This document shows positions 1-64,000 of a stretch of 64,000 nucleotides of DNA, one piece after another. This DNA is from Verrucomicrobia bacterium LW23 (lineage in GTDB: Bacteria > Verrucomicrobiota > Verrucomicrobiia > Methylacidiphilales > UBA1321), in assembly GCA_003054695.1 (NCBI GenBank), contig QAZA01000039.1, positions 62,001-126,000 of the forward strand, read 5' to 3'. A model generated the notes under the pieces. The model saw nothing but the letters and a program-made list of their open reading frames with translations, was not told the DNA's origin and did no database searches. The first letter of the stretch is position 1. Each line of letters begins with the position of its first letter. The translations under genes were made by a program, and so were the position numbers.

Positions 1-375
1 ATAGAGGCTTTGGTCCGGGTACATCTGCCCTGCGTTGTTGGCGTCGGCGGCTACCTGCCAGCCGCTCAGGTAAATAGCCTTGAGGCCCGCCTTTACCATC
101 TGCAGCGCCTGGCCGCCGCTAAGGGCGCCAAGGCAGGGGATAAAGTCTTCGGTATGAAGGAGTTCCCACAAGCGCGCGGCGCCGAGTTCGGCGATGGTGT
201 GCTTCACGCGCACGTTGCCGGACAGGCGCTCCACCTGATCCTGCGTATAGTTGCGCACGACACCCTTCCACCGGTCCGGAATGGCAGCTTTGGCGGGGGC
301 GGCCGCGGCAGGGGCGGCGACGGCGACGTCATCCGGTGCAACAGGGAGGGTGGCGGCGGCGGGCGTGGAAGTCAT
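1..375 (-). CDS. aceA: Isocitrate lyase, N-terminal part (runs off the left edge)
   Basis: Isocitrate lyase splits isocitrate into succinate and glyoxylate, the first step of the glyoxylate shunt, in the cytoplasm. The 125 codons in the window contain the family block [15 protein letters not shown] followed by MYPDQSLY, typical of the first third of AceA. The start is the ATG at 373-375. The N-terminus begins with about 35 alanine/valine/proline-rich residues before the conserved region opens at [12 protein letters not shown], which is longer and of lower complexity than usual. The rest of the gene, including the catalytic cysteine motif, lies beyond the window. The family call rests on a short but very characteristic stretch. 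The upstream side is a gene-poor region of almost 1 kb. Confidence 0.93.
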
Positions 376-713
376 AGGGTGGGGGAGGTAGTGGGGTAGG
401 GAAGCGAGGTGTGGTGTGGCCAGGGGCGCCGACTGGTGTGCGGCGCGGGTGCGGGTTACTTCGCAAAGAGATGGCGACCGAGGATTCGCCTGATTATTTC
501 AGCACTCCTTGACGATAAAGCAAAAGTTTTTTTAGTGAGGCAGAGAAGTTGATCGGGATGTCACCGGTTTGTTACTGTGGCGTTACAGTAAAGTTACAAG
601 GCGCACTGCCCGGCTACCTACAGCAATCGGCACGGAGAGGCCGTCTCTTAACCCCCCGTAGTCGGGGGCGGAGATTCGGGCTATGCTGTAGAACGGATGG
701 CAACAGCGCGATT

Positions 714-729
714 TGCAAGACAGCTTGCA
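714..729. promoter_or_regulatory. Possible operator: TGCAAG-ACAG-CTTGCA
   Basis: This is a perfect 6-bp inverted repeat with a 4-bp spacer, about 340 bp upstream of aceA. A second TTTGCAAG half-site follows about 20 bp later (near 740-747). The clustering of half-sites suggests a transcription factor site, but no regulator can be named and it could be chance. Confidence 0.25.
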
Positions 730-1202
730 TTCTCCCGCAATTTGCAAGCGCCAGGACAGGGGCCGCGGCAGCCATTGCCAGGTTGCAACCACGATGCTGC
801 CGAGGGGGAGATGCGGTTGCCGGGCAAAATGGCAAGGACTGGCATCCCCTGTGCTTAAGCATAGGTAGATTGCACGAGATGCATCGGCCGAAAGTGGCGT
901 TGCGATGTTGCGAAAGCGCGGAAATCGCTACGTAAACCAGGGCCGCAGGCGTCCTCTGCCATTGTTACTCCTATCCCCATGTAAAAACATACAGGTATTG
1001 CCATGAAAAAGCGCAGCTCCTTCTTCCATTACAGCGCCTACACCTCCTGCCTACTCGCACCCATGCCTGGGCGCCGGGTGGGCGACAATGACACGTCTGC
1101 GCCGGAGTTTTCCTGCCCCGATACGGGCGCCGGTACTCAGGCCACGGTCATCGCCCGCGTGCGCCACACATGCGTGGAGCGCCGCACGGCAGGCGAGACG
1201 GT

Positions 1203-1256
1203 GGGCCGTGCCATGCTGAGCTAGCCTGGCTGGCCGGGCTAGATGGGCCACGGCCC
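1203..1256. other. Bulged two-part hairpin
   Basis: The outer arms GGGCCGTG (1203-1210) and CACGGCCC (1249-1256) pair perfectly. Inner arms CTAGCC (1221-1226) and GGCTAG (1237-1242) pair again inside them, and CCAT/ATGG extends the outer stem across a bulge. No T-tract follows, so this is not a classical terminator. It lies about 110 bp before the small secreted protein gene and could be an untranslated structure or a remnant repeat. Confidence 0.35.
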
Positions 1257-1366
1257 GTCGTCCCTCCCGCTCCCGCAGCTTGTGTTCAGGCAGGTCTCAG
1301 GTCGGTCCTTTGGTCACATCTTTCTCATCATCAAAGAATTATCTCTAATATTTACATTTGCGTCCC

Positions 1367-1672
1367 ATGAAAACGACATCCCTCGTGAGATGCGCCTTCG
1401 CGCTGATCATCGCCGTTTCTATTGCCCCCAACGCGCACGCCGCGTCGGAGTATCTCCTCTGGCCGGGCCAGGTGCACCGCACCGCCATCTGCGCCGCAAC
1501 CAACGCGCCCGGCGATGGCGGCAGTGTCCCCGGCCGCTCCGACACAGCCCCGGCGCCTCGCCCGGAAACGCCCGGTAATGGAGCGCCTCCGTCTCCGCCC
1601 ACACCCGCTCCCGCCCCAGCACCTCGCCCCGGCGGTCCCTCCAGCCCTGGCGGTGCGGGTGGCGTTCGCTAG
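1367..1672 (+). CDS. Small secreted proline-rich protein, unknown function
   Basis: This 101-residue protein matches no family I recognise. The N-terminus MKTTSLVR is followed by a hydrophobic stretch and the cleavage-like sequence NAHA-A near residue 25, a convincing Sec signal peptide. The mature part is only about 75 residues. It has two cysteine-free segments around a single cysteine (ICAATN), then a tail made almost entirely of proline, alanine, glycine and arginine. A TTG three codons upstream would also be in frame, but the ATG gives the better signal peptide. There is no clear Shine-Dalgarno sequence. The gene stands alone, convergent with panC. It could be a cell-surface or spacer peptide, and a spurious frame in GC-rich DNA remains possible. 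Confidence 0.5.
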   Translation: MKTTSLVRCAFALIIAVSIAPNAHAASEYLLWPGQVHRTAICAATNAPGDGGSVPGRSDTAPAPRPETPGNGAPPSPPTPAPAPAPRPGGPSSPGGAGGVR

Positions 1673-1715
1673 AGCATCATCGCTCTAACGTTCGAGCGAA
1701 AATCCGCGCGGCCGG

Positions 1716-2498
1716 CTACGGCTCCGTCGGCAGCGGCACATTGTCGATCAGCCGCGTGGTGCCGACGCGTACTGCGGCGCAGAGGCGGCCCTGCGCGGCT
1801 TCGACATAATCCAGCTGCACGCCGGGGGTGGCGGAGAGTTTGTCGCGCAGCCAGCCGATGGGGTTGGGCTGACGGACGGCGTCGGCCAGGCCGCGGGGCA
1901 GCGCGAGTGCGATTTCGCGCTCTTCGTCGCTGAGGTAGACGTTGCGCGAGCTCAGTGCCAGGCCGTCGCGGTCGCGCACCGTCTCCACGGGGTGGATGCG
2001 CACCGGCACGTTCAGGTCGCGCACCATGCGGCGGATCACGTCCAGCTGCTGGGCGTCCTTCTGCCCAAACCAGGCGGCATCCGGCTGCGTAATGTTAAAG
2101 AGCTTGAGGACCACGGTGGTGACCCCGCGGAAATGGCCCGGGCGCGAGCCTCCGTCGCGGCCCTGGCTCAGTTCCTCCTCCATCACCCACGTGCTGTGGC
2201 CGGATTCGTACAGGTCCGGCGGCGTAAACACGGCGTCCACTCCGCACGTCAGGCACAGCGCCATGTCGGTGCGGCGCGGGCGCGGGTATTGCGCCAGGTC
2301 CTCCGTGGGGGCAAACTGGGCGGGGTTGACGTATATCGACACGATGACCCGGCCGGCGGCGGCGCGTGCGCGGCGTATAAGCTCCAGGTGCCCGGCGTGC
2401 AGCGCGCCCATGGTGGGCACCAGGCCGATGGTGTGCCCGCCGCGGCGCCACTCCTGGGCAAGGGCGTGCATTTCCTGGGGGGACTCAATAACGTGCAT
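1716..2498 (-). CDS. panC: Pantoate--beta-alanine ligase (pantothenate synthetase)
   Basis: PanC condenses pantoate with beta-alanine using ATP to make pantothenate, the coenzyme A precursor. The 260-residue protein shows the nucleotide-binding block PTMGALHAGH near residue 29, the second conserved block FGQKDAQQ in mid-protein, and SSRNVYLS, the KMSKS-equivalent of this family. It is slightly shorter than the usual 280 residues because the C-terminal domain is compact; the catalytic N-terminal domain is complete. The start is the ATG at 2496-2498. It is divergent from nuoI across 325 bp and has no other pantothenate gene beside it. Confidence 0.95.
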   Translation of the reverse strand: MHVIESPQEMHALAQEWRRGGHTIGLVPTMGALHAGHLELIRRARAAAGRVIVSIYVNPAQFAPTEDLAQYPRPRRTDMALCLTCGVDAVFTPPDLYESGHSTWVMEEELSQGRDGGSRPGHFRGVTTVVLKLFNITQPDAAWFGQKDAQQLDVIRRMVRDLNVPVRIHPVETVRDRDGLALSSRNVYLSDEEREIALALPRGLADAVRQPNPIGWLRDKLSATPGVQLDYVEAAQGRLCAAVRVGTTRLIDNVPLPTEP

Positions 2499-2823
2499 GT
2501 GGGGACGGGGGAGTAGGAGAGGGGGAAAGGGATGTGGGGTATGCGTGCCGCCTGCGGGGCATGCGCCAGGCCCGGGCCGACCATCATACGGGGCGGGTGG
2601 GCGGCCTCAAAGCACGAAGTTTGCGCAGGCGCGGTATTATCGCCACGATCGGACCTTTCGGCGGTGCGGGCTGTGGCGGCGCGTGCGTTAAATTTGTGTG
2701 GAGAGGCTCCTGCGGGCTTCTGCAACATGTTTTATGTCAGCAGGTTGCATGATGCGATTTTTCTTGTGAAATATTTCACAATCTCGTTGCCATCGACAGC
2801 GGTTTCAGGCTAGCCTTAAGCCC
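2499..2823. other. Divergent promoter region between panC and nuoI
   Basis: This 325-bp stretch separates two divergent genes and must hold both promoters. No protein-like frame is credible. Its AT-rich right end carries a perfect CRP-type palindrome at 2764-2781. The last 40 bp before nuoI contain no obvious Shine-Dalgarno sequence. Confidence 0.5.
2764..2781. promoter_or_regulatory. CRP/FNR-family operator in front of nuoI
   Basis: TTGTGAAATATTTCACAA is an 18-bp perfect palindrome that fits the CRP consensus TGTGA-N6-TCACA exactly. It ends 42 bp before the nuoI ATG, a spacing compatible with activation or repression of the nuo operon. FNR sites (TTGAT-N4-ATCAA) fit less well. Which regulator of the CRP/FNR superfamily binds here is an inference. 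Confidence 0.65.
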
Positions 2824-3399
2824 ATGATCGTCCAACGACCGGAACTGACCTGGTACGAGAAGACCTATTTTCCCAGCCTTATCGGGGGCATGGTGATTAC
2901 TTTTGGTCACCTGTGGCGTACCGTCTTTGCCAACGGCAAAGTCACGATGGAGTATCCGGAAGAGAAGTGGGCCGTGCCGAAGGGATATCGCGGAGCGCCT
3001 ACGCTGGTTAAGGACGAAGAGGGACGCGAGAAGTGCGTCAGTTGCCAGTTGTGCGAGTTTATTTGTCCGCCGCGCGCCATCCGCATCAAGCCGGGTGAGC
3101 TGCCTGCGGGCGCGGCAAACGCGCATGTCGAGAAAGGGCCGAAGGAGTTCGACATCGACATGATCCGCTGCATCTACTGCGGCCTGTGCGAGGAAGTTTG
3201 CCCGGAGGAGGCGATCTTTCTGCGCCAGGATTACGCGATTACCGGCCTCTCCCGCGAGGAGATGCTGCACAACAAGGCCAAGCTTTATGAACTGGGCGGC
3301 GTGATGACGCTGCCCGTCAAAAAGTGGTCCGCACCCCCCGCGGGCGCCGGAGCCGAAGCCACCGCCAGGAACGAGCCCGCCCGCGCGGGTGCCGTCTGA
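2824..3399 (+). CDS. nuoI: NADH-quinone oxidoreductase subunit I
   Basis: NuoI carries the two 4Fe-4S clusters (N6a and N6b) that pass electrons along the peripheral arm of complex I towards the last cluster, N2. The 191-residue protein has the two ferredoxin motifs CVSCQLCEFICP and CIYCGLCEEVCP, each with the full CxxCxxCxxxCP pattern, in the expected order. The C-terminus ends in an alanine-rich tail (roughly the last 25 residues) beyond the conserved core. It opens a plus-strand operon nuoIJKLMN. The genes for the remaining subunits (nuoA-H) are not in the window, and panC sits directly upstream on the other strand, so the complex I genes are split in this genome. Confidence 0.97.
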   Translation: MIVQRPELTWYEKTYFPSLIGGMVITFGHLWRTVFANGKVTMEYPEEKWAVPKGYRGAPTLVKDEEGREKCVSCQLCEFICPPRAIRIKPGELPAGAANAHVEKGPKEFDIDMIRCIYCGLCEEVCPEEAIFLRQDYAITGLSREEMLHNKAKLYELGGVMTLPVKKWSAPPAGAGAEATARNEPARAGAV

Positions 3400-3557
3400 G
3401 CGCCGAAGCGAAAAAGCAAAGCGCCCTTCTCCCCTCACGGCGCGTGCAACGGACAGCGGCCGGCGTAACCCGCCGCCAGGCACATCCCGCCTGCCACCAC
3501 CTCTGTCCGCCGCCCGCGCCGCGAGCTCCTCTCTCTCCTTCCCTCTACATACAAGGC

Positions 3558-4070
3558 ATGGAACCCATCTTATTCTGGATCTTCTCCCTGGGGATGATCG
3601 TGGCCGGTGTCTCGGTGATTCTCAACCGAAACCCGGTCGCCGCCGCATTGTCGCTGGCGGTGACGATTGTGTTTCTCGCCCTCATGTTCGGCTTCTGCCT
3701 GGGGGCCTGGTTCCTGATGGTCATCCAGGTCGCCGTGTACGCGGGCGCCGTCATGGTGCTGTTCCTCTTCATTATTATGCTGCTGGATGTGAAGGAGGAG
3801 GAGACCCGCACGCGCAGCTGGTCCTACGCCGTTATGGGCTCCGCCCTGGCGCTGTTTATGATGTGCATGGTGGTGCTGGTGCTGCGCGCCACGGAGCCCG
3901 TGAAAGCCGCCGCGGACGCGGGCGTCCCGGTGGACGACGCGCAGCAGATCGGCACGCTTCTCTTTACCAAGTACCTGCTGCCGTTTGAGATCACCAGTGT
4001 GCTGCTGCTGGTGGCGGCCATTGGCGTGGTGCTCTTGAGCCTTACCCACAAGCGGGAGTCCTCGTCATGA
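3558..4070 (+). CDS. nuoJ: NADH-quinone oxidoreductase subunit J
   Basis: NuoJ is a membrane-arm subunit of complex I, lying next to NuoK and NuoA near the quinone site. The ATG at 3558 gives a 170-residue protein with five hydrophobic segments and the typical central sequence QVAVYAGAVMVLFLF, which includes the pi-bulge region of the third helix. The open frame extends upstream for 78 codons, but that part is arginine/proline-rich and unrelated to NuoJ. It is preceded by 158 bp after nuoI, unusually loose for this operon. Its stop overlaps the nuoK start (ATGA), suggesting coupled translation. Confidence 0.95.
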   Translation: MEPILFWIFSLGMIVAGVSVILNRNPVAAALSLAVTIVFLALMFGFCLGAWFLMVIQVAVYAGAVMVLFLFIIMLLDVKEEETRTRSWSYAVMGSALALFMMCMVVLVLRATEPVKAAADAGVPVDDAQQIGTLLFTKYLLPFEITSVLLLVAAIGVVLLSLTHKRESSS

Positions 4071-4375
4071 TGGAGATTACGCTTAACCATTACCTGGCCG
4101 TCAGCGCCGTGCTGTTCATGATCGGTCTGGCCGGGGTAATCCTGCGCCGCGACATCCTCATCATCTATATGTCGCTGGAGATGATGCTGAACGCCGCCAA
4201 CCTCTCGCTGGTCGCCTTCAGCCGCTTCAACAACTTCGTGGATGCCCAGATTCTGGTGTTCTTTGTCATTACCGTTGCCGCGGCCGAAGTCGCCGTGGGC
4301 CTCGCCCTCATCGTGGCGCTGTACCGTCTCAAACGCACCTCACGCGTCCAGGACATCACCACCTTGAAGCTCTGA
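4067..4375 (+). CDS. nuoK: NADH-quinone oxidoreductase subunit K
   Basis: NuoK is a three-helix membrane subunit of complex I related to MrpC. The 102-residue protein keeps both buried glutamates of the family, in YMSLEMMLNAANL (helix 2) and VAAAEVAVGLALI (helix 3), which take part in proton transfer. It overlaps nuoJ by four bases and is followed by nuoL after 25 bp. Length and hydrophobic pattern are as expected. Confidence 0.96.
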   Translation: MMEITLNHYLAVSAVLFMIGLAGVILRRDILIIYMSLEMMLNAANLSLVAFSRFNNFVDAQILVFFVITVAAAEVAVGLALIVALYRLKRTSRVQDITTLKL

Positions 4376-4400
4376 CAAACGGAGAACCTGAACCTCACCC

Positions 4401-6281
4401 ATGAACGCTCTCCCCTGGTTTCTCCTGGTCGCGCCGTTGCTCTCGGCGGTCGTGATCTTTGCGACGCTGCTGCGCTCGCCAAAGGTTGCCGCCGGCATCT
4501 CCATCGGCGCGTGCGCTATCTCCTTTGCCATCGCGCTGGGCCTCAAGTTCGGCTCCCTGGTCGCGCCTGTCGCCATTCCTTGGATCACGCTCCCCGGCCT
4601 CGCCATTGAGATCGGCTTTAACGCCGACGCGCTGGCGCAGATGATGCTGCTCGTCGTCACCGGCGTGGGCCTGCTGGTGCACATCTACTCCTTTGCCTAC
4701 ATGGACGGCGACAAAGGGCAGGCGCGGTTCTTTGCCGAGCTCTCGCTGTTCATGTTCTCGATGCTCGGCATCGTGATCGCGACGAACTTCATCCAGATGT
4801 TTATCTTCTGGGAGCTGGTCGGCCTGAGCTCCTACCTGCTCATCGGCTTCTGGTTCGAGAAGAAAAGCGCCGCGGACGCCGCCAAGAAAGCGTTCCTCGT
4901 CAACCGCATCGGCGACTTCGGCTTCCTCGTCGGCATCATCACTTTCTGGGGCCTTACCGGCACGCTGTTCTTCGATCCCGCCACCTGGACGGCCGGCGGC
5001 GACTCCGCGAAGGGTATCACCTCGCTGGTGGATCTGCAGGCTAACCCCAAGTTTGCCACGCTTATCCACGTCATGGGCTTTGGCCTCTTTATGGGCTGTA
5101 TGGGTAAGTCCGCCATGGTGCCCCTGCACGTGTGGTTGCCGGACGCCATGGAGGGCCCGACGCCCGTCTCCGCGCTCATCCACGCCGCCACCATGGTGGC
5201 CGCGGGCGTCTACATGATCTGCCGCATCTATCCGGTGCTGGCCATTACGCCGTTGCTGATGACCTTTATCGCCGCCATCGGCCTCATCACACTTCTGTTC
5301 GCGGCGGTTATTGCGCTGCAGCAGGACGACATCAAGCGCATCCTCGCCTACTCCACGCTCTCCCAGCTGGGCTACATGGTGATGGCCGTCGGTCTCGGCG
5401 CTCCCGCGGCGGCGATGTTTCACCTGACGACCCACGCGTTCTTCAAGGCGCTGCTGTTCCTCGGCGCCGGCTCGGTGATCCATGCGATGCACCACGAGCA
5501 GGACATCTGGAAGATGGGCGGCCTGTGGAAGAAGATTCCCCTCACGTTCTGGACGTTCGTTGTCGGTACGGCGGCGCTTACCGGCTTTCCCTTCCTGGCC
5601 GGCTTCTTCTCCAAGGAGGAGATTCTTATGGCTGCCTGGCACGGGCATCCGTTCCACTTCGGCCTGGCTGCGCTGACAGCCGCGCTTACCTCCTTCTACA
5701 TGTTCCGCCTCTTCTTCGTCACCTTCTTTGGCGAGTGCCGCAGTGAAGATGCGAAGCATGCGCATGAGTCCCCCGCCGCCATGTGGCTGCCGCTGGTGAT
5801 CCTCGCGATCCCGTCGGTCATCGCCGGCTTTGGCTTCGTGGGCATCGGCCATGCGTTCCACGACTTCTTCCACCACGCTTTCCCCGCCTTCATCCACGCG
5901 GAGCACTCGCATGAAGGCGCCGGCATCGTCATGTCCATCTCGATCGTGGCGTTCCTGGCCGGCCTCGGCGCGGCTGCGGCCTACTACCTCAAGGGCCCGG
6001 CCAAGGACCCCATGCCCGCCATGCCTCCGGTGCAGAACAAGTTCTACATCGACTACATTTACGACAACGCCGTGCTGGGCGTGCAGGCGGGCATCGCGCG
6101 CATGCTCAACACCATCGACTACTGGCTGCTGGGCACCATCTTTGTCCGCGGCAGCGCCACTTTCGTGAGCATCGGGGGCGAACTGCTCCGCCTGTTCCAG
6201 ACCGGGAACATGCAGACGTACGCCTTCCTCTTCAGCCTCGGGGCTGCCCTGCTTTTCTACTACATCTTGTTTCTGATCTGA
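4401..6281 (+). CDS. nuoL: NADH-quinone oxidoreductase subunit L
   Basis: NuoL is the distal antiporter-like proton-pumping subunit of complex I with the long lateral helix. The 626-residue protein shows the core signatures HVWLPDAMEGPTPVSALIHA and LAYSTLSQLGYMV, with the conserved glutamate in FWELVGLSSYLLIGFW and the lysine in DDIKRILAYS. The histidine-rich segment around residues 450-500 (KHAHESP, HAFHDFFHH, HAEHSHEG) is a local peculiarity between the core and the lateral helix. The C-terminus has the expected additional helix. Position and order within nuoIJKLMN are classical. Confidence 0.97.
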   Translation: MNALPWFLLVAPLLSAVVIFATLLRSPKVAAGISIGACAISFAIALGLKFGSLVAPVAIPWITLPGLAIEIGFNADALAQMMLLVVTGVGLLVHIYSFAYMDGDKGQARFFAELSLFMFSMLGIVIATNFIQMFIFWELVGLSSYLLIGFWFEKKSAADAAKKAFLVNRIGDFGFLVGIITFWGLTGTLFFDPATWTAGGDSAKGITSLVDLQANPKFATLIHVMGFGLFMGCMGKSAMVPLHVWLPDAMEGPTPVSALIHAATMVAAGVYMICRIYPVLAITPLLMTFIAAIGLITLLFAAVIALQQDDIKRILAYSTLSQLGYMVMAVGLGAPAAAMFHLTTHAFFKALLFLGAGSVIHAMHHEQDIWKMGGLWKKIPLTFWTFVVGTAALTGFPFLAGFFSKEEILMAAWHGHPFHFGLAALTAALTSFYMFRLFFVTFFGECRSEDAKHAHESPAAMWLPLVILAIPSVIAGFGFVGIGHAFHDFFHHAFPAFIHAEHSHEGAGIVMSISIVAFLAGLGAAAAYYLKGPAKDPMPAMPPVQNKFYIDYIYDNAVLGVQAGIARMLNTIDYWLLGTIFVRGSATFVSIGGELLRLFQTGNMQTYAFLFSLGAALLFYYILFLI

Positions 6282-6323
6282 CGTAAGCCGCCGCCGCAAC
6301 ATCGGACACAGGACCCTTTCTGG

Positions 6324-7841
6324 ATGAACATCCTCCCTCTTTTCCTCCTCATTATACCCACGCTGGCCCTGGTGGCCATCGTGCTGCGCACGTGCCCCAA
6401 AACGGCGGCCACCGTCGCGGCCACGGCCAACTTTTTCCTCAGCGCGGTGCTCTTCTATCTGTACTGCCAGATGGGGCCGGCGCCGTTCGACTTTAACCTG
6501 CCCTGGGCCAGCTTCCCCGGCCTGCCCACCATTCACCTGCACTTTGGGCTGGACGGCCTGAACCTGCCGCTGATTGTGCTGGCCACCACGGTCTCCCTCG
6601 CCGCCATCCTCGTCTCCCCGGCGGATTGCAAGCGTAAGGAGGAGTTCTTTGCGTACCTGCTGATCATGTCGCTGGGCGGCATCGGCGCGTTCCTCTCATT
6701 CGATCTCTTCTTCTTCTACATCTTCCACGAGTTCGCGCTGATCCCCACCTTCCTGCTCATCGGCATCTGGGGCCCGCAAAACCGCGCGTATGCCGCGTTC
6801 CAGATCACCCTCTACCTCATGATCGGCAGCCTTGTCCTGCTCGCCGGCCTGATCCTGCTGGTGCTGAGCGTGCCCGAGGCCGCCCGTACCTGGGACATGA
6901 TTGCCCTGCAGAAAGCGATTGCCGAAAGCCTGTCCAACGCGGCCACCGCCGGCAACACCTCGGCGATGATCGCCCTCTCGTACCCCTTCCTGCTTATCGG
7001 CTTCGGTACGCTCGTCTCGCTCTTTCCCTTCCACAGCTGGGCGCCGGCCGGTTACGCCGCGGCGCCTCCCGGGGCGGCGATGCTCCACGCGGGCGTGCTC
7101 AAAAAGTTCGGCCTGTACGGCCTGCTGCGCATTGCCCTGCCTCTGGTACACGCGCCCGGCACGCAGATGGAGCCCACCTGGGCCGCCTGGGTGGCTGCGT
7201 GGCAGTACCTTCTGCTCCTGCTTCTCCTCGGCAACGTGCTCTACATCGGCTTTGTGACGATGGCGCAAAAGGAGCTGCAAACCATGCTCGGTTTCTCCAG
7301 CGTGATGCACATGGGCTATGCCTTCCTGGGCCTGGCCGCCTACTCGGAGATCGGCTTTGCGGGCGTGGTGCTGATGATGGTGGCGCACGGCCTCAGCGCA
7401 GCGCTTCTCTTCGGCCTGGCCGGGGAGATCCAGCAGCGCACGGGCGAGAACCGCATGGACAAGCTCGGCGGCCTCGCCTCCAGCGCCCCGATTCTGGCTA
7501 CCTTCTTCCTCATCGGCTCCATGGCCTCCATCGGCCTGCCCGGCCTGGCCAACTTTGCGGGTGAGCTTCTTATCTTTATGGCCGGCTTCAAGACCTACCC
7601 GTCCATCACTTTCTTCGCCATTTGGGGCGTGGTGATCGGCGGCGTCTACCAGCTGCGCGCCGTCGCCAGCATCTTCTACGGCCCCGCGCCGGAGGGGCTG
7701 GGCGAAGTGAAGGACCTTACCATGGCGGCCCGCATTCCCTACCTCATCCTTATCGCTGCGCTTTTCCTCTTTGGTCTGGCGCCGCAGCTTCTCCTCCAGA
7801 TCGTGCAGCCCAGCCTTTCCAAACTTTTCGGTGGAGCCTGA
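6324..7841 (+). CDS. nuoM: NADH-quinone oxidoreductase subunit M
   Basis: NuoM is the second antiporter-like proton-pumping subunit of complex I. The 505-residue protein keeps the buried glutamate in FYIFHEFALIPTFLLIGIWG and a lysine in HAGVLKKFGLYGLLR. The loop that normally reads HTWLPDAHxEAPT is replaced by HSWAPAGYAAAPPGAAML, lacking the aspartate and histidine of the common version; this looks like a lineage variant rather than damage. About 40 extra residues (AIAESLSNAATAGNTSAM region) lie before that loop. It is 42 bp after nuoL and 3 bp before nuoN. Confidence 0.95.
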   Translation: MNILPLFLLIIPTLALVAIVLRTCPKTAATVAATANFFLSAVLFYLYCQMGPAPFDFNLPWASFPGLPTIHLHFGLDGLNLPLIVLATTVSLAAILVSPADCKRKEEFFAYLLIMSLGGIGAFLSFDLFFFYIFHEFALIPTFLLIGIWGPQNRAYAAFQITLYLMIGSLVLLAGLILLVLSVPEAARTWDMIALQKAIAESLSNAATAGNTSAMIALSYPFLLIGFGTLVSLFPFHSWAPAGYAAAPPGAAMLHAGVLKKFGLYGLLRIALPLVHAPGTQMEPTWAAWVAAWQYLLLLLLLGNVLYIGFVTMAQKELQTMLGFSSVMHMGYAFLGLAAYSEIGFAGVVLMMVAHGLSAALLFGLAGEIQQRTGENRMDKLGGLASSAPILATFFLIGSMASIGLPGLANFAGELLIFMAGFKTYPSITFFAIWGVVIGGVYQLRAVASIFYGPAPEGLGEVKDLTMAARIPYLILIAALFLFGLAPQLLLQIVQPSLSKLFGGA

Positions 7842-7844
7842 TCC

Positions 7845-9320
7845 ATGCCTTATCTCGCACCTGAGATCATCCTGACGGCCCTGGCCATTGTCCTGCTTCT
7901 CCTCGAAGCTTACGGCGCTATCTCCGCGCGCAGCGTGGGCATCTGGTCGCTGGTCGGTATTGCCGTCGCCATCGTCGTCACCCTCTTTACCGAAGTGGGC
8001 GCCGAGCCCATGTACTTCTGGACCGACCCGAACGCCGCCGAAGGCACCGCCGGCAAGGGCCTCTACATGTGGGACGCCACCGCGCGCTTCTACAAGCTCT
8101 TCTTCCTGGGCACCACCGGCCTGGTGATCTGGATGAGCATGGAGAGCGCCGCGCAGCCCGTCGGGCCCAAAACGCAGCCCATCCGTGCCGAATTTTACAT
8201 CCTGCCTCTGTTCGTAGCCGCCGGCATGTGCCTGCTGGCCTCCGCCGCGGACTTTATGGTGCTGTTCGTCTCGCTGGAGCTGGTCACCATCACCTTCTAC
8301 ATCCTCGTAGCCTACCAGCGTGAAAGCGCCACCGCGCTGGAAGCCGGCGTCAAGTACCTCATCCTGGGCGGCCTTGCCACGGCGTTTCTCGTCATGGGCA
8401 TTGCCTACGTGGCCGGATTTGCGGGCACGACGAGCTTTGCGGGAATCATCGCCAAGTATAACACGCCGGACCACCTGCCCGTGGCCGTCGCGCTCGGCCT
8501 CCTCATGATCCTTGTGGGCTTCGGCTTCAAGATCGCCTCCGTCCCCTTCCACCTGTGGGCGCCGGACGTATACCAGGGCGCGCCGACGCCAATCACCGCG
8601 TTTCTCTCCGTGGGCTCCAAAGCGGCAGGATTTATTGTACTGGTGCGCGTGCTGAACGAGGCGTTTGGCCCGACGGCCTACGCCACCTGGGGCCCGGCGC
8701 TTACCGCCATCGCTGGCTGCTCGCTCGTGCTGGGCAACTTTGCGGCCATGCATCAGCGCAACATCAAGCGCATGCTCGCCTACTCGGGCGTCGGCCACTC
8801 CGGGTTTATCCTCATGGCGGTGCTGAGCGGCGGCGTCCCTGACGGCCCGGGCATTGCGCAGGCGGGCATGACGGCCGTGGCGGTCTACCTTGCCACCTAT
8901 TTCCTGGCGTCGCTCACCGCGTTCCTGGTCATCACCATTGTTTCCCCCACGCCGGAGGAAGAGTCCATTCGCTCCTACAACGGCCTCTGGCAGCGCTCGC
9001 CGCTGCTGGCCGCTGCGCTGGCCGCGTCGCTCATTTCGCTGGCGGGCATCCCGCCCTTCGCGGGCTTTGTCGGCAAGCTTGGCGCATTTGTAGTGGCGCT
9101 GCAGTTCCATCACTACGGCCTGTTCTTCATCGCGGCGATCTCCGCAGTGGCCGGCCTCTACTACTACCTCGGCGTCGTCAAGGCAATGTTCTGGTCCGAG
9201 CCTCTGGAAGTCACCCCGATCCAGGTCTCCGTACCCACGCAGGTCCTCCTCACCATCCTCATCTTCCTGCTCATCGCCACCGGCTTGTGCATGGAGGTGT
9301 TTGCCTGGCTGGTGCGATAA
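7845..9320 (+). CDS. nuoN: NADH-quinone oxidoreductase subunit N
   Basis: NuoN is the third antiporter-like proton-pumping subunit, next to NuoK in the membrane arm. The 491-residue protein shows the family hallmarks FKIASVPFHLWAPDVYQG, APTPITAFLSVGSKAAGF and IKRMLAYSGVGHSGFILM, with the conserved glutamate in FVSLELVTITFYILVA and the usual 14 or so hydrophobic segments. It starts 3 bp after the nuoM stop and closes the operon. The sequence is intact. Confidence 0.96.
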   Translation: MPYLAPEIILTALAIVLLLLEAYGAISARSVGIWSLVGIAVAIVVTLFTEVGAEPMYFWTDPNAAEGTAGKGLYMWDATARFYKLFFLGTTGLVIWMSMESAAQPVGPKTQPIRAEFYILPLFVAAGMCLLASAADFMVLFVSLELVTITFYILVAYQRESATALEAGVKYLILGGLATAFLVMGIAYVAGFAGTTSFAGIIAKYNTPDHLPVAVALGLLMILVGFGFKIASVPFHLWAPDVYQGAPTPITAFLSVGSKAAGFIVLVRVLNEAFGPTAYATWGPALTAIAGCSLVLGNFAAMHQRNIKRMLAYSGVGHSGFILMAVLSGGVPDGPGIAQAGMTAVAVYLATYFLASLTAFLVITIVSPTPEEESIRSYNGLWQRSPLLAAALAASLISLAGIPPFAGFVGKLGAFVVALQFHHYGLFFIAAISAVAGLYYYLGVVKAMFWSEPLEVTPIQVSVPTQVLLTILIFLLIATGLCMEVFAWLVR

Positions 9321-9370
9321 CCAAAGCGTGGGCGCAGCCAATGCCTCACGCTGTGCGCGATCAAGATTGA

Positions 9371-9601
9371 ATGGCGTGGCACGTGAAGGATAACGTGGCG
9401 ACAGGCGTCGAACCGTTATCGCTCATTGAAGAAGCTCTGAAACGCGATGTGCCGATTGCGTGGATTCGCTCCGACGGGATGGCGTTTGTCCGCTGGAACG
9501 GGCGCTACCTGGATATTTGCCACACCGACGCGATTGAAACGGAAGTAAAAGCATCGCTTTCCCTCCGCGAGAAGCGGGGCAAATCGCTGGAAGCCTTATA
9601 G
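9371..9601 (+). CDS. Small hypothetical protein downstream of nuoN
   Basis: This 76-residue protein matches no family I recognise. It is mixed alpha/beta in composition, with balanced charge, no signal peptide and no membrane segment. Its codon use resembles its neighbours, and it lies 50 bp after nuoN and just before a strong terminator, so it is probably the last gene of the nuo transcript. The ATG at 9371 is the only reasonable start. A chance frame is possible, but the acid/base/aromatic mix (IAWIRSDGMAFVRWNGRYLD) reads like a folded protein. Confidence 0.55.
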   Translation: MAWHVKDNVATGVEPLSLIEEALKRDVPIAWIRSDGMAFVRWNGRYLDICHTDAIETEVKASLSLREKRGKSLEAL

Positions 9602-9641
9602 CGTTCACTCTCCCAACAGAGGCAGGCTGCGCCCAAATAAA

Positions 9642-9698
9642 AACGCGCCGTCGAGGCGCTGCCCCCCGGATGAGGAGGCGGCGCCTCGACGGCGCGTT
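9642..9698. terminator. Perfect 18-bp stem, probable bidirectional terminator
   Basis: Arms AACGCGCCGTCGAGGCGC (9642-9659) and its exact complement (9681-9698) enclose a 21-nt loop. A run of As precedes it (AAATAAAA) and TTGCATTTT follows, giving U-rich tails on both strands. It lies between the nuo transcript (+) and the rplS transcript (-), as expected for a shared terminator. Confidence 0.8.
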
Positions 9699-9744
9699 GC
9701 ATTTTCGGACGGGACGGAGAAGTTCCGGACCCCAGGCCTGAACG

Positions 9745-9809
9745 GCCCGGCGAGCTCATGCGTAGCACCGCCCTTTTAGTTTCGGTGCTGCCAGAGGAGG
9801 TCGCCGGGC
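9745..9809 (-). other. Candidate structured RNA element downstream of rplS
   Basis: A perfect 9-bp outer stem (GCCCGGCGA at 9745-9753 with TCGCCGGGC at 9801-9809) encloses a perfect 7-bp inner hairpin (AGCACCG at 9764-9770 with CGGTGCT at 9783-9789) with a 12-nt A-rich loop on the minus strand (AAACTAAAAGGG). The internal asymmetric loops contain purine-rich CCTCCTCTGG and ACGCATGAGC. It sits between the rplS stop and the terminator at 9642-9698. It lacks the SRP GGAAGCAGC loop, so it is not 4.5S RNA, and I recognise no known class. The strand is inferred from the A-rich loop and position. Confidence 0.4.
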
Positions 9810-9965
9810 AAATGGGGGAGCATTAGCCGGGGCTTGCGCGGGGCGCAGGCGGAAGACGGGGCTCATCGCACAGGCAGTTGCGCTGGGCGAGGGGGGCATC
9901 GGATTGCGATGCGCGGGGGCGTTCGGGCTGATACGGATCTGCAGATCCGATCTGGGCTCAGGCGC

Positions 9966-10346
9966 TTAGGCCTTGGGCTTGACGACTACGCCGCGGCGGG
10001 TGCCGGGCTTTTCCTTTACCAGCAGGGCTTCCTTGCCCTTGCGGCCGCGCAGGTAGAAGAGTTTGGCGCGACGGACGACGCCCATGCGGTCGACTTCGAC
10101 CTTCTCGATGCGGGGGGAGTTGACGGGGAAAACGCGCTCGACGCCTTCGCCGAAGCTGATGCGGCGCACGGTAAAGGTCTCGTTAACGCCGCGGCCTTTG
10201 TGGGCGATAACGACGCCGGTGAAGATCTGCGTACGCTCTTTTTCGCCTTCTTTAACGCGGGTGTGGACTTTGACGGTGTCGCCAACGTTGAACTGCGGCT
10301 GCTCTTTCTTGAGCTGCTCGCCTTCAATCTTTTCGATGAGGTTCAT
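9966..10346 (-). CDS. rplS: 50S ribosomal protein L19
   Basis: L19 is a large-subunit protein at the interface with the 30S subunit. The 126-residue protein contains the family core [32 protein letters not shown] and the C-terminal [17 protein letters not shown]. The ATG at 10344-10346 gives [16 protein letters not shown]; the longer frame upstream is not L19. It follows trmD on the same strand after about 250 bp, which is looser than the usual trmD-rplS spacing and contains a hairpin at 10379-10397 just ahead of the gene. The lysine-rich tail ends [16 protein letters not shown], slightly longer than in E. coli. Confidence 0.97.
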
Positions 10347-10378
10347 GGGTAATGCTCGGTTGAGGTGAGGGATGTGCT

Positions 10379-10397
10379 CCTGTCCTCTGAGGACAGG
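10379..10397 (-). promoter_or_regulatory. Hairpin in the rplS leader
   Basis: CCTGTCCT-CTG-AGGACAGG is a perfect 8-bp stem with a 3-nt loop, 32 bp upstream of the rplS start. It could be a leader for autoregulation by L19 or an attenuator between trmD and rplS. There is no T-run directly after it. Its role is an inference from position. Confidence 0.4.
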
Positions 10398-10597
10398 TTT
10401 ACCCGCCATCAGACAAAGCTCCGCTCGCTGCAAACGCGCCCGCCCGCTTGGGTTAGGACGACGCCTGCCGCCGCGGTAACATGCTGGGCGGGAAGGGCTT
10501 AAGCCAAACGCTGCGCAAAGGCAGTATTTGGGGGAAGGGGAAGCCTAGGCTGTCCGTCCACAAAAAGCCAGCACGTAATCACCCCAAGTTGCACTTT

Positions 10598-11488
10598 TTA
10601 CGCAACGGGCGGGGCCGGTGGCAGCAAATCGCTGCGGTTGCGGCGGGTGCGCTCCGCCGCCTGGGCGCGGCGCCAGCGGGCGATTTCGGCGTGGTTGCCG
10701 TCCAGCAGCACGCGGGGGACGACGCTGCCGCGGAAGTCCTCGGGGCGGGTGTACTGGGGCCACTCGACGATGTGTCCGGAGCTTTCGCCGCCCTCGCCGT
10801 CGCTGCCGCCGCCGCCGTCTGCGGGGTCGAAGGAGAACGACTCGCTCTCAGTGCTCTCCGCGTTGCCCACGGCGTTGGGAATGAGGCGCACCACGGCATC
10901 GATGACGACCAGCGCGGGCAGGGCGCCGTTGGTCAGTACGTAGTTGCCGATGGAGATTTCCTCGTCTGCGAGCGCCTCGCGCACCCGTTCGTCCACGCCT
11001 TCGTAGTGGCCGCAGATAAAGATGAGGCGATCCACCTTGCTCCACTCGCGCGCCATGGCCTGGTTAAACAGCTTGCCGCCGGCGGAGAAGAGGATGGTTC
11101 TGGTGACGGGCGTGGGCGTGGGCGTCGGCTCGGACGCCTTCACGGTGCCAGTCGCTGTAACTCCTTCGCCTTCAACGGAATCAACGGGCGTTTCGGCCGC
11201 CGCTTCCGCGCTGGTACCCACGTCCACACCCGCGCCCGGTTCGGCGGTGTCGCTCCCCATCGCCTTCACGGCCTCGTAGGCGCGGAAGAGCGGCTCGCAT
11301 TTGAGCAGCATGCCGGGGCCGCCGCCGAACGGGCGGTCGTCCACGGTGCGGTGTTTGTCCAGGGCGTAATCGCGGAGCTGGTGCAGGTGCACGTGGACAA
11401 GCCCTTTCTTTTGCGCGCGCTTCAGGATGCTGCAGTCCAGCCCGCCGCGCAGGATCTCCGGGAACAGAGTGATGACATCAATGCGCAT
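10598..11488 (-). CDS. trmD: tRNA (guanine-N1)-methyltransferase with low-complexity insertions
   Basis: TrmD methylates G37 of tRNAs using S-adenosylmethionine and prevents +1 frameshifting. The core motifs are present: MRIDVITLFPEIL at the N-terminus, DDRPFGGGPGMLL, ICGHYEGVDERV and ISIGNYVLTNGALPALVVIDAVVRLIP of the SPOUT trefoil knot, then PQYTRPEDF. At 296 residues it is clearly longer than the usual 225-255. About 50 residues rich in Ala, Glu, Thr and Pro are inserted between GMLLKCEPLFRAYEAVKAM and RTILFSAGG, and a glycine/serine-rich stretch lengthens the flexible linker before YTRPEDF that normally orders on tRNA binding. The ATG at 11486-11488 gives the canonical N-terminus. It follows khpA after 55 bp; the usual partners rpsP and rimM are absent. 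Confidence 0.93.
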   Translation of the reverse strand: MRIDVITLFPEILRGGLDCSILKRAQKKGLVHVHLHQLRDYALDKHRTVDDRPFGGGPGMLLKCEPLFRAYEAVKAMGSDTAEPGAGVDVGTSAEAAAETPVDSVEGEGVTATGTVKASEPTPTPTPVTRTILFSAGGKLFNQAMAREWSKVDRLIFICGHYEGVDERVREALADEEISIGNYVLTNGALPALVVIDAVVRLIPNAVGNAESTESESFSFDPADGGGGSDGEGGESSGHIVEWPQYTRPEDFRGSVVPRVLLDGNHAEIARWRRAQAAERTRRNRSDLLPPAPPVA

Positions 11489-11543
11489 GGCGTGAGTCAT
11501 GAGAGGGGATGGCGGCTGCCGAACCGCACGGTGCGGCACGGCC

Positions 11544-11819
11544 TCAGGCCTGTGCAGGCACAACCTCGGGCGAAGGCGCGGGCCCGGTGGACTCGAAAAT
11601 GGCGACCACCACCCGTGTGTCCGTACGCGCGCCGGCGGCGCTTAGGAGGCTACGGATGGCGCTGATGGTGCGGCCGTGCTTGCCTATCACCTTGCCTACG
11701 TCGTCGGCGTGCAGGGCCACGCGGTAGGTTACGGTTTTGCCGTCGGCGGTTTCGGTGATATCAACATCGTCGCGGTGCTCCACCAGGCGTTGAATGGCAA
11801 ACTCGAGAAAATGGCGCAT
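11544..11819 (-). CDS. khpA: KH-domain RNA-binding protein (KhpA family)
   Basis: KhpA-type proteins are small single-KH-domain RNA binders that work with KhpB/Jag in other bacteria. The 91-residue protein has the KH signature GKVIGKHGRTISAIRSLL, with the GxxG loop GKHG, preceded by a beta strand (VTYRVALHADDVG). The position directly upstream of trmD and rplS on the same strand matches the common rpsP-khpA-rimM-trmD-rplS order, with rpsP and rimM missing here. The last 15 residues (STGPAPSPEVVPAQA) are a disordered tail. The start is the ATG at 11817-11819. Confidence 0.9.
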   Translation of the reverse strand: MRHFLEFAIQRLVEHRDDVDITETADGKTVTYRVALHADDVGKVIGKHGRTISAIRSLLSAAGARTDTRVVVAIFESTGPAPSPEVVPAQA

Positions 11820-11942
11820 GATCAGCGGCTACGATACATGCTGCTGCGTGCGATGCCAATGGCTTTTGCATCGCGCCCGGCATTGCGCGTTGCGGAAGCC
11901 GCTGTCCGGCAAGCGGATCGGTCGTCACAATTGCTTGCCAAT

Positions 11943-11970
11943 GTTCCAGTGAACATTTCAAAGCGCTTTG
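11943..11970. promoter_or_regulatory. Two adjacent palindromes, LacI-type operator candidate
   Basis: GTTC-CAGT-GAAC (11943-11954) is followed five bases later by CAAAGCGCTTTG (11959-11970), a perfect palindrome with a central CG. The second resembles LacI/GalR-family operators such as catabolite-responsive elements. They lie 30-60 bp before the start of the gene at 12002 and in the divergent region shared with khpA. A LacI-family regulator is an inference; none is encoded in the window. Confidence 0.45.
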
Positions 11971-12001
11971 CTTTACGTGCTTTCTGCGCGATGCTTGCGA
12001 C

Positions 12002-13387
12002 ATGAACAACGGTCTTCCAGTGAATTTCTCCGGCGTGGTTCCCAGCCTGGCGCAGGTCGCCGACTTTGGGCCGCCCCGCAGCGAGGTGGGTGTCGGCTGC
12101 CTGATGCCCTGGCAGGGCAAACTTTATGTGCTCAATTATGTCTCGCACCGCAAGAAGACGGGCACGGGCACCGGGCTTCGCGTTATCGAGCCCGATTTCT
12201 CCATGTCCGTACACCCGGCGGCGGTGGATGGTACCTACGCCAACCGCTACGTGCATGACGGCTCCTCCCAAATGATCATCGGGCCGCACGTGGTGGACGT
12301 AAACCACAACGTGCGAACGGTTAAGGAGCTGACGGAGATCCGCCTCTGCGGCACCTCCCGTCACCTCACAGACCCAAAAAACATGGTCTACATGCTGGGC
12401 ATGGAAGGCGAGTTTTTTGAGCTGAATGTGCATACGCTGGAGGTGAAACTGCTGTTCGACCTCACCAAAACCCTCAATACCCCCGGCGAAGGCAGCTGCC
12501 ACTTTAAGGATTGCTACACCAACCTCGGCAAGGTCGTCGTGACGAATAACGACTACTCGGAGCCTGACTTCCTCGGCAAAACGCGCGAGGGTACGCTGGC
12601 GGAGTACGACGGCGAGAAGTGGACGATTATCGAGAACAAGCCGTTTGTGGGCAGCGGCGGCCTGGGCTGGTTTGGCAAAACGATCTTCGCCATAGGCTGG
12701 GATCGCGCCAGCGCCATCCTCAAGGTGTTTACCAAGGACGACGCGAAGTGGACGACCTACCGCCTGCCGAAGGCCTCGCACTGCTGGGATCACAAGTGGC
12801 AGGCCGAGTGGCCCCGCATCCGGAGCGTGGAGCACGAGCGCCTGCTGATGGACCACCACGGCATGTTTTACGAGCTCTCCCCGTGGGCCTATGGCAACCG
12901 CGTGTGGGGTATCCGCCCCATCTCCACCCACCTGTGGGTGCATGGCGATTTTTGCACATGGAAGGGCATGCTGGTTATCGGCAGCGATAACGCCAGCCAC
13001 GAAGGCGGCGGCAACGAGCTGTGCGCCGAGCCGCAAAGCGGCATCTGGTTTGGCCGCACCGACGACCTGTGGAAGCTGGGCAAACCCAAAGGCTGGGGCG
13101 GCCCCTGGTGGGAGGATGACGTAAAAGCCAACGAGCCGAGCGACCCCTTCCTGATGACCGGCTTTGACAAGAAAGTGGTGCACCTGAGCCACAAGGCCGC
13201 CACCCCCGTCAGCTTCGTTATCGAAGTGGACTTCCTCGGCCACGGCATCTTTAAAAAGTACGCCACGGTGGAAGTGCCCGCGGATGGCTACGTGCCGCAC
13301 GTCTTCCCCGAGGGCTTCAGCGCCCACTGGGTCCGCGTGGTCGCCTCCGCGGATTGCAACGCCACGGCGCAGTTCCACTACACGTAA
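12002..13387 (+). CDS. Conserved-looking hypothetical protein, possible beta-propeller
   Basis: This 461-residue protein is not one I can assign. It has no signal peptide or membrane segment. The sequence alternates short beta-like strands rich in W, G and D (LYVLNYVSH, GTLAEYDGEKWTII, FAIGWDRASAILKVFTK, GIRPISTHLWVHGDF), as in propeller or glycan-binding folds. Unusual clustered His, Trp and Cys residues occur at SHCWDHKWQAEWPRI and in HGDFCTWKGMLVIGSDN. The last 80 residues (VEVPADGYVPHVFPEGF, WVRVVASADCNATAQF) look like a beta-sandwich seen at the end of sugar-related proteins. Paired palindromes upstream suggest control by a LacI-type regulator, hinting at carbohydrate metabolism. The start ATG at 12002 is the first in frame. 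Confidence 0.75.
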   Translation: MNNGLPVNFSGVVPSLAQVADFGPPRSEVGVGCLMPWQGKLYVLNYVSHRKKTGTGTGLRVIEPDFSMSVHPAAVDGTYANRYVHDGSSQMIIGPHVVDVNHNVRTVKELTEIRLCGTSRHLTDPKNMVYMLGMEGEFFELNVHTLEVKLLFDLTKTLNTPGEGSCHFKDCYTNLGKVVVTNNDYSEPDFLGKTREGTLAEYDGEKWTIIENKPFVGSGGLGWFGKTIFAIGWDRASAILKVFTKDDAKWTTYRLPKASHCWDHKWQAEWPRIRSVEHERLLMDHHGMFYELSPWAYGNRVWGIRPISTHLWVHGDFCTWKGMLVIGSDNASHEGGGNELCAEPQSGIWFGRTDDLWKLGKPKGWGGPWWEDDVKANEPSDPFLMTGFDKKVVHLSHKAATPVSFVIEVDFLGHGIFKKYATVEVPADGYVPHVFPEGFSAHWVRVVASADCNATAQFHYT

Positions 13388-13470
13388 GGGTGGGAAGACA
13401 GGTTGCCTGCGCACAAGTAGTCGCAGGGAATCTGGAATCCAAAGCGCCACAGGCGCCACATCGACCAGGC

Positions 13471-13502
13471 CAGGGTTCCCCGAGTTTGACGAGGGAACCC
13501 TG
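13471..13502. terminator. AGGGTTCCC hairpin after the 12002 gene
   Basis: CAGGGTTCCC (13471-13480) pairs perfectly with GGGAACCCTG (13493-13502) around a 12-nt loop. It lies 84 bp after the stop and could end that transcript, although no T-run follows. The same CAGGGTT/AACCCTG stem occurs twice at 43.35-43.51 kb, so it is also a dispersed repeat. Confidence 0.45.
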
Positions 13503-13530
13503 CCGCCTTCAACTGCCCGGGCTGGGCGGG

Positions 13531-13647
13531 CCCTTTGTGTCTTGGTGTCTTCGTGGTTAATCCCTCCCCGATTCCCGAATCCGCAACGCGGCGCCAGGAG
13601 GACGAGGAGGAGATTTTAAACCACAAAGACACGAAGACTCAAAGGGA
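13531..13647. repeat. Inside-out pair of TTAACCAC-type repeat arms
   Basis: Two arms of about 30 bp face away from each other. The left (13531-13560) ends ...CTTCGTGGTTAA and the right (13614-13647) begins TTTTAAACCACAAAGAC. They are about 53 bp apart and built of iterated GACAC(G/A)AAG-type units. The orientation is opposite to the nested palindromes at 32.2 and 45.2 kb, where the TTAACC ends are outermost. It lies between two convergent genes. Confidence 0.7.
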
Positions 13648-13692
13648 CGGAGGGGATGGAGGCATTCGCGTGGTGGGATGGAGGAAAGTGAC

Positions 13693-16600
13693 CTACTTTT
13701 CCTTGCCAATCCCGGCCGGCGTCCCTGCTGGTACGATCTCCACCGGACCCCAGTGTTGCGGATAGAGCCGTGCTTCGGTCGGCACGTCGTCGGTCATGGT
13801 GGTCTCCGCCGTGTTGGGGGTGAAGTAGTAGTTGCGGCTGGTGGCCTGGAGGCCGCGCCCTCCGTCGCCGGAGAGGCGCACTTCGATATCCCCGCGCACA
13901 GTGGTGCCGGACTTCAGCTCCAGCTCGCGATCGAGGAACGCGCGTGGCACGGCAAAGGTGGCCGTGTAGCCGGGGCCGACCACGCTTGTGCCGCCGCCCG
14001 CCGCGTCGTCGCCGGGCGCCGAGCGCGTGAGCTCAACCCTGGCGCCTGGCACCTCGTCCACAAACACAAACTGCACGCGCCCGGCGCTTGGCGTGTAATA
14101 CTCAAAAGGCTTTGCTGCCGAGGGAGTTGCGGCGGGCGACGACGCGGTTCCGGGCACAGCTTTCATCGCAATAAGGCGCGGCTTTCCGCCAATCATCGCG
14201 GCCATCAGGCGGATGTCCCCGGCCACAGGAGCCTTGTCTTTTGCTTTGGCCTCGTTGCGCACCGGCCCCAGCACGATGCCCGCGGTATCGCCGCCCTTGA
14301 AGGCGAGCTGTACCTCGCCAGCGCCATTCTGCAGGGGCGATTCATCCGCCACCTGAATGCGCGCGTAGAGAAACTCCTGATCCAGAGCCAATTGCGCGCG
14401 CGCCAGCGGCTTGCCGTTGCGCTTTAGCTCCGCTGTGGGGATTCCCCGCCACATGGCGTTATCTCGCGCCGCATTTTCCTTCAGCTCAACTACTTGCAGC
14501 GGTTTAACCGGTGCAGCCCCGGCCATCGGGTGGCCTTCGGGCAGATCGTAAAACTTATCCAGCCTGACCTCGCCCGTCAGTCGCGTCTCCCGCTCCACCA
14601 CGCCCTGGCTGAAGCCGCGCACCTGGTAGGCCATGCCGGTGGAGTAGGCCCACAGCTCGCCCGTCTCCGCAAAAAAGGCCACGCGCCCGCCGGAGGTTTC
14701 GCCGCCAAACGTGTAGGGGCCGGGCTGCGTTACGTCGCCGGGGTTATTCATCAGCGCATCCACAAAAAAGCCGTCGGTGGTGTAAAAGTAGATCTGCCCC
14801 CACTCGCTGCCGGCTGCCACGTAGCGGTCGTTCACCAGCCCGGCCAGATTCCAGTGGTGGTACATCTCACCCGGGCGAGCGCCGGCGGTGGCTTTGCGGC
14901 CGGCCATCCACACCAGGTTGCCCGCGGCATCGTACCGCGCAAACTTGATGACGTTGAAGCTGGACGTGTGGCCCATGCCCTCCTTCATCCGGGTGGCGAT
15001 GGCCGGCGTCGGGTAGTCGAACGGCCCGCCGCTGGTGCCGTCCACACGCGTGTTGAACGCCGTGTAGATATGCCCGGCGCTGTCGCGCCGCACGCCCAGA
15101 ATGCCCTGCCGGTACGTGGTATGCATCTGCTTCGCGCCGGGCAGCACCTCCCGCACCAGCAGCCGCGCGCCCGCCATGTTCCACCGCACCGAGCCGTCCG
15201 CTGCGAACGCATCCTTTTCCGCCGCAGGTATGTGCAGAATGCAATTGCTGCTCGTGGAGAAAAGCAGGTCGCCCTTGGGTTCCATATAAACACTTGCAGT
15301 TGTGTGCGATACAACGGGAAAGGGTTGCCCGTCCGCCAGGTCCTTCAGCACCGATTCCTCGCTCTCCTGCACACGGCCGTCGCCGTTCTGGTCTACCCAC
15401 ACCTTCAAGTGGTTGATCTTGAGCGGGTTATCCTTGGCCGTTGCGGAAAATGCCGTAAACGTGGCCACCGGGCGCATCGTCTCGTCGTCGTTGAGCACCA
15501 TCACCGCATGCTCGCGGGCGTCGCGCACCAGATACAGCCGGCCGTTGGCCGCGCGCAGCGTCTGCGGCTGCGGGATGCCCCCCTCCATGTCCGGAATCTG
15601 CGGGAAGCCGGCCATCCGGCTCTCCCAGTACGCATCCGGCAGCCCCGGTTGATCCGGCCCGGAGCCCAGCCGTGCGCGGCCGATGGCATGCGAGTTCATG
15701 TAAAACACGTGCCGCGGATCCTCCGGCATCGGCCACGTGGAGTTCCAGTACACGCCCGGCCCAAACCACCGCTTCTCCAGCTTCTCCGTAAAGCGCGGCT
15801 GCTCGCTGCCCCCTTCGTTCATCTGCAAGCTAAAGCGGGAGAAGACTTTAGGCGGCGCGGCCTCCGGCACCACCAGGCATCCTTTCGCGTCCATCGCCAA
15901 CCCCGCGGGCATGAGAAGCGCCGCCCCGTTGTACCGCCCCTGCCACGGCCGGCCGCCCTTGGTGCCGATGGCGCCGACCTCCCGGCCGCTTTGAGCGTCA
16001 AACACCTTAACCTGTTGCGCAGCACCGAGATTGGAGACAAAAATGTGTTGGGGCCGGGGAGCGGAACCGGAGCTGTGACCGCCCTTTAGCGGCGCCGGAA
16101 CGTCCAGCGCAATCCCAAACGGCGCATCCAGCACGGCCTTGCCGGAGATGACCGCTTTCCCTTCTCCCTGCCCGCCGGCAAAGCACAGTACTTCCGCAAC
16201 TCCTTCCCTTCCAGGTACATAGCTTACCGCGTACAGATCCCCTGAGCCCGGCGCCACGGCCAGCCCGCGTGGCCCGCGCACCTTCAGCTCCGCCGCGTTT
16301 GCACCGCCCTCACGCGCTTTGCCCGTCGCGGCGTCCAGCACCAGCACTTTGTCCGCGCTGTACACGGAGAGATAGAGCGTGCCGCCATCGCGGGGCGAGT
16401 AGGCCAGGCCCACCGGATCGGGCTGCAACACGGGCGGCAGATCGCTCGCCTCGTCTTCCTCAATGCCCACGTAGAGCTTCGGCGCAATGCCGTCGCTGCG
16501 ACTACGCGTAAACGACGTCGGCGGGTAATCCTTGCCGGCCGAGAACGAGGCCGGCGTGGTCAGGCACGGCACCACCGCGGGGGTATCCGTTCTGGAGACG

Positions 16601-18063
16601 AGCATTTCCGACGGACCATCCGCGCCCCAGGTCATAAGCGCCCCTGTATCCGCCTTAAGGCGAACGAGATACGCGTCCCTGTTGCCACGCGTCAGGTACA
16701 GATACTCGCCATCGGAAGCAATCCCGTAAAACGGTCCGAATCCACCGCCCACAAATGGATTATTGCGCCACAGTACCTTGCCCTCGTAGTCCACCTTCAC
16801 GATCGCGCGCCCCGCCTCCGACACAGGCCACAGCAGGTAAATGCCACTCGCGTCTGCCGCCGCCGCAATCGGGTTGGAGTGATCGCCGCCCCAGCCGCCC
16901 TTGCCGTCCCGCGTGCTCCACGGCGGGATGCCCGACGTGCCGACCGACCCCGCGTACTCCGCGCGAAGCCCCCCGTGCATGTAGGCGCCCCACGTGTAGG
17001 TGCCGGGCTCCAGCTGCCGCCCCCAGGCGTCACGGCCGTCCCAGTGGATGGTGTGCCTGCCGCCGGTAAGTGACTCGCCGCCAATAACTTCGCGCAGCAC
17101 CTCGCCCTTCGGCCCCATAATGTTAAGCGATACCTTGCGGCCGCCTTCTGGCACCGTCACCTCGATCGGCACGCCCACCGTCGGCAATCCTGTCTCCGCC
17201 GGGCCCATCGCGGCGATCAGCGCCTGCAGTGTCGGCCGACGCCGCTCGCCCAGGCTTTTGGCCGCAAACTCCACCCGGCCCCACGCGTTGGGGCGATTGA
17301 ACGCAAACGTGCCGGGATTTGTATTGTAGCACAGCGGCACGCGCGACGTATCTCCGCCAATATAAATGGTTTCCGCAATAAGGGCCGTCTTGTCGCCAGG
17401 CTTGAAGGGATTGCGACCGCCAGGCACATTCATCGCGCTCCAAGGCACCCGCGCCTCCAGCGTGTACCCAGCCTCGCCGTCGGGCAGCAATATCACCTTC
17501 GATCCCGGTGGATTCACGCTCTTGCCCAGGTTAAGCTTCGTGCCCTCCGCCACGTGCAGAAAATTCTCCTGCGTTTGCGTGTTGCGCCAAAAACTCAGGT
17601 GCACAATGCGCGTGTTCGCCGCGTCGCGATCGCGATCCAGCGGATACTTCGCCCCCGGGTCCGCGCTCATCCGCACCTGCAAAATGTCGCCGGACCAGAA
17701 CGCATCCTGCGGATTATTGATATTGGTATAGGGCCGGCCAGGCATCGTCACCCGCGCCGCAATGTAAAACGCCTCGTCGTCGTACATAAACGCCCAGTCG
17801 CCATTCATCTTGTGGGCGGATTGCTCGGAGATGTAGACCGGCTCCTGCGCCGAGAGGTCCCAGTCACCCAGGTTGCCGTCCACCGCCGGCGCCTTGCCAT
17901 CGCGCACGGGGACGGCGGTGACCTGGCCGTTGCAGAAATCCACCGCGCGGGCAGGTGTAATGGCCGGCGCGGCGGCAAAGGCGGCGAAAAGCACGGCTGC
18001 AAGGGCGCGCGTGGCGAATGCGCGTATATAACCTGCGCGATGGCAAAAGCTTACGGATTTCAT
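13693..18063 (-). CDS. Large secreted propeller/CBM9-like protein, unknown function
   Basis: This 1456-residue protein begins with a signal peptide (hydrophobic stretch then ITPARA-VD, cleavage near residue 40). Residues of about 45-270 look like a carbohydrate-binding family 9/DOMON-type beta-sandwich (VDGNLGDWD, FMYDDEAFYIAARV, YTLEARVPWSAMNV). Around 310-370 a FlgD-like Ig segment reads HTIHWDGRDAWGRQLEPGTY. The long middle (about 390-1130) has repeated NHL/propeller-like strands (GLAVAPGSGDLYAVSY, FGIALDVPAP, GLAMDAKGCLVVPEA), and an EF-hand-like calcium loop DQNGDGRVQESEE sits within it. A second CBM9-like module closes the C-terminus. It is probably extracellular or periplasmic and glycan-linked, but no catalytic signature is evident. 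It is the last gene of a long minus-strand series. Confidence 0.85.
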   Translation of the reverse strand: MKSVSFCHRAGYIRAFATRALAAVLFAAFAAAPAITPARAVDFCNGQVTAVPVRDGKAPAVDGNLGDWDLSAQEPVYISEQSAHKMNGDWAFMYDDEAFYIAARVTMPGRPYTNINNPQDAFWSGDILQVRMSADPGAKYPLDRDRDAANTRIVHLSFWRNTQTQENFLHVAEGTKLNLGKSVNPPGSKVILLPDGEAGYTLEARVPWSAMNVPGGRNPFKPGDKTALIAETIYIGGDTSRVPLCYNTNPGTFAFNRPNAWGRVEFAAKSLGERRRPTLQALIAAMGPAETGLPTVGVPIEVTVPEGGRKVSLNIMGPKGEVLREVIGGESLTGGRHTIHWDGRDAWGRQLEPGTYTWGAYMHGGLRAEYAGSVGTSGIPPWSTRDGKGGWGGDHSNPIAAAADASGIYLLWPVSEAGRAIVKVDYEGKVLWRNNPFVGGGFGPFYGIASDGEYLYLTRGNRDAYLVRLKADTGALMTWGADGPSEMLVSRTDTPAVVPCLTTPASFSAGKDYPPTSFTRSRSDGIAPKLYVGIEEDEASDLPPVLQPDPVGLAYSPRDGGTLYLSVYSADKVLVLDAATGKAREGGANAAELKVRGPRGLAVAPGSGDLYAVSYVPGREGVAEVLCFAGGQGEGKAVISGKAVLDAPFGIALDVPAPLKGGHSSGSAPRPQHIFVSNLGAAQQVKVFDAQSGREVGAIGTKGGRPWQGRYNGAALLMPAGLAMDAKGCLVVPEAAPPKVFSRFSLQMNEGGSEQPRFTEKLEKRWFGPGVYWNSTWPMPEDPRHVFYMNSHAIGRARLGSGPDQPGLPDAYWESRMAGFPQIPDMEGGIPQPQTLRAANGRLYLVRDAREHAVMVLNDDETMRPVATFTAFSATAKDNPLKINHLKVWVDQNGDGRVQESEESVLKDLADGQPFPVVSHTTASVYMEPKGDLLFSTSSNCILHIPAAEKDAFAADGSVRWNMAGARLLVREVLPGAKQMHTTYRQGILGVRRDSAGHIYTAFNTRVDGTSGGPFDYPTPAIATRMKEGMGHTSSFNVIKFARYDAAGNLVWMAGRKATAGARPGEMYHHWNLAGLVNDRYVAAGSEWGQIYFYTTDGFFVDALMNNPGDVTQPGPYTFGGETSGGRVAFFAETGELWAYSTGMAYQVRGFSQGVVERETRLTGEVRLDKFYDLPEGHPMAGAAPVKPLQVVELKENAARDNAMWRGIPTAELKRNGKPLARAQLALDQEFLYARIQVADESPLQNGAGEVQLAFKGGDTAGIVLGPVRNEAKAKDKAPVAGDIRLMAAMIGGKPRLIAMKAVPGTASSPAATPSAAKPFEYYTPSAGRVQFVFVDEVPGARVELTRSAPGDDAAGGGTSVVGPGYTATFAVPRAFLDRELELKSGTTVRGDIEVRLSGDGGRGLQATSRNYYFTPNTAETTMTDDVPTEARLYPQHWGPVEIVPAGTPAGIGKEK

Positions 18064-18229
18064 GCGGAAAAGGAGTAAAGGCCGGTTGGAACGTATGAGG
18101 GAGCTATTGATAGCAATGATTGCCTGCTACTGACGGAGATCATGCCCCAAGCCAACCATTCTTGCAACCACACTGTACTGCATACACAATCAATACAACA
18201 GTGGCGCCAAATCTCCCCGGTTCCACCGC

Positions 18230-19675
18230 CTATTTACCCGCCGCATCGGCCGGCCTTGAGGGGGCGACCGCTTTCGGTGGGTCCTTTGCCTCGGCATTGA
18301 GGGGCAATACTGTTTCGCCCTGCAGATAGCTTACAGGTTGTATACCCATACGTCTTGCAATACCTATATCAATAAAAGTGTAAGCAATATTATCGCGCGC
18401 CACATCAGCGCCAAACTCAGACATCATGGTGCGTACACCATTTCGCTGCCCGGCAGCAATAGCTCCCACAAAATTGCGATAGCTTTGTGCATACTTTTTG
18501 GGCACCCCGCGCGGCACATTGCCGCCCAGCAGCTTCAGGCCTTCGATAAACGCTTTCTCCTCAGGCTCCTCCCCAATCGCGGTCGTCTCGATAAATATGA
18601 CGCGCCGCAGCGTATCGCGCGCGGCCACGGTGCCGGGAGGCGCCGGCTGATCCGGCGCAAGTTCCACAGCGATAAGGCAATGCCCCGGCACGAGCATCAG
18701 CGAGCCCTCAATGCCAAGCTTGCGCAGCACCGCCAGAATCAGCGCGCTTCCATCCACGCAATTGCTCTGCTGATAATTCAGCGACTCCCCCATAAACCGC
18801 ACGTACTGGCTCGTCATGCTCTGCGAAAAGCCGGCCGGGATGGGCGTGTTACTGTAACGTATCTTCCTCTCGCGCAGTGCCGCCCATATCGCAAAAACCT
18901 CTCGCGCCACGCTGTCGCGCCCCGCCTGGTAACCGACAAACCGGTTGATAATACCTGTTGCAAGTGCTTCTTTCAGAATAAGATCGATCGTCGGATCTCC
19001 TTCATTCACATACGCCGCAAACATCCACGGCATCCCCAGCGCCTCGCCGCTTCCCGGCGACATCTCACCGGGCATCAGCCTGCGGCCAAACGGGCAGTCG
19101 TTGAGCGACCGTACCGTAATGCGCCGCTTTTGCGAGCCCACCTCGTCGCTATCCACAAGTACCGTAAACGTAACGGTTTCCGGCGTCGTCTCGCGCGTGC
19201 TGCGCAGCTCATGATAATTCCATTCCAATGTGGGAAAAAGGCGATAAGTGCCCGGCTTTTCAATCTTGAACTCCTGCGACGACAACTTGACGTAACGCGT
19301 GCTGCGAATCTCCACCCCCACCGTCGTGTTCGGCCGCGTCACCTCCACTTCCACACCCAGCTGCCCGTTGCGCTCGCCGCGCTCGTTGGCCGGAATTGCG
19401 GGGAGTAACTCGGATGCGGCAGTCTCAGTAAGTGTTGCCGTAGCAAGGACATAGGACGGATAGAGCTGGTTGTCCATCCGCACCAGCGGCTCCCATTTCC
19501 CCACAGCCGGGGCCTGTAGCGGCGCATTGGCGGTCGCCGGGGTGTTGGTTGCCGCATTTTCCTGCGCTCCAACATTTTGCGTAGAGGACAGTAATGCAGC
19601 GAGTGCCGCCCCCAGACAAAGCGCGCGGTAGCCGGCCCACATTACGGGAATGCTCGTAAGATATTGTCTTTTCAT
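18230..19675 (-). CDS. Exported transglutaminase-like protein, unknown role
   Basis: This 481-residue protein starts with an export signal (about 35 residues ending NVGA-QE). The mature N-terminal half is beta-rich (VEVEVTRPNTTVGVEIRST). The C-terminal half carries NYQQSNCVDGSALILAVL and LVPGHCLIAVEL. This is the Cys...His arrangement of the bacterial transglutaminase/papain-like fold found in exported proteins, with a possible third acidic position in the strand FIETTAIG. The partner substrate is unknown. It stands 18 bp downstream of nnr on the same strand and upstream of the 1456-residue secreted protein, with 166 bp between them, so it may share transcription with both. Whether it is an active enzyme cannot be told; the Cys and His are both present. 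Confidence 0.75.
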   Translation of the reverse strand: MKRQYLTSIPVMWAGYRALCLGAALAALLSSTQNVGAQENAATNTPATANAPLQAPAVGKWEPLVRMDNQLYPSYVLATATLTETAASELLPAIPANERGERNGQLGVEVEVTRPNTTVGVEIRSTRYVKLSSQEFKIEKPGTYRLFPTLEWNYHELRSTRETTPETVTFTVLVDSDEVGSQKRRITVRSLNDCPFGRRLMPGEMSPGSGEALGMPWMFAAYVNEGDPTIDLILKEALATGIINRFVGYQAGRDSVAREVFAIWAALRERKIRYSNTPIPAGFSQSMTSQYVRFMGESLNYQQSNCVDGSALILAVLRKLGIEGSLMLVPGHCLIAVELAPDQPAPPGTVAARDTLRRVIFIETTAIGEEPEEKAFIEGLKLLGGNVPRGVPKKYAQSYRNFVGAIAAGQRNGVRTMMSEFGADVARDNIAYTFIDIGIARRMGIQPVSYLQGETVLPLNAEAKDPPKAVAPSRPADAAGK

Positions 19676-19692
19676 GCTTTACGGTCAGGCAT

Positions 19693-21393
19693 TCAGGTCC
19701 ATCGCATCGATGCCAGCTTGCGTGCGGACGCAATGGCCTGGGGAATGCGCCTGCTGACATCGCTGGCCCGCACGCCAACCTCGCAACCGTGCACAGCTGC
19801 CTCCAGGTCCGCCGCGTGCCCGTGCAGCCAGACGGCGGCGCGCGCGGCGTCACCTAAGTCGTTGCCCTGCGCGATGATAGCTGCGATCAAACCTGTGAGA
19901 GTATCGCCCGAGCCGCCCGCGGCAAGTGCAGGGTTGCCGCTGCTGTTCCACGAGGTCTCCACCGCGTCGGCCGGGCCGCTCGGCACAATGTTGTCGTCGG
20001 ACTCATCCTCTTCCGCATACCAGACGGGGGTTGACACGATCGTGCGCATGCCCTTCAGCACCAGCACTATACCGTGATTGCGCGCAAAGGCCCGCGAGTG
20101 CTGGGCGCGCTCGCGCAGCGAGAGCTGGGATACGCCGAGCAGCCGGCGCATCTCCCCCAAATGCGGCGTAAGGACCGCGCGCCCATGGAGATCCGCCATC
20201 AGGTCGGGCCGCGTGGCCAGGACGGTGAGGGCGCTGGCGTCCAGCACCAGCGGTTGCGACGTGCTGAGAATCACCAGCTCGAGAATAGCCTCCGCCGCCT
20301 CGCCGGCGCCCAGGCCGGGGCCGATGGCGATGACCGATGCGGAGGAACAGATGCGCTGCCACTCCTCGCCGTCCGGGCCGTTCTCTTCGTCGCCCTCCAC
20401 GGGCCACGCGCTTACCATCGCCTCGGGCGGGGCAAGCGCTGCAACTGACGGCAGCACAACGGGATGCACCGCGAGGTTCACCAGCCCGGCTCCTCCGCTC
20501 AGCGCCGCCAGCGCACTCAGAATCGGCGCGCCGGCCATGCCCGGCGAGCCACCGACGATAAGCACGCGGCCAAAGTTGCCTTTGTACGAGGCCGCGGAGC
20601 GGCGCGGAAAGGCCAGCGCCGCGTCGGCGGCGGTGAGGAGCGATTCGTGGCGGGCCAGGGAGGCGGCGTCGGCGGGGGTAGGCTGCAGGTCCTCGCTGTC
20701 AAAAATCGGGATGACCTCAAGGCGGCCGACCCAATGCCCAACTGCTTCGCGCACAAGGACATCCTTGGGCCAACCCACGGTTAGTGTAAGGCTGGCGACG
20801 AACGCGGGCGGCAGGTCTTCTTCGTCCTGGGTGCCGTCGCTCTCCAGGGCGTCGGCGACGGCGAGCAGGCCGGTGGGGATATCCAGCGCAACGGTGTTGA
20901 AGTTACGCGTTTGTCGTTGATCCTCAAGCTCTTCCAACAGCTCGGCGAGGTTGTCGCGAGGGGCTCCGCTGCTTCCCAGCCCAAGCAGCGCGTCCACCAC
21001 AACGCCGTCGGAATCCGGCCAGTCGCTCTCCGCAACTCCTTCGCGCTCAGCGATATCCACGCAAGGTGCCGACGCCCGCAGTGTGCTGAGCTTGACGCGG
21101 GGCAGCTCGGCCAGCGCATCGGTAGGGAAGAGCCAGCGAATGCGAATGGCATAGCCGGGGATGGCGCTCAGGTACCTGGCCATGACGAGGCCGTCGCCGG
21201 CATTGTTGCCTTTACCGCACAGTATCAACATGTTACGCGGATTCGGGTAGTCGGGGGGATAAGCCGCGGCAAACGCGATTGCCATGCGCTTGCCGGCCAG
21301 TTCCATCAGTTCGTCGGCGCTGGTGCCGGGGGCGCCGGAGGCGATGATGCGCTTTTCATAGGCCAGCATTTCGGCCACGCTGAGGATCGTCAT
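19693..21393 (-). CDS. nnr: Bifunctional NAD(P)H-hydrate epimerase / ADP-dependent dehydratase
   Basis: This enzyme repairs hydrated NAD(P)H. The N-terminal YjeF domain interconverts R and S epimers and the C-terminal ribokinase-like domain dehydrates the S form with ADP. The 566-residue protein has the epimerase motif LCGKGNNAGDGLVMARYL in its first 90 residues. In the C-terminal domain it has VLIVGGSPGMAGAPILSALAA, the central LTPHLGEMRRLL, VLKGMRTIV and the catalytic AAGGSGDTLTGLIAAIIAQG. Two short acidic insertions (ALESDGTQDEEDLPP and EEDESDDNIVPSG) are local additions. It is followed by the transglutaminase-like gene and preceded by moaA, 23 bp upstream. Confidence 0.95.
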   Translation of the reverse strand: MTILSVAEMLAYEKRIIASGAPGTSADELMELAGKRMAIAFAAAYPPDYPNPRNMLILCGKGNNAGDGLVMARYLSAIPGYAIRIRWLFPTDALAELPRVKLSTLRASAPCVDIAEREGVAESDWPDSDGVVVDALLGLGSSGAPRDNLAELLEELEDQRQTRNFNTVALDIPTGLLAVADALESDGTQDEEDLPPAFVASLTLTVGWPKDVLVREAVGHWVGRLEVIPIFDSEDLQPTPADAASLARHESLLTAADAALAFPRRSAASYKGNFGRVLIVGGSPGMAGAPILSALAALSGGAGLVNLAVHPVVLPSVAALAPPEAMVSAWPVEGDEENGPDGEEWQRICSSASVIAIGPGLGAGEAAEAILELVILSTSQPLVLDASALTVLATRPDLMADLHGRAVLTPHLGEMRRLLGVSQLSLRERAQHSRAFARNHGIVLVLKGMRTIVSTPVWYAEEDESDDNIVPSGPADAVETSWNSSGNPALAAGGSGDTLTGLIAAIIAQGNDLGDAARAAVWLHGHAADLEAAVHGCEVGVRASDVSRRIPQAIASARKLASMRWT

Positions 21394-21416
21394 GGGAGGA
21401 GGTGGTGGGACGAGGA

Positions 21417-22403
21417 TCAGCCGCCGATGGCCGTCATGATGCGGCCCGGGGTGTAGTTATCGCGAAAGAGATGGACGGGCGGTTTCTCCGCAAGGGATTG
21501 GCGCAGAAGGAGATCGAGGCGCGGCTCGCTCAACTCGGGGCGCATCGCGGGCTTCAGATCAATCTCGCCGTGGTTGCCCAGGCAGGGGCGGATTTTGCCG
21601 TCGGCGGTAAGGCGCACTTTATTGCAGTTATCGCAAAAGTGGAGATCCGTAAGCGCGCCGATGAAGCCGAGGGTGACGCCCAGATTGGGGAGGCGAAAGT
21701 ACTTCGCCGGGCCTTGGCCAAGCCTATCCTCCACAGGCACAAGGGGTTCCAGTTGCTCCAGAGCACGCTTCACTTCGGCGACGGGGAGAAAATTGGAGTC
21801 ATCGAGCATCTCGGTAAGGCTCACCGGCATAAGCTCGATAAAGCGCAGAACGAGGTCGTGCTCCGCCGCAAAGCGTACAAGGGGAAGGATTTGCGAATCA
21901 TTCTTGCCGCGCATCAGCACCGTGTTGAGCTTAATGGAGCGAATGCCGGCGGCGCGGGCGGCGCGAATACCCGCGAGCACGGGCGCCAGCTCGCCCCGGG
22001 TAATGTGTCGGTAGATGTCGGGATCGAGCGCATCCAGGCTTATGTTAATACGCGTAAGCCCTGCATCCGCAAGGGGTTGCGCCAGCTGGACAAGGCGGGT
22101 GCCGTTGGTGGTGATCTGAACCGTGTCGACGCCGGGAATGGCGTAAAGGCTGCGAACAAACGCGGGAACGCCGGGGCGCAGCAGTGGTTCCCCGCCGGTT
22201 ATGCGGAAGTGCTTGAAGCCCAACGATGTGGCTGCCCGGACGACGGCAAGGATCTCATCGAAGCTGAGAATGTCGCCACGCGGCATCCAGTCGGAGAAAC
22301 TCTCCGGCATGCAATATAAACACCTCTCGTTGCAACGGTCTGTAATGCTAAGCCGCATGTAATCCACGCGGCGCGGCGGCGGGGCCGGGCTTTGCGCGGG
22401 CAT
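21417..22403 (-). CDS. moaA: GTP 3',8-cyclase (molybdenum cofactor biosynthesis)
   Basis: MoaA is a radical SAM enzyme that turns GTP into 3',8-cyclo-7,8-dihydro-GTP, the first step to molybdopterin. The radical SAM cluster motif CNERCLYC follows RLSITDR near the N-terminus, ITGGEPLLRP binds SAM, and the second 4Fe-4S cluster ligands are in CDNCNKVRLTADGKIRPCLG. The extreme C-terminus GRIMTAIGG ends in the essential GG dipeptide. The ATG at 22401-22403 leaves only a short tail before the core; in-frame GTG (22430) and TTG (22466) codons would extend it. No other molybdenum cofactor gene is in the window. Confidence 0.94.
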   Translation of the reverse strand: MPAQSPAPPPRRVDYMRLSITDRCNERCLYCMPESFSDWMPRGDILSFDEILAVVRAATSLGFKHFRITGGEPLLRPGVPAFVRSLYAIPGVDTVQITTNGTRLVQLAQPLADAGLTRINISLDALDPDIYRHITRGELAPVLAGIRAARAAGIRSIKLNTVLMRGKNDSQILPLVRFAAEHDLVLRFIELMPVSLTEMLDDSNFLPVAEVKRALEQLEPLVPVEDRLGQGPAKYFRLPNLGVTLGFIGALTDLHFCDNCNKVRLTADGKIRPCLGNHGEIDLKPAMRPELSEPRLDLLLRQSLAEKPPVHLFRDNYTPGRIMTAIGG

Positions 22404-22523
22404 GTTGCGGATGGCGGTGGAGACAGGCACGCCTTTCAGTATAGACGCGGGGCGGCGGTGGAGCAAGCGCGCCGTGAGGCAGAATGCCGGTGTGCTGCCG
22501 CGGACGGGGCGGGAGCAGTCGAT

Positions 22524-23063
22524 TTACGTTCGGGACTTCATCTTTTTGATGGCGAGGGCGTATGCAGTTATCCTTTGCTCAAACGTCCATTGTGGTTGTG
22601 CTTCCACGCCGGTCATCTTTGTTAAAGCTTCTTCTATAACGATGCGGGCCTGGCTACGGAAGTAGAGTTCATCTTCGCCGCGCCATATAGGTGTATCGTC
22701 GCTATTGATATAGCGTTTAAGGAGGGCCTGGGCGGCCTTTTTGCTTTTGAGCTCGCCAACGACGCACGCGATGTCTAACTCGCTGAAGTCAAAGCGGTTA
22801 CTGAGGAGGCCGAGGACGAGATCGAGGCCGCCGGCTTTGATGAGCGAGCGGGCGGCGTCCTGAATTTTGGCGGAGCCCTCGTTCTTTTCCACGGCCTGCA
22901 GTAGGGCGGCGGCCGGCGCCTGAAGCGTGCCTTTGGCCTCGCGCAGCACGTCCGCGGGCGGCAAGGCGTCCTGTCCGCACGCCGGGGCGGCGGGTGCGAG
23001 AGCGAGGATCGCGAGGGCTAGCGCGAGGATGAGCTCGTGGGCGGATGAGGCGATGTTGCGCAT
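22524..23063 (-). CDS. Exported hypothetical protein
   Basis: This 179-residue protein has a clear signal peptide (long alanine/leucine stretch, cleavage near ACG-QD at about residue 30). The mature part is mostly helical and charged, with segments like SAKIQDAARSLIKAGGLDLV and VVGELKSKKAAQALLKRYI that resemble degenerate HEAT/ARM-type repeats. I do not recognise a family. It lies 70 bp after the 684-residue membrane protein on the same strand, suggesting a joint role in the envelope, and moaA follows it. Confidence 0.7.
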   Translation of the reverse strand: MRNIASSAHELILALALAILALAPAAPACGQDALPPADVLREAKGTLQAPAAALLQAVEKNEGSAKIQDAARSLIKAGGLDLVLGLLSNRFDFSELDIACVVGELKSKKAAQALLKRYINSDDTPIWRGEDELYFRSQARIVIEEALTKMTGVEAQPQWTFEQRITAYALAIKKMKSRT

Positions 23064-23134
23064 GGGGAAGTATTCGCGGGGGCGGCGCGGCTTCTTTCAG
23101 CGGAGGCATGCCGAACCGCGCTGCCCTGGGCCCA

Positions 23135-25189
23135 TTACTTCGCCAAGTTCTCGCGAAGCGATTTGAAGTAGCGCAGCACCTGGTCGCGGCGGGCGGCGGG
23201 GAGGGGCTCGTCGGTGAGCGCTTCTTCCTCTTTTTGCAGCTCCTGGCGCGCGGCTTCGGTCTTGTTGCGGGCGGTGTGGTTGTTGCCGCCGGCGCCCTGA
23301 ATGCTGCGGCTGTAGCTGGCGCCCTGATCGTTGTGGGCGGCGTTGACAGTGACGGTGCCGCTGGCCTCGGTGGCCTTGGTGGTATCGGTGCCGTAGCCGG
23401 CGCTGCCGGTGCCGGGACGGCTGCCGCCGGGGATGGACGACGAGCCGCCGGGCATGCCGCCTTCCATACCGGGGATGGGGGCGCCGCCGTTGCCGCCGGG
23501 CATCATAAAAGCGGGGTCGCCGCCCTCGCTGCCGGGCACGGGCGGGGCGATGGCCATGCCTTTCTGCTTGTCGCCGTCGTCCTCGCCCTCGTTGGGATCT
23601 TTCTCGCGCATCATGCCGGCGCCGGGGATGGGGTTGGAGTTCTGGTCGTTCTGATCCTGCTGATCCTGATCGCCATTGCGCGGTTGGGGGCGCTTGCCGC
23701 TGTTGCTCGGGTTCTGATCGCCCGGGTCGTCCAGGCGGAGGGGGCGCTGGCTGAGGGCGCGAGGGGCGTTGCTGTTGGACTCATCGCCGCTGTTTTGCTG
23801 CTGCTGCTTGTCGTTGCCTTGCTGAGAGTCAGAGGGATCAGTCTCGCTGGAGTTGGGCAGGGATTTGAGGTCGCCGGCTTCGCCGCCAAAGATCTCCTGG
23901 CCGGCGCTGCGCAGGTCGCGGGCGAGGTCCTGCAGTTGCTGCTCGGCCTGCTTGCGTTCCTCCTGGCGTTGGAGCTTTTTGGCCAGATCGCTGAAGCGTT
24001 CGCCGGCATCCTTTGGCTTGTTTTCGTGAAGGTCGCCGGACGCCTTTTCGACGGCCTCGCCGGGGGCTTTCTGTTTGTCCTCGGCTTCGGCGGCTTTCAG
24101 CGCTTCGTTCAGGGCGTTTTCGATGCGTTTGCGTTCTTCCAGCTTCAGGGCGTCGTCTTTGAGTTTGTCGGCCAGCTTTTCGCTCTCTTCGGCGGCTTTA
24201 TTCAGGTCCTGGGCGCGCAGCTGGGCGGAGAGGGGGGCGGTATCCGCGTGGCGATCCATCTCGTCGAGCATTTTGTTGCTCAGTTTGGAGTCATCGCCTT
24301 TACCCAGGCTTTTGGCCAGTTCGTCGGCCTGGCGGGCGCGGCGTTCGAGGGCTTCGAGGACTTCGCGAGGGGTTTGCGTGCCTTTCATGGCTTCGGCGGC
24401 GTCGCCGAGCACTTTTTTCATTTCCTCAAACTTTTTCATCTCCTCCGGGGTGAGGAAGGGGGGCGCTTTCATGTCGTCGGCGCGCTTTTTGGCTTCCTCG
24501 GCCAGGCGGGCGGCGCGGGCGCGTTCTTCGGCGCTCAGGCTCTCCAGGCCGGGAGGGGTGGGGATGCGGCCGAGGCCGGTGGCGGCCAGGACGGTGAGGA
24601 TGAGCACGGCCAGCACGGAGCGCACCGGCAGGGGCATGGGGAAGACGCCGGAGAGTTTAGGCAGGGCGTCGTACAGGGTGTTGTCGGCGCGGGTAAGGTG
24701 CAGGGCGATGGCGGCGGAGTGCTCGCCGCGCGCGGCAAAATCGTAGGCGGAGACGAGAGTCTCCTTGAGGTTGGCGCGGTTGTCCCACGTGGCCAGGGAT
24801 TGGACGTAGTCGGGGCGGCGCAGCCAGCAAAAGAGGCCGGTGCCGAGGATCCAGCCGAGCGTAAACATCACGGCGGCAATTATTTCTGCCGATGGCGCGT
24901 AGCCGCGCAGGGCGGTGCGCCACAGGAGCAGTGCGCCCAGGGCGCCGCCGATGATGGCGGGCGCGGTGGCCTCCAGCGTGGCGATCCATCGGATCGCGAC
25001 CAGGCGCATCATCACGCTGCGGGCGGCGGCGATGTAGACGGGCCACTGCGGCAACGGCAGAGCGCGGGATTTGCCGGCAAGCGCGCCCTTTGCCCTGCGC
25101 CGACCGCTGGTGGTAGTAATGCCGCCCGCCGCGGTAAGCTCCGCGCGACGGGAACGCGGCGTCGGTTCGTTCTGGAGAAGGGAGGGCAT
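23135..25189 (-). CDS. Membrane-anchored coiled-coil protein, DUF4175-like
   Basis: This 684-residue protein has three N-terminal hydrophobic segments between about residues 60 and 215 (IIGGALGALLLW, AAVMFTLGWILGTGLFCWL, VLAVLILTVLAATGLG). About 230 residues of charged, helical, probably coiled-coil sequence follow (EERARAARLAEEAKKRADD onward). Next come a Q/N/S-rich and then a glycine/proline-rich disordered part, and a short charged C-terminal helix. This layout resembles the DUF4175 membrane proteins that accompany BatA/MoxR-type operons in other bacteria, but those partners are not in this window. Its role is unknown; anchoring an envelope complex is a guess. The start is the ATG at 25187-25189. 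Confidence 0.75.
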   Translation of the reverse strand: MPSLLQNEPTPRSRRAELTAAGGITTTSGRRRAKGALAGKSRALPLPQWPVYIAAARSVMMRLVAIRWIATLEATAPAIIGGALGALLLWRTALRGYAPSAEIIAAVMFTLGWILGTGLFCWLRRPDYVQSLATWDNRANLKETLVSAYDFAARGEHSAAIALHLTRADNTLYDALPKLSGVFPMPLPVRSVLAVLILTVLAATGLGRIPTPPGLESLSAEERARAARLAEEAKKRADDMKAPPFLTPEEMKKFEEMKKVLGDAAEAMKGTQTPREVLEALERRARQADELAKSLGKGDDSKLSNKMLDEMDRHADTAPLSAQLRAQDLNKAAEESEKLADKLKDDALKLEERKRIENALNEALKAAEAEDKQKAPGEAVEKASGDLHENKPKDAGERFSDLAKKLQRQEERKQAEQQLQDLARDLRSAGQEIFGGEAGDLKSLPNSSETDPSDSQQGNDKQQQQNSGDESNSNAPRALSQRPLRLDDPGDQNPSNSGKRPQPRNGDQDQQDQNDQNSNPIPGAGMMREKDPNEGEDDGDKQKGMAIAPPVPGSEGGDPAFMMPGGNGGAPIPGMEGGMPGGSSSIPGGSRPGTGSAGYGTDTTKATEASGTVTVNAAHNDQGASYSRSIQGAGGNNHTARNKTEAARQELQKEEEALTDEPLPAARRDQVLRYFKSLRENLAK

Positions 25190-25359
25190 GGGGCGGCCTT
25201 GCGTTGCGGGTTGTGGAGTTGCCTCGCAGCAAAGCCTAGCGCATATGGGGACGGTTGGCGAGGGGAATCTGGGCCGGGCCGGCGGAATGCGCGGGCAGGC
25301 GCCCCGGGGATTTCGGGCTCGCCTGCGTCCAAATCCGCTTAAAGTGCGCCTGCAACGCG

Positions 25360-27570
25360 CTATCGCCTACGGTTGGCGATGGCGCGCTCAAAGATGTCCT
25401 CGTACTGGCCGGCGCTGGTGTCCCAGGTAAAGCGTTTGGACATGGCGTTGCGGCGCAGGCTGGCGATGTGGTGGGGGCGATCCCACCAGGTGCTGCCGGC
25501 CCAGCCGATGGTGTCGTACAGCGCGTTGGGTGTGGGGAGGAAGAACTTGAAGCCGGTGCCGCCGCCGTCCCACTCCCGGTAGTTCTCCACGGTGTCCTCC
25601 AGGCCGCCGGTGGCGCGCACGATGGGCAGGGTGCCGTAGGCGAGGGAGTAAATCTGGTTGAGGCCGCAGGGCTCGTACAGCGAGGGCATGAGGAAGAAGT
25701 CGCTGCCGGCCTCGATAAGGTGCGCTATGTCGTTGTTGTAGCCGATGTAGTCGCCCGCGCGGCCGGGGAAGGCGCTGCTGAGCCAGCGGAAGAACGATTC
25801 GGTGTTGGGATCGCCCGAGCCGAGGACGGCGAGCTGGAATTTCATGTCGCTGAGCGCGCGCGGGAGCGCGGCACGCAGCAGGTCAAAGCCCTTTTGCTCC
25901 GCAAAGCGGGATACGATGCCGTAGACGGGCATGTGCGGTGTCACCTCCAGGCCAAAGCGGCGCTGAAGTTCCTCCTTGCACACGGCTTTGCCGGACATGT
26001 CGTCGGCGGAGAAGCGGGCGGGGATGAGCTTGTCGGTTTCGGGGCTCCAGTGTTCCAGGTCGGTGCCGTTAAGGATGCCGACGAAATCGTGGCTGCGGCG
26101 GCGGATGTATTCCGCAAGGCCCTGGCCGCCAATGGGTTCCATCAGCTCGCGGGCGTGTGTGGGGGAGACGGTGGTGATGGCGTCCGCGTAGTGGATGCCG
26201 GCTTTGAGGAGATTGAGCCCGCCGTTATCCTCAAACTTGTCGGACGTAAAGTGTTCCATCCCAATGCCATAGTAGCGGAGTACGCCGGGGTGGTACTTGC
26301 CCTGGTGGCCGATGTTGTGGATGGTAAGGACGGACGCGGTGCCGGAGAGCGGCGATAGGACGGCATCCCACGTTTTAAGCAGCGCGGCGGCAGGGGCGGC
26401 GTGCCAGTCGTGCAGGTGCATGACGTCGGGGATCCACGAGACGTCCTTACAGATTTGCATGGCGGCCTTGCAGAGAAGGCCGAAGCGGTAGGCGTTGTCG
26501 GAGTAGTCCGCAAAGGCGTCGTTGTACAGGCCGGGCCGGCCGAAAAAGCGGTGGTGATCCACAAACCACACGGGCACAAGATCATCCAGCAGCGTCTCGT
26601 GAATGCCCACCCAGTTTTCCTCGTTCCCGCCCATGTGCACGCAGGCGGTATGGGCGGGCTGGATGTTGTAGCGCCATCGATCCACCAAAGCGTACAGCGG
26701 CAGGATGATACGCACATCGTGGCCGCGGCGTTTAAGCGTTTTGGCAAGGCCGGCAACGGCGTCGGCCAGGCCGCCGGTTTTGGCGTAAGGCGCGCACTCG
26801 GCCGTTACCAGCAAAATGCGGCGGGCTGCGGGGGTGGTGGGGACGGCGCCGGGCGGGATCGCGGGCGTCTCCAGCTCCGGGGCCACCTGCTCGGCGGAGC
26901 CCTGCGCCTCCAGAGTGGCGGCTGTTGCCTCGGGCACCTCTACGGTGGGGCCGGGCGGCGTCGGGGGCTCCTGGGCGGTGCGCTCCTCCTCAATGTCGAA
27001 GGACTCGCCCTCCAGCGGGGAGGGGAGGAGCTCTTCGTCTCCGGAGACGACCTCCTCCACGGGGGGGATTGGCTCGTGCACGGGGTCCAGCACGGCCGTC
27101 GTCGGGGGGGTGGCGGCCGCGGTCTCCTCCAGGATGTCGAGGCGGCTTTGGCCGACGGCTTCCACTTCCAGGGCAATGTCGTCCGCGGGCGGCGGCGGGA
27201 TGGCCGGCTGTCTGGCCGGCTTGGGCGCCTTTGATGTCGATTTGGATGCCGCTTTGGCAGAAGTTTTTGTGCTGGAGGAGGTTGCGGCTGCTTTGGACGG
27301 GGCGCCCGCAGGCTTTGCAGCGGCGGCGGGCGCGGCCTTTTTGGCGGGCTCCTTGCTCTTGGCGGGGGCAGGGGCTGGGGAGGGAGCGGCGGCGGCTGAC
27401 GCGGGCTTTGCCCTGGCGGCGGTGGGTTTGGCCTTCGCGCTGGCGCCGGTGCTTGTGGCGGCGGGGGCGGGGGCTGGCGATGAGGTTTCGGCAGGTGCCG
27501 GGGCTGGCGCGGACGCTTTGGATTTAGCGCGCGTCTTGCTTGTCGTGTTGGGGGTGCTCTCTTTCGCCAT
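25360..27570 (-). CDS. glgA: Glycogen synthase with a long disordered N-terminal extension
   Basis: GlgA transfers glucose from ADP-glucose to the growing end of glycogen. The GT5 catalytic part occupies the last 490 residues or so. It opens at RRILLVTAECAPYAKTGGLADAV, which holds the KTGGL ADP-glucose-binding lysine. It continues with VLTIHNIGHQGKYHPGVLRY and the C-terminal donor-site block SLYEPCGLNQIYSLAYGTLP. The first 240-250 residues are almost wholly Ala, Pro, Lys and Ser (Ala/Lys/Pro repeats resembling histone-H1-like tails) and then an acidic stretch rich in Glu and Pro. A normal GlgA has no such extension. An internal start just before RRILLV would give a standard enzyme, but the frame is continuous from the ATG at 27568-27570. 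Confidence 0.93.
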   Translation of the reverse strand: MAKESTPNTTSKTRAKSKASAPAPAPAETSSPAPAPAATSTGASAKAKPTAARAKPASAAAAPSPAPAPAKSKEPAKKAAPAAAAKPAGAPSKAAATSSSTKTSAKAASKSTSKAPKPARQPAIPPPPADDIALEVEAVGQSRLDILEETAAATPPTTAVLDPVHEPIPPVEEVVSGDEELLPSPLEGESFDIEEERTAQEPPTPPGPTVEVPEATAATLEAQGSAEQVAPELETPAIPPGAVPTTPAARRILLVTAECAPYAKTGGLADAVAGLAKTLKRRGHDVRIILPLYALVDRWRYNIQPAHTACVHMGGNEENWVGIHETLLDDLVPVWFVDHHRFFGRPGLYNDAFADYSDNAYRFGLLCKAAMQICKDVSWIPDVMHLHDWHAAPAAALLKTWDAVLSPLSGTASVLTIHNIGHQGKYHPGVLRYYGIGMEHFTSDKFEDNGGLNLLKAGIHYADAITTVSPTHARELMEPIGGQGLAEYIRRRSHDFVGILNGTDLEHWSPETDKLIPARFSADDMSGKAVCKEELQRRFGLEVTPHMPVYGIVSRFAEQKGFDLLRAALPRALSDMKFQLAVLGSGDPNTESFFRWLSSAFPGRAGDYIGYNNDIAHLIEAGSDFFLMPSLYEPCGLNQIYSLAYGTLPIVRATGGLEDTVENYREWDGGGTGFKFFLPTPNALYDTIGWAGSTWWDRPHHIASLRRNAMSKRFTWDTSAGQYEDIFERAIANRRR

Positions 27571-28205
27571 GGTGAGGTCTTTCGTTCAGGGTTTAGCTGT
27601 GGAAAGGCCGCAGCTCCTTCAGGTTGTGCAAAACGGCCCCGATATTTCCGCCGGGCCGGCCGGCGGCGGCGACGTGCGGGCGGGCGGGGCGTGAGGAACC
27701 CCGGACCGGGGCATATGCTGTTATCTCGTTATTCACTTGTCAACAGATTTGCCCGTCCGCAACGCATTGCGCTGCAAAATCCATATTGCCTGCATAACGA
27801 TATTGAATGCTCTCGCCGCTGCCCGGCCCTGCTCTTGTGCCGCTCGACAACGTTTTGACGCCCTTCCTTTACATTGCGTACTCATTTGGCGTGGCAATGT
27901 AATAACATAAGCCTGCTAATGCTTGTACATCCCATGGGCCATCCACCTCGCAATCGCCGCGCAAAATGCGGAGCGACCAGGTGTGCGTGCCTGCCCTTGC
28001 ACAGGGTTTGCGGCTCCAGGGTGGCAGCCTTCATTTTTCTTTACGTACGGCTTGCAAGTCACAGCTCAACAAAGTTACGCTATTGCTGTAGAAACTCGAT
28101 CCACGGCGAATAGAGGGCAAGCCTCGCGGGTGGTTTGCCCAGGCACAGACCAAGGCCGTTTCCCCCCTAACAATACTACTATCGATTCTCCTTAACGGGC
28201 AACGT
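27571..28205. other. Intergenic region between glgA and the lipoprotein gene
   Basis: These 635 bp separate two divergent genes and are less GC-rich than the surroundings. No frame looks like a protein. The region contains a TTGACG box at 27855-27860 and a long-spaced inverted repeat at 27869-27902. The last 60 bp before the lipoprotein gene are AT-rich enough to hold its promoter. Confidence 0.5.
27869..27902. promoter_or_regulatory. Long-spaced inverted repeat TTACATTGC-N16-GCAATGTAA
   Basis: Two perfect 9-bp arms are separated by 16 bp, so their centres are 25 bp apart, more than two helical turns. This spacing fits a protein binding two half-sites or a looped structure. It lies just after a TTGACG box, in the divergent region between glgA and the lipoprotein gene. 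The binding factor is unknown. Confidence 0.4.
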
Positions 28206-28772
28206 ATGAAATTCTCGCGCATGGTTGTTGCAGCTGCGCTCGTTCCGGTCCTGGCGCTTAGTCTTACCGGTTGCGCATCAACGGGTTCCACATCTGCGTC
28301 GGGCAACGGAACCGTTGCGATTGCCGGGTCGGACCTTGCGAGTGCCTACGCTTTGTACTTTGACGTGGTGAAGGACCAGAAGCGGATCGACCAGGTCTTT
28401 ATCACTAAATCCGGCGCGCCCGATATCCGTGGCGTCACCAGGGATATCTCCGCCTTTGCCAAGGGCGAGCTGGAGGTGCTGAAGAGTTACGAAGTGGCCG
28501 GCATTCGCCTGGACCGCACCGGGTTGCCCCCGGCGGAAGTGGCTGCGCGCCAAAACATTGAGGGCGTCAAGACCAACCAGCTGCTGGGCTCCAGCGGCGG
28601 CAAGTTCCGCGCGCGCCTGATCGCGACCGAGGTGGAAGCCGTCACCTATGCCACCTCCCTGGCCAAAGTCATCGCCGACGCCGAAACGAATGCCGAACGC
28701 AAAGCGCACATGACCCAAAGCGCCGCAAAGTGGGAAAGCTTTGCCGGGCGGCTGGACGGGCTGATGCGGTAG
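28206..28772 (+). CDS. Predicted lipoprotein, unknown function
   Basis: This 188-residue protein begins MKFSRMVVAAALVPVLALS and the lipobox LTGC, with the lipidated cysteine near residue 23, so it should be anchored in a membrane. After a serine/threonine-rich linker the mature domain is mostly helical (SDLASAYALYFDVVKDQKRID, AERKAHMTQSAAKWESFA). I do not recognise a family. It stands alone and converges on the cyclase gene, with a perfect hairpin between them. The ATG at 28206 is the only start compatible with the signal. Confidence 0.8.
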   Translation: MKFSRMVVAAALVPVLALSLTGCASTGSTSASGNGTVAIAGSDLASAYALYFDVVKDQKRIDQVFITKSGAPDIRGVTRDISAFAKGELEVLKSYEVAGIRLDRTGLPPAEVAARQNIEGVKTNQLLGSSGGKFRARLIATEVEAVTYATSLAKVIADAETNAERKAHMTQSAAKWESFAGRLDGLMR

Positions 28773-28856
28773 GGAGAGTGATGCGGGTGAGCGCTGGGTG
28801 GGCGTTGCTCTGGGCGCGTGGTTTGACGCCCATCCCTGTTCCCAGCATCGCCCCTC

Positions 28857-28890
28857 AGACCAATTCGCACAGTTATTTGCGAATTGGTCT
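28857..28890. terminator. Perfect 13-bp hairpin between convergent genes
   Basis: AGACCAATTCGCA (28857-28869) pairs exactly with TGCGAATTGGTCT (28878-28890) across an 8-nt loop. It lies 84 bp after the lipoprotein gene, and its last base is the first base of the cyclase stop codon, so it can terminate both transcripts. CACTTCGTTTT follows on the plus strand. Confidence 0.7.
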
Positions 28891-31313
28891 CACTTCGTTT
28901 TCATCACATACACGCCGGTCCAGCTCTCGTCGGGCGGTTCGGCGAGGTAGTCGCGGCAGGCTTGGATGTACTGGGTGCAGCAGAAATCCTTTTCCCGGCC
29001 GGGCTCCTGGATGCATTCCTCGAAGCCGGCCAGGGCTTTGGCAAAGTTGCGCTGCTGGAAGGCAGCGAAAGCTTCCTCGTAGAGGAGCACCCAGGGGGCC
29101 AGGCGGGCGTGCTCGGGGGCGTCGGCCTCGCACAGCACCTCGTACACGGTGATGGCCTCCGTCTTGCCTTTGACCAGGATTTTACCGGCGGTGCGCAGCA
29201 GGAAGCCGTCGCCGATAAGCGCTCGCACGCTCTCGCCGATCAGCAGGTCGGTGCGGAACTCCTTCGTCACGCCCTCCAGGCGCGAGGCGAAGTTTACCGC
29301 GTCGCCGATCACCGTAAACTCCATGCGCGAGGGCGCCCCGATGTTGCCCACGCGCACGGTGCCGTGGTTGATGCCGATGCCGATGGCCTGCGGCAGCCGC
29401 TTGTCGGCGATCCAGAAGTCGTTGAGCTTGACCAGCTCGCGCCGCATATCCAGCGCGCAGCGCACGGCGTTGCGGGCGCCTTCCTCGGGAGTCATCTCCA
29501 CCACGTCGCCCCACACGGCCATAATGGCATCGCCAATATACTTGTGCAGTGTGCCTTTGGATCGCAGCACGCAGCCCACCATCTTGTCAAAGTACTCGTT
29601 GAGCTGCCGCACCAGCTCCGCATCGCCCATCGCCTCGGATATCGTCGTAAACCCGCGGATGTCCGAGAACATAATGCTGACCGCCTTGCTGGCTCCGCCC
29701 AGGTTCACCTTCTCCGGCGCCGACATCACCTCTTTCATCACGCCCGGGCTGACGTACTTGGCAAACACATTCTCGATACGCTTGCGCTGCGCCTGCTCCG
29801 CCTGCCAGCGCAGGTAGGCGGAGCCCACGCATACGGAGCCAAAGCCCAGTACGGGCCAGACAATGGGAAGGATGATGGAGTGTGTGCCAAAGACAAGGAT
29901 GCTTGTCGCAATGTAAAAGCCGATGATGAGGAACGGGATAAGCACCGCCGTGCGCAACGCGCAGCGATCCAGCACAAAGAGCACCGCCGTGGAGAGCAAC
30001 AAAAACGTGGCGACCTGCAGCCAGAGCGGGATAAACGTGACGTAGTCCTGCCGCAGAATGCTGTTAAGCGCGTTGAGGTGAATGAAAGCCAGCGGCTCCT
30101 GGTTGCCAAACGGCGTTACGCCCAGATCGCTCGTCGCCACCGCCGTCAGGCCGATAAGGATGATCTTGTCCTTCAGCGGGCGTGGCTTCACGTTGACATT
30201 CGCCAGTTCAAACTCGCTGCGGATAATCTTGTCGTCAATAAGCTCTGCCGTCGCCAGAATCTGGCCCATGGACATCACCACAGGTTGATCCAACGTGTTG
30301 CGAATGTTCCGATAGTTAATGTAAAACTCGCCTTTGTGGTTGATGGGGATGCGGTGTACCCGCCCGGGGGTTTCGATCGAGTCCGGGCCTTCGGTAATGC
30401 GGATCTCTTTGCCCAGCTCCACCTCTATCCGGTCCTCATCCGCATTCCAGTACGCGGCCAGGATGCGCAGCACCAGGCTGGGGAAGAAAAACTCCTCGCC
30501 CTTTTCGTTCTTGCCTATCCGCACAATCATGGGCAACAGGCGGCGGGCGGGATCTGCATAGCCGGGCGGCGCGTTAACAAAGCCAAAGGTGCTGGCGTTG
30601 CGAAGCTCCTTAAACGGCAGGATGGCGGAAGGCGTCCCCAGGACAACGGAAGTATCCCCGGTAATGCGGGTCAACGGGTGGGTCGAGCCAAAAAAGTACG
30701 AGTCCGCATCCGGCACCTTGCTGACAACGTCGCTGGCCGCGCCGGTGATAAAGTTCGGTGTCATCCCGGCGTCGTCCACCAGCTTGGAGTCGCCTATAAT
30801 GTTGCCGCTGTGCAGGTTAAGGATAATATCCAGCGCAATGACGTTGGGGACACCCACCTTGTTTATCGCATAGATCATCTGCGAGTAGAACTCGCGAGGG
30901 ATCGGCCAGCTTTTCAGCTTGTTGACGAGCTTCTCATCCAGCGCGCCCAGCACCAGGCGCGAGTCAAACTCCGGATCCTGCGGCGCGCGGAACTGATAGC
31001 GCGCATCCAGTGTCTGCGCCTCAAAGCCGATAAAGAGCGGCGTACGGGCCAGGAAAAGGACGATGAACAGGGCAACCACCGGGCTGACCCAGTTGTAAGG
31101 CAGCCAACGCTGCGCAAAAAGGCGCACCGTCCCTACAGACTTGAGAATCGCCCTCAGCACACTCCCCTCGGTCTTGTCCGATGGTGGAGGCGGCTGCGCA
31201 CCCGGCGCACCCTGTGGCGCCGACTGAATCTCTGCGGACGACGCGACTGCCGCCCTACGCGGCGCCGGGTCTGCCGCGGGTGCTGGGCCCGAAGTTTGGG
31301 GGTTGGTCGTCAT
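28890..31313 (-). CDS. CHASE2-domain adenylate/guanylate cyclase
   Basis: This is a membrane class III nucleotidyl cyclase making cAMP or cGMP, with an extracytoplasmic sensor. From the ATG at 31313 it has about 807 residues; starts at 31334 (ATG) or 31355 (TTG) are also possible. A proline/alanine-rich N-terminus is followed by one hydrophobic segment (VVALFIVLFL), a CHASE2 sensor of about 330 residues and three closely spaced helices. The cyclase domain follows, with metal-binding FSDIRGFTTISEAMGD, the KYIGDAIMAVWGD strand and VGNIGAPSRMEFTVIGDAVN. Both metal aspartates are present, so it should be active; substrate choice cannot be read with confidence. It is divergent from suhB. A CRP-type site upstream of nuoI shows that a cyclic-nucleotide regulon is plausible here. 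Confidence 0.9.
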   Translation of the reverse strand: MTTNPQTSGPAPAADPAPRRAAVASSAEIQSAPQGAPGAQPPPPSDKTEGSVLRAILKSVGTVRLFAQRWLPYNWVSPVVALFIVLFLARTPLFIGFEAQTLDARYQFRAPQDPEFDSRLVLGALDEKLVNKLKSWPIPREFYSQMIYAINKVGVPNVIALDIILNLHSGNIIGDSKLVDDAGMTPNFITGAASDVVSKVPDADSYFFGSTHPLTRITGDTSVVLGTPSAILPFKELRNASTFGFVNAPPGYADPARRLLPMIVRIGKNEKGEEFFFPSLVLRILAAYWNADEDRIEVELGKEIRITEGPDSIETPGRVHRIPINHKGEFYINYRNIRNTLDQPVVMSMGQILATAELIDDKIIRSEFELANVNVKPRPLKDKIILIGLTAVATSDLGVTPFGNQEPLAFIHLNALNSILRQDYVTFIPLWLQVATFLLLSTAVLFVLDRCALRTAVLIPFLIIGFYIATSILVFGTHSIILPIVWPVLGFGSVCVGSAYLRWQAEQAQRKRIENVFAKYVSPGVMKEVMSAPEKVNLGGASKAVSIMFSDIRGFTTISEAMGDAELVRQLNEYFDKMVGCVLRSKGTLHKYIGDAIMAVWGDVVEMTPEEGARNAVRCALDMRRELVKLNDFWIADKRLPQAIGIGINHGTVRVGNIGAPSRMEFTVIGDAVNFASRLEGVTKEFRTDLLIGESVRALIGDGFLLRTAGKILVKGKTEAITVYEVLCEADAPEHARLAPWVLLYEEAFAAFQQRNFAKALAGFEECIQEPGREKDFCCTQYIQACRDYLAEPPDESWTGVYVMKTK

Positions 31314-31471
31314 GAGGAGTTGCCGAGAGGCCATTGGGAATGACCTCTGGTCCAAATATGCACCGCCCTTTCACTCTACCCCCAATCCCCCGCGCCGCGC
31401 AAGACTCCGCGCTGGCCAAAAGGGCGGGCGCGTGGCACAGTGGGCGGCCTTCTCCCCCCACACTTTTACCC

Positions 31472-32212
31472 ATGATTTACACTGCCATTGCCGCCGCGCA
31501 GGCCGCCGGCGAAGTGATTCGCCACAACTTCGGGCTCGACCAGGTGATTAACGAGAACAGCGCGCACGACATCAAAATCCAGGCCGACGTGGACGCCCAG
31601 GCGCTCATCAGCGGCATGATCCTGGAGCGCTACCCCGACCACGCGCTGATTGGCGAGGAAGGCAACGCCGGCAACCCGCACGGCGCCGTGGAGTGGATCG
31701 TCGACCCGATCGACGGCACCGTCAACTACGTCATGGGCATCCCCCACTTCTGCGTATCCATTGCCGCGCGGGAGAGGGAAAGCGGCCGCTCGTTGCTCGG
31801 CGTAATCTACGATCCCATGCGCCGTGAGTTGTTTACCGCCGAGGCCGGCGGCCCCACGCTCCTCAACGGCCGCCCGCAAAAGGTCAGCCCGCGCAAAACG
31901 GTGTCGGAAGCCATTATGGCTGTGGGCTTTGCCAAGTCCGACGACAGCATCGAGCACTGCCTCTCCCTCTACGGCCACTACGGCCGCAAAGCCAAAAAGC
32001 TGCGCGCCATGGGCAGCGCCGCGCTGGACCTGGCCTACGTCGCCTGCGGCCGCCTCGACGCCTACATCGAGCAAAGCGTCGGCCTCTGGGACGTCGCCGC
32101 CGGCGTCGTACTGGTGGAGCAGGCCGGCGGCAAGGCGGAAGTCGCCGTCCTGCCCAACGGCCGCATCAAAATCGCGGCGACCAACGGGATCATTGATTTC
32201 CCCCACAAGTAG
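31472..32212 (+). CDS. suhB: Inositol monophosphatase family protein
   Basis: Members of this family dephosphorylate inositol phosphates or related sugar phosphates with magnesium; SuhB also acts with the transcription machinery in E. coli. The 246-residue protein shows the metal-binding motifs IGEEG and WIVDPIDGTVNYVMG and the C-terminal SVGLWDVAAGVVLVEQAGG. The start ATG at 31472 gives a normal family length; the frame extends upstream into non-homologous sequence. It is divergent from the cyclase gene and followed by a nested palindromic repeat. The exact substrate is not resolvable; the gene symbol reflects the closest general family. Confidence 0.9.
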   Translation: MIYTAIAAAQAAGEVIRHNFGLDQVINENSAHDIKIQADVDAQALISGMILERYPDHALIGEEGNAGNPHGAVEWIVDPIDGTVNYVMGIPHFCVSIAARERESGRSLLGVIYDPMRRELFTAEAGGPTLLNGRPQKVSPRKTVSEAIMAVGFAKSDDSIEHCLSLYGHYGRKAKKLRAMGSAALDLAYVACGRLDAYIEQSVGLWDVAAGVVLVEQAGGKAEVAVLPNGRIKIAATNGIIDFPHK

Positions 32213-32229
32213 GACTGAAGGGAGGGGAG

Positions 32230-32523
32230 TATTTAACCACGAAGCACACGAAGTACACGAAATGTACGGAGGGGACGAAAGGGAGGATTGGGCAGGGTAA
32301 ATGAATGGATTGGACTTTCTGCTCTATCCCCACTTAGCGGCTTTGTCCCCCTTCGTGCGAAAACATCCCCGTCTGCTCATCACGGAGGGGGGGGAAATTT
32401 CGCACGAAGGGGGACAAAGCCGCTAAGTGGGGATAATGGGGTAGCGGAATAAACCTGTCCGATCCTCCCCCTTTTCGTCGCCTCCGTAAATTTGGTGTGC
32501 TTCGTGTGCTTCGTGGTCAAATA
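32230..32523. repeat. Nested palindromic repeat element, copy 1
   Basis: This 294-bp element has outer inverted arms of about 57 bp. The left begins TATTTAACCACGAAGCACAC and the right ends with its near-complement TTCGTGGTCAAATA. Each arm holds three iterated CACGAAG-type units and a CGGAGG(G/C)GACGAAA block, and the two differ at only a few positions. Inside lies a second, independent palindrome (32325-32435). There is no open frame. The architecture repeats at 45197-45511. It occupies the suhB-gltX intergenic space. Confidence 0.85.
32325..32435. repeat. Inner 38-bp perfect palindrome of copy 1
   Basis: The arm 32325-32362, starting TATCCCCACTTAGCGGC, pairs without mismatch with 32398-32435 around a 35-nt centre. 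It would form a very stable cruciform or RNA hairpin. A related stem stands alone at 42061-42179, which indicates that this module can occur without the outer arms. Confidence 0.85.
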
Positions 32524-32616
32524 CTCCCCCTCTGTCCCGCTTTCAATGGCCCGCGGCCACAGAGGACGCTTTCCGCTTCCCCTTTGGTCCGGCGTCGTGT
32601 AGAATGCTCCCTTCCT

Positions 32617-33978
32617 ATGTCAAACGTCCGCGTCCGCTTTGCTCCCTCGCCCACCGGTATGCTGCATATTGGCAGCGCCCGCACGGCCCTGTTTAACTGG
32701 CTTTACGCGCGCCACACCGGCGGCACGTTTATCCTGCGTATTGAGGATACCGATGCTGCGCGCAACACGCCCCAGGCCGTCGCGGCCATCTTTGCCGGAC
32801 TGCAGTGGCTGGGTATCGACTGGGATGAAGGCCCGATGGCCGACGGTACCACCCGCGGCGACAAAGGCCCGTACTTCCAGAGCCAGCGCCGCGCCATTTA
32901 CGACAGCTACGTGCAGAAGCTCCTCAGCTCCGGCAAAGCGTATGAGTTCGAAGGCGCCATCAAATTCCGCACGCCCAAGGAGATCATCACCGTCCCGGAC
33001 GTTATCTGCGGCGACGTGCAGTTTGACCGCACGCAGGAGGCCGATCTCGTCATCGCGCGCAAGGACGGCTCCCCCGTCTTCCACCTTACCAACGTGGTGG
33101 ACGACCTCGAGATGGGCATCACCCACGTCATCCGCGGCGAGGACCACCTCTCCAACACCAGCAAGCACATCGCCCTGTTCCGCGCCCTCGGCGCCGAGCC
33201 GCCCAAATACGCGCACATTCCCCTCATCCTCAACCGCGACGGCAGCAAAATGTCCAAGCGCAACGAGGGCGCCGCAGTGGCCGAGTACCCGGCGCGCGGC
33301 TACCTGCCCGAGGCCGTGATGAACTACCTGTGCCTGCTCGGCTGGTCCCCCAAGGATAACCGCGAAATCATTACCATGCAGGAGGTTATCGAGAAATTCG
33401 ACCTCCCGCAGGTCAACCGCGCCAATGCCCGGTTCGACATGGATAAGCTCTTCTGGATCAACGGCATGTACTTTAGCGAGATGTCGCTGGAAGACACCGT
33501 GCCTCTGGCCGAGAAAATCCTGAAGGAGGCCAAGGTTCTGCCCGCCGACTTCGACGTCAACGGCGAGGATCGCAACTACTTCCGCGCCGCCCTGGCCATC
33601 GTCAAGGAGAAAATCAAACTGGCCGGCGAGCTGCCCGAGTGGATGAGCTTCTTCTTTACCGACGAGTTCTCCTACGAGGAAAAAGCCGTGGCGAAAGTCT
33701 TTACGCCCGAAGGCCTTAAGCTCCTCAAACAACTGCGCGACGACCTGACCGAAGCCCCCTTCGACGTCGTCAACCTGGAGCTCCGCGTCAAGTCCCTGGC
33801 CGCCGCGCTGGGGCTAAAAAGCGGCGCCTTTGTCCACCCCGTGCGCCTGGCCGTCTCCGGCCGCAGCGTCGGCCCCAGCCTCTACCATATGCTGGAAGTC
33901 ATGGGCCGCGACCGCGTCCTGCGCCGCATCGACAAAGCGCTCGAGCGCTTCAGCAAAGCGCAAGCCGCTGCGGTGTAG
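32617..33978 (+). CDS. gltX: Glutamate--tRNA ligase
   Basis: GltX charges tRNA-Glu (and in many bacteria also tRNA-Gln) with glutamate. The 453-residue protein has the class I HIGH-type motif APSPTGMLHIGSARTALFNW near its start and the KMSKS-type loop SKMSKRNEG. The anticodon-binding domain in the C-terminal third is present (LKLLKQLRDDL, GRSVGPSLYHMLEVMG). The frame runs further upstream into the repeat element, but the conserved N-terminus MSNVRVRFAPSPTG fixes the start at 32617. Length and motifs are normal. The sequence TAGAAT about 20 bp upstream may be its -10 box. Confidence 0.96.
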   Translation: MSNVRVRFAPSPTGMLHIGSARTALFNWLYARHTGGTFILRIEDTDAARNTPQAVAAIFAGLQWLGIDWDEGPMADGTTRGDKGPYFQSQRRAIYDSYVQKLLSSGKAYEFEGAIKFRTPKEIITVPDVICGDVQFDRTQEADLVIARKDGSPVFHLTNVVDDLEMGITHVIRGEDHLSNTSKHIALFRALGAEPPKYAHIPLILNRDGSKMSKRNEGAAVAEYPARGYLPEAVMNYLCLLGWSPKDNREIITMQEVIEKFDLPQVNRANARFDMDKLFWINGMYFSEMSLEDTVPLAEKILKEAKVLPADFDVNGEDRNYFRAALAIVKEKIKLAGELPEWMSFFFTDEFSYEEKAVAKVFTPEGLKLLKQLRDDLTEAPFDVVNLELRVKSLAAALGLKSGAFVHPVRLAVSGRSVGPSLYHMLEVMGRDRVLRRIDKALERFSKAQAAAV

Positions 33979-34062
33979 TGGTTTGCGCAGGCGTTGCAAG
34001 CGATGCCGACGATCGCGCCCGCTTGCAGCTTGCAGATGAAGGACCATGTGCAACAATCGCGC

Positions 34063-35172
34063 ATGGTTACACCCGACCTTCAACGCATCCGGTTCGGCGT
34101 CAACTACGTGCCGAGCCAGAAGTGGTGGTATTGCTGGAATGACTTTGATCCCTCCGAAATCGCGGCCGACTTCGACGCGATTGCCGAGCTGGGAGCCGAC
34201 CACATCCGCATCATGCTGGTGTGGCCCTGGTTTCAGCCCAACCGCACCTGGGTAAGCCCGGCGCATCTGGAACGCCTGGACGTCCTGATGCGCCTGGCCG
34301 CAACCCGCCGCCTGGATGTATGCGTGGCCATGCTGACCGGCTGGCTCAGCGGCTGGGCCTTCCGCCCCACGTTCGATCGCCCCGACACGTTTTACACGGC
34401 ACCGGAGATGGCGGAGCCCGTGGAGCTCTATTTCTCCGCCTGCGCCGGCGTCCTCAACGCGCACGCCAACTTCCTGGGGTTTGACCTGGGCAACGAGATG
34501 AACTGTTGCTGGCGCGCGGCCACCACGGCCCAGGGCGACGCGTTTATGGAGCGCACCCTGGCCCTGGCCGGGCGCCTCAGCCCTCAGGGCGTGCACGTCA
34601 ACGGGGTGGATCACTGCCCGTGGTTTTTTGAAGGCAGGACCGGCACGTTCTCGCCCGGTGCGCTCGCCACCCAGCACCGCATCATCCCGCTGCATTGCTG
34701 GATCGAGTTTACCGGCGCCCGGCAGCGCGGCGGACCGCGCGACCGTGCCTGCACCCATCTGGCCCCCGCCATGGCCGCGCTGGCGCGCGCCCACGCGGGC
34801 GATTCGCGCAAACCCGTGTGGCTGCAGGAGTTCGGCGCCAGCACCAAATGGATGGACGCCGATGAAATCCCCGTCTTCCTGGAGTCCGCCGCCCGCGCCG
34901 CGGTAGCCGGCGGGATTGCATGGATAACGTGGTGGTGCAGCCACGACATCCTGCCCCACTACCAGTTCGACCCGCTGGAGTACGATCTCGGCCTCATCAC
35001 CACCGATAACCGCCTCAAACCCGCCGGCCGCGCCTTCCAGAAACTCGCGGCGGAACTGCGCGGCAAACCCGTCCCCGCCGCGCCGGAAATCCCGCTACCA
35101 CCTCTGCCACAAACACGCACCCACGAGGCCACATGGGCCTGGCTGGCGGAAGTGCAGAACGCGTTGCCGTAG
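34063..35172 (+). CDS. Glycoside hydrolase family 5-like protein
   Basis: This 369-residue protein reads as a TIM-barrel glycosidase of the GH5/mannanase type. The putative acid/base glutamate is in FDLGNEMNCCW near residue 145 and the nucleophile glutamate in WLQEFGAS near residue 255. Strand-like blocks such as GADHIRIMLVWPWF and GIAWITWWCSHDI fit the barrel. There is no signal peptide, which suggests a cytoplasmic enzyme acting on imported sugars. The ATG at 34063 gives MVTPDLQRIRFGVNYV; earlier ATGs at 34003 and 34036 are weaker choices. The gene is 84 bp after gltX and converges with the YeeE-type transporter. The substrate is not evident. Confidence 0.8.
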   Translation: MVTPDLQRIRFGVNYVPSQKWWYCWNDFDPSEIAADFDAIAELGADHIRIMLVWPWFQPNRTWVSPAHLERLDVLMRLAATRRLDVCVAMLTGWLSGWAFRPTFDRPDTFYTAPEMAEPVELYFSACAGVLNAHANFLGFDLGNEMNCCWRAATTAQGDAFMERTLALAGRLSPQGVHVNGVDHCPWFFEGRTGTFSPGALATQHRIIPLHCWIEFTGARQRGGPRDRACTHLAPAMAALARAHAGDSRKPVWLQEFGASTKWMDADEIPVFLESAARAAVAGGIAWITWWCSHDILPHYQFDPLEYDLGLITTDNRLKPAGRAFQKLAAELRGKPVPAAPEIPLPPLPQTRTHEATWAWLAEVQNALP

Positions 35173-35190
35173 CGGCGGCCACCTGCCTGC

Positions 35191-36432
35191 TCATCCCCTC
35201 CACCACACGCGTCGCAGCCGCAGACCTGTGGCGATTCCCGCCACCATTGTTGCCGCAAATATCCAGCCGCAGAGGGAGAGCGCAGTCACTCCGCCGCTCA
35301 GTCGCCCCACCGTGCATCCCAGGGCGATCATTGCCCCAAAGCCAAGCAAAACGCCGCCGGCCAGGGCCGAGACGATGTGAGCGGCCGGCGGTACCTGCGG
35401 TCGAAAATGCCCGCCCGCCGCACTGGCCGTTGCCGCGCCGGCCACCAGCGCCAGCACAAACAGCGCGTTGACCGAGAGCCACGTATCGCGTGGCGAAGTG
35501 CCGCAGCCACGGAAGCTGTCGAGCCCCTCAAGGCGCTCCGGCAGCAGGCCCAGGACGGATGCCGCCGCGCGTACCTGCGTGCCCAGTGCGCTCGTCACGC
35601 CAATCGGCTCCGCCCGCAAAAGCATAACGGTTGTCACAAGCGCCACCACCAGGGCCGTCCAACCCGCCGGCCAGCGCTCGCGCCAGAGTCGGTGTGCCCA
35701 CGATCCGCCCGGTCCGGCTTCCTCCCCCGCCCCCGCGGGGCGATGCCAGTAGTGCCACAGCCACCAGGCGCTCAGGGCCAGTATGCCCAGTTGCAAGGCG
35801 AGGGCGGGAGCAAACCCCGCAATGGCCGGGAGCCAGATGACAGGAGCCCCGTGGTAGCCGTAAAGATAGACAAAATTCCAGCACGCAAAGCCCGCCATAA
35901 AGCCAGGCACCGCGCCCGCCAGGGCCAAGGGGGAGAGCAGGGAGCCCTCCGCCAGCCGATAAAGATGCGCACTGATGCACGACCCCGAAAACGCCATGCC
36001 CAGCCCAAACAGCAGCCCGCCCAGCGCCAGCGGCCACCCCACCGGCCCAATGTTGCCGGCCGGCGGCAGATGACCCGCGGTGGCGTCGGGAATCCACGCA
36101 TCAAACACAACGGCAGCGCCAACGGTCCCGGCGGCCAGCGAGGCGATCAACCCCAGCAGGGCGCGGACATCCCGCTCCTCAATCGCCTCGCGTATTATAC
36201 AAAAGTAGCAGTAGCGCCCCCGCTGCAGCGCCAGGCCGAGAATAAAGCCGGCAAGCACGGCAATCGAGCTCTCCCGCCCAAAGGCTTCGTGCCCATGCAG
36301 GTGCCATGCCGCGGCAACCGTTGCCGCGGCCAGGATGCCCGCCAGGGCAAGGCCACCCGCGCTCCACGCAGGGGGAGGGGGGGCACTGCCCGTGAGAGCG
36401 CCCCCGTTCGGGGCGCCGGAAGAATCGTTCAT
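35191..36432 (-). CDS. YeeE/YedE-family sulfur-compound transporter
   Basis: Proteins of this family import thiosulfate or other sulfur species through a cysteine relay in the membrane. The 413-residue protein has about ten hydrophobic segments and the family's cysteine-bearing motifs ALQRGRYCYFCIIREAIEE, AFSGSCISAHLYRLAEGSL and LGCTVGRLSGGV. The ATG at 36430-36432 gives MNDSSGAPNGG; the longer frame upstream is unrelated. The exported rhodanese gene lies 52 bp upstream on the same strand, so the two form a probable sulfur acquisition operon. No regulator is visible. Confidence 0.9.
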   Translation of the reverse strand: MNDSSGAPNGGALTGSAPPPPAWSAGGLALAGILAAATVAAAWHLHGHEAFGRESSIAVLAGFILGLALQRGRYCYFCIIREAIEERDVRALLGLIASLAAGTVGAAVVFDAWIPDATAGHLPPAGNIGPVGWPLALGGLLFGLGMAFSGSCISAHLYRLAEGSLLSPLALAGAVPGFMAGFACWNFVYLYGYHGAPVIWLPAIAGFAPALALQLGILALSAWWLWHYWHRPAGAGEEAGPGGSWAHRLWRERWPAGWTALVVALVTTVMLLRAEPIGVTSALGTQVRAAASVLGLLPERLEGLDSFRGCGTSPRDTWLSVNALFVLALVAGAATASAAGGHFRPQVPPAAHIVSALAGGVLLGFGAMIALGCTVGRLSGGVTALSLCGWIFAATMVAGIATGLRLRRVWWRG

Positions 36433-36484
36433 GCCATGTCCGCCTGTACGTCCGTACTGTGCTAAAGCAGGAGAGCGCTGCGCG

Positions 36485-37432
36485 TTACTTGCCCGTCCAG
36501 ACGGTGCCGGAGGGATTGTTGATCGGCACGCCGACGGAGTTTCCGTACTCGGTCCACGATCCATCGTACTGCTTCACCTCGTACGCCAGCAGCTGCGACA
36601 GCGCGAACCAGGTGTGGGCGGAGCGCTCGCCGATGCGGCAGTAGACAATCACCGGTTTGCTGCCATCCACGCCTTTATCCGCGTAGATTTTGCGGAGCTC
36701 GTCCACAGGCTTAAAGGTGCCGTCCGCCGCTACCGCGGTGGCCCACGGCACATTTACCGCACCGGGCACGTGGCCGGCCCGCACCGCAAGCTCCTGAATC
36801 CCCGCCGGAGCAATGATCTTGCCGGAGAACTCATCCGGCGAGCGGATGTCGAGCAGCGCCGTATCCGCGGCTTTCGCCTTCGCCGTCTTCACCACGTCGG
36901 GCAAGAAGGCGCGCAACTTCTCGTTAACGGCCTTTACGGTGTACTGCGTTGGCTTTACGCTTGGCGTCGTCGTCTCCAGAGGACGCTTTTCGGCCTCCCA
37001 CTTTTTCCGGCCGCCGTCCAGAAGCTTGACGTTGGTGTGCCCGTACAGGTTAAAGACCCACGCGCCCCAGGCGGCAAACCAGTTGTTGTTGTCGCCGTAG
37101 AGAATGACCGTAGTGTCGGGCGTAATGCCCAGGCGGGAGGCCAGCTTCTCAAAGCCTTCCTTGCCCACAACGTCACGGTTGGGATTGTCGACAAGGTCGG
37201 TATGCCAGGAGATGTTGAGCGCGCCGGGGATATGGCCCTTTTCGTACAGGCCTGCGTCCACGCTCACCTCAATCAGGCGTATGTCTTTGTCCTTGCTATT
37301 GTTCGCCACCCAGTCGGTGGTGACAAGCGGTGATTTATCCGGAGCCGGCGCCGCCTGCAGCAGCAGTATCGAGGCTGCCATCAGCAGCAGAAAAGCCCCC
37401 CGCACGCGGAAGTAAGTGTTTGTGGGAATCAT
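36485..37432 (-). CDS. Exported thiosulfate/3-mercaptopyruvate sulfurtransferase
   Basis: This 315-residue protein has an N-terminal signal (RVRGAFLLLMAASILLL) and two rhodanese domains, so it acts outside the cytoplasm. The first, inactive domain begins around residue 40 (LVTTDWVANNSKDKDIRLIE) and carries SWHTDLVDN. The second has the active cysteine loop VYCRIGERSAHTWF near residue 265, of the type seen in SseA-like thiosulfate sulfurtransferases. It probably moves sulfane sulfur for import by the YeeE/YedE protein encoded next. The ATG at 37430-37432 places the signal peptide at the N-terminus. The internal alanine/lysine stretch (VKTAKAKAADTALLD) is a local feature. Confidence 0.92.
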   Translation of the reverse strand: MIPTNTYFRVRGAFLLLMAASILLLQAAPAPDKSPLVTTDWVANNSKDKDIRLIEVSVDAGLYEKGHIPGALNISWHTDLVDNPNRDVVGKEGFEKLASRLGITPDTTVILYGDNNNWFAAWGAWVFNLYGHTNVKLLDGGRKKWEAEKRPLETTTPSVKPTQYTVKAVNEKLRAFLPDVVKTAKAKAADTALLDIRSPDEFSGKIIAPAGIQELAVRAGHVPGAVNVPWATAVAADGTFKPVDELRKIYADKGVDGSKPVIVYCRIGERSAHTWFALSQLLAYEVKQYDGSWTEYGNSVGVPINNPSGTVWTGK

Positions 37433-37571
37433 AGGATAAGTGTGGTTGTGTCCAGGGATGCGCTCGGCGTGAGCGCAAAACATACTAACTCTATGTAATT
37501 AATATGGATTTGTCCGAAAGCAGTCAAATACAAAATTCCAGTGCCTCCACACCGCCTTACGCGCCTTACGC

Positions 37572-39575
37572 TTACGCCGTCGCCGTCGCAGGTGTGGCGG
37601 TGGGCGTTGGCGGGACGTCGATGGTCTCCGCCACCAGCGCGGCTTGCTCGCCACCGTTTTCGGCGTCTTCGTTTTTGCGGTAGGCCTCGTAAAGGCGGGC
37701 GTAGTGGCCGCCGGTGTGGATGAGGGTGTTGTGGTTGCCGTCCTCCACCACGCGGCCGTGGCGGATGACGGCGATGCGGTCGGCGTCGCGGATGGTGGCG
37801 AGGCGGTGGGCGATGATGATGGCGGTGCGGCCTTCGCACAGGCGGCGCAGGGCGCGCTGGATGCGGCGCTCGGTGTGCACGTCGACGGCGGAGGTCGCTT
37901 CGTCCAGCACCAGCACGGCCGGGTTGGCCACGTAGGCGCGCACCAGGCAGACGAGCTGGCGCTGGCCGAGACTCAAGTGCGTGCCGAGCGGGCCTACGTT
38001 TGTATCGTATTGCAGGGGAAGCGCTTCCAGCACTTCATCGGCTCCCAGTTCGCGTGCGCAGGCAATCAGCTCCTCGCGCGTGGCTGTGGGGCGCGCCAGG
38101 CGCAGGTTGTCGAGGATGGTGCCGTGGAAGAGCACGTTGTCCTGCAGCACAACGCCCACGTGCCGGCGCAGGCTGTGCTGCTGAATGTCGCGCACGTCAA
38201 CGCCGTCCAGCGTTACGGCGCCGCCCTGCACGTCGTAAAAGCGCGTCAGCAGCTGCACCAGCGTGCTTTTGCCGTGGCCGGTGGGGCCGACAATCGCAAG
38301 CACCTGGCCGGCAGGTACTTCCAGGGAGAGGCCGCGGATGACGGGCTCGGCGTTGCGGGCATCGTAGGTAAACCGCACGTCGCGAAAGGCCACCTCGCCG
38401 CGCACGTGCTGCAGGTCGCGCGCGCCGGGGCGGTCGGTCACCTCGGGCTGCGTATCCAGCAGCTGAAAGATGCGGTGCGCGCACGCGGCGCCGGTGGCGT
38501 AGCGCTCAAAGAGGTTGTTCATTTCGTTCAGCGGCCCCAGGAACATGTTGACGTAAAAGATGCTCTGCGCCACCTGGCCCAGCGTCAGTTGCCCCAGCGC
38601 CCAGCCGCGGCCGCCGACAACCAGCGCCACGGTAATCGTCAGCGTGGTGACGATGAGGGTGAAGGGGCCCATCCATGCGGCGCGCCAGGTGCCGTGCATG
38701 ACGGAGCTGTTGAACTCGCGCAGCAGGCCGGCGTACTTGCGGCGGTTGTCTTCCTCGCGCACGGTTTGTTGCAAAAGTCGCACGCCTGTAACGCTTTCCA
38801 CCAGGTGCGCGGTAAAGCGGCTGCGGTTCTCGGCCACGACGATCCAGTTGCGGAACGAGATGCGTTTGAAGATCATGCCCGCCCCGATGATGACCGGGAT
38901 GGCCCACGCGACGCTGAGCAGCAGGATCGGCGCCGTGAGCCCCAGCATGATGAGCGCCATGCCGCACCGCAGCGTGGTGCTGAGCAGTTGCGGCGGGCCC
39001 TGGATGAGCAGCGGCTCCAGCGTATCCACATCGCGATCCGCCCGGGAGAGGATGCGGCCCGAGTTGGTGCGGTCAAAGTAGCTGAGGCTGAGCGCCTGCA
39101 GGTGCGCAAACACGCGTATCCGCAACGCGCTGAGCAACTTAACGGCGGCCATGCCCGAGCAGTAGCCGGCCACGGCGCCCACCGCAAAGCGCATCACCCA
39201 CGTGAGGGACAGCCCCAGGCAGCACCAGAACACCACGGTGCGGTTCAGCACCCAGCCTCCGCTGTCGGGGCGATCGACCGTAGCGCCGGCCGTGCCCGCG
39301 CGCACCTCGGCGCCGGGGCCTTCGATGCTCATCGGCGCGTCCGCCGCGCGCGTAAAGCCGTGGTCGATGACATAGCCGATAAAGATGGGCCGGGTAAAGG
39401 CGGAGGCCACCATAAAGATGTCGATAATGAGCACCGCAAGGATGTACCCGCGCACCGGCCCCATCATGGGCAGCAGCCTGCTCATCATGCTGCCGTCCAT
39501 GCCTTTACGCTCAAAGCGCTCTTGCAGATCAGCCTGCGACATCGCTTTGTCGCCGCGTTGGGGTCCTTTTGCCAT
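37572..39575 (-). CDS. ABC exporter half-transporter with canonical ATP site
   Basis: This 667-residue protein fuses a six-helix ABC type I exporter membrane domain (about residues 40-400) to an ATPase domain. Walker A is GPTGHGKSTLV, Walker B AVLVLDEATSAVD with the catalytic glutamate, and the signature motif is degenerate (LSLGQRQLV instead of LSGGQ). The neighbouring half-transporter shows the reverse pattern, exactly as in heterodimeric exporters of the TM287/288 and BmrCD type. The start ATG at 39573-39575 (MAKGPQRGD) is chosen over an upstream ATG that would add a proline run. An insertion of about 35 residues between helices 1 and 2 (SIEGPGAEVRAGTAG) is odd. The cargo is unknown; drugs or lipids are usual. 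Confidence 0.92.
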   Translation of the reverse strand: MAKGPQRGDKAMSQADLQERFERKGMDGSMMSRLLPMMGPVRGYILAVLIIDIFMVASAFTRPIFIGYVIDHGFTRAADAPMSIEGPGAEVRAGTAGATVDRPDSGGWVLNRTVVFWCCLGLSLTWVMRFAVGAVAGYCSGMAAVKLLSALRIRVFAHLQALSLSYFDRTNSGRILSRADRDVDTLEPLLIQGPPQLLSTTLRCGMALIMLGLTAPILLLSVAWAIPVIIGAGMIFKRISFRNWIVVAENRSRFTAHLVESVTGVRLLQQTVREEDNRRKYAGLLREFNSSVMHGTWRAAWMGPFTLIVTTLTITVALVVGGRGWALGQLTLGQVAQSIFYVNMFLGPLNEMNNLFERYATGAACAHRIFQLLDTQPEVTDRPGARDLQHVRGEVAFRDVRFTYDARNAEPVIRGLSLEVPAGQVLAIVGPTGHGKSTLVQLLTRFYDVQGGAVTLDGVDVRDIQQHSLRRHVGVVLQDNVLFHGTILDNLRLARPTATREELIACARELGADEVLEALPLQYDTNVGPLGTHLSLGQRQLVCLVRAYVANPAVLVLDEATSAVDVHTERRIQRALRRLCEGRTAIIIAHRLATIRDADRIAVIRHGRVVEDGNHNTLIHTGGHYARLYEAYRKNEDAENGGEQAALVAETIDVPPTPTATPATATA

Positions 39576-39603
39576 AGCCGTGTGTAGTGGGGGTAGTTTG
39601 GGG

Positions 39604-41574
39604 TTAAGTGCGGGGGGAAAGTGTCGCGGCGGCGGGGGAGGAGGTGGAAGGGACGGCTTCTTTGTCCGCCGCCGCAGCCTCCTCGTCGTCCTCATCGTCC
39701 TCGCCAATGCCCATCAACTCGCGGTACGCGGCGCTGGTGGCGCTCAGCTCCTCGTGCGTGCCCTGGGCGGCGATGCGGCCGTCGGCCAGCAGGAGCACGC
39801 GATCCGCCATAAGGATGGTGCTGAGCTTGCTGGAGACGATGAGCATGGTGATGGAGCTGGAAGCAGGCGCCCCGCCGCTGGCGGCGGGCGCGCCGGCTAC
39901 GGTGCGGAAGCTGCGGATATTGCGCAGCACCATGTTTTCCGTCGCGGCGTCCAGCGCGCTGGTCGCGTCGTCCAGGCCCAGGATGGTGGCGCGGGCCAGC
40001 AGGGCGCGGGCCAGGCACACGCGCTGGCGCTGGCCGCCGGAGAGTGTGGTGCCGCGATCGCCAATGCGAGTCTCCAGCCCCTGCGCCAGGCTGCTCAGCA
40101 GCTCATCCGCGGCGGCCAGGTTAAGGGCGTGGCGCAGGTCGTCGTCCGTGGCGTCGGGCGCGGCGATGCGGAGGTTGGCGGCCAGCGTGTCGCTGTACAG
40201 AAAGCTCTCTTGCGGAAGCACATGCACGCGGCGGCGCAGGTCGTCCGTGCGCAGCTCGCGCACGTCGGTCCACGTCAGCCCGGCCGCGGCGGGATCGCCG
40301 GAAATCGCCCCTCCTCTGCCGGCGCCTGGCGCGGGGCTGCCGATAAGTACGGCGCCGACGTCGGCTTCGACGAGGCGCGGCAGCAGGCCCATCAGCACGC
40401 TTTTGCCTGTGCCGGTGGCGCCGACAAGCGCGACGATCTCGCCCGGGCGCACGGTAAAGGAGACATCGCGCAGCACATGCCGTCCGCCGTCGGGCGCCGC
40501 CACGCTCACGCCGTCCAGCCGCAGCGCCAGGGGGCCGGCGGGCAGCGTGGCGGTGCCGGGGAGGATTTCCGGCTCGGCGTCAAAAAGCTCCCAAAGCCTG
40601 GCGGCGGAGGATCGTGCATCCGCAAAAATGCGCATCATCTGGCCCACTTGCTCCGTGCGCACCACCATGTTGTTGGCCGCCAGCAGGGCGGCGACGAGTT
40701 CGCCGAAGCTCAGCTGCCCCACGCTGATGAGATACGCGCCGTAGCCCAGCACCCAGCCGTGGCTCAACGTAATGGTAAGCTGCGGGATGGGCAGATTGCG
40801 CGCGGCAAACAGGAGGGCGTTGCGGCTCTCGCGGATAAACACATCTACCTGCGAGGCAAAGCCTTGCACGCGCGCCTCCTCCAGCGCAAACGCCTTGATC
40901 ACGCGCACGCCGTGCACCCCCTCGCTCAGGTCCTGGTTCACCGCGTCGTAGGCGCCACCCACGGCCTGATCCAGTGCCACCAGGCGATCCATCTGCGGCA
41001 TCAGCATGGCCACGCCGGCAGCCACAAACGCCAGCGGCACCAGCCCCAGCCAGGGGGAGAACCAGCAGAGCAGGCCGACGCAGGTGACGATGATGAGGCC
41101 GGTATCGAAGAATGCGCTCCAAAACTGCGTGAGCGCGTCGCGCACCTTGTCGGCGTCGCGCGTGCTGCGCGTAATCATCTCGCCCACGCCGTGGCGGGAG
41201 TGGTAGGCCAGATCCAGCCGCTGAATCTGCACGAGAATGCGCTCGCGAATGTGGCTGAGCAGCCACTGGCCGACGTGCACAGACATAAGCTGCGCGCCAA
41301 ACTGCATGGCGGCGCGCGCCAGGGCCAGGCCGCCCAGCAGCGCCAGCCACCACCACGCGTTGGTGAAATCGAGCCCCATGGGGTCGCCCACCTGGGCGCC
41401 GGGGCGCACGGTTACCATGTGGCCGGCCTGCACCTCGTTTACGGCGCGGCCGATAAGCCACAGGTGCAGGGCCACGCCCAGGTTGGTGAGAATAAACAGA
41501 AGGGCCGTCAACGCAAAGTAGCCGGGAATCTGCCCGTAGACGGCCAGCGCACGAAAGAGTGGGGACTTTTTCAT
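39604..41574 (-). CDS. ABC exporter half-transporter with degenerate ATP site
   Basis: This 656-residue partner of the previous gene has the same membrane-plus-ATPase layout. Walker A is GATGTGKSVLMGLLP and the signature motif is intact (LSGGQRQRVCLARAL). The Walker B strand reads TILGLDDATSALD, with aspartate where the catalytic glutamate should be. Together with the other subunit's LSLGQ signature this makes one dead and one working ATP site, the mark of heterodimeric exporters. A serine/alanine-rich loop (APAASGGAPASSSITML) breaks the ATPase domain after the signature. Start ATG at 41572-41574. It lies 28 bp upstream of the partner gene and they surely share a transcript. Confidence 0.92.
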   Translation of the reverse strand: MKKSPLFRALAVYGQIPGYFALTALLFILTNLGVALHLWLIGRAVNEVQAGHMVTVRPGAQVGDPMGLDFTNAWWWLALLGGLALARAAMQFGAQLMSVHVGQWLLSHIRERILVQIQRLDLAYHSRHGVGEMITRSTRDADKVRDALTQFWSAFFDTGLIIVTCVGLLCWFSPWLGLVPLAFVAAGVAMLMPQMDRLVALDQAVGGAYDAVNQDLSEGVHGVRVIKAFALEEARVQGFASQVDVFIRESRNALLFAARNLPIPQLTITLSHGWVLGYGAYLISVGQLSFGELVAALLAANNMVVRTEQVGQMMRIFADARSSAARLWELFDAEPEILPGTATLPAGPLALRLDGVSVAAPDGGRHVLRDVSFTVRPGEIVALVGATGTGKSVLMGLLPRLVEADVGAVLIGSPAPGAGRGGAISGDPAAAGLTWTDVRELRTDDLRRRVHVLPQESFLYSDTLAANLRIAAPDATDDDLRHALNLAAADELLSSLAQGLETRIGDRGTTLSGGQRQRVCLARALLARATILGLDDATSALDAATENMVLRNIRSFRTVAGAPAASGGAPASSSITMLIVSSKLSTILMADRVLLLADGRIAAQGTHEELSATSAAYRELMGIGEDDEDDEEAAAADKEAVPSTSSPAAATLSPRT

Positions 41575-42287
41575 TAGGGAGCGGAGCAACCCTGCCCGGC
41601 AAGATGCCAGGCCCGCAATGGGGAGCCAGCGCGGCGCTATCGACGGACTTCCCCATCCGGAGGACTGATGTCTGGAGGTTGGCGCGCGGGCGGGCGAGGG
41701 CTCGGCCGCTGCGGCGTGCGTCCAGATTCAATCGTGGGACCAGGCCGCGCCGGCCTTGATTTGCAGGCGGGAAGCGATGCCGGTCCGGTCAGGAAAGAGC
41801 GTCTCCGCACGGCATGGGCGCCGAACGGGGATGGTGCCTTGATGGCGGGTTGCGCCGAAGAAAGGGGGCGATACTCAGCGCAAACGGATTGATAATGGCA
41901 ACAGAACGCAAAAGAATCAAGCGGTTCATCCGGACCGGGGCGGACCGGAAGCCGGCGTTTGTCTCTAAAACAGGGCGGGATTTTTGGGGTGAAAAATTTT
42001 AATGAACCGAGTGAAACATCGCGCAGGACAATCCAAATTGTGGGGCACAATCAGGGCGATTTTTCCTCCCCCTTGGCGGCTTCTTTCCCCCTTGGCGTGA
42101 TAAAATCTGTAATCCGCATTTCGGAGGGCAGATTTTATCACGCCAAGGGGGAAAGAAGCCGCCAAGGGGGAGGGGAAAAGCTGACAAACGGGGCAAGGTG
42201 ACGTATAGTTTGGCGAGTATTCAGTAGCCTGATCGCCGGTCGATGTTGTCCGGCGATGCGCGTTTTCCATGTCAGCAACCGTGTGCG
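41575..42287. other. Intergenic region with a long palindrome
   Basis: These 713 bp lie between the divergent ABC exporter and DUF4230 genes. A short basic frame (MATERKRIKRFIRTG..., about 35 codons from 41894) looks like chance. The AT-richer part around 41970-42000 may hold promoters. The main feature is the palindrome at 42061-42179. Confidence 0.5.
42061..42179. repeat. Solitary long palindrome (about 49-bp arms)
   Basis: The left arm 42061-42109 (starting TTTTCCTCCCCCTTGGCGGC) pairs with 42129-42179; the only difference is a 2-bp insertion in the right arm. The 19-nt centre is unpaired. Its stem shares the order GGCGGCTT...CCCCCTT with the inner stems at 32.3 and 45.3 kb, so it is the same module without the outer TTAACCAC arms. 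Confidence 0.85.
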
Positions 42288-43097
42288 ATGAGTTCCTCTC
42301 CGACATCCCCCGCAGCCTTGCCGCCGCCGAGCGAAAGCTCGGCTTCCGCAGAGCGCGCCCCCACGCGCCCCACGGCGCCAAAGGTCATTCTGAGCCTGGC
42401 AGCGGCTGTCGCGATGGTGATTGTCGCCTGCACGTGGGCGGTGTGGGTGCTCCTGTTTCAGGCGCCCGTCAGCGCCGTGCAATCCGGTGTGGAGACAGTG
42501 CGTGTGCAAACCGGCAAGGCGGTGGGTGACGCGTACGACTTTGCCAGGCGTGTGGCCGGCGACTTCGCAGAGCGCTTTAAGGTGGAGCCCACCGTGCGGG
42601 TGAATACCACCACGCTGATTGAAGGCACGCGCGCTATCTCCGAACTGGCTACGGTGGAACGGCAGATTTTTGTGGAGTCTGAGACGACAAACACGTGGAT
42701 GGGCAGCACCAAGCAGCTGAAATTGCGCGGTACTTTTCTGGTAAAAGCCGGGTTTGACCTTCGCGATAGCACGGCGCAGTTCACCATCGACGAGACGACG
42801 GGGCAGATTCAGGTTGCCCTTCCGGAGGCAAAAATCCTCTCCATGGAATGCACCAAGGTGGAGTTTATGGAGGACACCAGCGGCTGGTGGAACTCCATGA
42901 CCAAAGCCGAGCGCGAGGTCTCCGTCAACAACCTGCGCGAGGAAGCCCACAAGCGGGCCTCCTCAGGCAACATCCTGCAGGAGGCTCGCCGGAACATGGA
43001 GGACCAGGTGAAGGAGATTGTCCTGCGCAACTCTCACCCCATGCGCTTCCAGTACACCGTCCCCGGCCCGGCGCTGCCGCCTCCGGAGAGGAAGTAA
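42288..43097 (+). CDS. DUF4230-family membrane-anchored protein
   Basis: DUF4230 proteins have one N-terminal membrane anchor and an extracytoplasmic beta-rich domain of unknown role. This one has 269 residues. A proline/serine/alanine-rich N-terminus is followed by a hydrophobic helix (VILSLAAAVAMVIVACTWAVWVL, quoted only as a helix near residues 33-55). The family core then reads ISELATVERQIF, LVKAGFDLRDS and QVALPEAKILSMEC. A helical segment near the C-terminus (NNLREEAHKRASSGNIL) is also typical. The start is the ATG at 42288. It stands alone between two repeat regions. Confidence 0.8.
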   Translation: MSSSPTSPAALPPPSESSASAERAPTRPTAPKVILSLAAAVAMVIVACTWAVWVLLFQAPVSAVQSGVETVRVQTGKAVGDAYDFARRVAGDFAERFKVEPTVRVNTTTLIEGTRAISELATVERQIFVESETTNTWMGSTKQLKLRGTFLVKAGFDLRDSTAQFTIDETTGQIQVALPEAKILSMECTKVEFMEDTSGWWNSMTKAEREVSVNNLREEAHKRASSGNILQEARRNMEDQVKEIVLRNSHPMRFQYTVPGPALPPPERK

Positions 43098-43129
43098 GCG
43101 CGCGCGGGTGAGGAGGCAAATGCTCCCAG

Positions 43130-43593
43130 GAACCTCGAAGAGGTTCTATAACCTAGTGTTTCGGCAAGGATCTATTTTAGGATTAGGGCGGTTCAAGAAG
43201 AGATGTTCGCAAGGCTCTGACAACCTCTTCGAGGTTGTATAACCTAGCCTTGGGTGAAGGCGCGAAATCGAACGACCCCAACGCGGGTCGCATCCCTTTT
43301 CGACGCCGAGGGATACAACCCGCATTGGGGTTGATCTGAAACTGCCGCTTACCCAGGGTTCTCTCGCTTCGCTCGGGGAACCCTGGGCTAGGTTATAGAA
43401 CCTCTTCGAGGTTCTCGGACATTCCCCGTCCATGCACGTCTAATCCTAAAATAGATCATTGCCGATGCACTAGCCCAGGGTTCCCTCTCTTCGTTTGGGG
43501 AACCCTGGGCTATATTATACAACCTCTTCGAGGTTATCGGATCGGATTGCGCAAACCCGAGCCTGAACGGCTTTACAAAACTTCTTCGAGGTA
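43130..43593. repeat. Cluster of AACCTC-TTC-GAGGTT palindromes and companion hairpins
   Basis: Four intact copies of the palindrome AACCTC-NNN-GAGGTT lie at 43130-43146, 43221-43237, 43398-43414 and 43521-43535, with a degenerate fifth at 43579-43593. Most are flanked by TATA(A)CC or GGTTATA. Two copies are each preceded by a CCCAGGGTT/AACCCTGGG hairpin (43352-43387 and 43474-43509). A 17-bp sequence ATCTATTTTAGGATTAG (43170-43186) returns inverted at 43440-43456. There is no gene in these 535 bp. It looks like a REP/BIME-type array. Confidence 0.85.
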
Positions 43594-43631
43594 ATCGTAG
43601 CGCGCGCGGGCAAAGGGTAGCTTTCTTCTGC

Positions 43632-44063
43632 TTACACCAGAACGACGAGATCGACCTTGATGTTACCGCGGGTGGCGTTGCTGTAGGGGCACACGATGTG
43701 GGCCTTTTGCACCAGGTCGTCGGCAACGGACTGATCGAGGCCGGGGAGGTGAATCTTGAGTTCGGCCTGGATGGCGAAGCCGGTGGGCACGGGGCCGATG
43801 CCGACGCTGCCTTCAATTTTGGCGTCCGCGGGCAGCGTTACCTTTTCCTTGCCCGCCACATACTTGACGGCGCCGAGAAAACAGGCGCTGTAGCCGGCGG
43901 CAAAAAGCTGCTCCGGGTTGGTGCCGGCACCGCCGGGGCCGCCGAGGCCCTTGGGTACGGTAAGCTTCACATCAAGGCTGCCGTCGTCGGAGACGGCTTT
44001 GCCGTCGCGGCCGCCCGTGGCCGAGGCGTGGGCGGTGTAGAGGACTTGATCCAGTGTGGTCAT
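43632..44063 (-). CDS. ohr: Organic hydroperoxide resistance protein (Ohr/OsmC family)
   Basis: Ohr reduces organic hydroperoxides with a pair of cysteines, using lipoyl or thiol donors, in the cytoplasm. The 143-residue protein has the peroxidatic cysteine in [17 protein letters not shown] near residue 61 and the resolving cysteine in [15 protein letters not shown]. Both reactive cysteines and the conserved [10 protein letters not shown] lead-in are present, favouring Ohr over OsmC. The ATG at 44061-44063 gives [25 protein letters not shown] box at 44151-44156 (minus strand) could belong to its promoter. No OhrR repressor gene is nearby. Confidence 0.95.
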
Positions 44064-44159
44064 CGCAAATGTAGGAATGGATAGATGGAACCGAAGCGGG
44101 CGAGGGAGATCCGCCGCCCGCCTGGCTACAATCCGGCCAATTCGCGATGCGGTCAAGCC

Positions 44160-45086
44160 CTACGTCCCGGCTTTGGCCAGGCGTTCCTGCTCGCGCTTCA
44201 GCTCCTGCTCGCGCAGGGCTTGTTGTCTGGCCACGCGGGCGGGCACAATGCGGCGGCGGGGCATGGTGGGCTCGAAGGGGTAGTGCTCCTTGCCCAGGGC
44301 GCGCAGTACGGCCTGCTCCATGGGGGTGTAGGCGGTGCCGTCGTTGCGGCGATCGTACCGCATGGGTTGGGTGAGGATACCGGAGGGGTTGATCATCAGC
44401 CGCGCCTCGGGCCGGTGATTGTAGCTGGAGGTGTGCAGCGTAAAGGGGTGCAGCAGAAAGACATCCCCCGCCTTGCCGGTGGTTTCGCGGAAATCCTTGC
44501 ACTGGCGGATGATCTCCTCCGTGGGAAACCCGTTAGGCTCAACGCCTTCGGGGTGATCGGCCAGGTAGCGCGCGATGAGCGGAACGGAGTCGCACGCAAT
44601 AAACGTGCCGCCGCCCCTGGGGTGGATATCGCTGAACAGCGCGACGATGAGCAGGCCTTGTTCGGGGCTGTCGAGGAAGTGCAGGAACCAGTCGCCGTCC
44701 ACGTGCCAGCCCTTCACGTCCGGGCCGGGCGCCATCCATTCCTTGTCGCGGCCGTAGCCGTAGTTGGCGATGAAGCCGTTGCCCCATTTCTGCTCCGGCT
44801 CCACGCTATCTTCGCCGCACAGCTCGCAAATGGCGGCGTAGGCTTTGGGGGCGAACTCGGAGACTTTGTGCAGATCCACCGTGGGCATGTGGATCTTGTC
44901 GTTGGGCCACGTCGCGCGGTCATCGGGGTCGATGCCGTTGCGCAGCCAGGACTCCTGCACCCAGCGGTGGGCGACGCTGCCGGGTGCGGTGTCGAAGCAG
45001 TTGGTGAGGTGAACGAAGCCGTACGCCAGGAAGTTTTCGATATCCGCGGCGCTAAGCACAGGGGACTGACCAAGGGTATTGGACAT
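44160..45086 (-). CDS. Phytanoyl-CoA dioxygenase (PhyH) family protein
   Basis: PhyH-type enzymes are Fe(II)/2-oxoglutarate dioxygenases that hydroxylate varied small molecules. The 308-residue protein has the metal-binding HxD in KGWHVDGDWFLHFLD and the distal histidine in GDVFLLHPFTLHTSSYNHRP, followed by arginines that could bind 2-oxoglutarate. The ATG at 45084-45086 is chosen over an earlier in-frame ATG at 45117-45119. The last 40 residues form a highly charged helix (RQQALREQELKREQERLAK). The substrate cannot be told. It lies 96 bp upstream of ohr on the same strand and may be co-transcribed with it. Confidence 0.88.
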   Translation of the reverse strand: MSNTLGQSPVLSAADIENFLAYGFVHLTNCFDTAPGSVAHRWVQESWLRNGIDPDDRATWPNDKIHMPTVDLHKVSEFAPKAYAAICELCGEDSVEPEQKWGNGFIANYGYGRDKEWMAPGPDVKGWHVDGDWFLHFLDSPEQGLLIVALFSDIHPRGGGTFIACDSVPLIARYLADHPEGVEPNGFPTEEIIRQCKDFRETTGKAGDVFLLHPFTLHTSSYNHRPEARLMINPSGILTQPMRYDRRNDGTAYTPMEQAVLRALGKEHYPFEPTMPRRRIVPARVARQQALREQELKREQERLAKAGT

Positions 45087-45196
45087 GATTGAGGAACTAT
45101 TGTAGTGCAATGGTGGCAATTACGCAAGCGGCGGACGTGGAAACGGTCTCTTTAGGTGGGATAACGGGAGGGAAGCAGAGGGGAACGGGAGGGGAG

Positions 45197-45511
45197 TTAT
45201 TAACCACGAAGCACACGAAGTACACGAAATTTACGGAGGGGACGAAAGGGGGAGGTTGGGTATGGGGGGTATTCTACTTTCCCCATCCGCTTTCCCTATT
45301 ATCCCCACTTAGCGGCTTCGTCCCCCTTCGCGCGAAACTATCCCCATCTGCTCTGCCTCGGTTCGGAGGGGGGAATATTTCACGCTAAGGGGGACAAAGC
45401 CGCTAAGTGGGGATAGTGGGGAATGCTGACTAAATACCCCCATACCTCCGACCTCCCCCTTTCGTCCCCTCCGTAAATTTCGTGTATTTCGTGTGCTTCG
45501 TGGTTAAATAA
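45197..45511. repeat. Nested palindromic repeat element, copy 2
   Basis: This 315-bp element has the same build as the one at 32230-32523. Outer arms of about 60 bp start TTATTAACCACGAAGCACAC on the left and end TGCTTCGTGGTTAAATAA on the right, with three iterated CACGAAG-type units each. The inner stem begins ATCCCCACTTAGCGGCTT at 45301 and returns as its complement ending GCTAAGTGGGGATA at 45415. The inner centre has diverged from copy 1, but the arms agree closely. There is no open frame. Confidence 0.85.
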
Positions 45512-45716
45512 TCCCCGCAGTTTCCCGCAAAAGCGGGGTGGATGATTCGTTGAGGAAAAACATCTGCTGCGCCGCGCGTTCTCGCTCGACGTTTGATGGC
45601 GGACTCTGTACACTCTGCGTCGCGTATCGACATCTCTTTGAGCCTGAAGATGTTGCGTGCGTTTTGACGTTGCGCGCAAAATTTCCGGCTTTTCCCCACC
45701 TCCACCTCCCTCCCCC

Positions 45717-46124
45717 ATGAGAGAGAGCCAAAAAGAATATCTCCTTATCCTGGCCCATCTCTTTCTGGAGCATGAGCACTTTGAGAAGGCGCGCATCCTT
45801 CTGGTGGCGTTGCGGGAGCTCTTTCCCGCCGACCCCGGCGTGGCGCGCGCGCTCTCCTACTGCTACTACCGGCTGGGCTTTTACGAGGAAGCGCTGGGCG
45901 AGGCCGAGGCGAGCCTGGAGATGGATATGCCGGACGACTCCGCCCGCAGCATGGCCGTGGCCAACATCTCCCACTTTTTGCGCGGCAAGGCGCTGTGGGC
46001 GCTGGGGCGCGAGGAGGAGGCGCAGGACGCCCTTTCGCTTTATTTCTCCCGCCAGCAACCGCGCCTGCCCGCGCCTAGGGTGGAGCTGCCCAACGGTGCC
46101 GCGAGGGCCGTCAGCCCCTTCTGA
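45717..46124 (+). CDS. TPR protein next to sctV, possible type III secretion chaperone (SctY-like)
   Basis: This 135-residue protein is almost all helical and holds two to three TPR-like repeats (YLLILAHLFLEHEHFEKARIL, ALSYCYYRLGFYEEALGEAEA and HFLRGKALWALGREEEAQDAL region). It ends in a short disordered tail. The ATG at 45717 avoids a proline run in the longer frame. It ends 15 bp before sctV. In Yersinia the TPR chaperone YscY is encoded beside the sctV homologue and binds it, so by position, size and fold this is a good SctY candidate. Sequence alone does not prove the family; a generic TPR protein is the alternative. Confidence 0.75.
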   Translation: MRESQKEYLLILAHLFLEHEHFEKARILLVALRELFPADPGVARALSYCYYRLGFYEEALGEAEASLEMDMPDDSARSMAVANISHFLRGKALWALGREEEAQDALSLYFSRQQPRLPAPRVELPNGAARAVSPF

Positions 46125-46139
46125 GTTACCCCATGACCT

Positions 46140-48242
46140 ATGAGTCTCGACCTCATCAACGCCTGGGCCAATAAGTTTCTGCTGTCCGTAACGCGGTACA
46201 CGGACATCCTGCTGGCTATTTTTGTCGTGGCGGTCATCGGCCTGATGATCATGCCAATCCCGGCGTGGCTGCTGGATTTGTTGCTGGCGTTTAACCTGGG
46301 CATCTCGGGCTTCCTGCTCATCAAGAGCTTGTATATCCCTAACGTGCTGGCGTTCAGTACCTTCCCGTCGCTGCTGCTGTTTACCACGCTGCTGCGTCTG
46401 GCGCTTAACATTACCACGACGCGCCTCATTCTGCTGTACGCGCACGCGGGCGATATTATCTACACGTTCGGCAACTTCGCCATCGGCGGCAACTTTGTGG
46501 TCGGCACGGTGGTCTTCCTGATCATCACGCTGGTGCAGTTCCTTGTTATTACCAAGGGCGCCGAGCGTGTGGCCGAGGTGGGCGCGCGCTTTACGCTGGA
46601 CGCCATGCCCGGTAAGCAGATGGCCATCGACGCCGACCTGCGCGCCGGCCAGATTGACATGGATACGGCGAAGAAACGCCGCGGTGACCTGGAGAAGGAA
46701 AGCCAGCTTTACGGCGCCATGGACGGCGCCATGAAGTTTGTGAAGGGCGACGCGATCGCGGGCCTGATTATTACGGCCATCAACCTCATCGCCGGCCTGT
46801 GTATCGGCATCATGATGAAGGACATGCCGATCGACAAGGCGATCAAGACCTACACCATTCTGACCATCGGCGACGGTCTGGTGTCGCAGATTCCCGCTCT
46901 GCTGGTCTCCATCACGGCCGGCATTATCGTCACGCGCGTCGGCTCGGACGAAACGCAAAACCTGGGCCAGGAGATCGGCGGGCAGTTCCTCGGCCAGCCC
47001 AAGGCGGTGGTGATTGCCGGCGTGCTGCTGCTGGGCATCGGCCTTATCCCGGGCTTCCCCAAGCTGCAGACATTTTCCCTGGCGGCCATTGTGCTGCTGG
47101 TGGGCTACGCGCTCTACAGGGCACAGATGGTGCCCAAGACGGAAGCCAAGCAGGCGATGACCGGCTTTACCCCCACGGTGCCGCAAAAAACGCCGCCGAA
47201 GAAAACGCAAGGCGGCGACGAGTTCTCCATCACCGTGCCGCTGATGATCGACGTCTCCCCCAGCGTTCAGGATTCCATCCACGCCGACGTGCTGAACGAG
47301 GAGTTGATGAAGATCCGCCGCGCCCTGTACATCGAGCTGGGCGTGCCGTTCCCGGGCATTCACCTGCGCTTTAACGACAGCCTGCCGGCCGGCGTCTACC
47401 GCATCCACCTCAACGAGGTGCCGATCTCCCAGGGCATGCTCAAAGGCGGCCACGTGCTGGCGCGCGAGGCCAAGGAGACGCTCAGCATCATGGGCATCCC
47501 GTTTGTGGAGGAGAAGCAGTTTCTTCCGCACACGCCCTCGCTGTGGGTGCCGGTGGAGCACATGGAGACGCTGCGCAAAGCCAATATTGCCAGCCTGGAA
47601 GTCGCGCAGATCCTCACCTTCCACCTCAGCTTCATCCTCAAAAAATACAGCAACGAGTTTGTGGGCCTGCAGGAGACCAAATACCTGCTGGAGAACATGG
47701 AAGGCCAGTTCCCCGAGGTGGTGCGCGAGGTGCAGCGCGTGCTGCCCGTGCAAAAGATTACCGAGGTGATGCAACGCCTGGTACAGGAGGAAATCTCCAT
47801 CCGCAACCTGCGCACCATTTTGCAAAGCCTTATTGAGTGGGGCCAGAAGGAGAAGGAACCCGTGCTGCTGTGCGAGTACGTGCGGTCCAGCCTGAGGCGC
47901 TACATCAGCTACAAATTCAGCGGCGGCCAGAACATCCTCACCGTCTACATCTTTGAGCAGGACGTGGAGGATACCATCCGCAAAGCCGTGCGCCAGACCA
48001 GCGCCGGCAGCTACCTGGCGCTGGACCCCAACACCGCCCGCAAACTGGTGGAGGCCGTGAAGAAACAGGTGGGCACCCTGCGCGGCACCCAGGCCCAGCG
48101 CCCCGCGCTGCTCATCAGCATGGACGTACGCCGCTACATGCGCAAACTCATCGAGCAAGACCTGTACGAACTACCCGTGCTGAGCCACCAGGAGCTGACG
48201 GAGGAGATCACCATCCAGCCCCTGGGGCGCATACGGCTGTAG
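46140..48242 (+). CDS. sctV: Type III secretion export gate protein SctV (FlhA/FHIPEP family)
   Basis: SctV forms a nonameric ring at the export gate of the type III secretion apparatus. The 700-residue protein has eight N-terminal membrane helices. Between helices 4 and 5 it has the FHIPEP-family signature RFTLDAMPGKQMAIDADLRA. After residue 350 comes the large cytoplasmic domain (ITVPLMIDVSPSVQDSI, QMSFILKKYSNEF-like region, EYVRSSLRRYISYKF), and it ends SHQELTEEITIQPLGRIRL. That ending is typical of injectisome SctV rather than flagellar FlhA. No other secretion or flagellar gene lies in the window, so the system must be scattered or located elsewhere. It follows the TPR gene by 15 bp. Confidence 0.93.
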   Translation: MSLDLINAWANKFLLSVTRYTDILLAIFVVAVIGLMIMPIPAWLLDLLLAFNLGISGFLLIKSLYIPNVLAFSTFPSLLLFTTLLRLALNITTTRLILLYAHAGDIIYTFGNFAIGGNFVVGTVVFLIITLVQFLVITKGAERVAEVGARFTLDAMPGKQMAIDADLRAGQIDMDTAKKRRGDLEKESQLYGAMDGAMKFVKGDAIAGLIITAINLIAGLCIGIMMKDMPIDKAIKTYTILTIGDGLVSQIPALLVSITAGIIVTRVGSDETQNLGQEIGGQFLGQPKAVVIAGVLLLGIGLIPGFPKLQTFSLAAIVLLVGYALYRAQMVPKTEAKQAMTGFTPTVPQKTPPKKTQGGDEFSITVPLMIDVSPSVQDSIHADVLNEELMKIRRALYIELGVPFPGIHLRFNDSLPAGVYRIHLNEVPISQGMLKGGHVLAREAKETLSIMGIPFVEEKQFLPHTPSLWVPVEHMETLRKANIASLEVAQILTFHLSFILKKYSNEFVGLQETKYLLENMEGQFPEVVREVQRVLPVQKITEVMQRLVQEEISIRNLRTILQSLIEWGQKEKEPVLLCEYVRSSLRRYISYKFSGGQNILTVYIFEQDVEDTIRKAVRQTSAGSYLALDPNTARKLVEAVKKQVGTLRGTQAQRPALLISMDVRRYMRKLIEQDLYELPVLSHQELTEEITIQPLGRIRL

Positions 48243-48268
48243 GGCTGGCGCGCGCTTGCACGAGCCGG

Positions 48269-49036
48269 TTACACCTCCCCAAACAGCAGCCTGGCGTATC
48301 CGGCCGGAGTGTGGTCGTCCAGGCGCTCCACCACGAGGTCGGCTTTGTCCACGAGCTCCGCGCGGGGGTGGGTGGTGGCGACGCCGACGACCTTCATGCC
48401 GCCTGCTTTGCCGGCCGTGATGCCCATGAAGCTGTCCTCAAACACCACGGCGCGGGCCGGGTTGTAGCCCAGGCGGGCGGCCGCTGTGAGGAACGGCTCG
48501 GGGTCCGGCTTGCCCTTCTTCACGTCTTCGCTGCTGACGATGCCGCAAAAATAGTCGCCCAAACCCAGAACCTCCAGCGTGGTGGTGATGTTCAGCCGCT
48601 GTGTGGAGGAGGCAATGATGCACGGCACGGCCGCCTCGCGCAGGGCCTGCAGAAACTCGCGCACGCCGGGCAGCGATTCCATGCCGTCGCGGCGGATAAC
48701 CTCGCGATACAACTCCTCCTTGCGCAACGAGATACGCTCAATCTCCGGCACGTCGTGCGTCCAGTTCAGCAGGTCGGGGATGATCGACTGATTGCGCATG
48801 CCAAAGCCGGCTTTGAAGTGGCCCTCCGGCAGCGGCAGGCCAAGCTCCGCGCCCAGCAGGTCCCAGCTCTCCTCGTGCGCTTTGGCGGATTCGATGATGA
48901 CGCCGTCCCAGTCAAACAGCACCGACCAGGTGGCGGGCGTGGCGGGAATCGTCGCAAAGGTAACGGCCGGCTCGCGCGCGACGGCGGCCGCGGCGGGGGA
49001 GGCAGAGGTGGAAGCGGAAGGCGTGCTTGTGCTCAT
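48269..49036 (-). CDS. HAD-superfamily phosphatase / beta-phosphoglucomutase-like
   Basis: This 255-residue enzyme belongs to HAD subfamily I. Motif I is SVLFDWDGVIIES (the aspartate nucleophile and the second Asp two residues on), motif II CIIASSTQR, the lysine lies in KKGKPDPEPF, and motif IV is VVFEDSFMGITAGKAGG. A helical cap follows motif I. It resembles beta-phosphoglucomutase and related sugar-phosphate phosphatases; the true substrate is open. The first 40 residues or so are serine/alanine/threonine/proline-rich and not part of the fold, in line with other extended proteins in this genome. Start ATG at 49034-49036. It converges with sctV. Confidence 0.88.
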   Translation of the reverse strand: MSTSTPSASTSASPAAAAVAREPAVTFATIPATPATWSVLFDWDGVIIESAKAHEESWDLLGAELGLPLPEGHFKAGFGMRNQSIIPDLLNWTHDVPEIERISLRKEELYREVIRRDGMESLPGVREFLQALREAAVPCIIASSTQRLNITTTLEVLGLGDYFCGIVSSEDVKKGKPDPEPFLTAAARLGYNPARAVVFEDSFMGITAGKAGGMKVVGVATTHPRAELVDKADLVVERLDDHTPAGYARLLFGEV

Positions 49037-49106
49037 GACACCGCCTGCATGCCGCAAACGCCGCTCCCGCGCAAGCTTAAGCTTCCGATCCGGGACGATA
49101 ATCTCC

Positions 49107-49137
49107 CGTCTGTGTGTTCCGTGTGCTCCGTGGTAAA
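49107..49137. repeat. Solitary TTTACCACGGAG-type repeat arm
   Basis: Read on the minus strand this is TTTACCACGGAGCACACGGA followed by ACACACAGACG, a close match to the arms around the GxxExxY gene at 53.7-54.3 kb. There is no partner arm nearby. It lies between the HAD phosphatase and SRPBCC genes, just ahead of the latter's start. Confidence 0.7.
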
Positions 49138-49203
49138 CAATCCCTTTTCCCCTCCAAACTTGCGCTTCCGTCCCGGCAAGGGCTGGTGCTATGCTGCGCG
49201 GCC

Positions 49204-49947
49204 GTGGAAACTTACGAGCGCTCCGTTATCATACGCACAGCGGTGGGTAAGGTATTCGATTTCTTTCGCTACACGCCTAACATTCGCCACCTGGCGCCGT
49301 TTCCGTTTCGCGTGCTGGATGTGCGCATGCCGCCGCTGCCCGAGGCGGGCGCCCGCACGGAGATGGATGTGCGCACGTGGGGCCTGTTTCAGCGCTGGAC
49401 GTTGTTGTGCAAGGAGATGCGCGAACCTTCCCGCGATCCGCTGCCGCCCCACCCGCTGGCGCAGGCACTGCGCATCGCCGCGGATTCCCCTCCCGCGCCG
49501 GCCCCCGCCGCTGCCGCATCCCCCTCCGCCGCGCCGGCCCCCGAAGGGCCGTCAGCTACCGGATGCAACGTTCACGTTGCCTTCCGTGCCCGCATTATCA
49601 TGCAGGCGGAGTTCTCGCCGTTCCGCGTGTGGGTGCATACGCTGACGCTGCGCGAAGCCGCCGAGGGCGGGCCGGTGGAGCTGACCGATCGCGTCGACTA
49701 CGAGCACCGCAGCGGCGTTACCTCCCTGCTGCTGGGCGCCCTGGTGCGGGGGGAGATGGACCGCCTCTACACGTTTCGCCAGGGCCGCGCCAAGCGCATT
49801 CTGGAGGGCGCAAGCAAGCCGCACACTCTCTCCAGCCGCGACGAGGAGAGCCAGCACAAGGCCAACGCGGTGCGGATTCTCTCCGAGAACGAAGTGCGCT
49901 TTCGCGAAACCGACGCTTCGCCCGGGGGAGACAAGGCGCGCCGTTGA
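49204..49947 (+). CDS. SRPBCC-like (START/cyclase-fold) hypothetical protein
   Basis: This 247-residue protein starts at a GTG (VETYERSVIIRTAVGKVFDFF). The opening, a strand followed by a helix-associated VFDFFRYTPNIRHLAPF, is typical of the SRPBCC ligand-binding fold. The later strands (HVAFRARIIMQAEFSPF, WVHTLTLREAAEGGPVELTDRVDYEH) and the C-terminal helix fit as well. A proline/alanine insertion of about 45 residues splits the domain in the middle. Upstream in-frame ATG codons fall in the repeat arm and are unlikely. Such proteins bind hydrophobic ligands; which one is unknown. It ends 30 bp before the FUSC gene and likely shares its transcript. Confidence 0.7.
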   Translation: METYERSVIIRTAVGKVFDFFRYTPNIRHLAPFPFRVLDVRMPPLPEAGARTEMDVRTWGLFQRWTLLCKEMREPSRDPLPPHPLAQALRIAADSPPAPAPAAAASPSAAPAPEGPSATGCNVHVAFRARIIMQAEFSPFRVWVHTLTLREAAEGGPVELTDRVDYEHRSGVTSLLLGALVRGEMDRLYTFRQGRAKRILEGASKPHTLSSRDEESQHKANAVRILSENEVRFRETDASPGGDKARR

Positions 49948-49977
49948 TTCCGCCCGGTCCCATCGCCGCACACACGC

Positions 49978-52308
49978 ATGCAACTCACGCTTAGCGAGGC
50001 ACTTGGCGCTATCCGCTCGCCCAGCCCGGGTGCGGCGGGCTTTGCGTTACGCACTACCGTCGCCGTGCTGCTCTCCCTTTTTTGGGCGTTTGCGATGAAT
50101 CTGGAGAGCCCCGGCTGGGCGCCGACGACGGCCATTGTTCTGGCCAGCCCCTACCACGGGCAGGTCATCTCCAAGGGCGTGTACCGGCTCATCGGCACGT
50201 GCGCGGGCGCCTCCATGGCGGTGTTTATTGTGGCGGTGTTTGCGCAGACACCCGAGCTGTGTCTGCTGGTGGTGGCGCTGTGGATCGGTGGGTGCATGTT
50301 TGCGGCCACCATGCTGCGCAATTTTGTGGCGTACGGCGCCATGCTGGCCGGCTTTTCCGCCTCCGTTGTCGTGCTGGGCGCGCTGCCCGATCACCCCCTG
50401 CGCGTGCTCGACATTGCCCTGGCGCGTGTGTGCGCCATTGCCCTGGGCATCCTGGCCACGGCGCTGGTGGCCGGAATCTTTACGCCCGGCGGCGCCACGC
50501 GGCAAATGAACGACCACCTGCGCCGCCTGCTTACCGATCTTACCCACGTGCTGCGCACCTACAGCAGCGCGGACTTTGCGCCGCAGGTAGCACCCCGCCG
50601 CCGCGCTCTGGCCGGGGAGATCATCGCGCTCGATTCCCACATCGTGTTCGCCTCCGCCGAGACGCACCTGGTGCGCGAGCAGCGCGAGGGCCTGGTCGGC
50701 ATCGGCGCCGCGCTGATGCACGCGCTTACCGCCGTGGGCGGCACCGGCTTCTCCTGGCGCTGGATGACGCCCGAGCAACGGGCGCACCCCGATTTCGTCG
50801 CCGCCATGGGCGAGGCTCTCGATGCCGGCCGGCGTATCGAGGCCTGGCTGGCCGGGCCGGACGACTCGCCGCCGCCGCGCCTGCTGGAGCACGCCGGCCG
50901 GGTGCGGCGCCTGGCCAAAGCCAGCATCAGCGGCCCGGCCGGGGCGGAGAAACCCGGGCTGATGAACGTGGCGATTCACCGTGTGCGCGAGACGCTGGAG
51001 CACCTGCATGTGGCCCTGGCCGGCTATGCGGAGTGGCGCGCCGGCAAGCCCGTGGTAACGCCGCCGCGCGTGCAGTTCTCCTTCCACACCCACCCGGCGG
51101 ATGCGCTGCTGAACGGCGCGCGCTGCTGCCTGCTTATCCTGGCCGCCGGCGCGTTCTGGATCCTTACGGCGTGGCCGGCCGGCGGCTTTCTTGTCAGCCT
51201 GGTGGCGGCGTACGTGTGCGTGGCGTCGGTGCAGAAGAATCCGGCGGCGTTTGGCCCGCCGTTTGTGGTGGGGACGCTGATTGCGCTGCCGGTGGTGGGG
51301 TGGATTTCGCTGGTGCCGATGAGCATGATCGAGGGCTTTGTGCCGCTGGCGGTGGTGCTGGGCGTGCCGGTGTTTATGGGCGCGCTGGCGTGGGGCTGCT
51401 CCGCCGACGCGCCGCGTGTCTCCACAGCCGGCTTTGCGTTTTTGCTCATCTTTATCCTGATGCTGGCGCCGACCAACCCCGCGGTGTTTAACGCTGCGGA
51501 GTACTTCAACCGCGCCATCGCCACGCTCATCGCGATCCTGCTCTCCGTGGGCAGCTCCGTCTTTCTGCTGCCGCTCGATCCGCACCGTCGTGCCCACCTG
51601 CTCATCCGCACCATGTGCTGCGAGGTGGAGGATCTGGTGGCGAGGGCGGGGGCGGCGGCTCACACCCCCAGCCGCGCGCAGTGGGAGAGCCGCATGTACG
51701 ACCGCCTCTGCGGCTCCATGCCGTTCCTCAGCAGCGAGCAAAAGGAGGCGGATGTGCTGAGCAGCGCTTTTGCCGCACTGCAGATCGGCGCCACCATCAT
51801 CGACGTACGCGAGGCCGCCGCCGCCGAGCTGGACGATCGCATGCCTCGCGGCCACCTGTTTGCCCGCAGGACAGCCGCCGGCGTGCCCGGTGGCGGCGGC
51901 ATGGCAGCCATCCGCGGCGTGCTGGATGCCGACGAGGACGACCACTGGCACGCCGTCACCGCCCGCCAGGCCGACGCCGCGTGGCTGAGCGCCACGGTGG
52001 ACCGCGCGGTGGCCAGCCTGAGCGCCATGGCTATTGAACCGGTCGTCGTCGCCCAGCGCATGCACCGCATTGCCGGGCGCCTGGCCGAACGCGGCGCCGC
52101 CGTGGAGAAAGCGCGTGCCGGCGACTTTACGCGCGGCAACTCGTTCCTGCGCATCGCCATCTCCCTGGAGGGCATCGCGCTGCTTCTCGACAGCTACGGC
52201 CAGACCTTCAGCGACGTGCGCCACGAAATCATGCCCGACGACGACATCGACCGCACCCAGCGCCCGGACCACCACCCCGGCGAGGCCCCGAGGACCAGCT
52301 TTGCGTAG
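49978..52308 (+). CDS. FUSC-family membrane transporter (AaeB-like)
   Basis: FUSC proteins export aromatic acids or similar compounds across the inner membrane. The 776-residue protein has two membrane blocks. The first, at residues of about 20-170, opens with FALRTTVAVLLSLFWAFAMN and the conserved SPGWAPTTAIVLASPYHGQV. The second, at about 370-540, includes LILAAGAFWILTAWPAGGF. Each block is followed by a cytoplasmic helical part (DHLRRLLTDLTHVLRTY and the long C-terminus), as in AaeB. No membrane-fusion partner (AaeA-like) is visible nearby. The start ATG at 49978 gives MQLTLSEALGAIRSPSPG. The substrate is not known. Confidence 0.88.
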   Translation: MQLTLSEALGAIRSPSPGAAGFALRTTVAVLLSLFWAFAMNLESPGWAPTTAIVLASPYHGQVISKGVYRLIGTCAGASMAVFIVAVFAQTPELCLLVVALWIGGCMFAATMLRNFVAYGAMLAGFSASVVVLGALPDHPLRVLDIALARVCAIALGILATALVAGIFTPGGATRQMNDHLRRLLTDLTHVLRTYSSADFAPQVAPRRRALAGEIIALDSHIVFASAETHLVREQREGLVGIGAALMHALTAVGGTGFSWRWMTPEQRAHPDFVAAMGEALDAGRRIEAWLAGPDDSPPPRLLEHAGRVRRLAKASISGPAGAEKPGLMNVAIHRVRETLEHLHVALAGYAEWRAGKPVVTPPRVQFSFHTHPADALLNGARCCLLILAAGAFWILTAWPAGGFLVSLVAAYVCVASVQKNPAAFGPPFVVGTLIALPVVGWISLVPMSMIEGFVPLAVVLGVPVFMGALAWGCSADAPRVSTAGFAFLLIFILMLAPTNPAVFNAAEYFNRAIATLIAILLSVGSSVFLLPLDPHRRAHLLIRTMCCEVEDLVARAGAAAHTPSRAQWESRMYDRLCGSMPFLSSEQKEADVLSSAFAALQIGATIIDVREAAAAELDDRMPRGHLFARRTAAGVPGGGGMAAIRGVLDADEDDHWHAVTARQADAAWLSATVDRAVASLSAMAIEPVVVAQRMHRIAGRLAERGAAVEKARAGDFTRGNSFLRIAISLEGIALLLDSYGQTFSDVRHEIMPDDDIDRTQRPDHHPGEAPRTSFA

Positions 52309-52335
52309 GCGGGAGACAGGGGGAGGGACTACGCC

Positions 52336-52920
52336 TTACGCCTGAGCGGGCGACGTGGCGGAAAGGGCCGGCAGAGGTACCGCCACGGGCTCGACGGCGG
52401 CCACCGCGACGGCGACGGGCGTTGCTGCGGCTGCCATTGCGGGCTTGCTCTGCGGCACCAGGGTGCCGACTTCTCCGTCGGCGTAGACGACGCAGCGGAC
52501 AATGTCGGCCGGGGACGTTGCGGCGACTTCGGGGGAGGGGATGGCGGTGACGAGCACGTAGGCGTAACCGCACAGGTGGCAGTGCTTTGCGCTAAGGGCG
52601 CGGAAGCTCAGGGAGGAGCCCGGTGTCTCCGCGGCGCCGGTGGTGGCGGTGGCGAACATGATGCTGAGATGGCGGACCACGCGATCGGCGGCGGCCTGCG
52701 GCTCCATGGGGTGGCCCTGAGCGCGCCCGGCGGCGCGGGCGAGGTCGGCCTCCGTTACGTGGGTCCAGAAGTCGACGCCGTTGAGGCGGGACGCATAGAG
52801 TTCCCCGCGGCTGGCGGCATCGGGCAGCGACCGGGCATCGGCGGAACTCCACCAGATCAGGGCGATCATCCCGACAGCCCACACAGCCAGAAAGATTTCG
52901 AAAGGATAAGGTATGGACAT
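52336..52920 (-). CDS. Hypothetical single-pass membrane protein with a CxxC motif
   Basis: This 194-residue protein has one N-terminal hydrophobic helix (YPFEIFLAVWAVGMIALIWW) and then a soluble region with no family I recognise. A CHLCGY motif near residue 115 is a possible metal or thiol site. The last 40 residues are alanine/valine/proline-rich low complexity (VAVAVAAVEPVAVPLPALS). The ATG at 52918-52920 places the helix right at the start; the longer frame is not convincing. It converges with the FUSC gene and is divergent from the DUF1269 gene. Confidence 0.6.
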   Translation of the reverse strand: MSIPYPFEIFLAVWAVGMIALIWWSSADARSLPDAASRGELYASRLNGVDFWTHVTEADLARAAGRAQGHPMEPQAAADRVVRHLSIMFATATTGAAETPGSSLSFRALSAKHCHLCGYAYVLVTAIPSPEVAATSPADIVRCVVYADGEVGTLVPQSKPAMAAAATPVAVAVAAVEPVAVPLPALSATSPAQA

Positions 52921-53114
52921 ACGTGTTAGACGCCTTTGCCCCACAACCTTCAAAGAATAAAAGTGCGTGCCCCGCACAAAAAGACTGAAGCAACGCGCCG
53001 CCCACGTCGTCGCGCGTCGTCCTACGTCGTCGTCCTGGCAGGCTGGGCGCCGGGGGGGCAACTTTTGGGCCGCATTGTGCAACTTCTGGCGCGACAAGCG
53101 TTCAATATGTCGAG

Positions 53115-53660
53115 ATGAGCCACCTTATCGTCCTGGGGTTCGACACGACGGCCGACGCCTTTCGCATGCGCGGCGTGCTTGCCGCCATGCAAACGGAGGA
53201 GAATCTGCTGGAGCTGGAGGACGCGGTCGTCGTCTCCAAGAGCGCCAAAGGCGTGGTGCGGCTGCACCAGCCGGTAAACCTGACGCTGGTGGGTGCGCTG
53301 GGCGGTGCGTTTTGCGGCGGGGCGCTGGGCGTGTTTTTCTGGAATCCCCTGCTGGGTGCGGCGCTTGGCGCGGCCTCGGGGGCGGCGTCCGGCCTGTTTT
53401 CGGACATTGGCGTTAAGGATGAACTAATGCGCGATGTCGGCAAGAATCTCGACCCCGGTACGGCCGCGCTTTTTGTACGCGTACGCACCAGCCCGTCGCC
53501 TCAAGTCCACGCCGGCCTGCGCCCCTACGCCGGCCTCGGCCGCCTCCTCCAGACCAGCATGCCCCGCGAGCTGGAAGACGACTTCCGCGCCGCCATAGAA
53601 GGCACCCCGCCGCCCCACCATCCCCCCGGCGAAGAATCGCCCGCGCCCACCACGGTGTAG
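53115..53660 (+). CDS. DUF1269-family membrane protein
   Basis: DUF1269 proteins are small proteins with a glycine-rich hydrophobic middle. This one has 181 residues. It opens with SHLIVLGFDTTADAFRM, a ferredoxin-like strand-helix start, then ELEDAVVVSKSAKGVVRLHQ. The glycine/alanine-rich membrane stretch is LVGALGGAFCGGALGVFFW and LGAALGAASGAASGLFSDIG. After DELMRDVGKNLDPGTAALFV, characteristic of the family, the last 50 residues are proline-rich and probably disordered. Its role is unknown. Its stop is only about 25 bp before the GxxExxY repeat element. Confidence 0.82.
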   Translation: MSHLIVLGFDTTADAFRMRGVLAAMQTEENLLELEDAVVVSKSAKGVVRLHQPVNLTLVGALGGAFCGGALGVFFWNPLLGAALGAASGAASGLFSDIGVKDELMRDVGKNLDPGTAALFVRVRTSPSPQVHAGLRPYAGLGRLLQTSMPRELEDDFRAAIEGTPPPHHPPGEESPAPTTV

Positions 53661-53744
53661 GGGGAGGGGGCAGAGGGGGAGTGTTTAACCACGGACCACA
53701 CGGAACACACGGACGGAAGCGGAGAGGAGGCAGGTTTTCCCGTC

Positions 53745-54125
53745 TCAGCGGACGATTCGTTTGATGTCGACTCCTGGGTAGGCGCAAAAATTAACCAGCA
53801 GGCCCAGTTTCATCCTGCTCAGGTTAAGGTAATCCAGCACTTGGGCTGTATGTTCAGGTACAAGCTGCTGCACCGCCTTAATCTCAATAATGAGCTTGTC
53901 ATAGCAGATAAAATCGCAGCGGAATGTCTGCTTGAGAAGTATTCCTTTGTAAGTAAAGCCAAGCTCTTGTTGAACCACAAAAGGCACCCCGGCAAGGGCG
54001 AGTTCCCGCTCCAGGCATTCCTGGTAGACAGACTCCAGGAAGCCGATTCCAACCGTATGATAAACCTCGAGTATGGCACCGCGAATCTTGTAGCTTTCGC
54101 TCGCATAAAGGAGATTGCTTTGCAT
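53745..54125 (-). CDS. GxxExxY protein (PD-(D/E)XK-like nuclease fold)
   Basis: This 126-residue protein carries the name-giving motif VGIGFLESVYQECLERELAL near residue 26 and then the strand pair LLKQTFRCDFICYDKLIIEIKAV. The Asp in RCDF and the E-x-K in IIEIKAV are spaced like the catalytic residues of PD-(D/E)XK nucleases. It ends with helical YLNLSRMKLGLLVNFCAYPG and a short basic tail. The family's function is not established. The gene is flanked on both sides by TTTAACCACGGA repeat arms. Its coding sequence is less GC-rich than its neighbours, which fits recent acquisition. The start is the ATG at 54123-54125. Confidence 0.9.
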   Translation of the reverse strand: MQSNLLYASESYKIRGAILEVYHTVGIGFLESVYQECLERELALAGVPFVVQQELGFTYKGILLKQTFRCDFICYDKLIIEIKAVQQLVPEHTAQVLDYLNLSRMKLGLLVNFCAYPGVDIKRIVR

Positions 54126-54177
54126 GCCAATTCATAGCCTGAGTATTCATAGGAATCCAGTCTGATTGTGCGGGGAA

Positions 54178-54294
54178 TTTTAACCACGGAGCACACGGAA
54201 CACACGGAACGGGGGCACGGAAGTCAGCGGGAACCACCCCTCTGTTTCCCCTCCTGTCCCCTGTCCGTGTGTTCCGTTTGCTCCGTGGTTAAAA
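54178..54294. repeat. Simple palindrome of TTTTAACCACGGAG arms
   Basis: The 31-bp left arm (54178-54208) and right arm (54264-54294) are complementary with a single mismatch around a 55-bp GC-rich centre. It lacks the inner stem of the 32 and 45 kb elements. It marks the right end of the GxxExxY unit and precedes the 1110-residue TPR gene. The remaining 250 bp up to that gene show no other feature. Confidence 0.85.
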
Positions 54295-54548
54295 TTCCCC
54301 TGCTCCCTCAAAGGCGGCGGAACTCGAATCTCGGACCGATTGGTTTCCGCTAGATTTTCCTCTCCTCCCTCCGGGTGTTCCGTGGACCCGCATGGTGTGG
54401 GGTGGTGGTCGTCCCATGCAGTAATCGCAGTGCGATGCAACTTTTGCGTTGAGATTCTGTCTCTGAGGGGATACGGTAAAAGATCTCTGGTTTGGCTCGG
54501 GTGCTGGCCAGTTCGCTTCTTTTTTTCCGCTTTCCTTGCCTGCTTCTC

Positions 54549-57500
54549 ATGAAACTGCCCTCTGCTCCTCTCTCCCGCTCCGCGATGTACGCGGCCTGGC
54601 TTCTGGCCGGCGCGATGGTTCCGGTCCTGGCGCCGGTCTGTTCCACTTCCGTCCATGCGCAGCAGCCGGGGCCTAGTCCGGAGGAAATCTTTAAGGCGGG
54701 TAACGACAACTTTCGCGCCGGGCGCTTCAAGGAGGCGATCCCGTGGCTGGAGAAGTTTGAGAGGGATCAGAAGCTGCACCCCAACAATGATGTCGCCATC
54801 CTCTTCCTGGGCATCTGCTACGCACAGACGGGCGAGTGGGACAAGGGCATCAAGATGCTGGAGAAGCTCAAAACGGTCGACAAGACTGTGGAGAAAAAGC
54901 CGCTGCATGAGCAGGCGCTCTTCTATCTCCTCTTCGTCAATTACAACTACGCGATGGGCAAGGACTTCGCGATTACGACCGAGCCCAAGGAGAAGGACCC
55001 CAATTTTGCCAAGCGCAAGAAGCAGCTGGAAACAACCCTGGCGTGGTACACGGAGCTGCTGAAGAAGTATCCCGACACCGGCTTTAAGGAGGACGCCACC
55101 TTCTACGCCGCGCTCATCAAGACGCAGCTGGACGACTACGCGGGCGCCGAGAAGGACCTGCAGGCGCTCGTCAAGGATTTCCCCAGGAGCGTCTCCGTGC
55201 CGGATTACCAGTTTGTGCTGGGCCAGATTTACCAGACGCAGGCCGCCAAGCTCGCGCAGTCCAAAAAAGGCACGCTGCACAACAACGCCAAGGCCAAGGA
55301 GGAAGTCGAGGCTGCCGTCACCAAGACGATGGAGCAGTATCGCAAGATCGCCTCCAACAAGGAGGCGCCGAGCACCGCCAACGAGGCGCAGCTGAACATG
55401 GCCGAGATGATGTACTACCTGGCCGCGATGCAGGAGAACCCCGACGCCGCCAATACGGCCGACGCCAAGAAGGACTACGTCGTCGCGCTGAAGGAGTACC
55501 GCAAGGTCAAGCGCCGCGACGACATCGTCGTCTCTCTGGAGGCCGAGAAAGCGCGTCTGCTCAAGGAGATTCAGGACGCCGCCGCCGCCAACGACCAGAA
55601 GCGGGGCGACCTGATCCGCCCGCGCTATCAGCGCGTGTCCGGCCGCGTGGAGGAGACCAAATCCTCGCCCGATCCCCGCATCACCGCGATGATCCGCATG
55701 GCCCGCATTTATAATGAGCTGGCCCAGTACGGCGAGGCGCGCGTACTCATCCGCCGCCTGATCGACTCCGGCAGCGTGGACGCGGCCAACAAAAAGGAGA
55801 TCGAGAACCTGCTCATCCTCTCCTACGCGCTGGACGGCGCGGACGACAAGGCCAACGAGGCGCTCGACAAGTTTTACGCGGACTACGGGAAGACGGACAA
55901 GGCGTCTGAAGGCGTCAGCTTCTTCATCGCCAACGCCCTGCGTCGCAAGGATCCGCCCCGCCTGGAGGACGCGATCAAGAACTACGACCGCAGCCTTAAG
56001 GATTACCCCAACGGAGCCTTCGCGGCCGAGGCCGCCATGCGTCGCGCCTCCACGCTCGTCTCGCTTAAACGCGCGGACGAGGCGATGGGCGACCTGCAGG
56101 CGTTCGTCACCAAAAACGCCACGCACCCCGCGGTGAACGAGGCGCGCTACTCGCTGGCCGACATCTACCTCAACAAAGGCAAGTTTGACGAAGCGCTGAA
56201 GGTTTACCAGACCATCAAGGCCGATCCGAAAGCCGGCCCCTACAAGCCCTTTGCCACCTGGTGGGCGGGCATCTGCTACGCCAGCCTGGGCAAACCGGCG
56301 GAGGCGATCAAGGAGTTCCAGGAGTACATCCCCCAGGCCAAGCCCGAGGACGTACCCGGCGCGATGAGCAAGCTGGCCGACGCCTACCTGGCCAACAAAC
56401 AGGTGGATGAAGCGCTCAAAACGCTTAAGGAAATCGCCAACAAGTACCCTAAGGACATCAACGCCCCGTTTGCCATGGAGCGCGTCGCCGCGATTTACGA
56501 GGACCAGAAGCAAACGCCGGAAATGCTGGCCGCCAACGACGAGGTGATCCGCGCCTTCCCCAAAACCGGCAGCGCCCTCCGCGTCAACAGCAAGCTCGCC
56601 ATCTACTTTGCCAAGCTGAAGGATTACGATAAGGCCGCGAAGTACTACAGCGCCGTCGCCAACTTCGACTTCTCCGAAATGGAGAAAGCCGTTGTCGACC
56701 AGGGCTCCAAAAAGCCCGACTACTCCGAGGTGAAGGCCGACGCCCTGTGGCGCATTGCCAACATGTACCTCGGCGCCTGCAGAGGCGGCAAAGTCTACTC
56801 CATGCTGGAGGGCGAGGAAAAGGCCGCGTGGGACAAAAACATCGACAAGGCCCAGAAGGCGTTTACCGAAGTGCTGCTGGCCTACCCGGAAAAGACTGCC
56901 GTCATGGGCCGCACCTCCGAAGGCCTGGCCTCCGTGCTGATGCTGCGCGTGTCCGCCAACCTGCTGCCCGCCGCCGAAGTCTTCAAGGTGCTGGACGGCA
57001 TCAGCGCGCAGGCCACCGACCCGGCCAAATCCGCCGCCGTGCGCACCCGCGTGGAGCTGACCAAGGCGCTGATTGCCGCCGATACCAAGCACGCTGAAGC
57101 CCTGGCGATGTACCAGAAAATCGCCAAGGATAACCCCAACCTGGTGCTGGCCCCCTCCGACGTGCGCCGCTTTGGCGAGCTGCTGCGCCTTGCCGGCAAA
57201 GCCGGCGAAGCCGAGGAGCTGTACAAGAAGCTGAAGACCGACTTCCCGCCCGACGACGCCTACGCCGACGCCGAGTACACCTTCGGCATGGGCTCCGTAG
57301 CGCTGGCCAAGGGCGATATCCCCACCGCCAAAACGCTCTTCACAGCGCTCACCACCAAGTACGCGTGGCACCCGTCCATCGGCACCATGGAGCCGATTTA
57401 CGGCCTGGGCCAGGGCGCCGAGCTGGAAGCGGAGAAGGAAACCAACGCCGCCAAAAAGAAAGCGCTTCAGGACGAGGCCATCGCCACCTACAACCGCGTC

Positions 57501-57881
57501 GTCACCTCGCGCACCAGCGCCCAGGAGCTGAAGGCCAGGAGCCTGTTTGGCATGGGCAAAGTGCTGGAGGCCCAGGGCAACAAGCTGCGCCAGCCCGCCG
57601 GCGGCCTCAATGCGGTGGATACGTACTTCAAGATCTACCTCTTCTACCCCAAGCTCTACCCGGACATCATCCCGGAAGCTCTTTGGCGCGCAGGCCAGAT
57701 CTACCACGCCGCCTTCCCCGGCGAGCCCGATCCCAACAAGTCCAATGAACTCAAGCGCAACGCCGCCAAGTGCTACGAGGGCATCATCAAGGACTACCCC
57801 AACAGCCCCTTCACCAAGCGCGCCGAAGACGCCCTGCGCGTCCTGGGTCCGATTGCTCCCCCCGCGCCTGCCAAAAAGTAG
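54549..57881 (+). CDS. Large exported tetratricopeptide-repeat protein
   Basis: This 1110-residue protein has a signal peptide (MKLPSAPLSRSAMYAAWLLA onward, cleavage near VHA-QQ at about residue 37). After it the whole length is made of helical repeats of the TPR type. Examples are AGNDNFRAGRFKEAIPWLEKF, LADIYLNKGKFDEALKVYQTI, GICYASLGKPAEAIKEFQEY, LADAYLANKQVDEALKTLKEI and ELLRLAGKAGEAEELYKKL. Such proteins usually scaffold envelope complexes. The ATG at 54549 is preferred because it places the signal peptide at the N-terminus. No partner gene is evident: the next gene is parA after 274 bp, and upstream lies the repeat unit. Its role is unknown. Confidence 0.88.
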   Translation: MKLPSAPLSRSAMYAAWLLAGAMVPVLAPVCSTSVHAQQPGPSPEEIFKAGNDNFRAGRFKEAIPWLEKFERDQKLHPNNDVAILFLGICYAQTGEWDKGIKMLEKLKTVDKTVEKKPLHEQALFYLLFVNYNYAMGKDFAITTEPKEKDPNFAKRKKQLETTLAWYTELLKKYPDTGFKEDATFYAALIKTQLDDYAGAEKDLQALVKDFPRSVSVPDYQFVLGQIYQTQAAKLAQSKKGTLHNNAKAKEEVEAAVTKTMEQYRKIASNKEAPSTANEAQLNMAEMMYYLAAMQENPDAANTADAKKDYVVALKEYRKVKRRDDIVVSLEAEKARLLKEIQDAAAANDQKRGDLIRPRYQRVSGRVEETKSSPDPRITAMIRMARIYNELAQYGEARVLIRRLIDSGSVDAANKKEIENLLILSYALDGADDKANEALDKFYADYGKTDKASEGVSFFIANALRRKDPPRLEDAIKNYDRSLKDYPNGAFAAEAAMRRASTLVSLKRADEAMGDLQAFVTKNATHPAVNEARYSLADIYLNKGKFDEALKVYQTIKADPKAGPYKPFATWWAGICYASLGKPAEAIKEFQEYIPQAKPEDVPGAMSKLADAYLANKQVDEALKTLKEIANKYPKDINAPFAMERVAAIYEDQKQTPEMLAANDEVIRAFPKTGSALRVNSKLAIYFAKLKDYDKAAKYYSAVANFDFSEMEKAVVDQGSKKPDYSEVKADALWRIANMYLGACRGGKVYSMLEGEEKAAWDKNIDKAQKAFTEVLLAYPEKTAVMGRTSEGLASVLMLRVSANLLPAAEVFKVLDGISAQATDPAKSAAVRTRVELTKALIAADTKHAEALAMYQKIAKDNPNLVLAPSDVRRFGELLRLAGKAGEAEELYKKLKTDFPPDDAYADAEYTFGMGSVALAKGDIPTAKTLFTALTTKYAWHPSIGTMEPIYGLGQGAELEAEKETNAAKKKALQDEAIATYNRVVTSRTSAQELKARSLFGMGKVLEAQGNKLRQPAGGLNAVDTYFKIYLFYPKLYPDIIPEALWRAGQIYHAAFPGEPDPNKSNELKRNAAKCYEGIIKDYPNSPFTKRAEDALRVLGPIAPPAPAKK

Positions 57882-58155
57882 GCGTGCGGGTGGCTGCGAC
57901 CCCATGAGAGCGCACCGCTCCTTCACCGGCCAATGTGCTTCGCGCCTCCAGCGCTTTCGGAAGACAGAAAGCACAACATAGGGCAAATTGTCGACGCCGA
58001 CCTCGCGCCGTTGGTGCTTCGGACGGCCTCGCCGCGTGTAGCGGTGGGGTGCGGCGCAGCCCCGCGTTAGATCAACGGTGCGCTTTCAGACATTTTGGGC
58101 TGGAGCAAGGCCGCTGCCGCTGCTTGTATGGCGTCTGCTTTTTGCCGAACTCCGA

Positions 58156-58947
58156 ATGAAGACTATCGCTCTAGCCAATCAAAAAGGTGGCGTGGGAAAG
58201 ACCACCACCGCAGTCAACCTGGCCGCCGCGCTTGCCGAAAGCGGCCACGTCACGCTGGTGATCGACCTGGACCCGCAATCCAACGCCAGCAGCGCCCTCG
58301 GCGTGCCCGGCGCGCAGGGCGGCAGCATCTACCGCGTGCTCAGCGGCGAGCGCACCCTGCGCGAGCAGATTATCGAGACGGCATGGCCCAACCTCCTCCT
58401 CATCCCCAGCGAGCCCGACCTGGCCGCATTCGACACCGAAGTGGCCGCCTACGAGCAGCGCAATACCCTGCTGCGCGCCGCCCTGGAGCCACAACTGCCT
58501 GAACTTCAGGCGCTTAACGTCGCGTACATCCTCCTCGACTGCCCCCCGTCGCTCGGCACGCTCATGATCAACGCCCTGGCCGCCGCCGACAGCGTCATCA
58601 TCCCCCTGCAGTGCGAATACTTTGCGCTGGAAGGGCTTACGCGCATCACCAACGTCATCCAGGACATCCGCACCGAGACGAGTCACCCGGCCCAGGGCAT
58701 CGAAGGCATTGTGCTGACGATGTTCGACAACCGCCTCAACCTCAGCCAGCAGGTGCACGCGGAAGTAAAGAAGCACTTTCCCGACAAACTTTTCGACAGC
58801 ATCATCCCCCGCACCATCCGCCTGGGCGAAGCCCCCAGCCACGGCAAACCCATCACCGCATACGACCCCGCCGGCGTCGGCAGCCAAAGCTACCGCCGCC
58901 TCGCCAACGAACTCGTTGCGCGCCAAAGCGTAGTGCGCGCAGCCTAA
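58156..58947 (+). CDS. parA: ParA/Soj-type ATPase
   Basis: ParA ATPases position chromosomes, plasmids or protein clusters by cycling on DNA. The 263-residue protein begins MKTIALANQKGGVGKTTTAV with the deviant Walker A lysine motif, then VIDLDPQSNASSALG (Walker A'), LLDCPPSLGTLMINAL (Walker B) and the C-terminal SQSYRRLANELVARQ. It closely resembles chromosomal Soj. No ParB gene follows; the next gene lies on the opposite strand and encodes a repeat protein. Either parB is elsewhere or this is an orphan ParA positioning another cargo, such as the neighbouring signalling proteins. The start at 58156 gives the canonical N-terminus. Confidence 0.93.
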   Translation: MKTIALANQKGGVGKTTTAVNLAAALAESGHVTLVIDLDPQSNASSALGVPGAQGGSIYRVLSGERTLREQIIETAWPNLLLIPSEPDLAAFDTEVAAYEQRNTLLRAALEPQLPELQALNVAYILLDCPPSLGTLMINALAAADSVIIPLQCEYFALEGLTRITNVIQDIRTETSHPAQGIEGIVLTMFDNRLNLSQQVHAEVKKHFPDKLFDSIIPRTIRLGEAPSHGKPITAYDPAGVGSQSYRRLANELVARQSVVRAA

Positions 58948-58982
58948 GCAAAGCCCATTCAGGCTGTCGCGGGGTTAGGTCT

Positions 58983-58999
58983 CCGAGAACGGCTCTCGG
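58983..58999. terminator. Small hairpin between convergent parA and the repeat-protein gene
   Basis: CCGAGA (58983-58988) pairs with TCTCGG (58994-58999) over a 5-nt loop. It lies 35 bp after the parA stop and 30 bp before the end of the convergent gene. The stem is short and no T-run follows directly, so this is a weak terminator candidate. Confidence 0.3.
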
Positions 59000-59029
59000 C
59001 GTGACGCTCGCCGCTTTTGAAACAAATGT

Positions 59030-60550
59030 TTACCCCGCAGGCAGCGCTGCCTGCTCGGCCTTGGTGCTGAGCTTTTGCAGGCCGTCGTGGCGGATGGTGA
59101 TGGTTCCGAGGGCGGCGCTGCGGATGATGAGTTCGGTCGACGTCTCGGAGAGGAGCTCGCCCACGATGCGGTCGCCGTCGCGGGTGATGGCTTCCACCAC
59201 CTTGAGGGGTGCTGCGCGACGCGGGATGGTGAGGACGCCGAGCGCCTCGTTGCGCAGGTAGATGTGCTCGCGCGTTTCCGCGATGATGTCGCCCGAGACG
59301 CGGTCGCCGTTAATGAGGATCACCTCCAGCGGGCGCCTGGCGATCATCTCCCTGGGGATGGTGACGACGCCGAGCACGGCGTTTTGCAGGTAGATCCAGT
59401 CGTCCTTTTCGTGCAGCACTTTACCGCGCACGCGCTCGCCATTGGTCAGCACAAATTCCTTGAGCGCGTCGGGAGAAACACTGGCCAGCGAGGTGCCGGG
59501 CACTGTCGCGGCCGCAACGGCCGGGCTGGGCGCCACGGAGGGCGAAACAGAAACGGTAGTGCTTTTGACGGGCATGCCGGGCTCGGCAATTGCCCCGGCG
59601 GAGCCGCCGGCCGGCACTACCTCCTGGTGGATGACTACACCGGGGATGACAGCGTCGGCGTCCAGCAGCGGGTGCGCCGTGTCCTCGTCCGCAATGCCGG
59701 GGATAACGTCATCATCCTCCGGCAGGCCGGGGATAACCGCGGTTCCGCCCTCCTCCTCCGGCACGCCCGGGATAACGGCGGTGCCACCCTCCTCCTCCGG
59801 CACGCCGGGAATGACCGCGGAGCTTTCGGAGACCATGGCCGAGGTGAGCATGCCGGCGCGGATGGCCGCGGGCTGAAAAGCCGGTTCATCCTCCATACGG
59901 GCCGGCAGCGTAATTTTGGCGACCTCCGCCTTGCCGGTTTGTGTGGCGGCCGGGGGAAAACTCGTGGGCACTGTCAGCGGACCGGGGTCAAAGCCCTGCG
60001 CCAGCCGCGCCACTACCGCGTCCATCGGCGGCTCGGCCAGCGTAACCGGCAGGCCGGTGGGGACGGTGAGCGTGTTGGTGGGCGCCGCCGGCGCGGGCGG
60101 GGATGCAGGAGCAGGCGAGGCCAGGGGGATGGATGTGGGCAGCAGTACGTTGCTGTGCACCACGGGCGCCGGTGCCAGGGCAGGGGCGGATGCCAGCAAC
60201 GGGGCCGGGGTATATGCCGGTGCAACCGCCCTGGCCGGTGCCGGGGCCGGCGCCGCGGAGCCGCCAAAGAACATCTCCGGCCACTTGCCCGCCTTGGCCG
60301 GGGGCGTCGACATCCGGGGTGCGGCCGCCGGAACAGGCGCTGGTGTCGGCGCGGGCGCAGGCGCTGGTCGCGTAAGCGGCGTGGCCGGCATTTGCAGCGG
60401 CGCCGACATGGCCCGGGTAAGCACGGGCGCGCCTGCCAGCCCCGCGATGGCCGGGGTGAGCGGCGCTGTTGCGGGCAGGGGCGCGGTTCCGCGGCGCTTC
60501 AGCGTCTGCGCGGGCGGAAAGAAGATGTCGGGCCATTTGGAGGACTGCAT
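59030..60550 (-). CDS. Disordered protein with three C-terminal beta repeats and KWPxxFF motifs
   Basis: This 506-residue protein matches no family I know. Its start, MQSSKWPDIFFPPAQ, shares the motif KWPxxFF with a second copy near residue 85 (AGKWPEMFFGGSA). Between and after these, proline/alanine-rich sequence extends to about residue 230. Acidic tandem units EEEGGTAVIPGVP then recur near 250-300. The C-terminal 135 residues hold three repeats of about 45 residues, each of the form NGxRVxGxxxxExxxxIYLxNxxLGxxTIP, reminiscent of small beta-barrel (Sm-like) folds. There is no signal peptide. It lies between parA (convergent) and the DUF4388 response regulator (same strand, upstream). A scaffold role is a guess. 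Confidence 0.75.
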   Translation of the reverse strand: MQSSKWPDIFFPPAQTLKRRGTAPLPATAPLTPAIAGLAGAPVLTRAMSAPLQMPATPLTRPAPAPAPTPAPVPAAAPRMSTPPAKAGKWPEMFFGGSAAPAPAPARAVAPAYTPAPLLASAPALAPAPVVHSNVLLPTSIPLASPAPASPPAPAAPTNTLTVPTGLPVTLAEPPMDAVVARLAQGFDPGPLTVPTSFPPAATQTGKAEVAKITLPARMEDEPAFQPAAIRAGMLTSAMVSESSAVIPGVPEEEGGTAVIPGVPEEEGGTAVIPGLPEDDDVIPGIADEDTAHPLLDADAVIPGVVIHQEVVPAGGSAGAIAEPGMPVKSTTVSVSPSVAPSPAVAAATVPGTSLASVSPDALKEFVLTNGERVRGKVLHEKDDWIYLQNAVLGVVTIPREMIARRPLEVILINGDRVSGDIIAETREHIYLRNEALGVLTIPRRAAPLKVVEAITRDGDRIVGELLSETSTELIIRSAALGTITIRHDGLQKLSTKAEQAALPAG

Positions 60551-60930
60551 ATGCGGCAAGGGGAGGGAGGGGGACGTGGTATCAGCAGGCCCGCAAAGGG
60601 CTGTGCGCAAAGCGGTTAGAGTCGGTGGCGTAGAGAAAGGGGGGCGGTGTTGGGCTTGGCAATGCTGGGGGGCGCAGGAAGCGGGAGCTTACGCAGGCGA
60701 AACTTCTGCCAAGCAAATGCCGTGCCGCAAATGTAAATACTTGTAGCGACGGACCCGATTCGGCTGCGCTTCAGCTGCGCTCAGCTCGCCCACTAGGGGA
60801 AAAGGGGCGCGCCGCTCCCAGGAAGGGGAGGAATCCGCTGCCCTCGCCCGCGGCATACTCCTGCTACACTCCTTCGCATGGCTTTCCGCTTCTCGTCAGG
60901 CCATCAGGCCCTGGCCGCCGAGCCGAATGC
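60551..60930. other. Intergenic region between the repeat-protein gene and the response regulator
   Basis: In these 380 bp no protein-like frame is credible on either strand. A short tandem sequence GCTGCGCTTCAGCTGCGCTCAGCT lies near 60765-60790 (listed here as two GCTGCGCT units). A promoter for the minus-strand gene at 60550 is expected in the AT-richer part around 60700-60750. Nothing else stands out. Confidence 0.5.
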
Positions 60931-61905
60931 TCAGCTCACGTTCAGCCGGGCGCCGGGGCCCAGCTTGGCCTGCTTCCAAAAGTCCGCAAATGGATCGCCG
61001 GGCGGCGCCGGTGCGGCGGGGGCTGCAGCAGGGGCGGGCGCAGGCGCCGGGGCGGGCGCATGCGAGGGAGGCGAGGCGGGCAGGGGAGATGGCACGCCGC
61101 CAAAGCTTCCCGGCGCGGGCGGCAGCTGCCCCGCGGCCACAAAAATGGCGTTGGGATCGGGCGCCGGTACGGGGGCGTTTTGCTGGGCTTCGTCGGCCAT
61201 GCGGGCGGCTTCCAGCAGAAGCCACTCCCAGCTGTTGTCAATGGTTTGGGGCACGGGCAGCGCGTAGTCCTCAATACCCAGCTGTGGGTTTTGCATGCGC
61301 AGGGCGGCGTAAAAGGCCTTCTCGCCAAGGAGATCGCCGTATTCGCAGTGCAGCACGCGCCCTTTCTGGATGTAAATCTTGGCCATCGGCTGGTTGAAGC
61401 TCGACAGGCTGATCAGAACGCCGCGCCCGTTCAGGCAAAAGAGCTGCACCAGCTCCTGCGCGGAAAAATGGCCCAGCGCATTCATGCCCGCTGCGGGCGC
61501 GGGCTGCTGCTGCTTGACGGTGGGGCGCATGTGGGCGGGGCGCGTCGCAAAAAAATGCTCCACAGGCTGCAGCAAATTGGACACCGCGAACGGCTTCTCG
61601 ATAAAGAACGCTACGCCCAGCTGGTCCGCCATCTGCCGCAGGCCGGGGGAGCGGTACGCCGTCATCATCATCAACCCGGTGCCGGGGGAGCGCTCGCGCA
61701 CCTGCTTGACGAGGTCGAACCCGTTCTCGGTGCCGATACGCACGTCGGTGATGAGCAAGTCGATAGGCCGCTGCTCCACAATGCTCACCGCCTGGGCGAT
61801 ATTGGATGCGGTCAGGATGGTGGCCAGCTTGTTCTTCAGGAACTCGCGCTCCAGAATGCGAAGGATATCGTGCTGGTCATCAATGATGAGAATCTGGTGC
61901 GGCAT
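60931..61905 (-). CDS. Response regulator: receiver plus DUF4388 domain
   Basis: This 324-residue protein begins with a complete receiver domain: acidic pocket ILIIDDQHDIL, phospho-acceptor Asp in LLITDVRIG, Thr in LMMMTAYRS and Lys in FFIEKPFAV. After a short linker, residues of about 145-250 form a DUF4388 domain (LGHFSAQELVQLFCLNGRGV, KIYIQKGRVLHCEYGDLLGEKAFYAAL), a fold found in bacterial signalling and motility regulators. A proline/alanine-rich linker ends in the aromatic tail DPFADFWKQAKLG. No histidine kinase gene is adjacent. The ATG at 61903-61905 gives MPHQILIIDDQ. Confidence 0.9.
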   Translation of the reverse strand: MPHQILIIDDQHDILRILEREFLKNKLATILTASNIAQAVSIVEQRPIDLLITDVRIGTENGFDLVKQVRERSPGTGLMMMTAYRSPGLRQMADQLGVAFFIEKPFAVSNLLQPVEHFFATRPAHMRPTVKQQQPAPAAGMNALGHFSAQELVQLFCLNGRGVLISLSSFNQPMAKIYIQKGRVLHCEYGDLLGEKAFYAALRMQNPQLGIEDYALPVPQTIDNSWEWLLLEAARMADEAQQNAPVPAPDPNAIFVAAGQLPPAPGSFGGVPSPLPASPPSHAPAPAPAPAPAAAPAAPAPPGDPFADFWKQAKLGPGARLNVS

Positions 61906-61956
61906 ACTTGGAAAGGAAGGGTAGCACGAACCGTGCCTGAAGCCAGGGCAGATAGC

Positions 61957-61972
61957 TGGCATGCCACGTGCT
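61957..61972 (+). promoter_or_regulatory. Sigma-54-like promoter, site 1
   Basis: TGGCATG-CCAC-GTGCT keeps the GG and GC of the -24/-12 consensus TGGCACG-N4-TTGCW at the exact spacing, with two departures from the consensus. It points rightwards, away from the response regulator gene. Part of it (TGGCATGCCA) is also a palindrome, so a protein operator is an alternative. Confidence 0.4.
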
Positions 61973-62231
61973 TAATGTTGCTACATCATCTCGGTGGATG
62001 AAGGTTGGGCGCGCGTCAATTGGGGCGGCGATTCCTCATCATACGCCGGATTTCGGCGCTGCGCCCTTTTATTTTAGGTAAATATCAGGCGACGCGAGGG
62101 CTGGGGCAGGGTGCAGCAACAGTAAGGCTTACGCAACATGTTGATACAACGCATCTCGCATTCCGCCGTGTATCGGCGCGAAAGTCGCAACCGGATGGGA
62201 CGACCCACTTTGCTGATATTCCCTCAAACGC

Positions 62232-62247
62232 TGGCATGCTACGTGCT
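62232..62247 (+). promoter_or_regulatory. Sigma-54-like promoter, site 2
   Basis: TGGCATG-CTAC-GTGCT repeats site 1 with one change in the spacer, again with GG and GC in -24/-12 register. It lies 475 bp before the DUF4388 gene on the same strand and could drive it with a long leader. No sigma-54 activator is encoded in the window. Confidence 0.4.
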
Positions 62248-62721
62248 TGTTAGAACGAGGCGAGCAAACCGGAACACCCCTCGCGGCGAAAGCGGCGAAC
62301 ACAACAACCCGCACTACCGGCCGGCCCTTACGCGAAATGCGCATCCTGATCAGGACGCGCCAGCGCGTCGCCGTCCCCGCTTACCGGCGGCACTTCTCGC
62401 CTCCTGCTCCCCCACTTTACCAGCCTACACTCCTCGCCCCGGCGCGAGGCGTACTTCTGCGGCGCAAAGGCATCCCATTGAATTTGAACCCCTTACACAC
62501 TTGGTGGAACCCCTGCCTCGCGGCCGTGCAGGCCTCGTTGCCCCATCACCATGCACGCGGCTGCGGGCCGCGCACGGCACTACACAGTGCCCGCCGCACC
62601 GGCGTTCCGGTTGCGCCATCGTCTTGCAGCAACAACGTCAGCGGCAGGGGCTCGGCACCCTGTCCGGCCGCCGCGCCCGTCGCGGACTGCATTGCCGCCG
62701 AAGCCTAACCGTTGCCATTCA

Positions 62722-63408
62722 ATGTCCGACTTTAAGGGTAACTTCTCGGAAATAAACCTGGCCGAAGTGCTGCGCATGCTGGTCAGCACCAAGCAAAACG
62801 GCCTGCTCCGCATCTATCACGGCGACGAAGAGGGCCTGCTGGCGGTGGAGCGCGGCGTGGTTGTCAACGCGGCCACGGCCACCCAGCAGGGGCGGCACGC
62901 TCTCTACCAGTTTATTGTATGGCGCGACGCCAACTTCCGCTTCGAGGCGCAAAACATTCCGCCCAACGCGGCGCGCGATCTGGCCGCCTACCCGGCCATC
63001 CAGCTCATTGACGGCATCGCCCGCAAAATTGACGAGCTGGCCGCGCTGCAACAAGCCGTGCCCACGCTCGACTCGGTGCTGTATTACACGGGCGGCGAGG
63101 CCCTCGGCGACGTGGAAGCCACGCCGAGTGAGCTGGGCCTGCTTATCCTGGCCAACGGCCACAATACCGTGGAGCAAATTGCCCGCCGCGCGAATCTGAA
63201 CCCGCTGGAGGTCGCCAAAAGCCTTGCCAAATTCCGCCTGGCCGGCGTGCTGGAACTCGTCTCCGTACCCAACCGCGACTCCGGCCCCATCGACTCCCCC
63301 TTCGCCCATCCGCCTCCCCAACCCGCCGCCCCCGCGCCGGAGCCTCCCCCCGCCGCCCCGCACCACGGCGAAGCGCCTCGTTACTGGCGCGGCAAGCGGA
63401 TTAATTAG
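62722..63408 (+). CDS. DUF4388-domain protein
   Basis: This 228-residue protein opens directly with a DUF4388 domain: FKGNFSEINLAEVLRMLVS, KQNGLLRIYHGDEEGLLAVE and GRHALYQFIVWRDANFRFEA are the hallmark blocks. A helical middle follows (PAIQLIDGIARKIDELAAL) and then a winged-helix-like part near residues 140-195 (LANGHNTVEQIARRANLNPLE). A proline/alanine linker ends in the aromatic basic tail PRYWRGKRIN. Its relative with a receiver domain is encoded 0.8 kb away on the other strand. Start ATG at 62722. These proteins usually act in signalling; the effector is unknown. Confidence 0.88.
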   Translation: MSDFKGNFSEINLAEVLRMLVSTKQNGLLRIYHGDEEGLLAVERGVVVNAATATQQGRHALYQFIVWRDANFRFEAQNIPPNAARDLAAYPAIQLIDGIARKIDELAALQQAVPTLDSVLYYTGGEALGDVEATPSELGLLILANGHNTVEQIARRANLNPLEVAKSLAKFRLAGVLELVSVPNRDSGPIDSPFAHPPPQPAAPAPEPPPAAPHHGEAPRYWRGKRIN

Positions 63409-63827
63409 CGGGATTCAAGCACGGCTGCAGAGGCTTTCGATTGATAGCCATTAGACTCGTTAATGAGCGGGAACGTAGACAAGGGCGTATCGTCGATTGA
63501 TATTCCCGTATATCGTAACCTTCGTTCCCCCCTTTATCCCTCGTCCTTTGTGTCTTTGTGCCTTGGTGGTGAATCCCCTCTTCCCGCCCAGAGCAATTCT
63601 GCGGGGAGAAAGCATCACTGGCGTTGTGTGACCACTACGGAATTGCTCGTGCTGTGCAATTTTCCACTCAACCACGTGTAAAGTCGTTGCGCGGCGTTCA
63701 TTTAGGCGAGGCGTGCAAATGGTTGCTTTGCGTTGCTATTCTATCTTGTTAGGCAGACACTTTCCCGAGCCCATCTGGGCCTTCGCACCATCCGTATGCC
63801 CTCTACCTGGCATCGCCTGCGTAAACC
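63409..63827. other. Intergenic region with a repeat arm
   Basis: In these 419 bp between the convergent DUF4388 gene and purK no credible gene is visible. A solitary arm of the TTAACCAC family lies at 63545-63573 (CCTTTGTGTCTTTGTGCC followed by TTGGTGGTGAA), closest to the arms at 13.5 kb. The rest is AT-richer and featureless. Confidence 0.5.
63545..63573. repeat. Solitary repeat arm, GTGTCTT type
   Basis: CCTTTGTGTCTTTGTGCCTT continues into GGTGGTGAA and matches the left arm at 13531-13560 in iteron order (TTTGTGTC, then a TTG/TTC unit, then GTGGT-AA). There is no partner arm within the window's right edge. It is a degenerate single end of the family. Confidence 0.6.
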
Positions 63828-64000
63828 TCAGCCCAGCAACACCTTCTGGGCGCGGCGATCCAGCTCCTGGGCGCGCTCGGCGCTTTCGGCCAGGATGGTG
63901 TAGTGGCCCATTTTGCGGCCGGGGCGGGGCTCAGATTTTCCGTAGAGGTGCAGCTTCAGCCCCGGCACGGCCAGCAGCGCGGGCCAGTCGGGGTTGCCGC
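63828..64000 (-). CDS. purK: PurK, 5-(carboxyamino)imidazole ribonucleotide synthase, C-terminal part
   Basis: PurK carboxylates aminoimidazole ribonucleotide with ATP and bicarbonate in purine synthesis. Only the last 57 codons are in the window. They contain LKLHLYGKSEPRPGRKMGHYT, listed here as the block YGKSEPRPGRKMGH, which is diagnostic of the PurK C-terminal domain. A short helix and the stop at 63828-63830 follow. The rest lies beyond the right edge. PurE, its usual partner, would be expected close by but is not visible here. Confidence 0.88.
   Translation of the reverse strand, partial: GNPDWPALLAVPGLKLHLYGKSEPRPGRKMGHYTILAESAERAQELDRRAQKVLLG

Follow-up and report, generated by a model that had tools for sequence, protein, structure and literature searches.

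GxxExxY genes framed by inverted tandem-repeat arms: probable REPIN-RAYT-like units with a predicted Cas4-type nuclease

Introduction

In REPIN-RAYT systems a nuclease gene is flanked by inverted palindromic repeats and accompanied by many gene-less hairpins, the genes are distinct and single-copy, and the repeat type is matched to the lineage (PMC3116915). In TIRtrons a single gene lies between long terminal inverted repeats, which also occur as dispersed families (PMC3733652). Here we describe a unit from Verrucomicrobia bacterium LW23, located in a window of 64,000 nucleotides (contig QAZA01000039.1, positions 62,001 to 126,000), in which a GxxExxY gene is enclosed by inverted arms. It resembles REPIN-RAYT in that inverted repeats lie on both sides of GxxExxY genes and are also dispersed without them, and in that these genes are distinct and not multiplying, paralogs within one genome being diverged and carrying different arms. 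It differs in its predicted PD-(D/E)XK enzyme, RAYT being of the HUH/Y1 type, in its arms, which are tandem 8-10-mers that do not end in the RAYT-type GTAG (or CGTC) tag, and in the position of the gene inside the palindrome. As the enzyme is unrelated, the GxxExxY unit cannot be filed under REPIN-RAYT. With TIRtrons it shares one gene framed by terminal inverted repeats that form dispersed families, but the enzyme is again unrelated, the TIR motif GGGGWSAS is not a common feature of the arms and the unit has no TIRYT (Y1) gene of the kind located between TIRs. Terminal inverted repeats also connect the GxxExxY units to classical IS elements.

Results and Discussion

The unit in LW23 spans positions 53684-54300 of the window and has the following features:

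53684..53714, plus strand: left arm of tandem 9-nt units TTTAACCACGGACCACACGGAACACACGGAC, inverted partner of 54263-54293 (94% over 31 nt)
53745..54125, minus strand: GxxExxY gene, 126 aa, predicted Cas4/RecB-type PD-(D/E)XK nuclease (profile matches, AlphaFold2, best PDB fold 4ic1/SSO0001)
54172..54300, no strand: complete palindrome with 46-nt arms and a 37-nt loop, with which the unit ends on the right
54182..54208, plus strand: middle arm, repeating the left arm in direct orientation and serving as inner arm to the right palindrome (arm pattern matched with 0 mismatches)
54263..54293, minus strand: right outer arm, inverted partner of the left arm

The original prediction, made from the letters of the window, described a single GxxExxY gene with a D...ExK signature between inverted arms with about two mismatches, and named no established function for this protein family. 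The gene and its arms were confirmed. The outer arms are of the TTTAACCACGGA type and 94% complementary over 31 nt with 2 mismatches, the left one matching the arm pattern without mismatch at 53687-53713. The gene matches TIGR04256 (E 2.9e-39, 134 bits at a cut-off of 35, covering positions 2-116 of 116) and PF13366 PDDEXK_3 (E 6.2e-38) and is the sole gene of the unit, in which a search for Y1 gave no match. The third arm at 54182-54208 had gone unnoticed: on the right the unit closes with a complete palindrome of its own, whose far arm is the right outer arm.

In the family alignment D71 is invariant and E81 and K83 are nearly so. Together with E31, Q95 and Y99 (conserved as E31, D71, E81xK83 and Q95xxxY99) they fit a RecB/Cas4-type active site with a QxxxY motif. 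The AlphaFold2 model of the LW23 protein (pLDDT 92) has its best solved structural match in SSO0001 (4ic1; Foldseek E 5e-4, Z 10.3), a Cas4 nuclease, followed at lower Z by restriction-enzyme and Hjc-type folds. The model thus predicts a minimal Cas4/RecB-type PD-(D/E)XK nuclease fold, likened to Cas4 by its RecB-type core and its QxxxY motif. Unlike Cas4 and RecB, the predicted nuclease is one minimal domain in which no cysteine that could serve an Fe-S cluster is conserved (no such column among 52 sequences), and at the loci read its genes have no CRISPR or RecBCD neighbours. Judging by orthologs at fixed sites, the protein is under purifying selection (dN/dS about 0.04-0.15, a rough range with dS near saturation). 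A PADLOC search for defence systems gave no match and a sequence search for solved homologs no credible one. The literature found on TIGR04256 and PF13366 gives no function and mentions no arms, and no paper matched the arm strings; subscription papers fell mostly outside this search, so that an earlier notice is possible.

Further arms without the gene occur in the same window, where the period-9 arm has 8 matches with at most 3 mismatches compared to 0 in 100 shuffles:

13531..13646, no strand: gene-less palindrome with period-8 arms (CTTTGTGTCTTGGTGTCTTCGTGG...)
32224..32529, no strand: gene-less element with ACCACGAAG arms and a second palindrome (32325-32435) in its loop
45200..45507, no strand: gene-less element with ACCACGAAG arms and a second palindrome (45292-45423) in its loop
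49109..49135, minus strand: solitary arm of the CACGGAG type
63546..63568, minus strand: solitary period-8 arm (CTTTGTGTCTTTGTGCCTTGGTG)

All five places had been listed in the original prediction as ORF-less elements with arms related to those of the unit. Those at 32.2, 45.2 and 49.1 kb are indeed of the same period-9 type, while the ones at 13.53 and 63.55 kb belong to a related period-8 type. The elements 32224-32529 and 45200-45507 are two copies of one composite element with a palindrome nested in the loop of another; other nestings were seen in the LW23 genome at L034 and L056. The genome as a whole contains 99 strict arms, compared to 0 for a reversed-pattern control, the majority of them not near a GxxExxY gene. 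It has four GxxExxY genes, each adjoining long palindromes. One of them (C11:360618) has lost the ExK motif, thus decayed copies exist.

In order to see how general this arrangement is, we compared the flanks of GxxExxY genes with those of control ORFs, the latter being the output of a mechanical ORF finder. Counting any inverted match scoring at least 12 between the two 250-bp flanks, inverted repeats were found across 142 of 178 GxxExxY genes from many phyla (80%) and 17 of 485 control ORFs (3.5%; Mann-Whitney p 8e-67), the rate falling to 6.0% when flanks were swapped between GxxExxY loci and to 1.4% when they were shifted outward. A stricter test, which accepts only mirrored tandem trios within 400 bp, was positive for 27 of 100 GxxExxY genes and 2 of 355 control ORFs. 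It was replicated on 80 named, independently fetched loci from Verrucomicrobiota, Planctomycetota, Omnitrophota, Acidobacteriota, Chloroflexota, Pseudomonadota, Bacteroidota, Hydrogenedentota and others, with 27 positives compared to 2 among 110 controls (p 6.6e-10), one of these two being a GxxExxY gene itself. The expectation that arms flank GxxExxY genes more often than other genes is therefore strongly borne out. Within the phylum of LW23 about 60% of the sampled genomes have GxxExxY genes, which are also present in many other phyla.

Two candidates for a different cargo were rejected: an RNase D-like control gene (L101) probably lies between two separate elements, and a glycosyltransferase gene (L143) sits in an arm-rich region. 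TIGR02436 four-helix-bundle proteins, considered as another alternative cargo, had 0 matches in the LW23 genome and likewise 0 in the control genomes, so that this result carries no weight against them. A viral search gave no match with the window protein as query and three GxxExxY loci with the family alignment, two of them with arm-like inverted repeats (L405 and L406, on contigs classed as viral). A plasmid record of Bacteroides finegoldii (L262), from a genus open to manipulation, has between radA and the gene of an FAD-dependent protein a GxxExxY gene whose inverted repeats are arm-like.

Across loci an arm is built from three to four tandem units, each measuring 8, 9 or 10 nt and having a core of 6-7 nt (CACGAAG, CACAGAG, CACGGAG, CGCGGAG, CATGAAG, CACGAAA, CACAGAT, CAGGATT and others), and a typical unit measures about 430-500 bp. 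Hairpin counts had suggested unrelated palindrome families for each gene, an impression mostly accounted for by this tandem structure; a plain periodicity score was dropped as its background was too high. Followed on its purine-rich strand, the left arm reads inward in about 90% of the units, independent of the gene strand. As the arms point inward, the palindrome holds the gene in its loop. Among 54 units the outer ends mostly belong to the TT(A/C)ACC-, TTTTAGAC- or TCTCGC-type. At two loci (L229 and L230, in G217 and G349) the GxxExxY frame reads through a period-9 right arm (SVHSVSSVV), with its stop in a TTAA at the outer end of the arm.

The arm type follows the protein lineage. Among 60 units protein identity and arm distance are correlated with a Spearman coefficient of -0.548 (null 0 ± 0.065), and the correlation persists when only pairs between phyla are used (-0.532, null about 0 ± 0.07). 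On the protein tree the arm period changes 7 times compared to a shuffled mean of 17.5, with 0 of 500 shuffles as low. Paralogs in one genome have different arms and their nearest relatives in other genomes the same ones; these paralogs are old, divergent and located at unrelated sites, and they give no sign that the gene-bearing form has multiplied recently. Physical linkage alone accounts for the correlation between arm and protein but not for the conservation of the arms: synonymous sites are saturated even within genera and the arms are still alike between phyla, which argues that the arm sequence is under constraint.

The link also appears in a genome-wide count over 288 genomes of the phylum, with LW23 left out and only the strict period-9 CRCRRAG pattern being counted. 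Such arms are present in 112 of 171 genomes with GxxExxY and in 10 of 117 without (p 6e-24); 59 genomes with the gene have no arm of this one pattern. At least 10 arms were found in 46 of the 171 genomes and in none of the 117, and a permutation within families supports the association (p 2e-4).

Orthologous loci with and without the unit, as the original prediction had proposed to compare, gave clean empty sites at three loci. In genus g59 the unit of G062 lies between two genes which we take, from their translated ends, to be trpE and trpG. In G348, G343, G087, G346 and others these genes directly adjoin each other and are arm-free, in several with overlapping stop and start codons (ATGA), while G342 has lost the middle of the GxxExxY gene and kept both arms and G184 has a decayed gene. 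The unit at locus L108 is present in G033, G020, G025 and G030 with an empty, arm-free site in G039, and that at L190 in G299, G352, G351, G281 and G273 with an empty, arm-free site in G149. From these three comparisons it follows that the whole unit is gained or lost together and that gene-less derivatives can arise in place. Among the L190 orthologs the number of tandem units is 3 or 4 by species and has changed alike on both sides, so the two arms evolve in concert.

Taken together, the unit belongs to a widespread compact family with the order arm, GxxExxY gene, inverted arm, which probably operates in the manner of REPIN-RAYT but with an unrelated nuclease. We propose that the GxxExxY nuclease would recognise arms of its own type, the likely form being a hairpin, a cruciform or single strands exposed during replication, and might nick or trim them. 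Arm-bounded DNA could then be copied or moved and both arms would be kept alike. Gene-less palindromes would exploit a resident nuclease gene, itself passed on mostly vertically, for their own spread, in the way proposed for REPINs and RAYTs. Points against this reading are the lack of a general target-site duplication, the diverged gene-bearing paralogs, the 59 genomes with the gene but no strict period-9 arm and, in LW23, the many arms not near a GxxExxY gene and the copy that has lost ExK. The original prediction suggested that the unit could be the autonomous form of a repeat family, with the GxxExxY protein as cutting or maintenance enzyme, and the gene-less elements non-autonomous derivatives, an interpretation that is partly supported. 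The second part is supported by the arms left without a gene in G342 and by gene-less palindromes sharing the arm type. As to the first part, the gene-bearing paralogs within a genome are old and divergent with different arms, and 'autonomous transposon' is therefore less apt than a REPIN-RAYT-like partnership. More tentatively, and with somewhat more doubt than belief, we suggest a new class of mobile DNA in many phyla, in which a Cas4-like PD-(D/E)XK nuclease of about 125 residues might recognise hairpin arms of tandem 8-10-mers and mobilise its own gene together with large populations of gene-less palindromes, no known transposase or recombinase being involved. The literature found gives no enzyme for dispersed palindromes of the CACAGAG/CACGAAG type, and if they are linked to GxxExxY, a function that can be tested is proposed for both. 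An unrelated nuclease fold would join the REPIN-RAYT way of life, and the natural pairs of arm and protein with different specificities would be useful for biochemistry.

A homing-type selfish nuclease, which cuts unit-free alleles so that the unit is copied in by repair and whose arms protect or mark the occupied site, would explain a single small nuclease gene, its precise presence or absence at orthologous sites and the lack of a general target duplication. It would not predict the numerous gene-less arm elements, however, and the insertion sites at the three empty-site loci have no evident common sequence, the paralogs also being at unrelated sites, which makes homing an unlikely explanation.

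The strong purifying selection at fixed sites, the many dispersed arms per genome and their conservation across phyla despite synonymous saturation within genera would also fit a protein maintained by the host, which binds the dispersed arms for repair, replication or chromosome organisation while the arms spread by other means. We regard this as improbable, since a selfish element fits better with the patchy distribution, the decayed copies (G184, G342), the distinct paralogs with different arms in one genome and the occurrence on viral and plasmid contigs.

Terminal inverted repeats, one gene, empty sites and MITE-like derivatives are likewise what a cut-and-paste transposon would show, with GxxExxY as transposase and duplicated target sites. 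A 13-bp direct repeat (AGAGAAAAAAATG) at the L180 insertion points in this direction, but it is a single case, and neither G342 nor G184 has kept it. A general target-site duplication was not seen, since direct repeats beyond the arms score 4.70, barely above shuffled pairs (4.33 ± 0.15), and there is no DDE-type enzyme, so that we consider such a transposon very unlikely.

Least probable of all is that a Y1 tyrosine transposase (RAYT or TIRYT) mobilises the palindromes with the GxxExxY gene as passenger: RAYT-REPIN and TIRtron share the general layout (PMC3116915, PMC3733652), Y1 genes are present in the LW23 genome and within families the presence of Y1 is likewise correlated with arms, but mirrored arms of the GxxExxY type were found at 0 of 34 Y1 loci, 7 of 16 genomes with GxxExxY and no Y1 have at least 12 arms compared to 0 of 63 genomes with Y1 and no GxxExxY having at least 10, and the arm type tracks the GxxExxY lineage. 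The correlation between Y1 and arms probably reflects that both follow genome size and mobile-element load.

Palindromes of other kinds were also observed in LW23. The window contains a strong palindrome of a different family at 42060-42178 (CCTCCCCCTTGGCGGCTTC...), and the GxxExxY gene at C11:360618 is followed on its 3' side by a CCTTGGCG palindrome of similar type. At 43130-43541 inverted and direct repeats of AACCTCTTCGAGGTT and CCCAGGGTTC are clustered, with a related copy near 13467. Two contigs of the LW23 assembly (C9 and C10) carry identical arms, reversed and at equal spacings, which suggests a stretch duplicated in the assembly.
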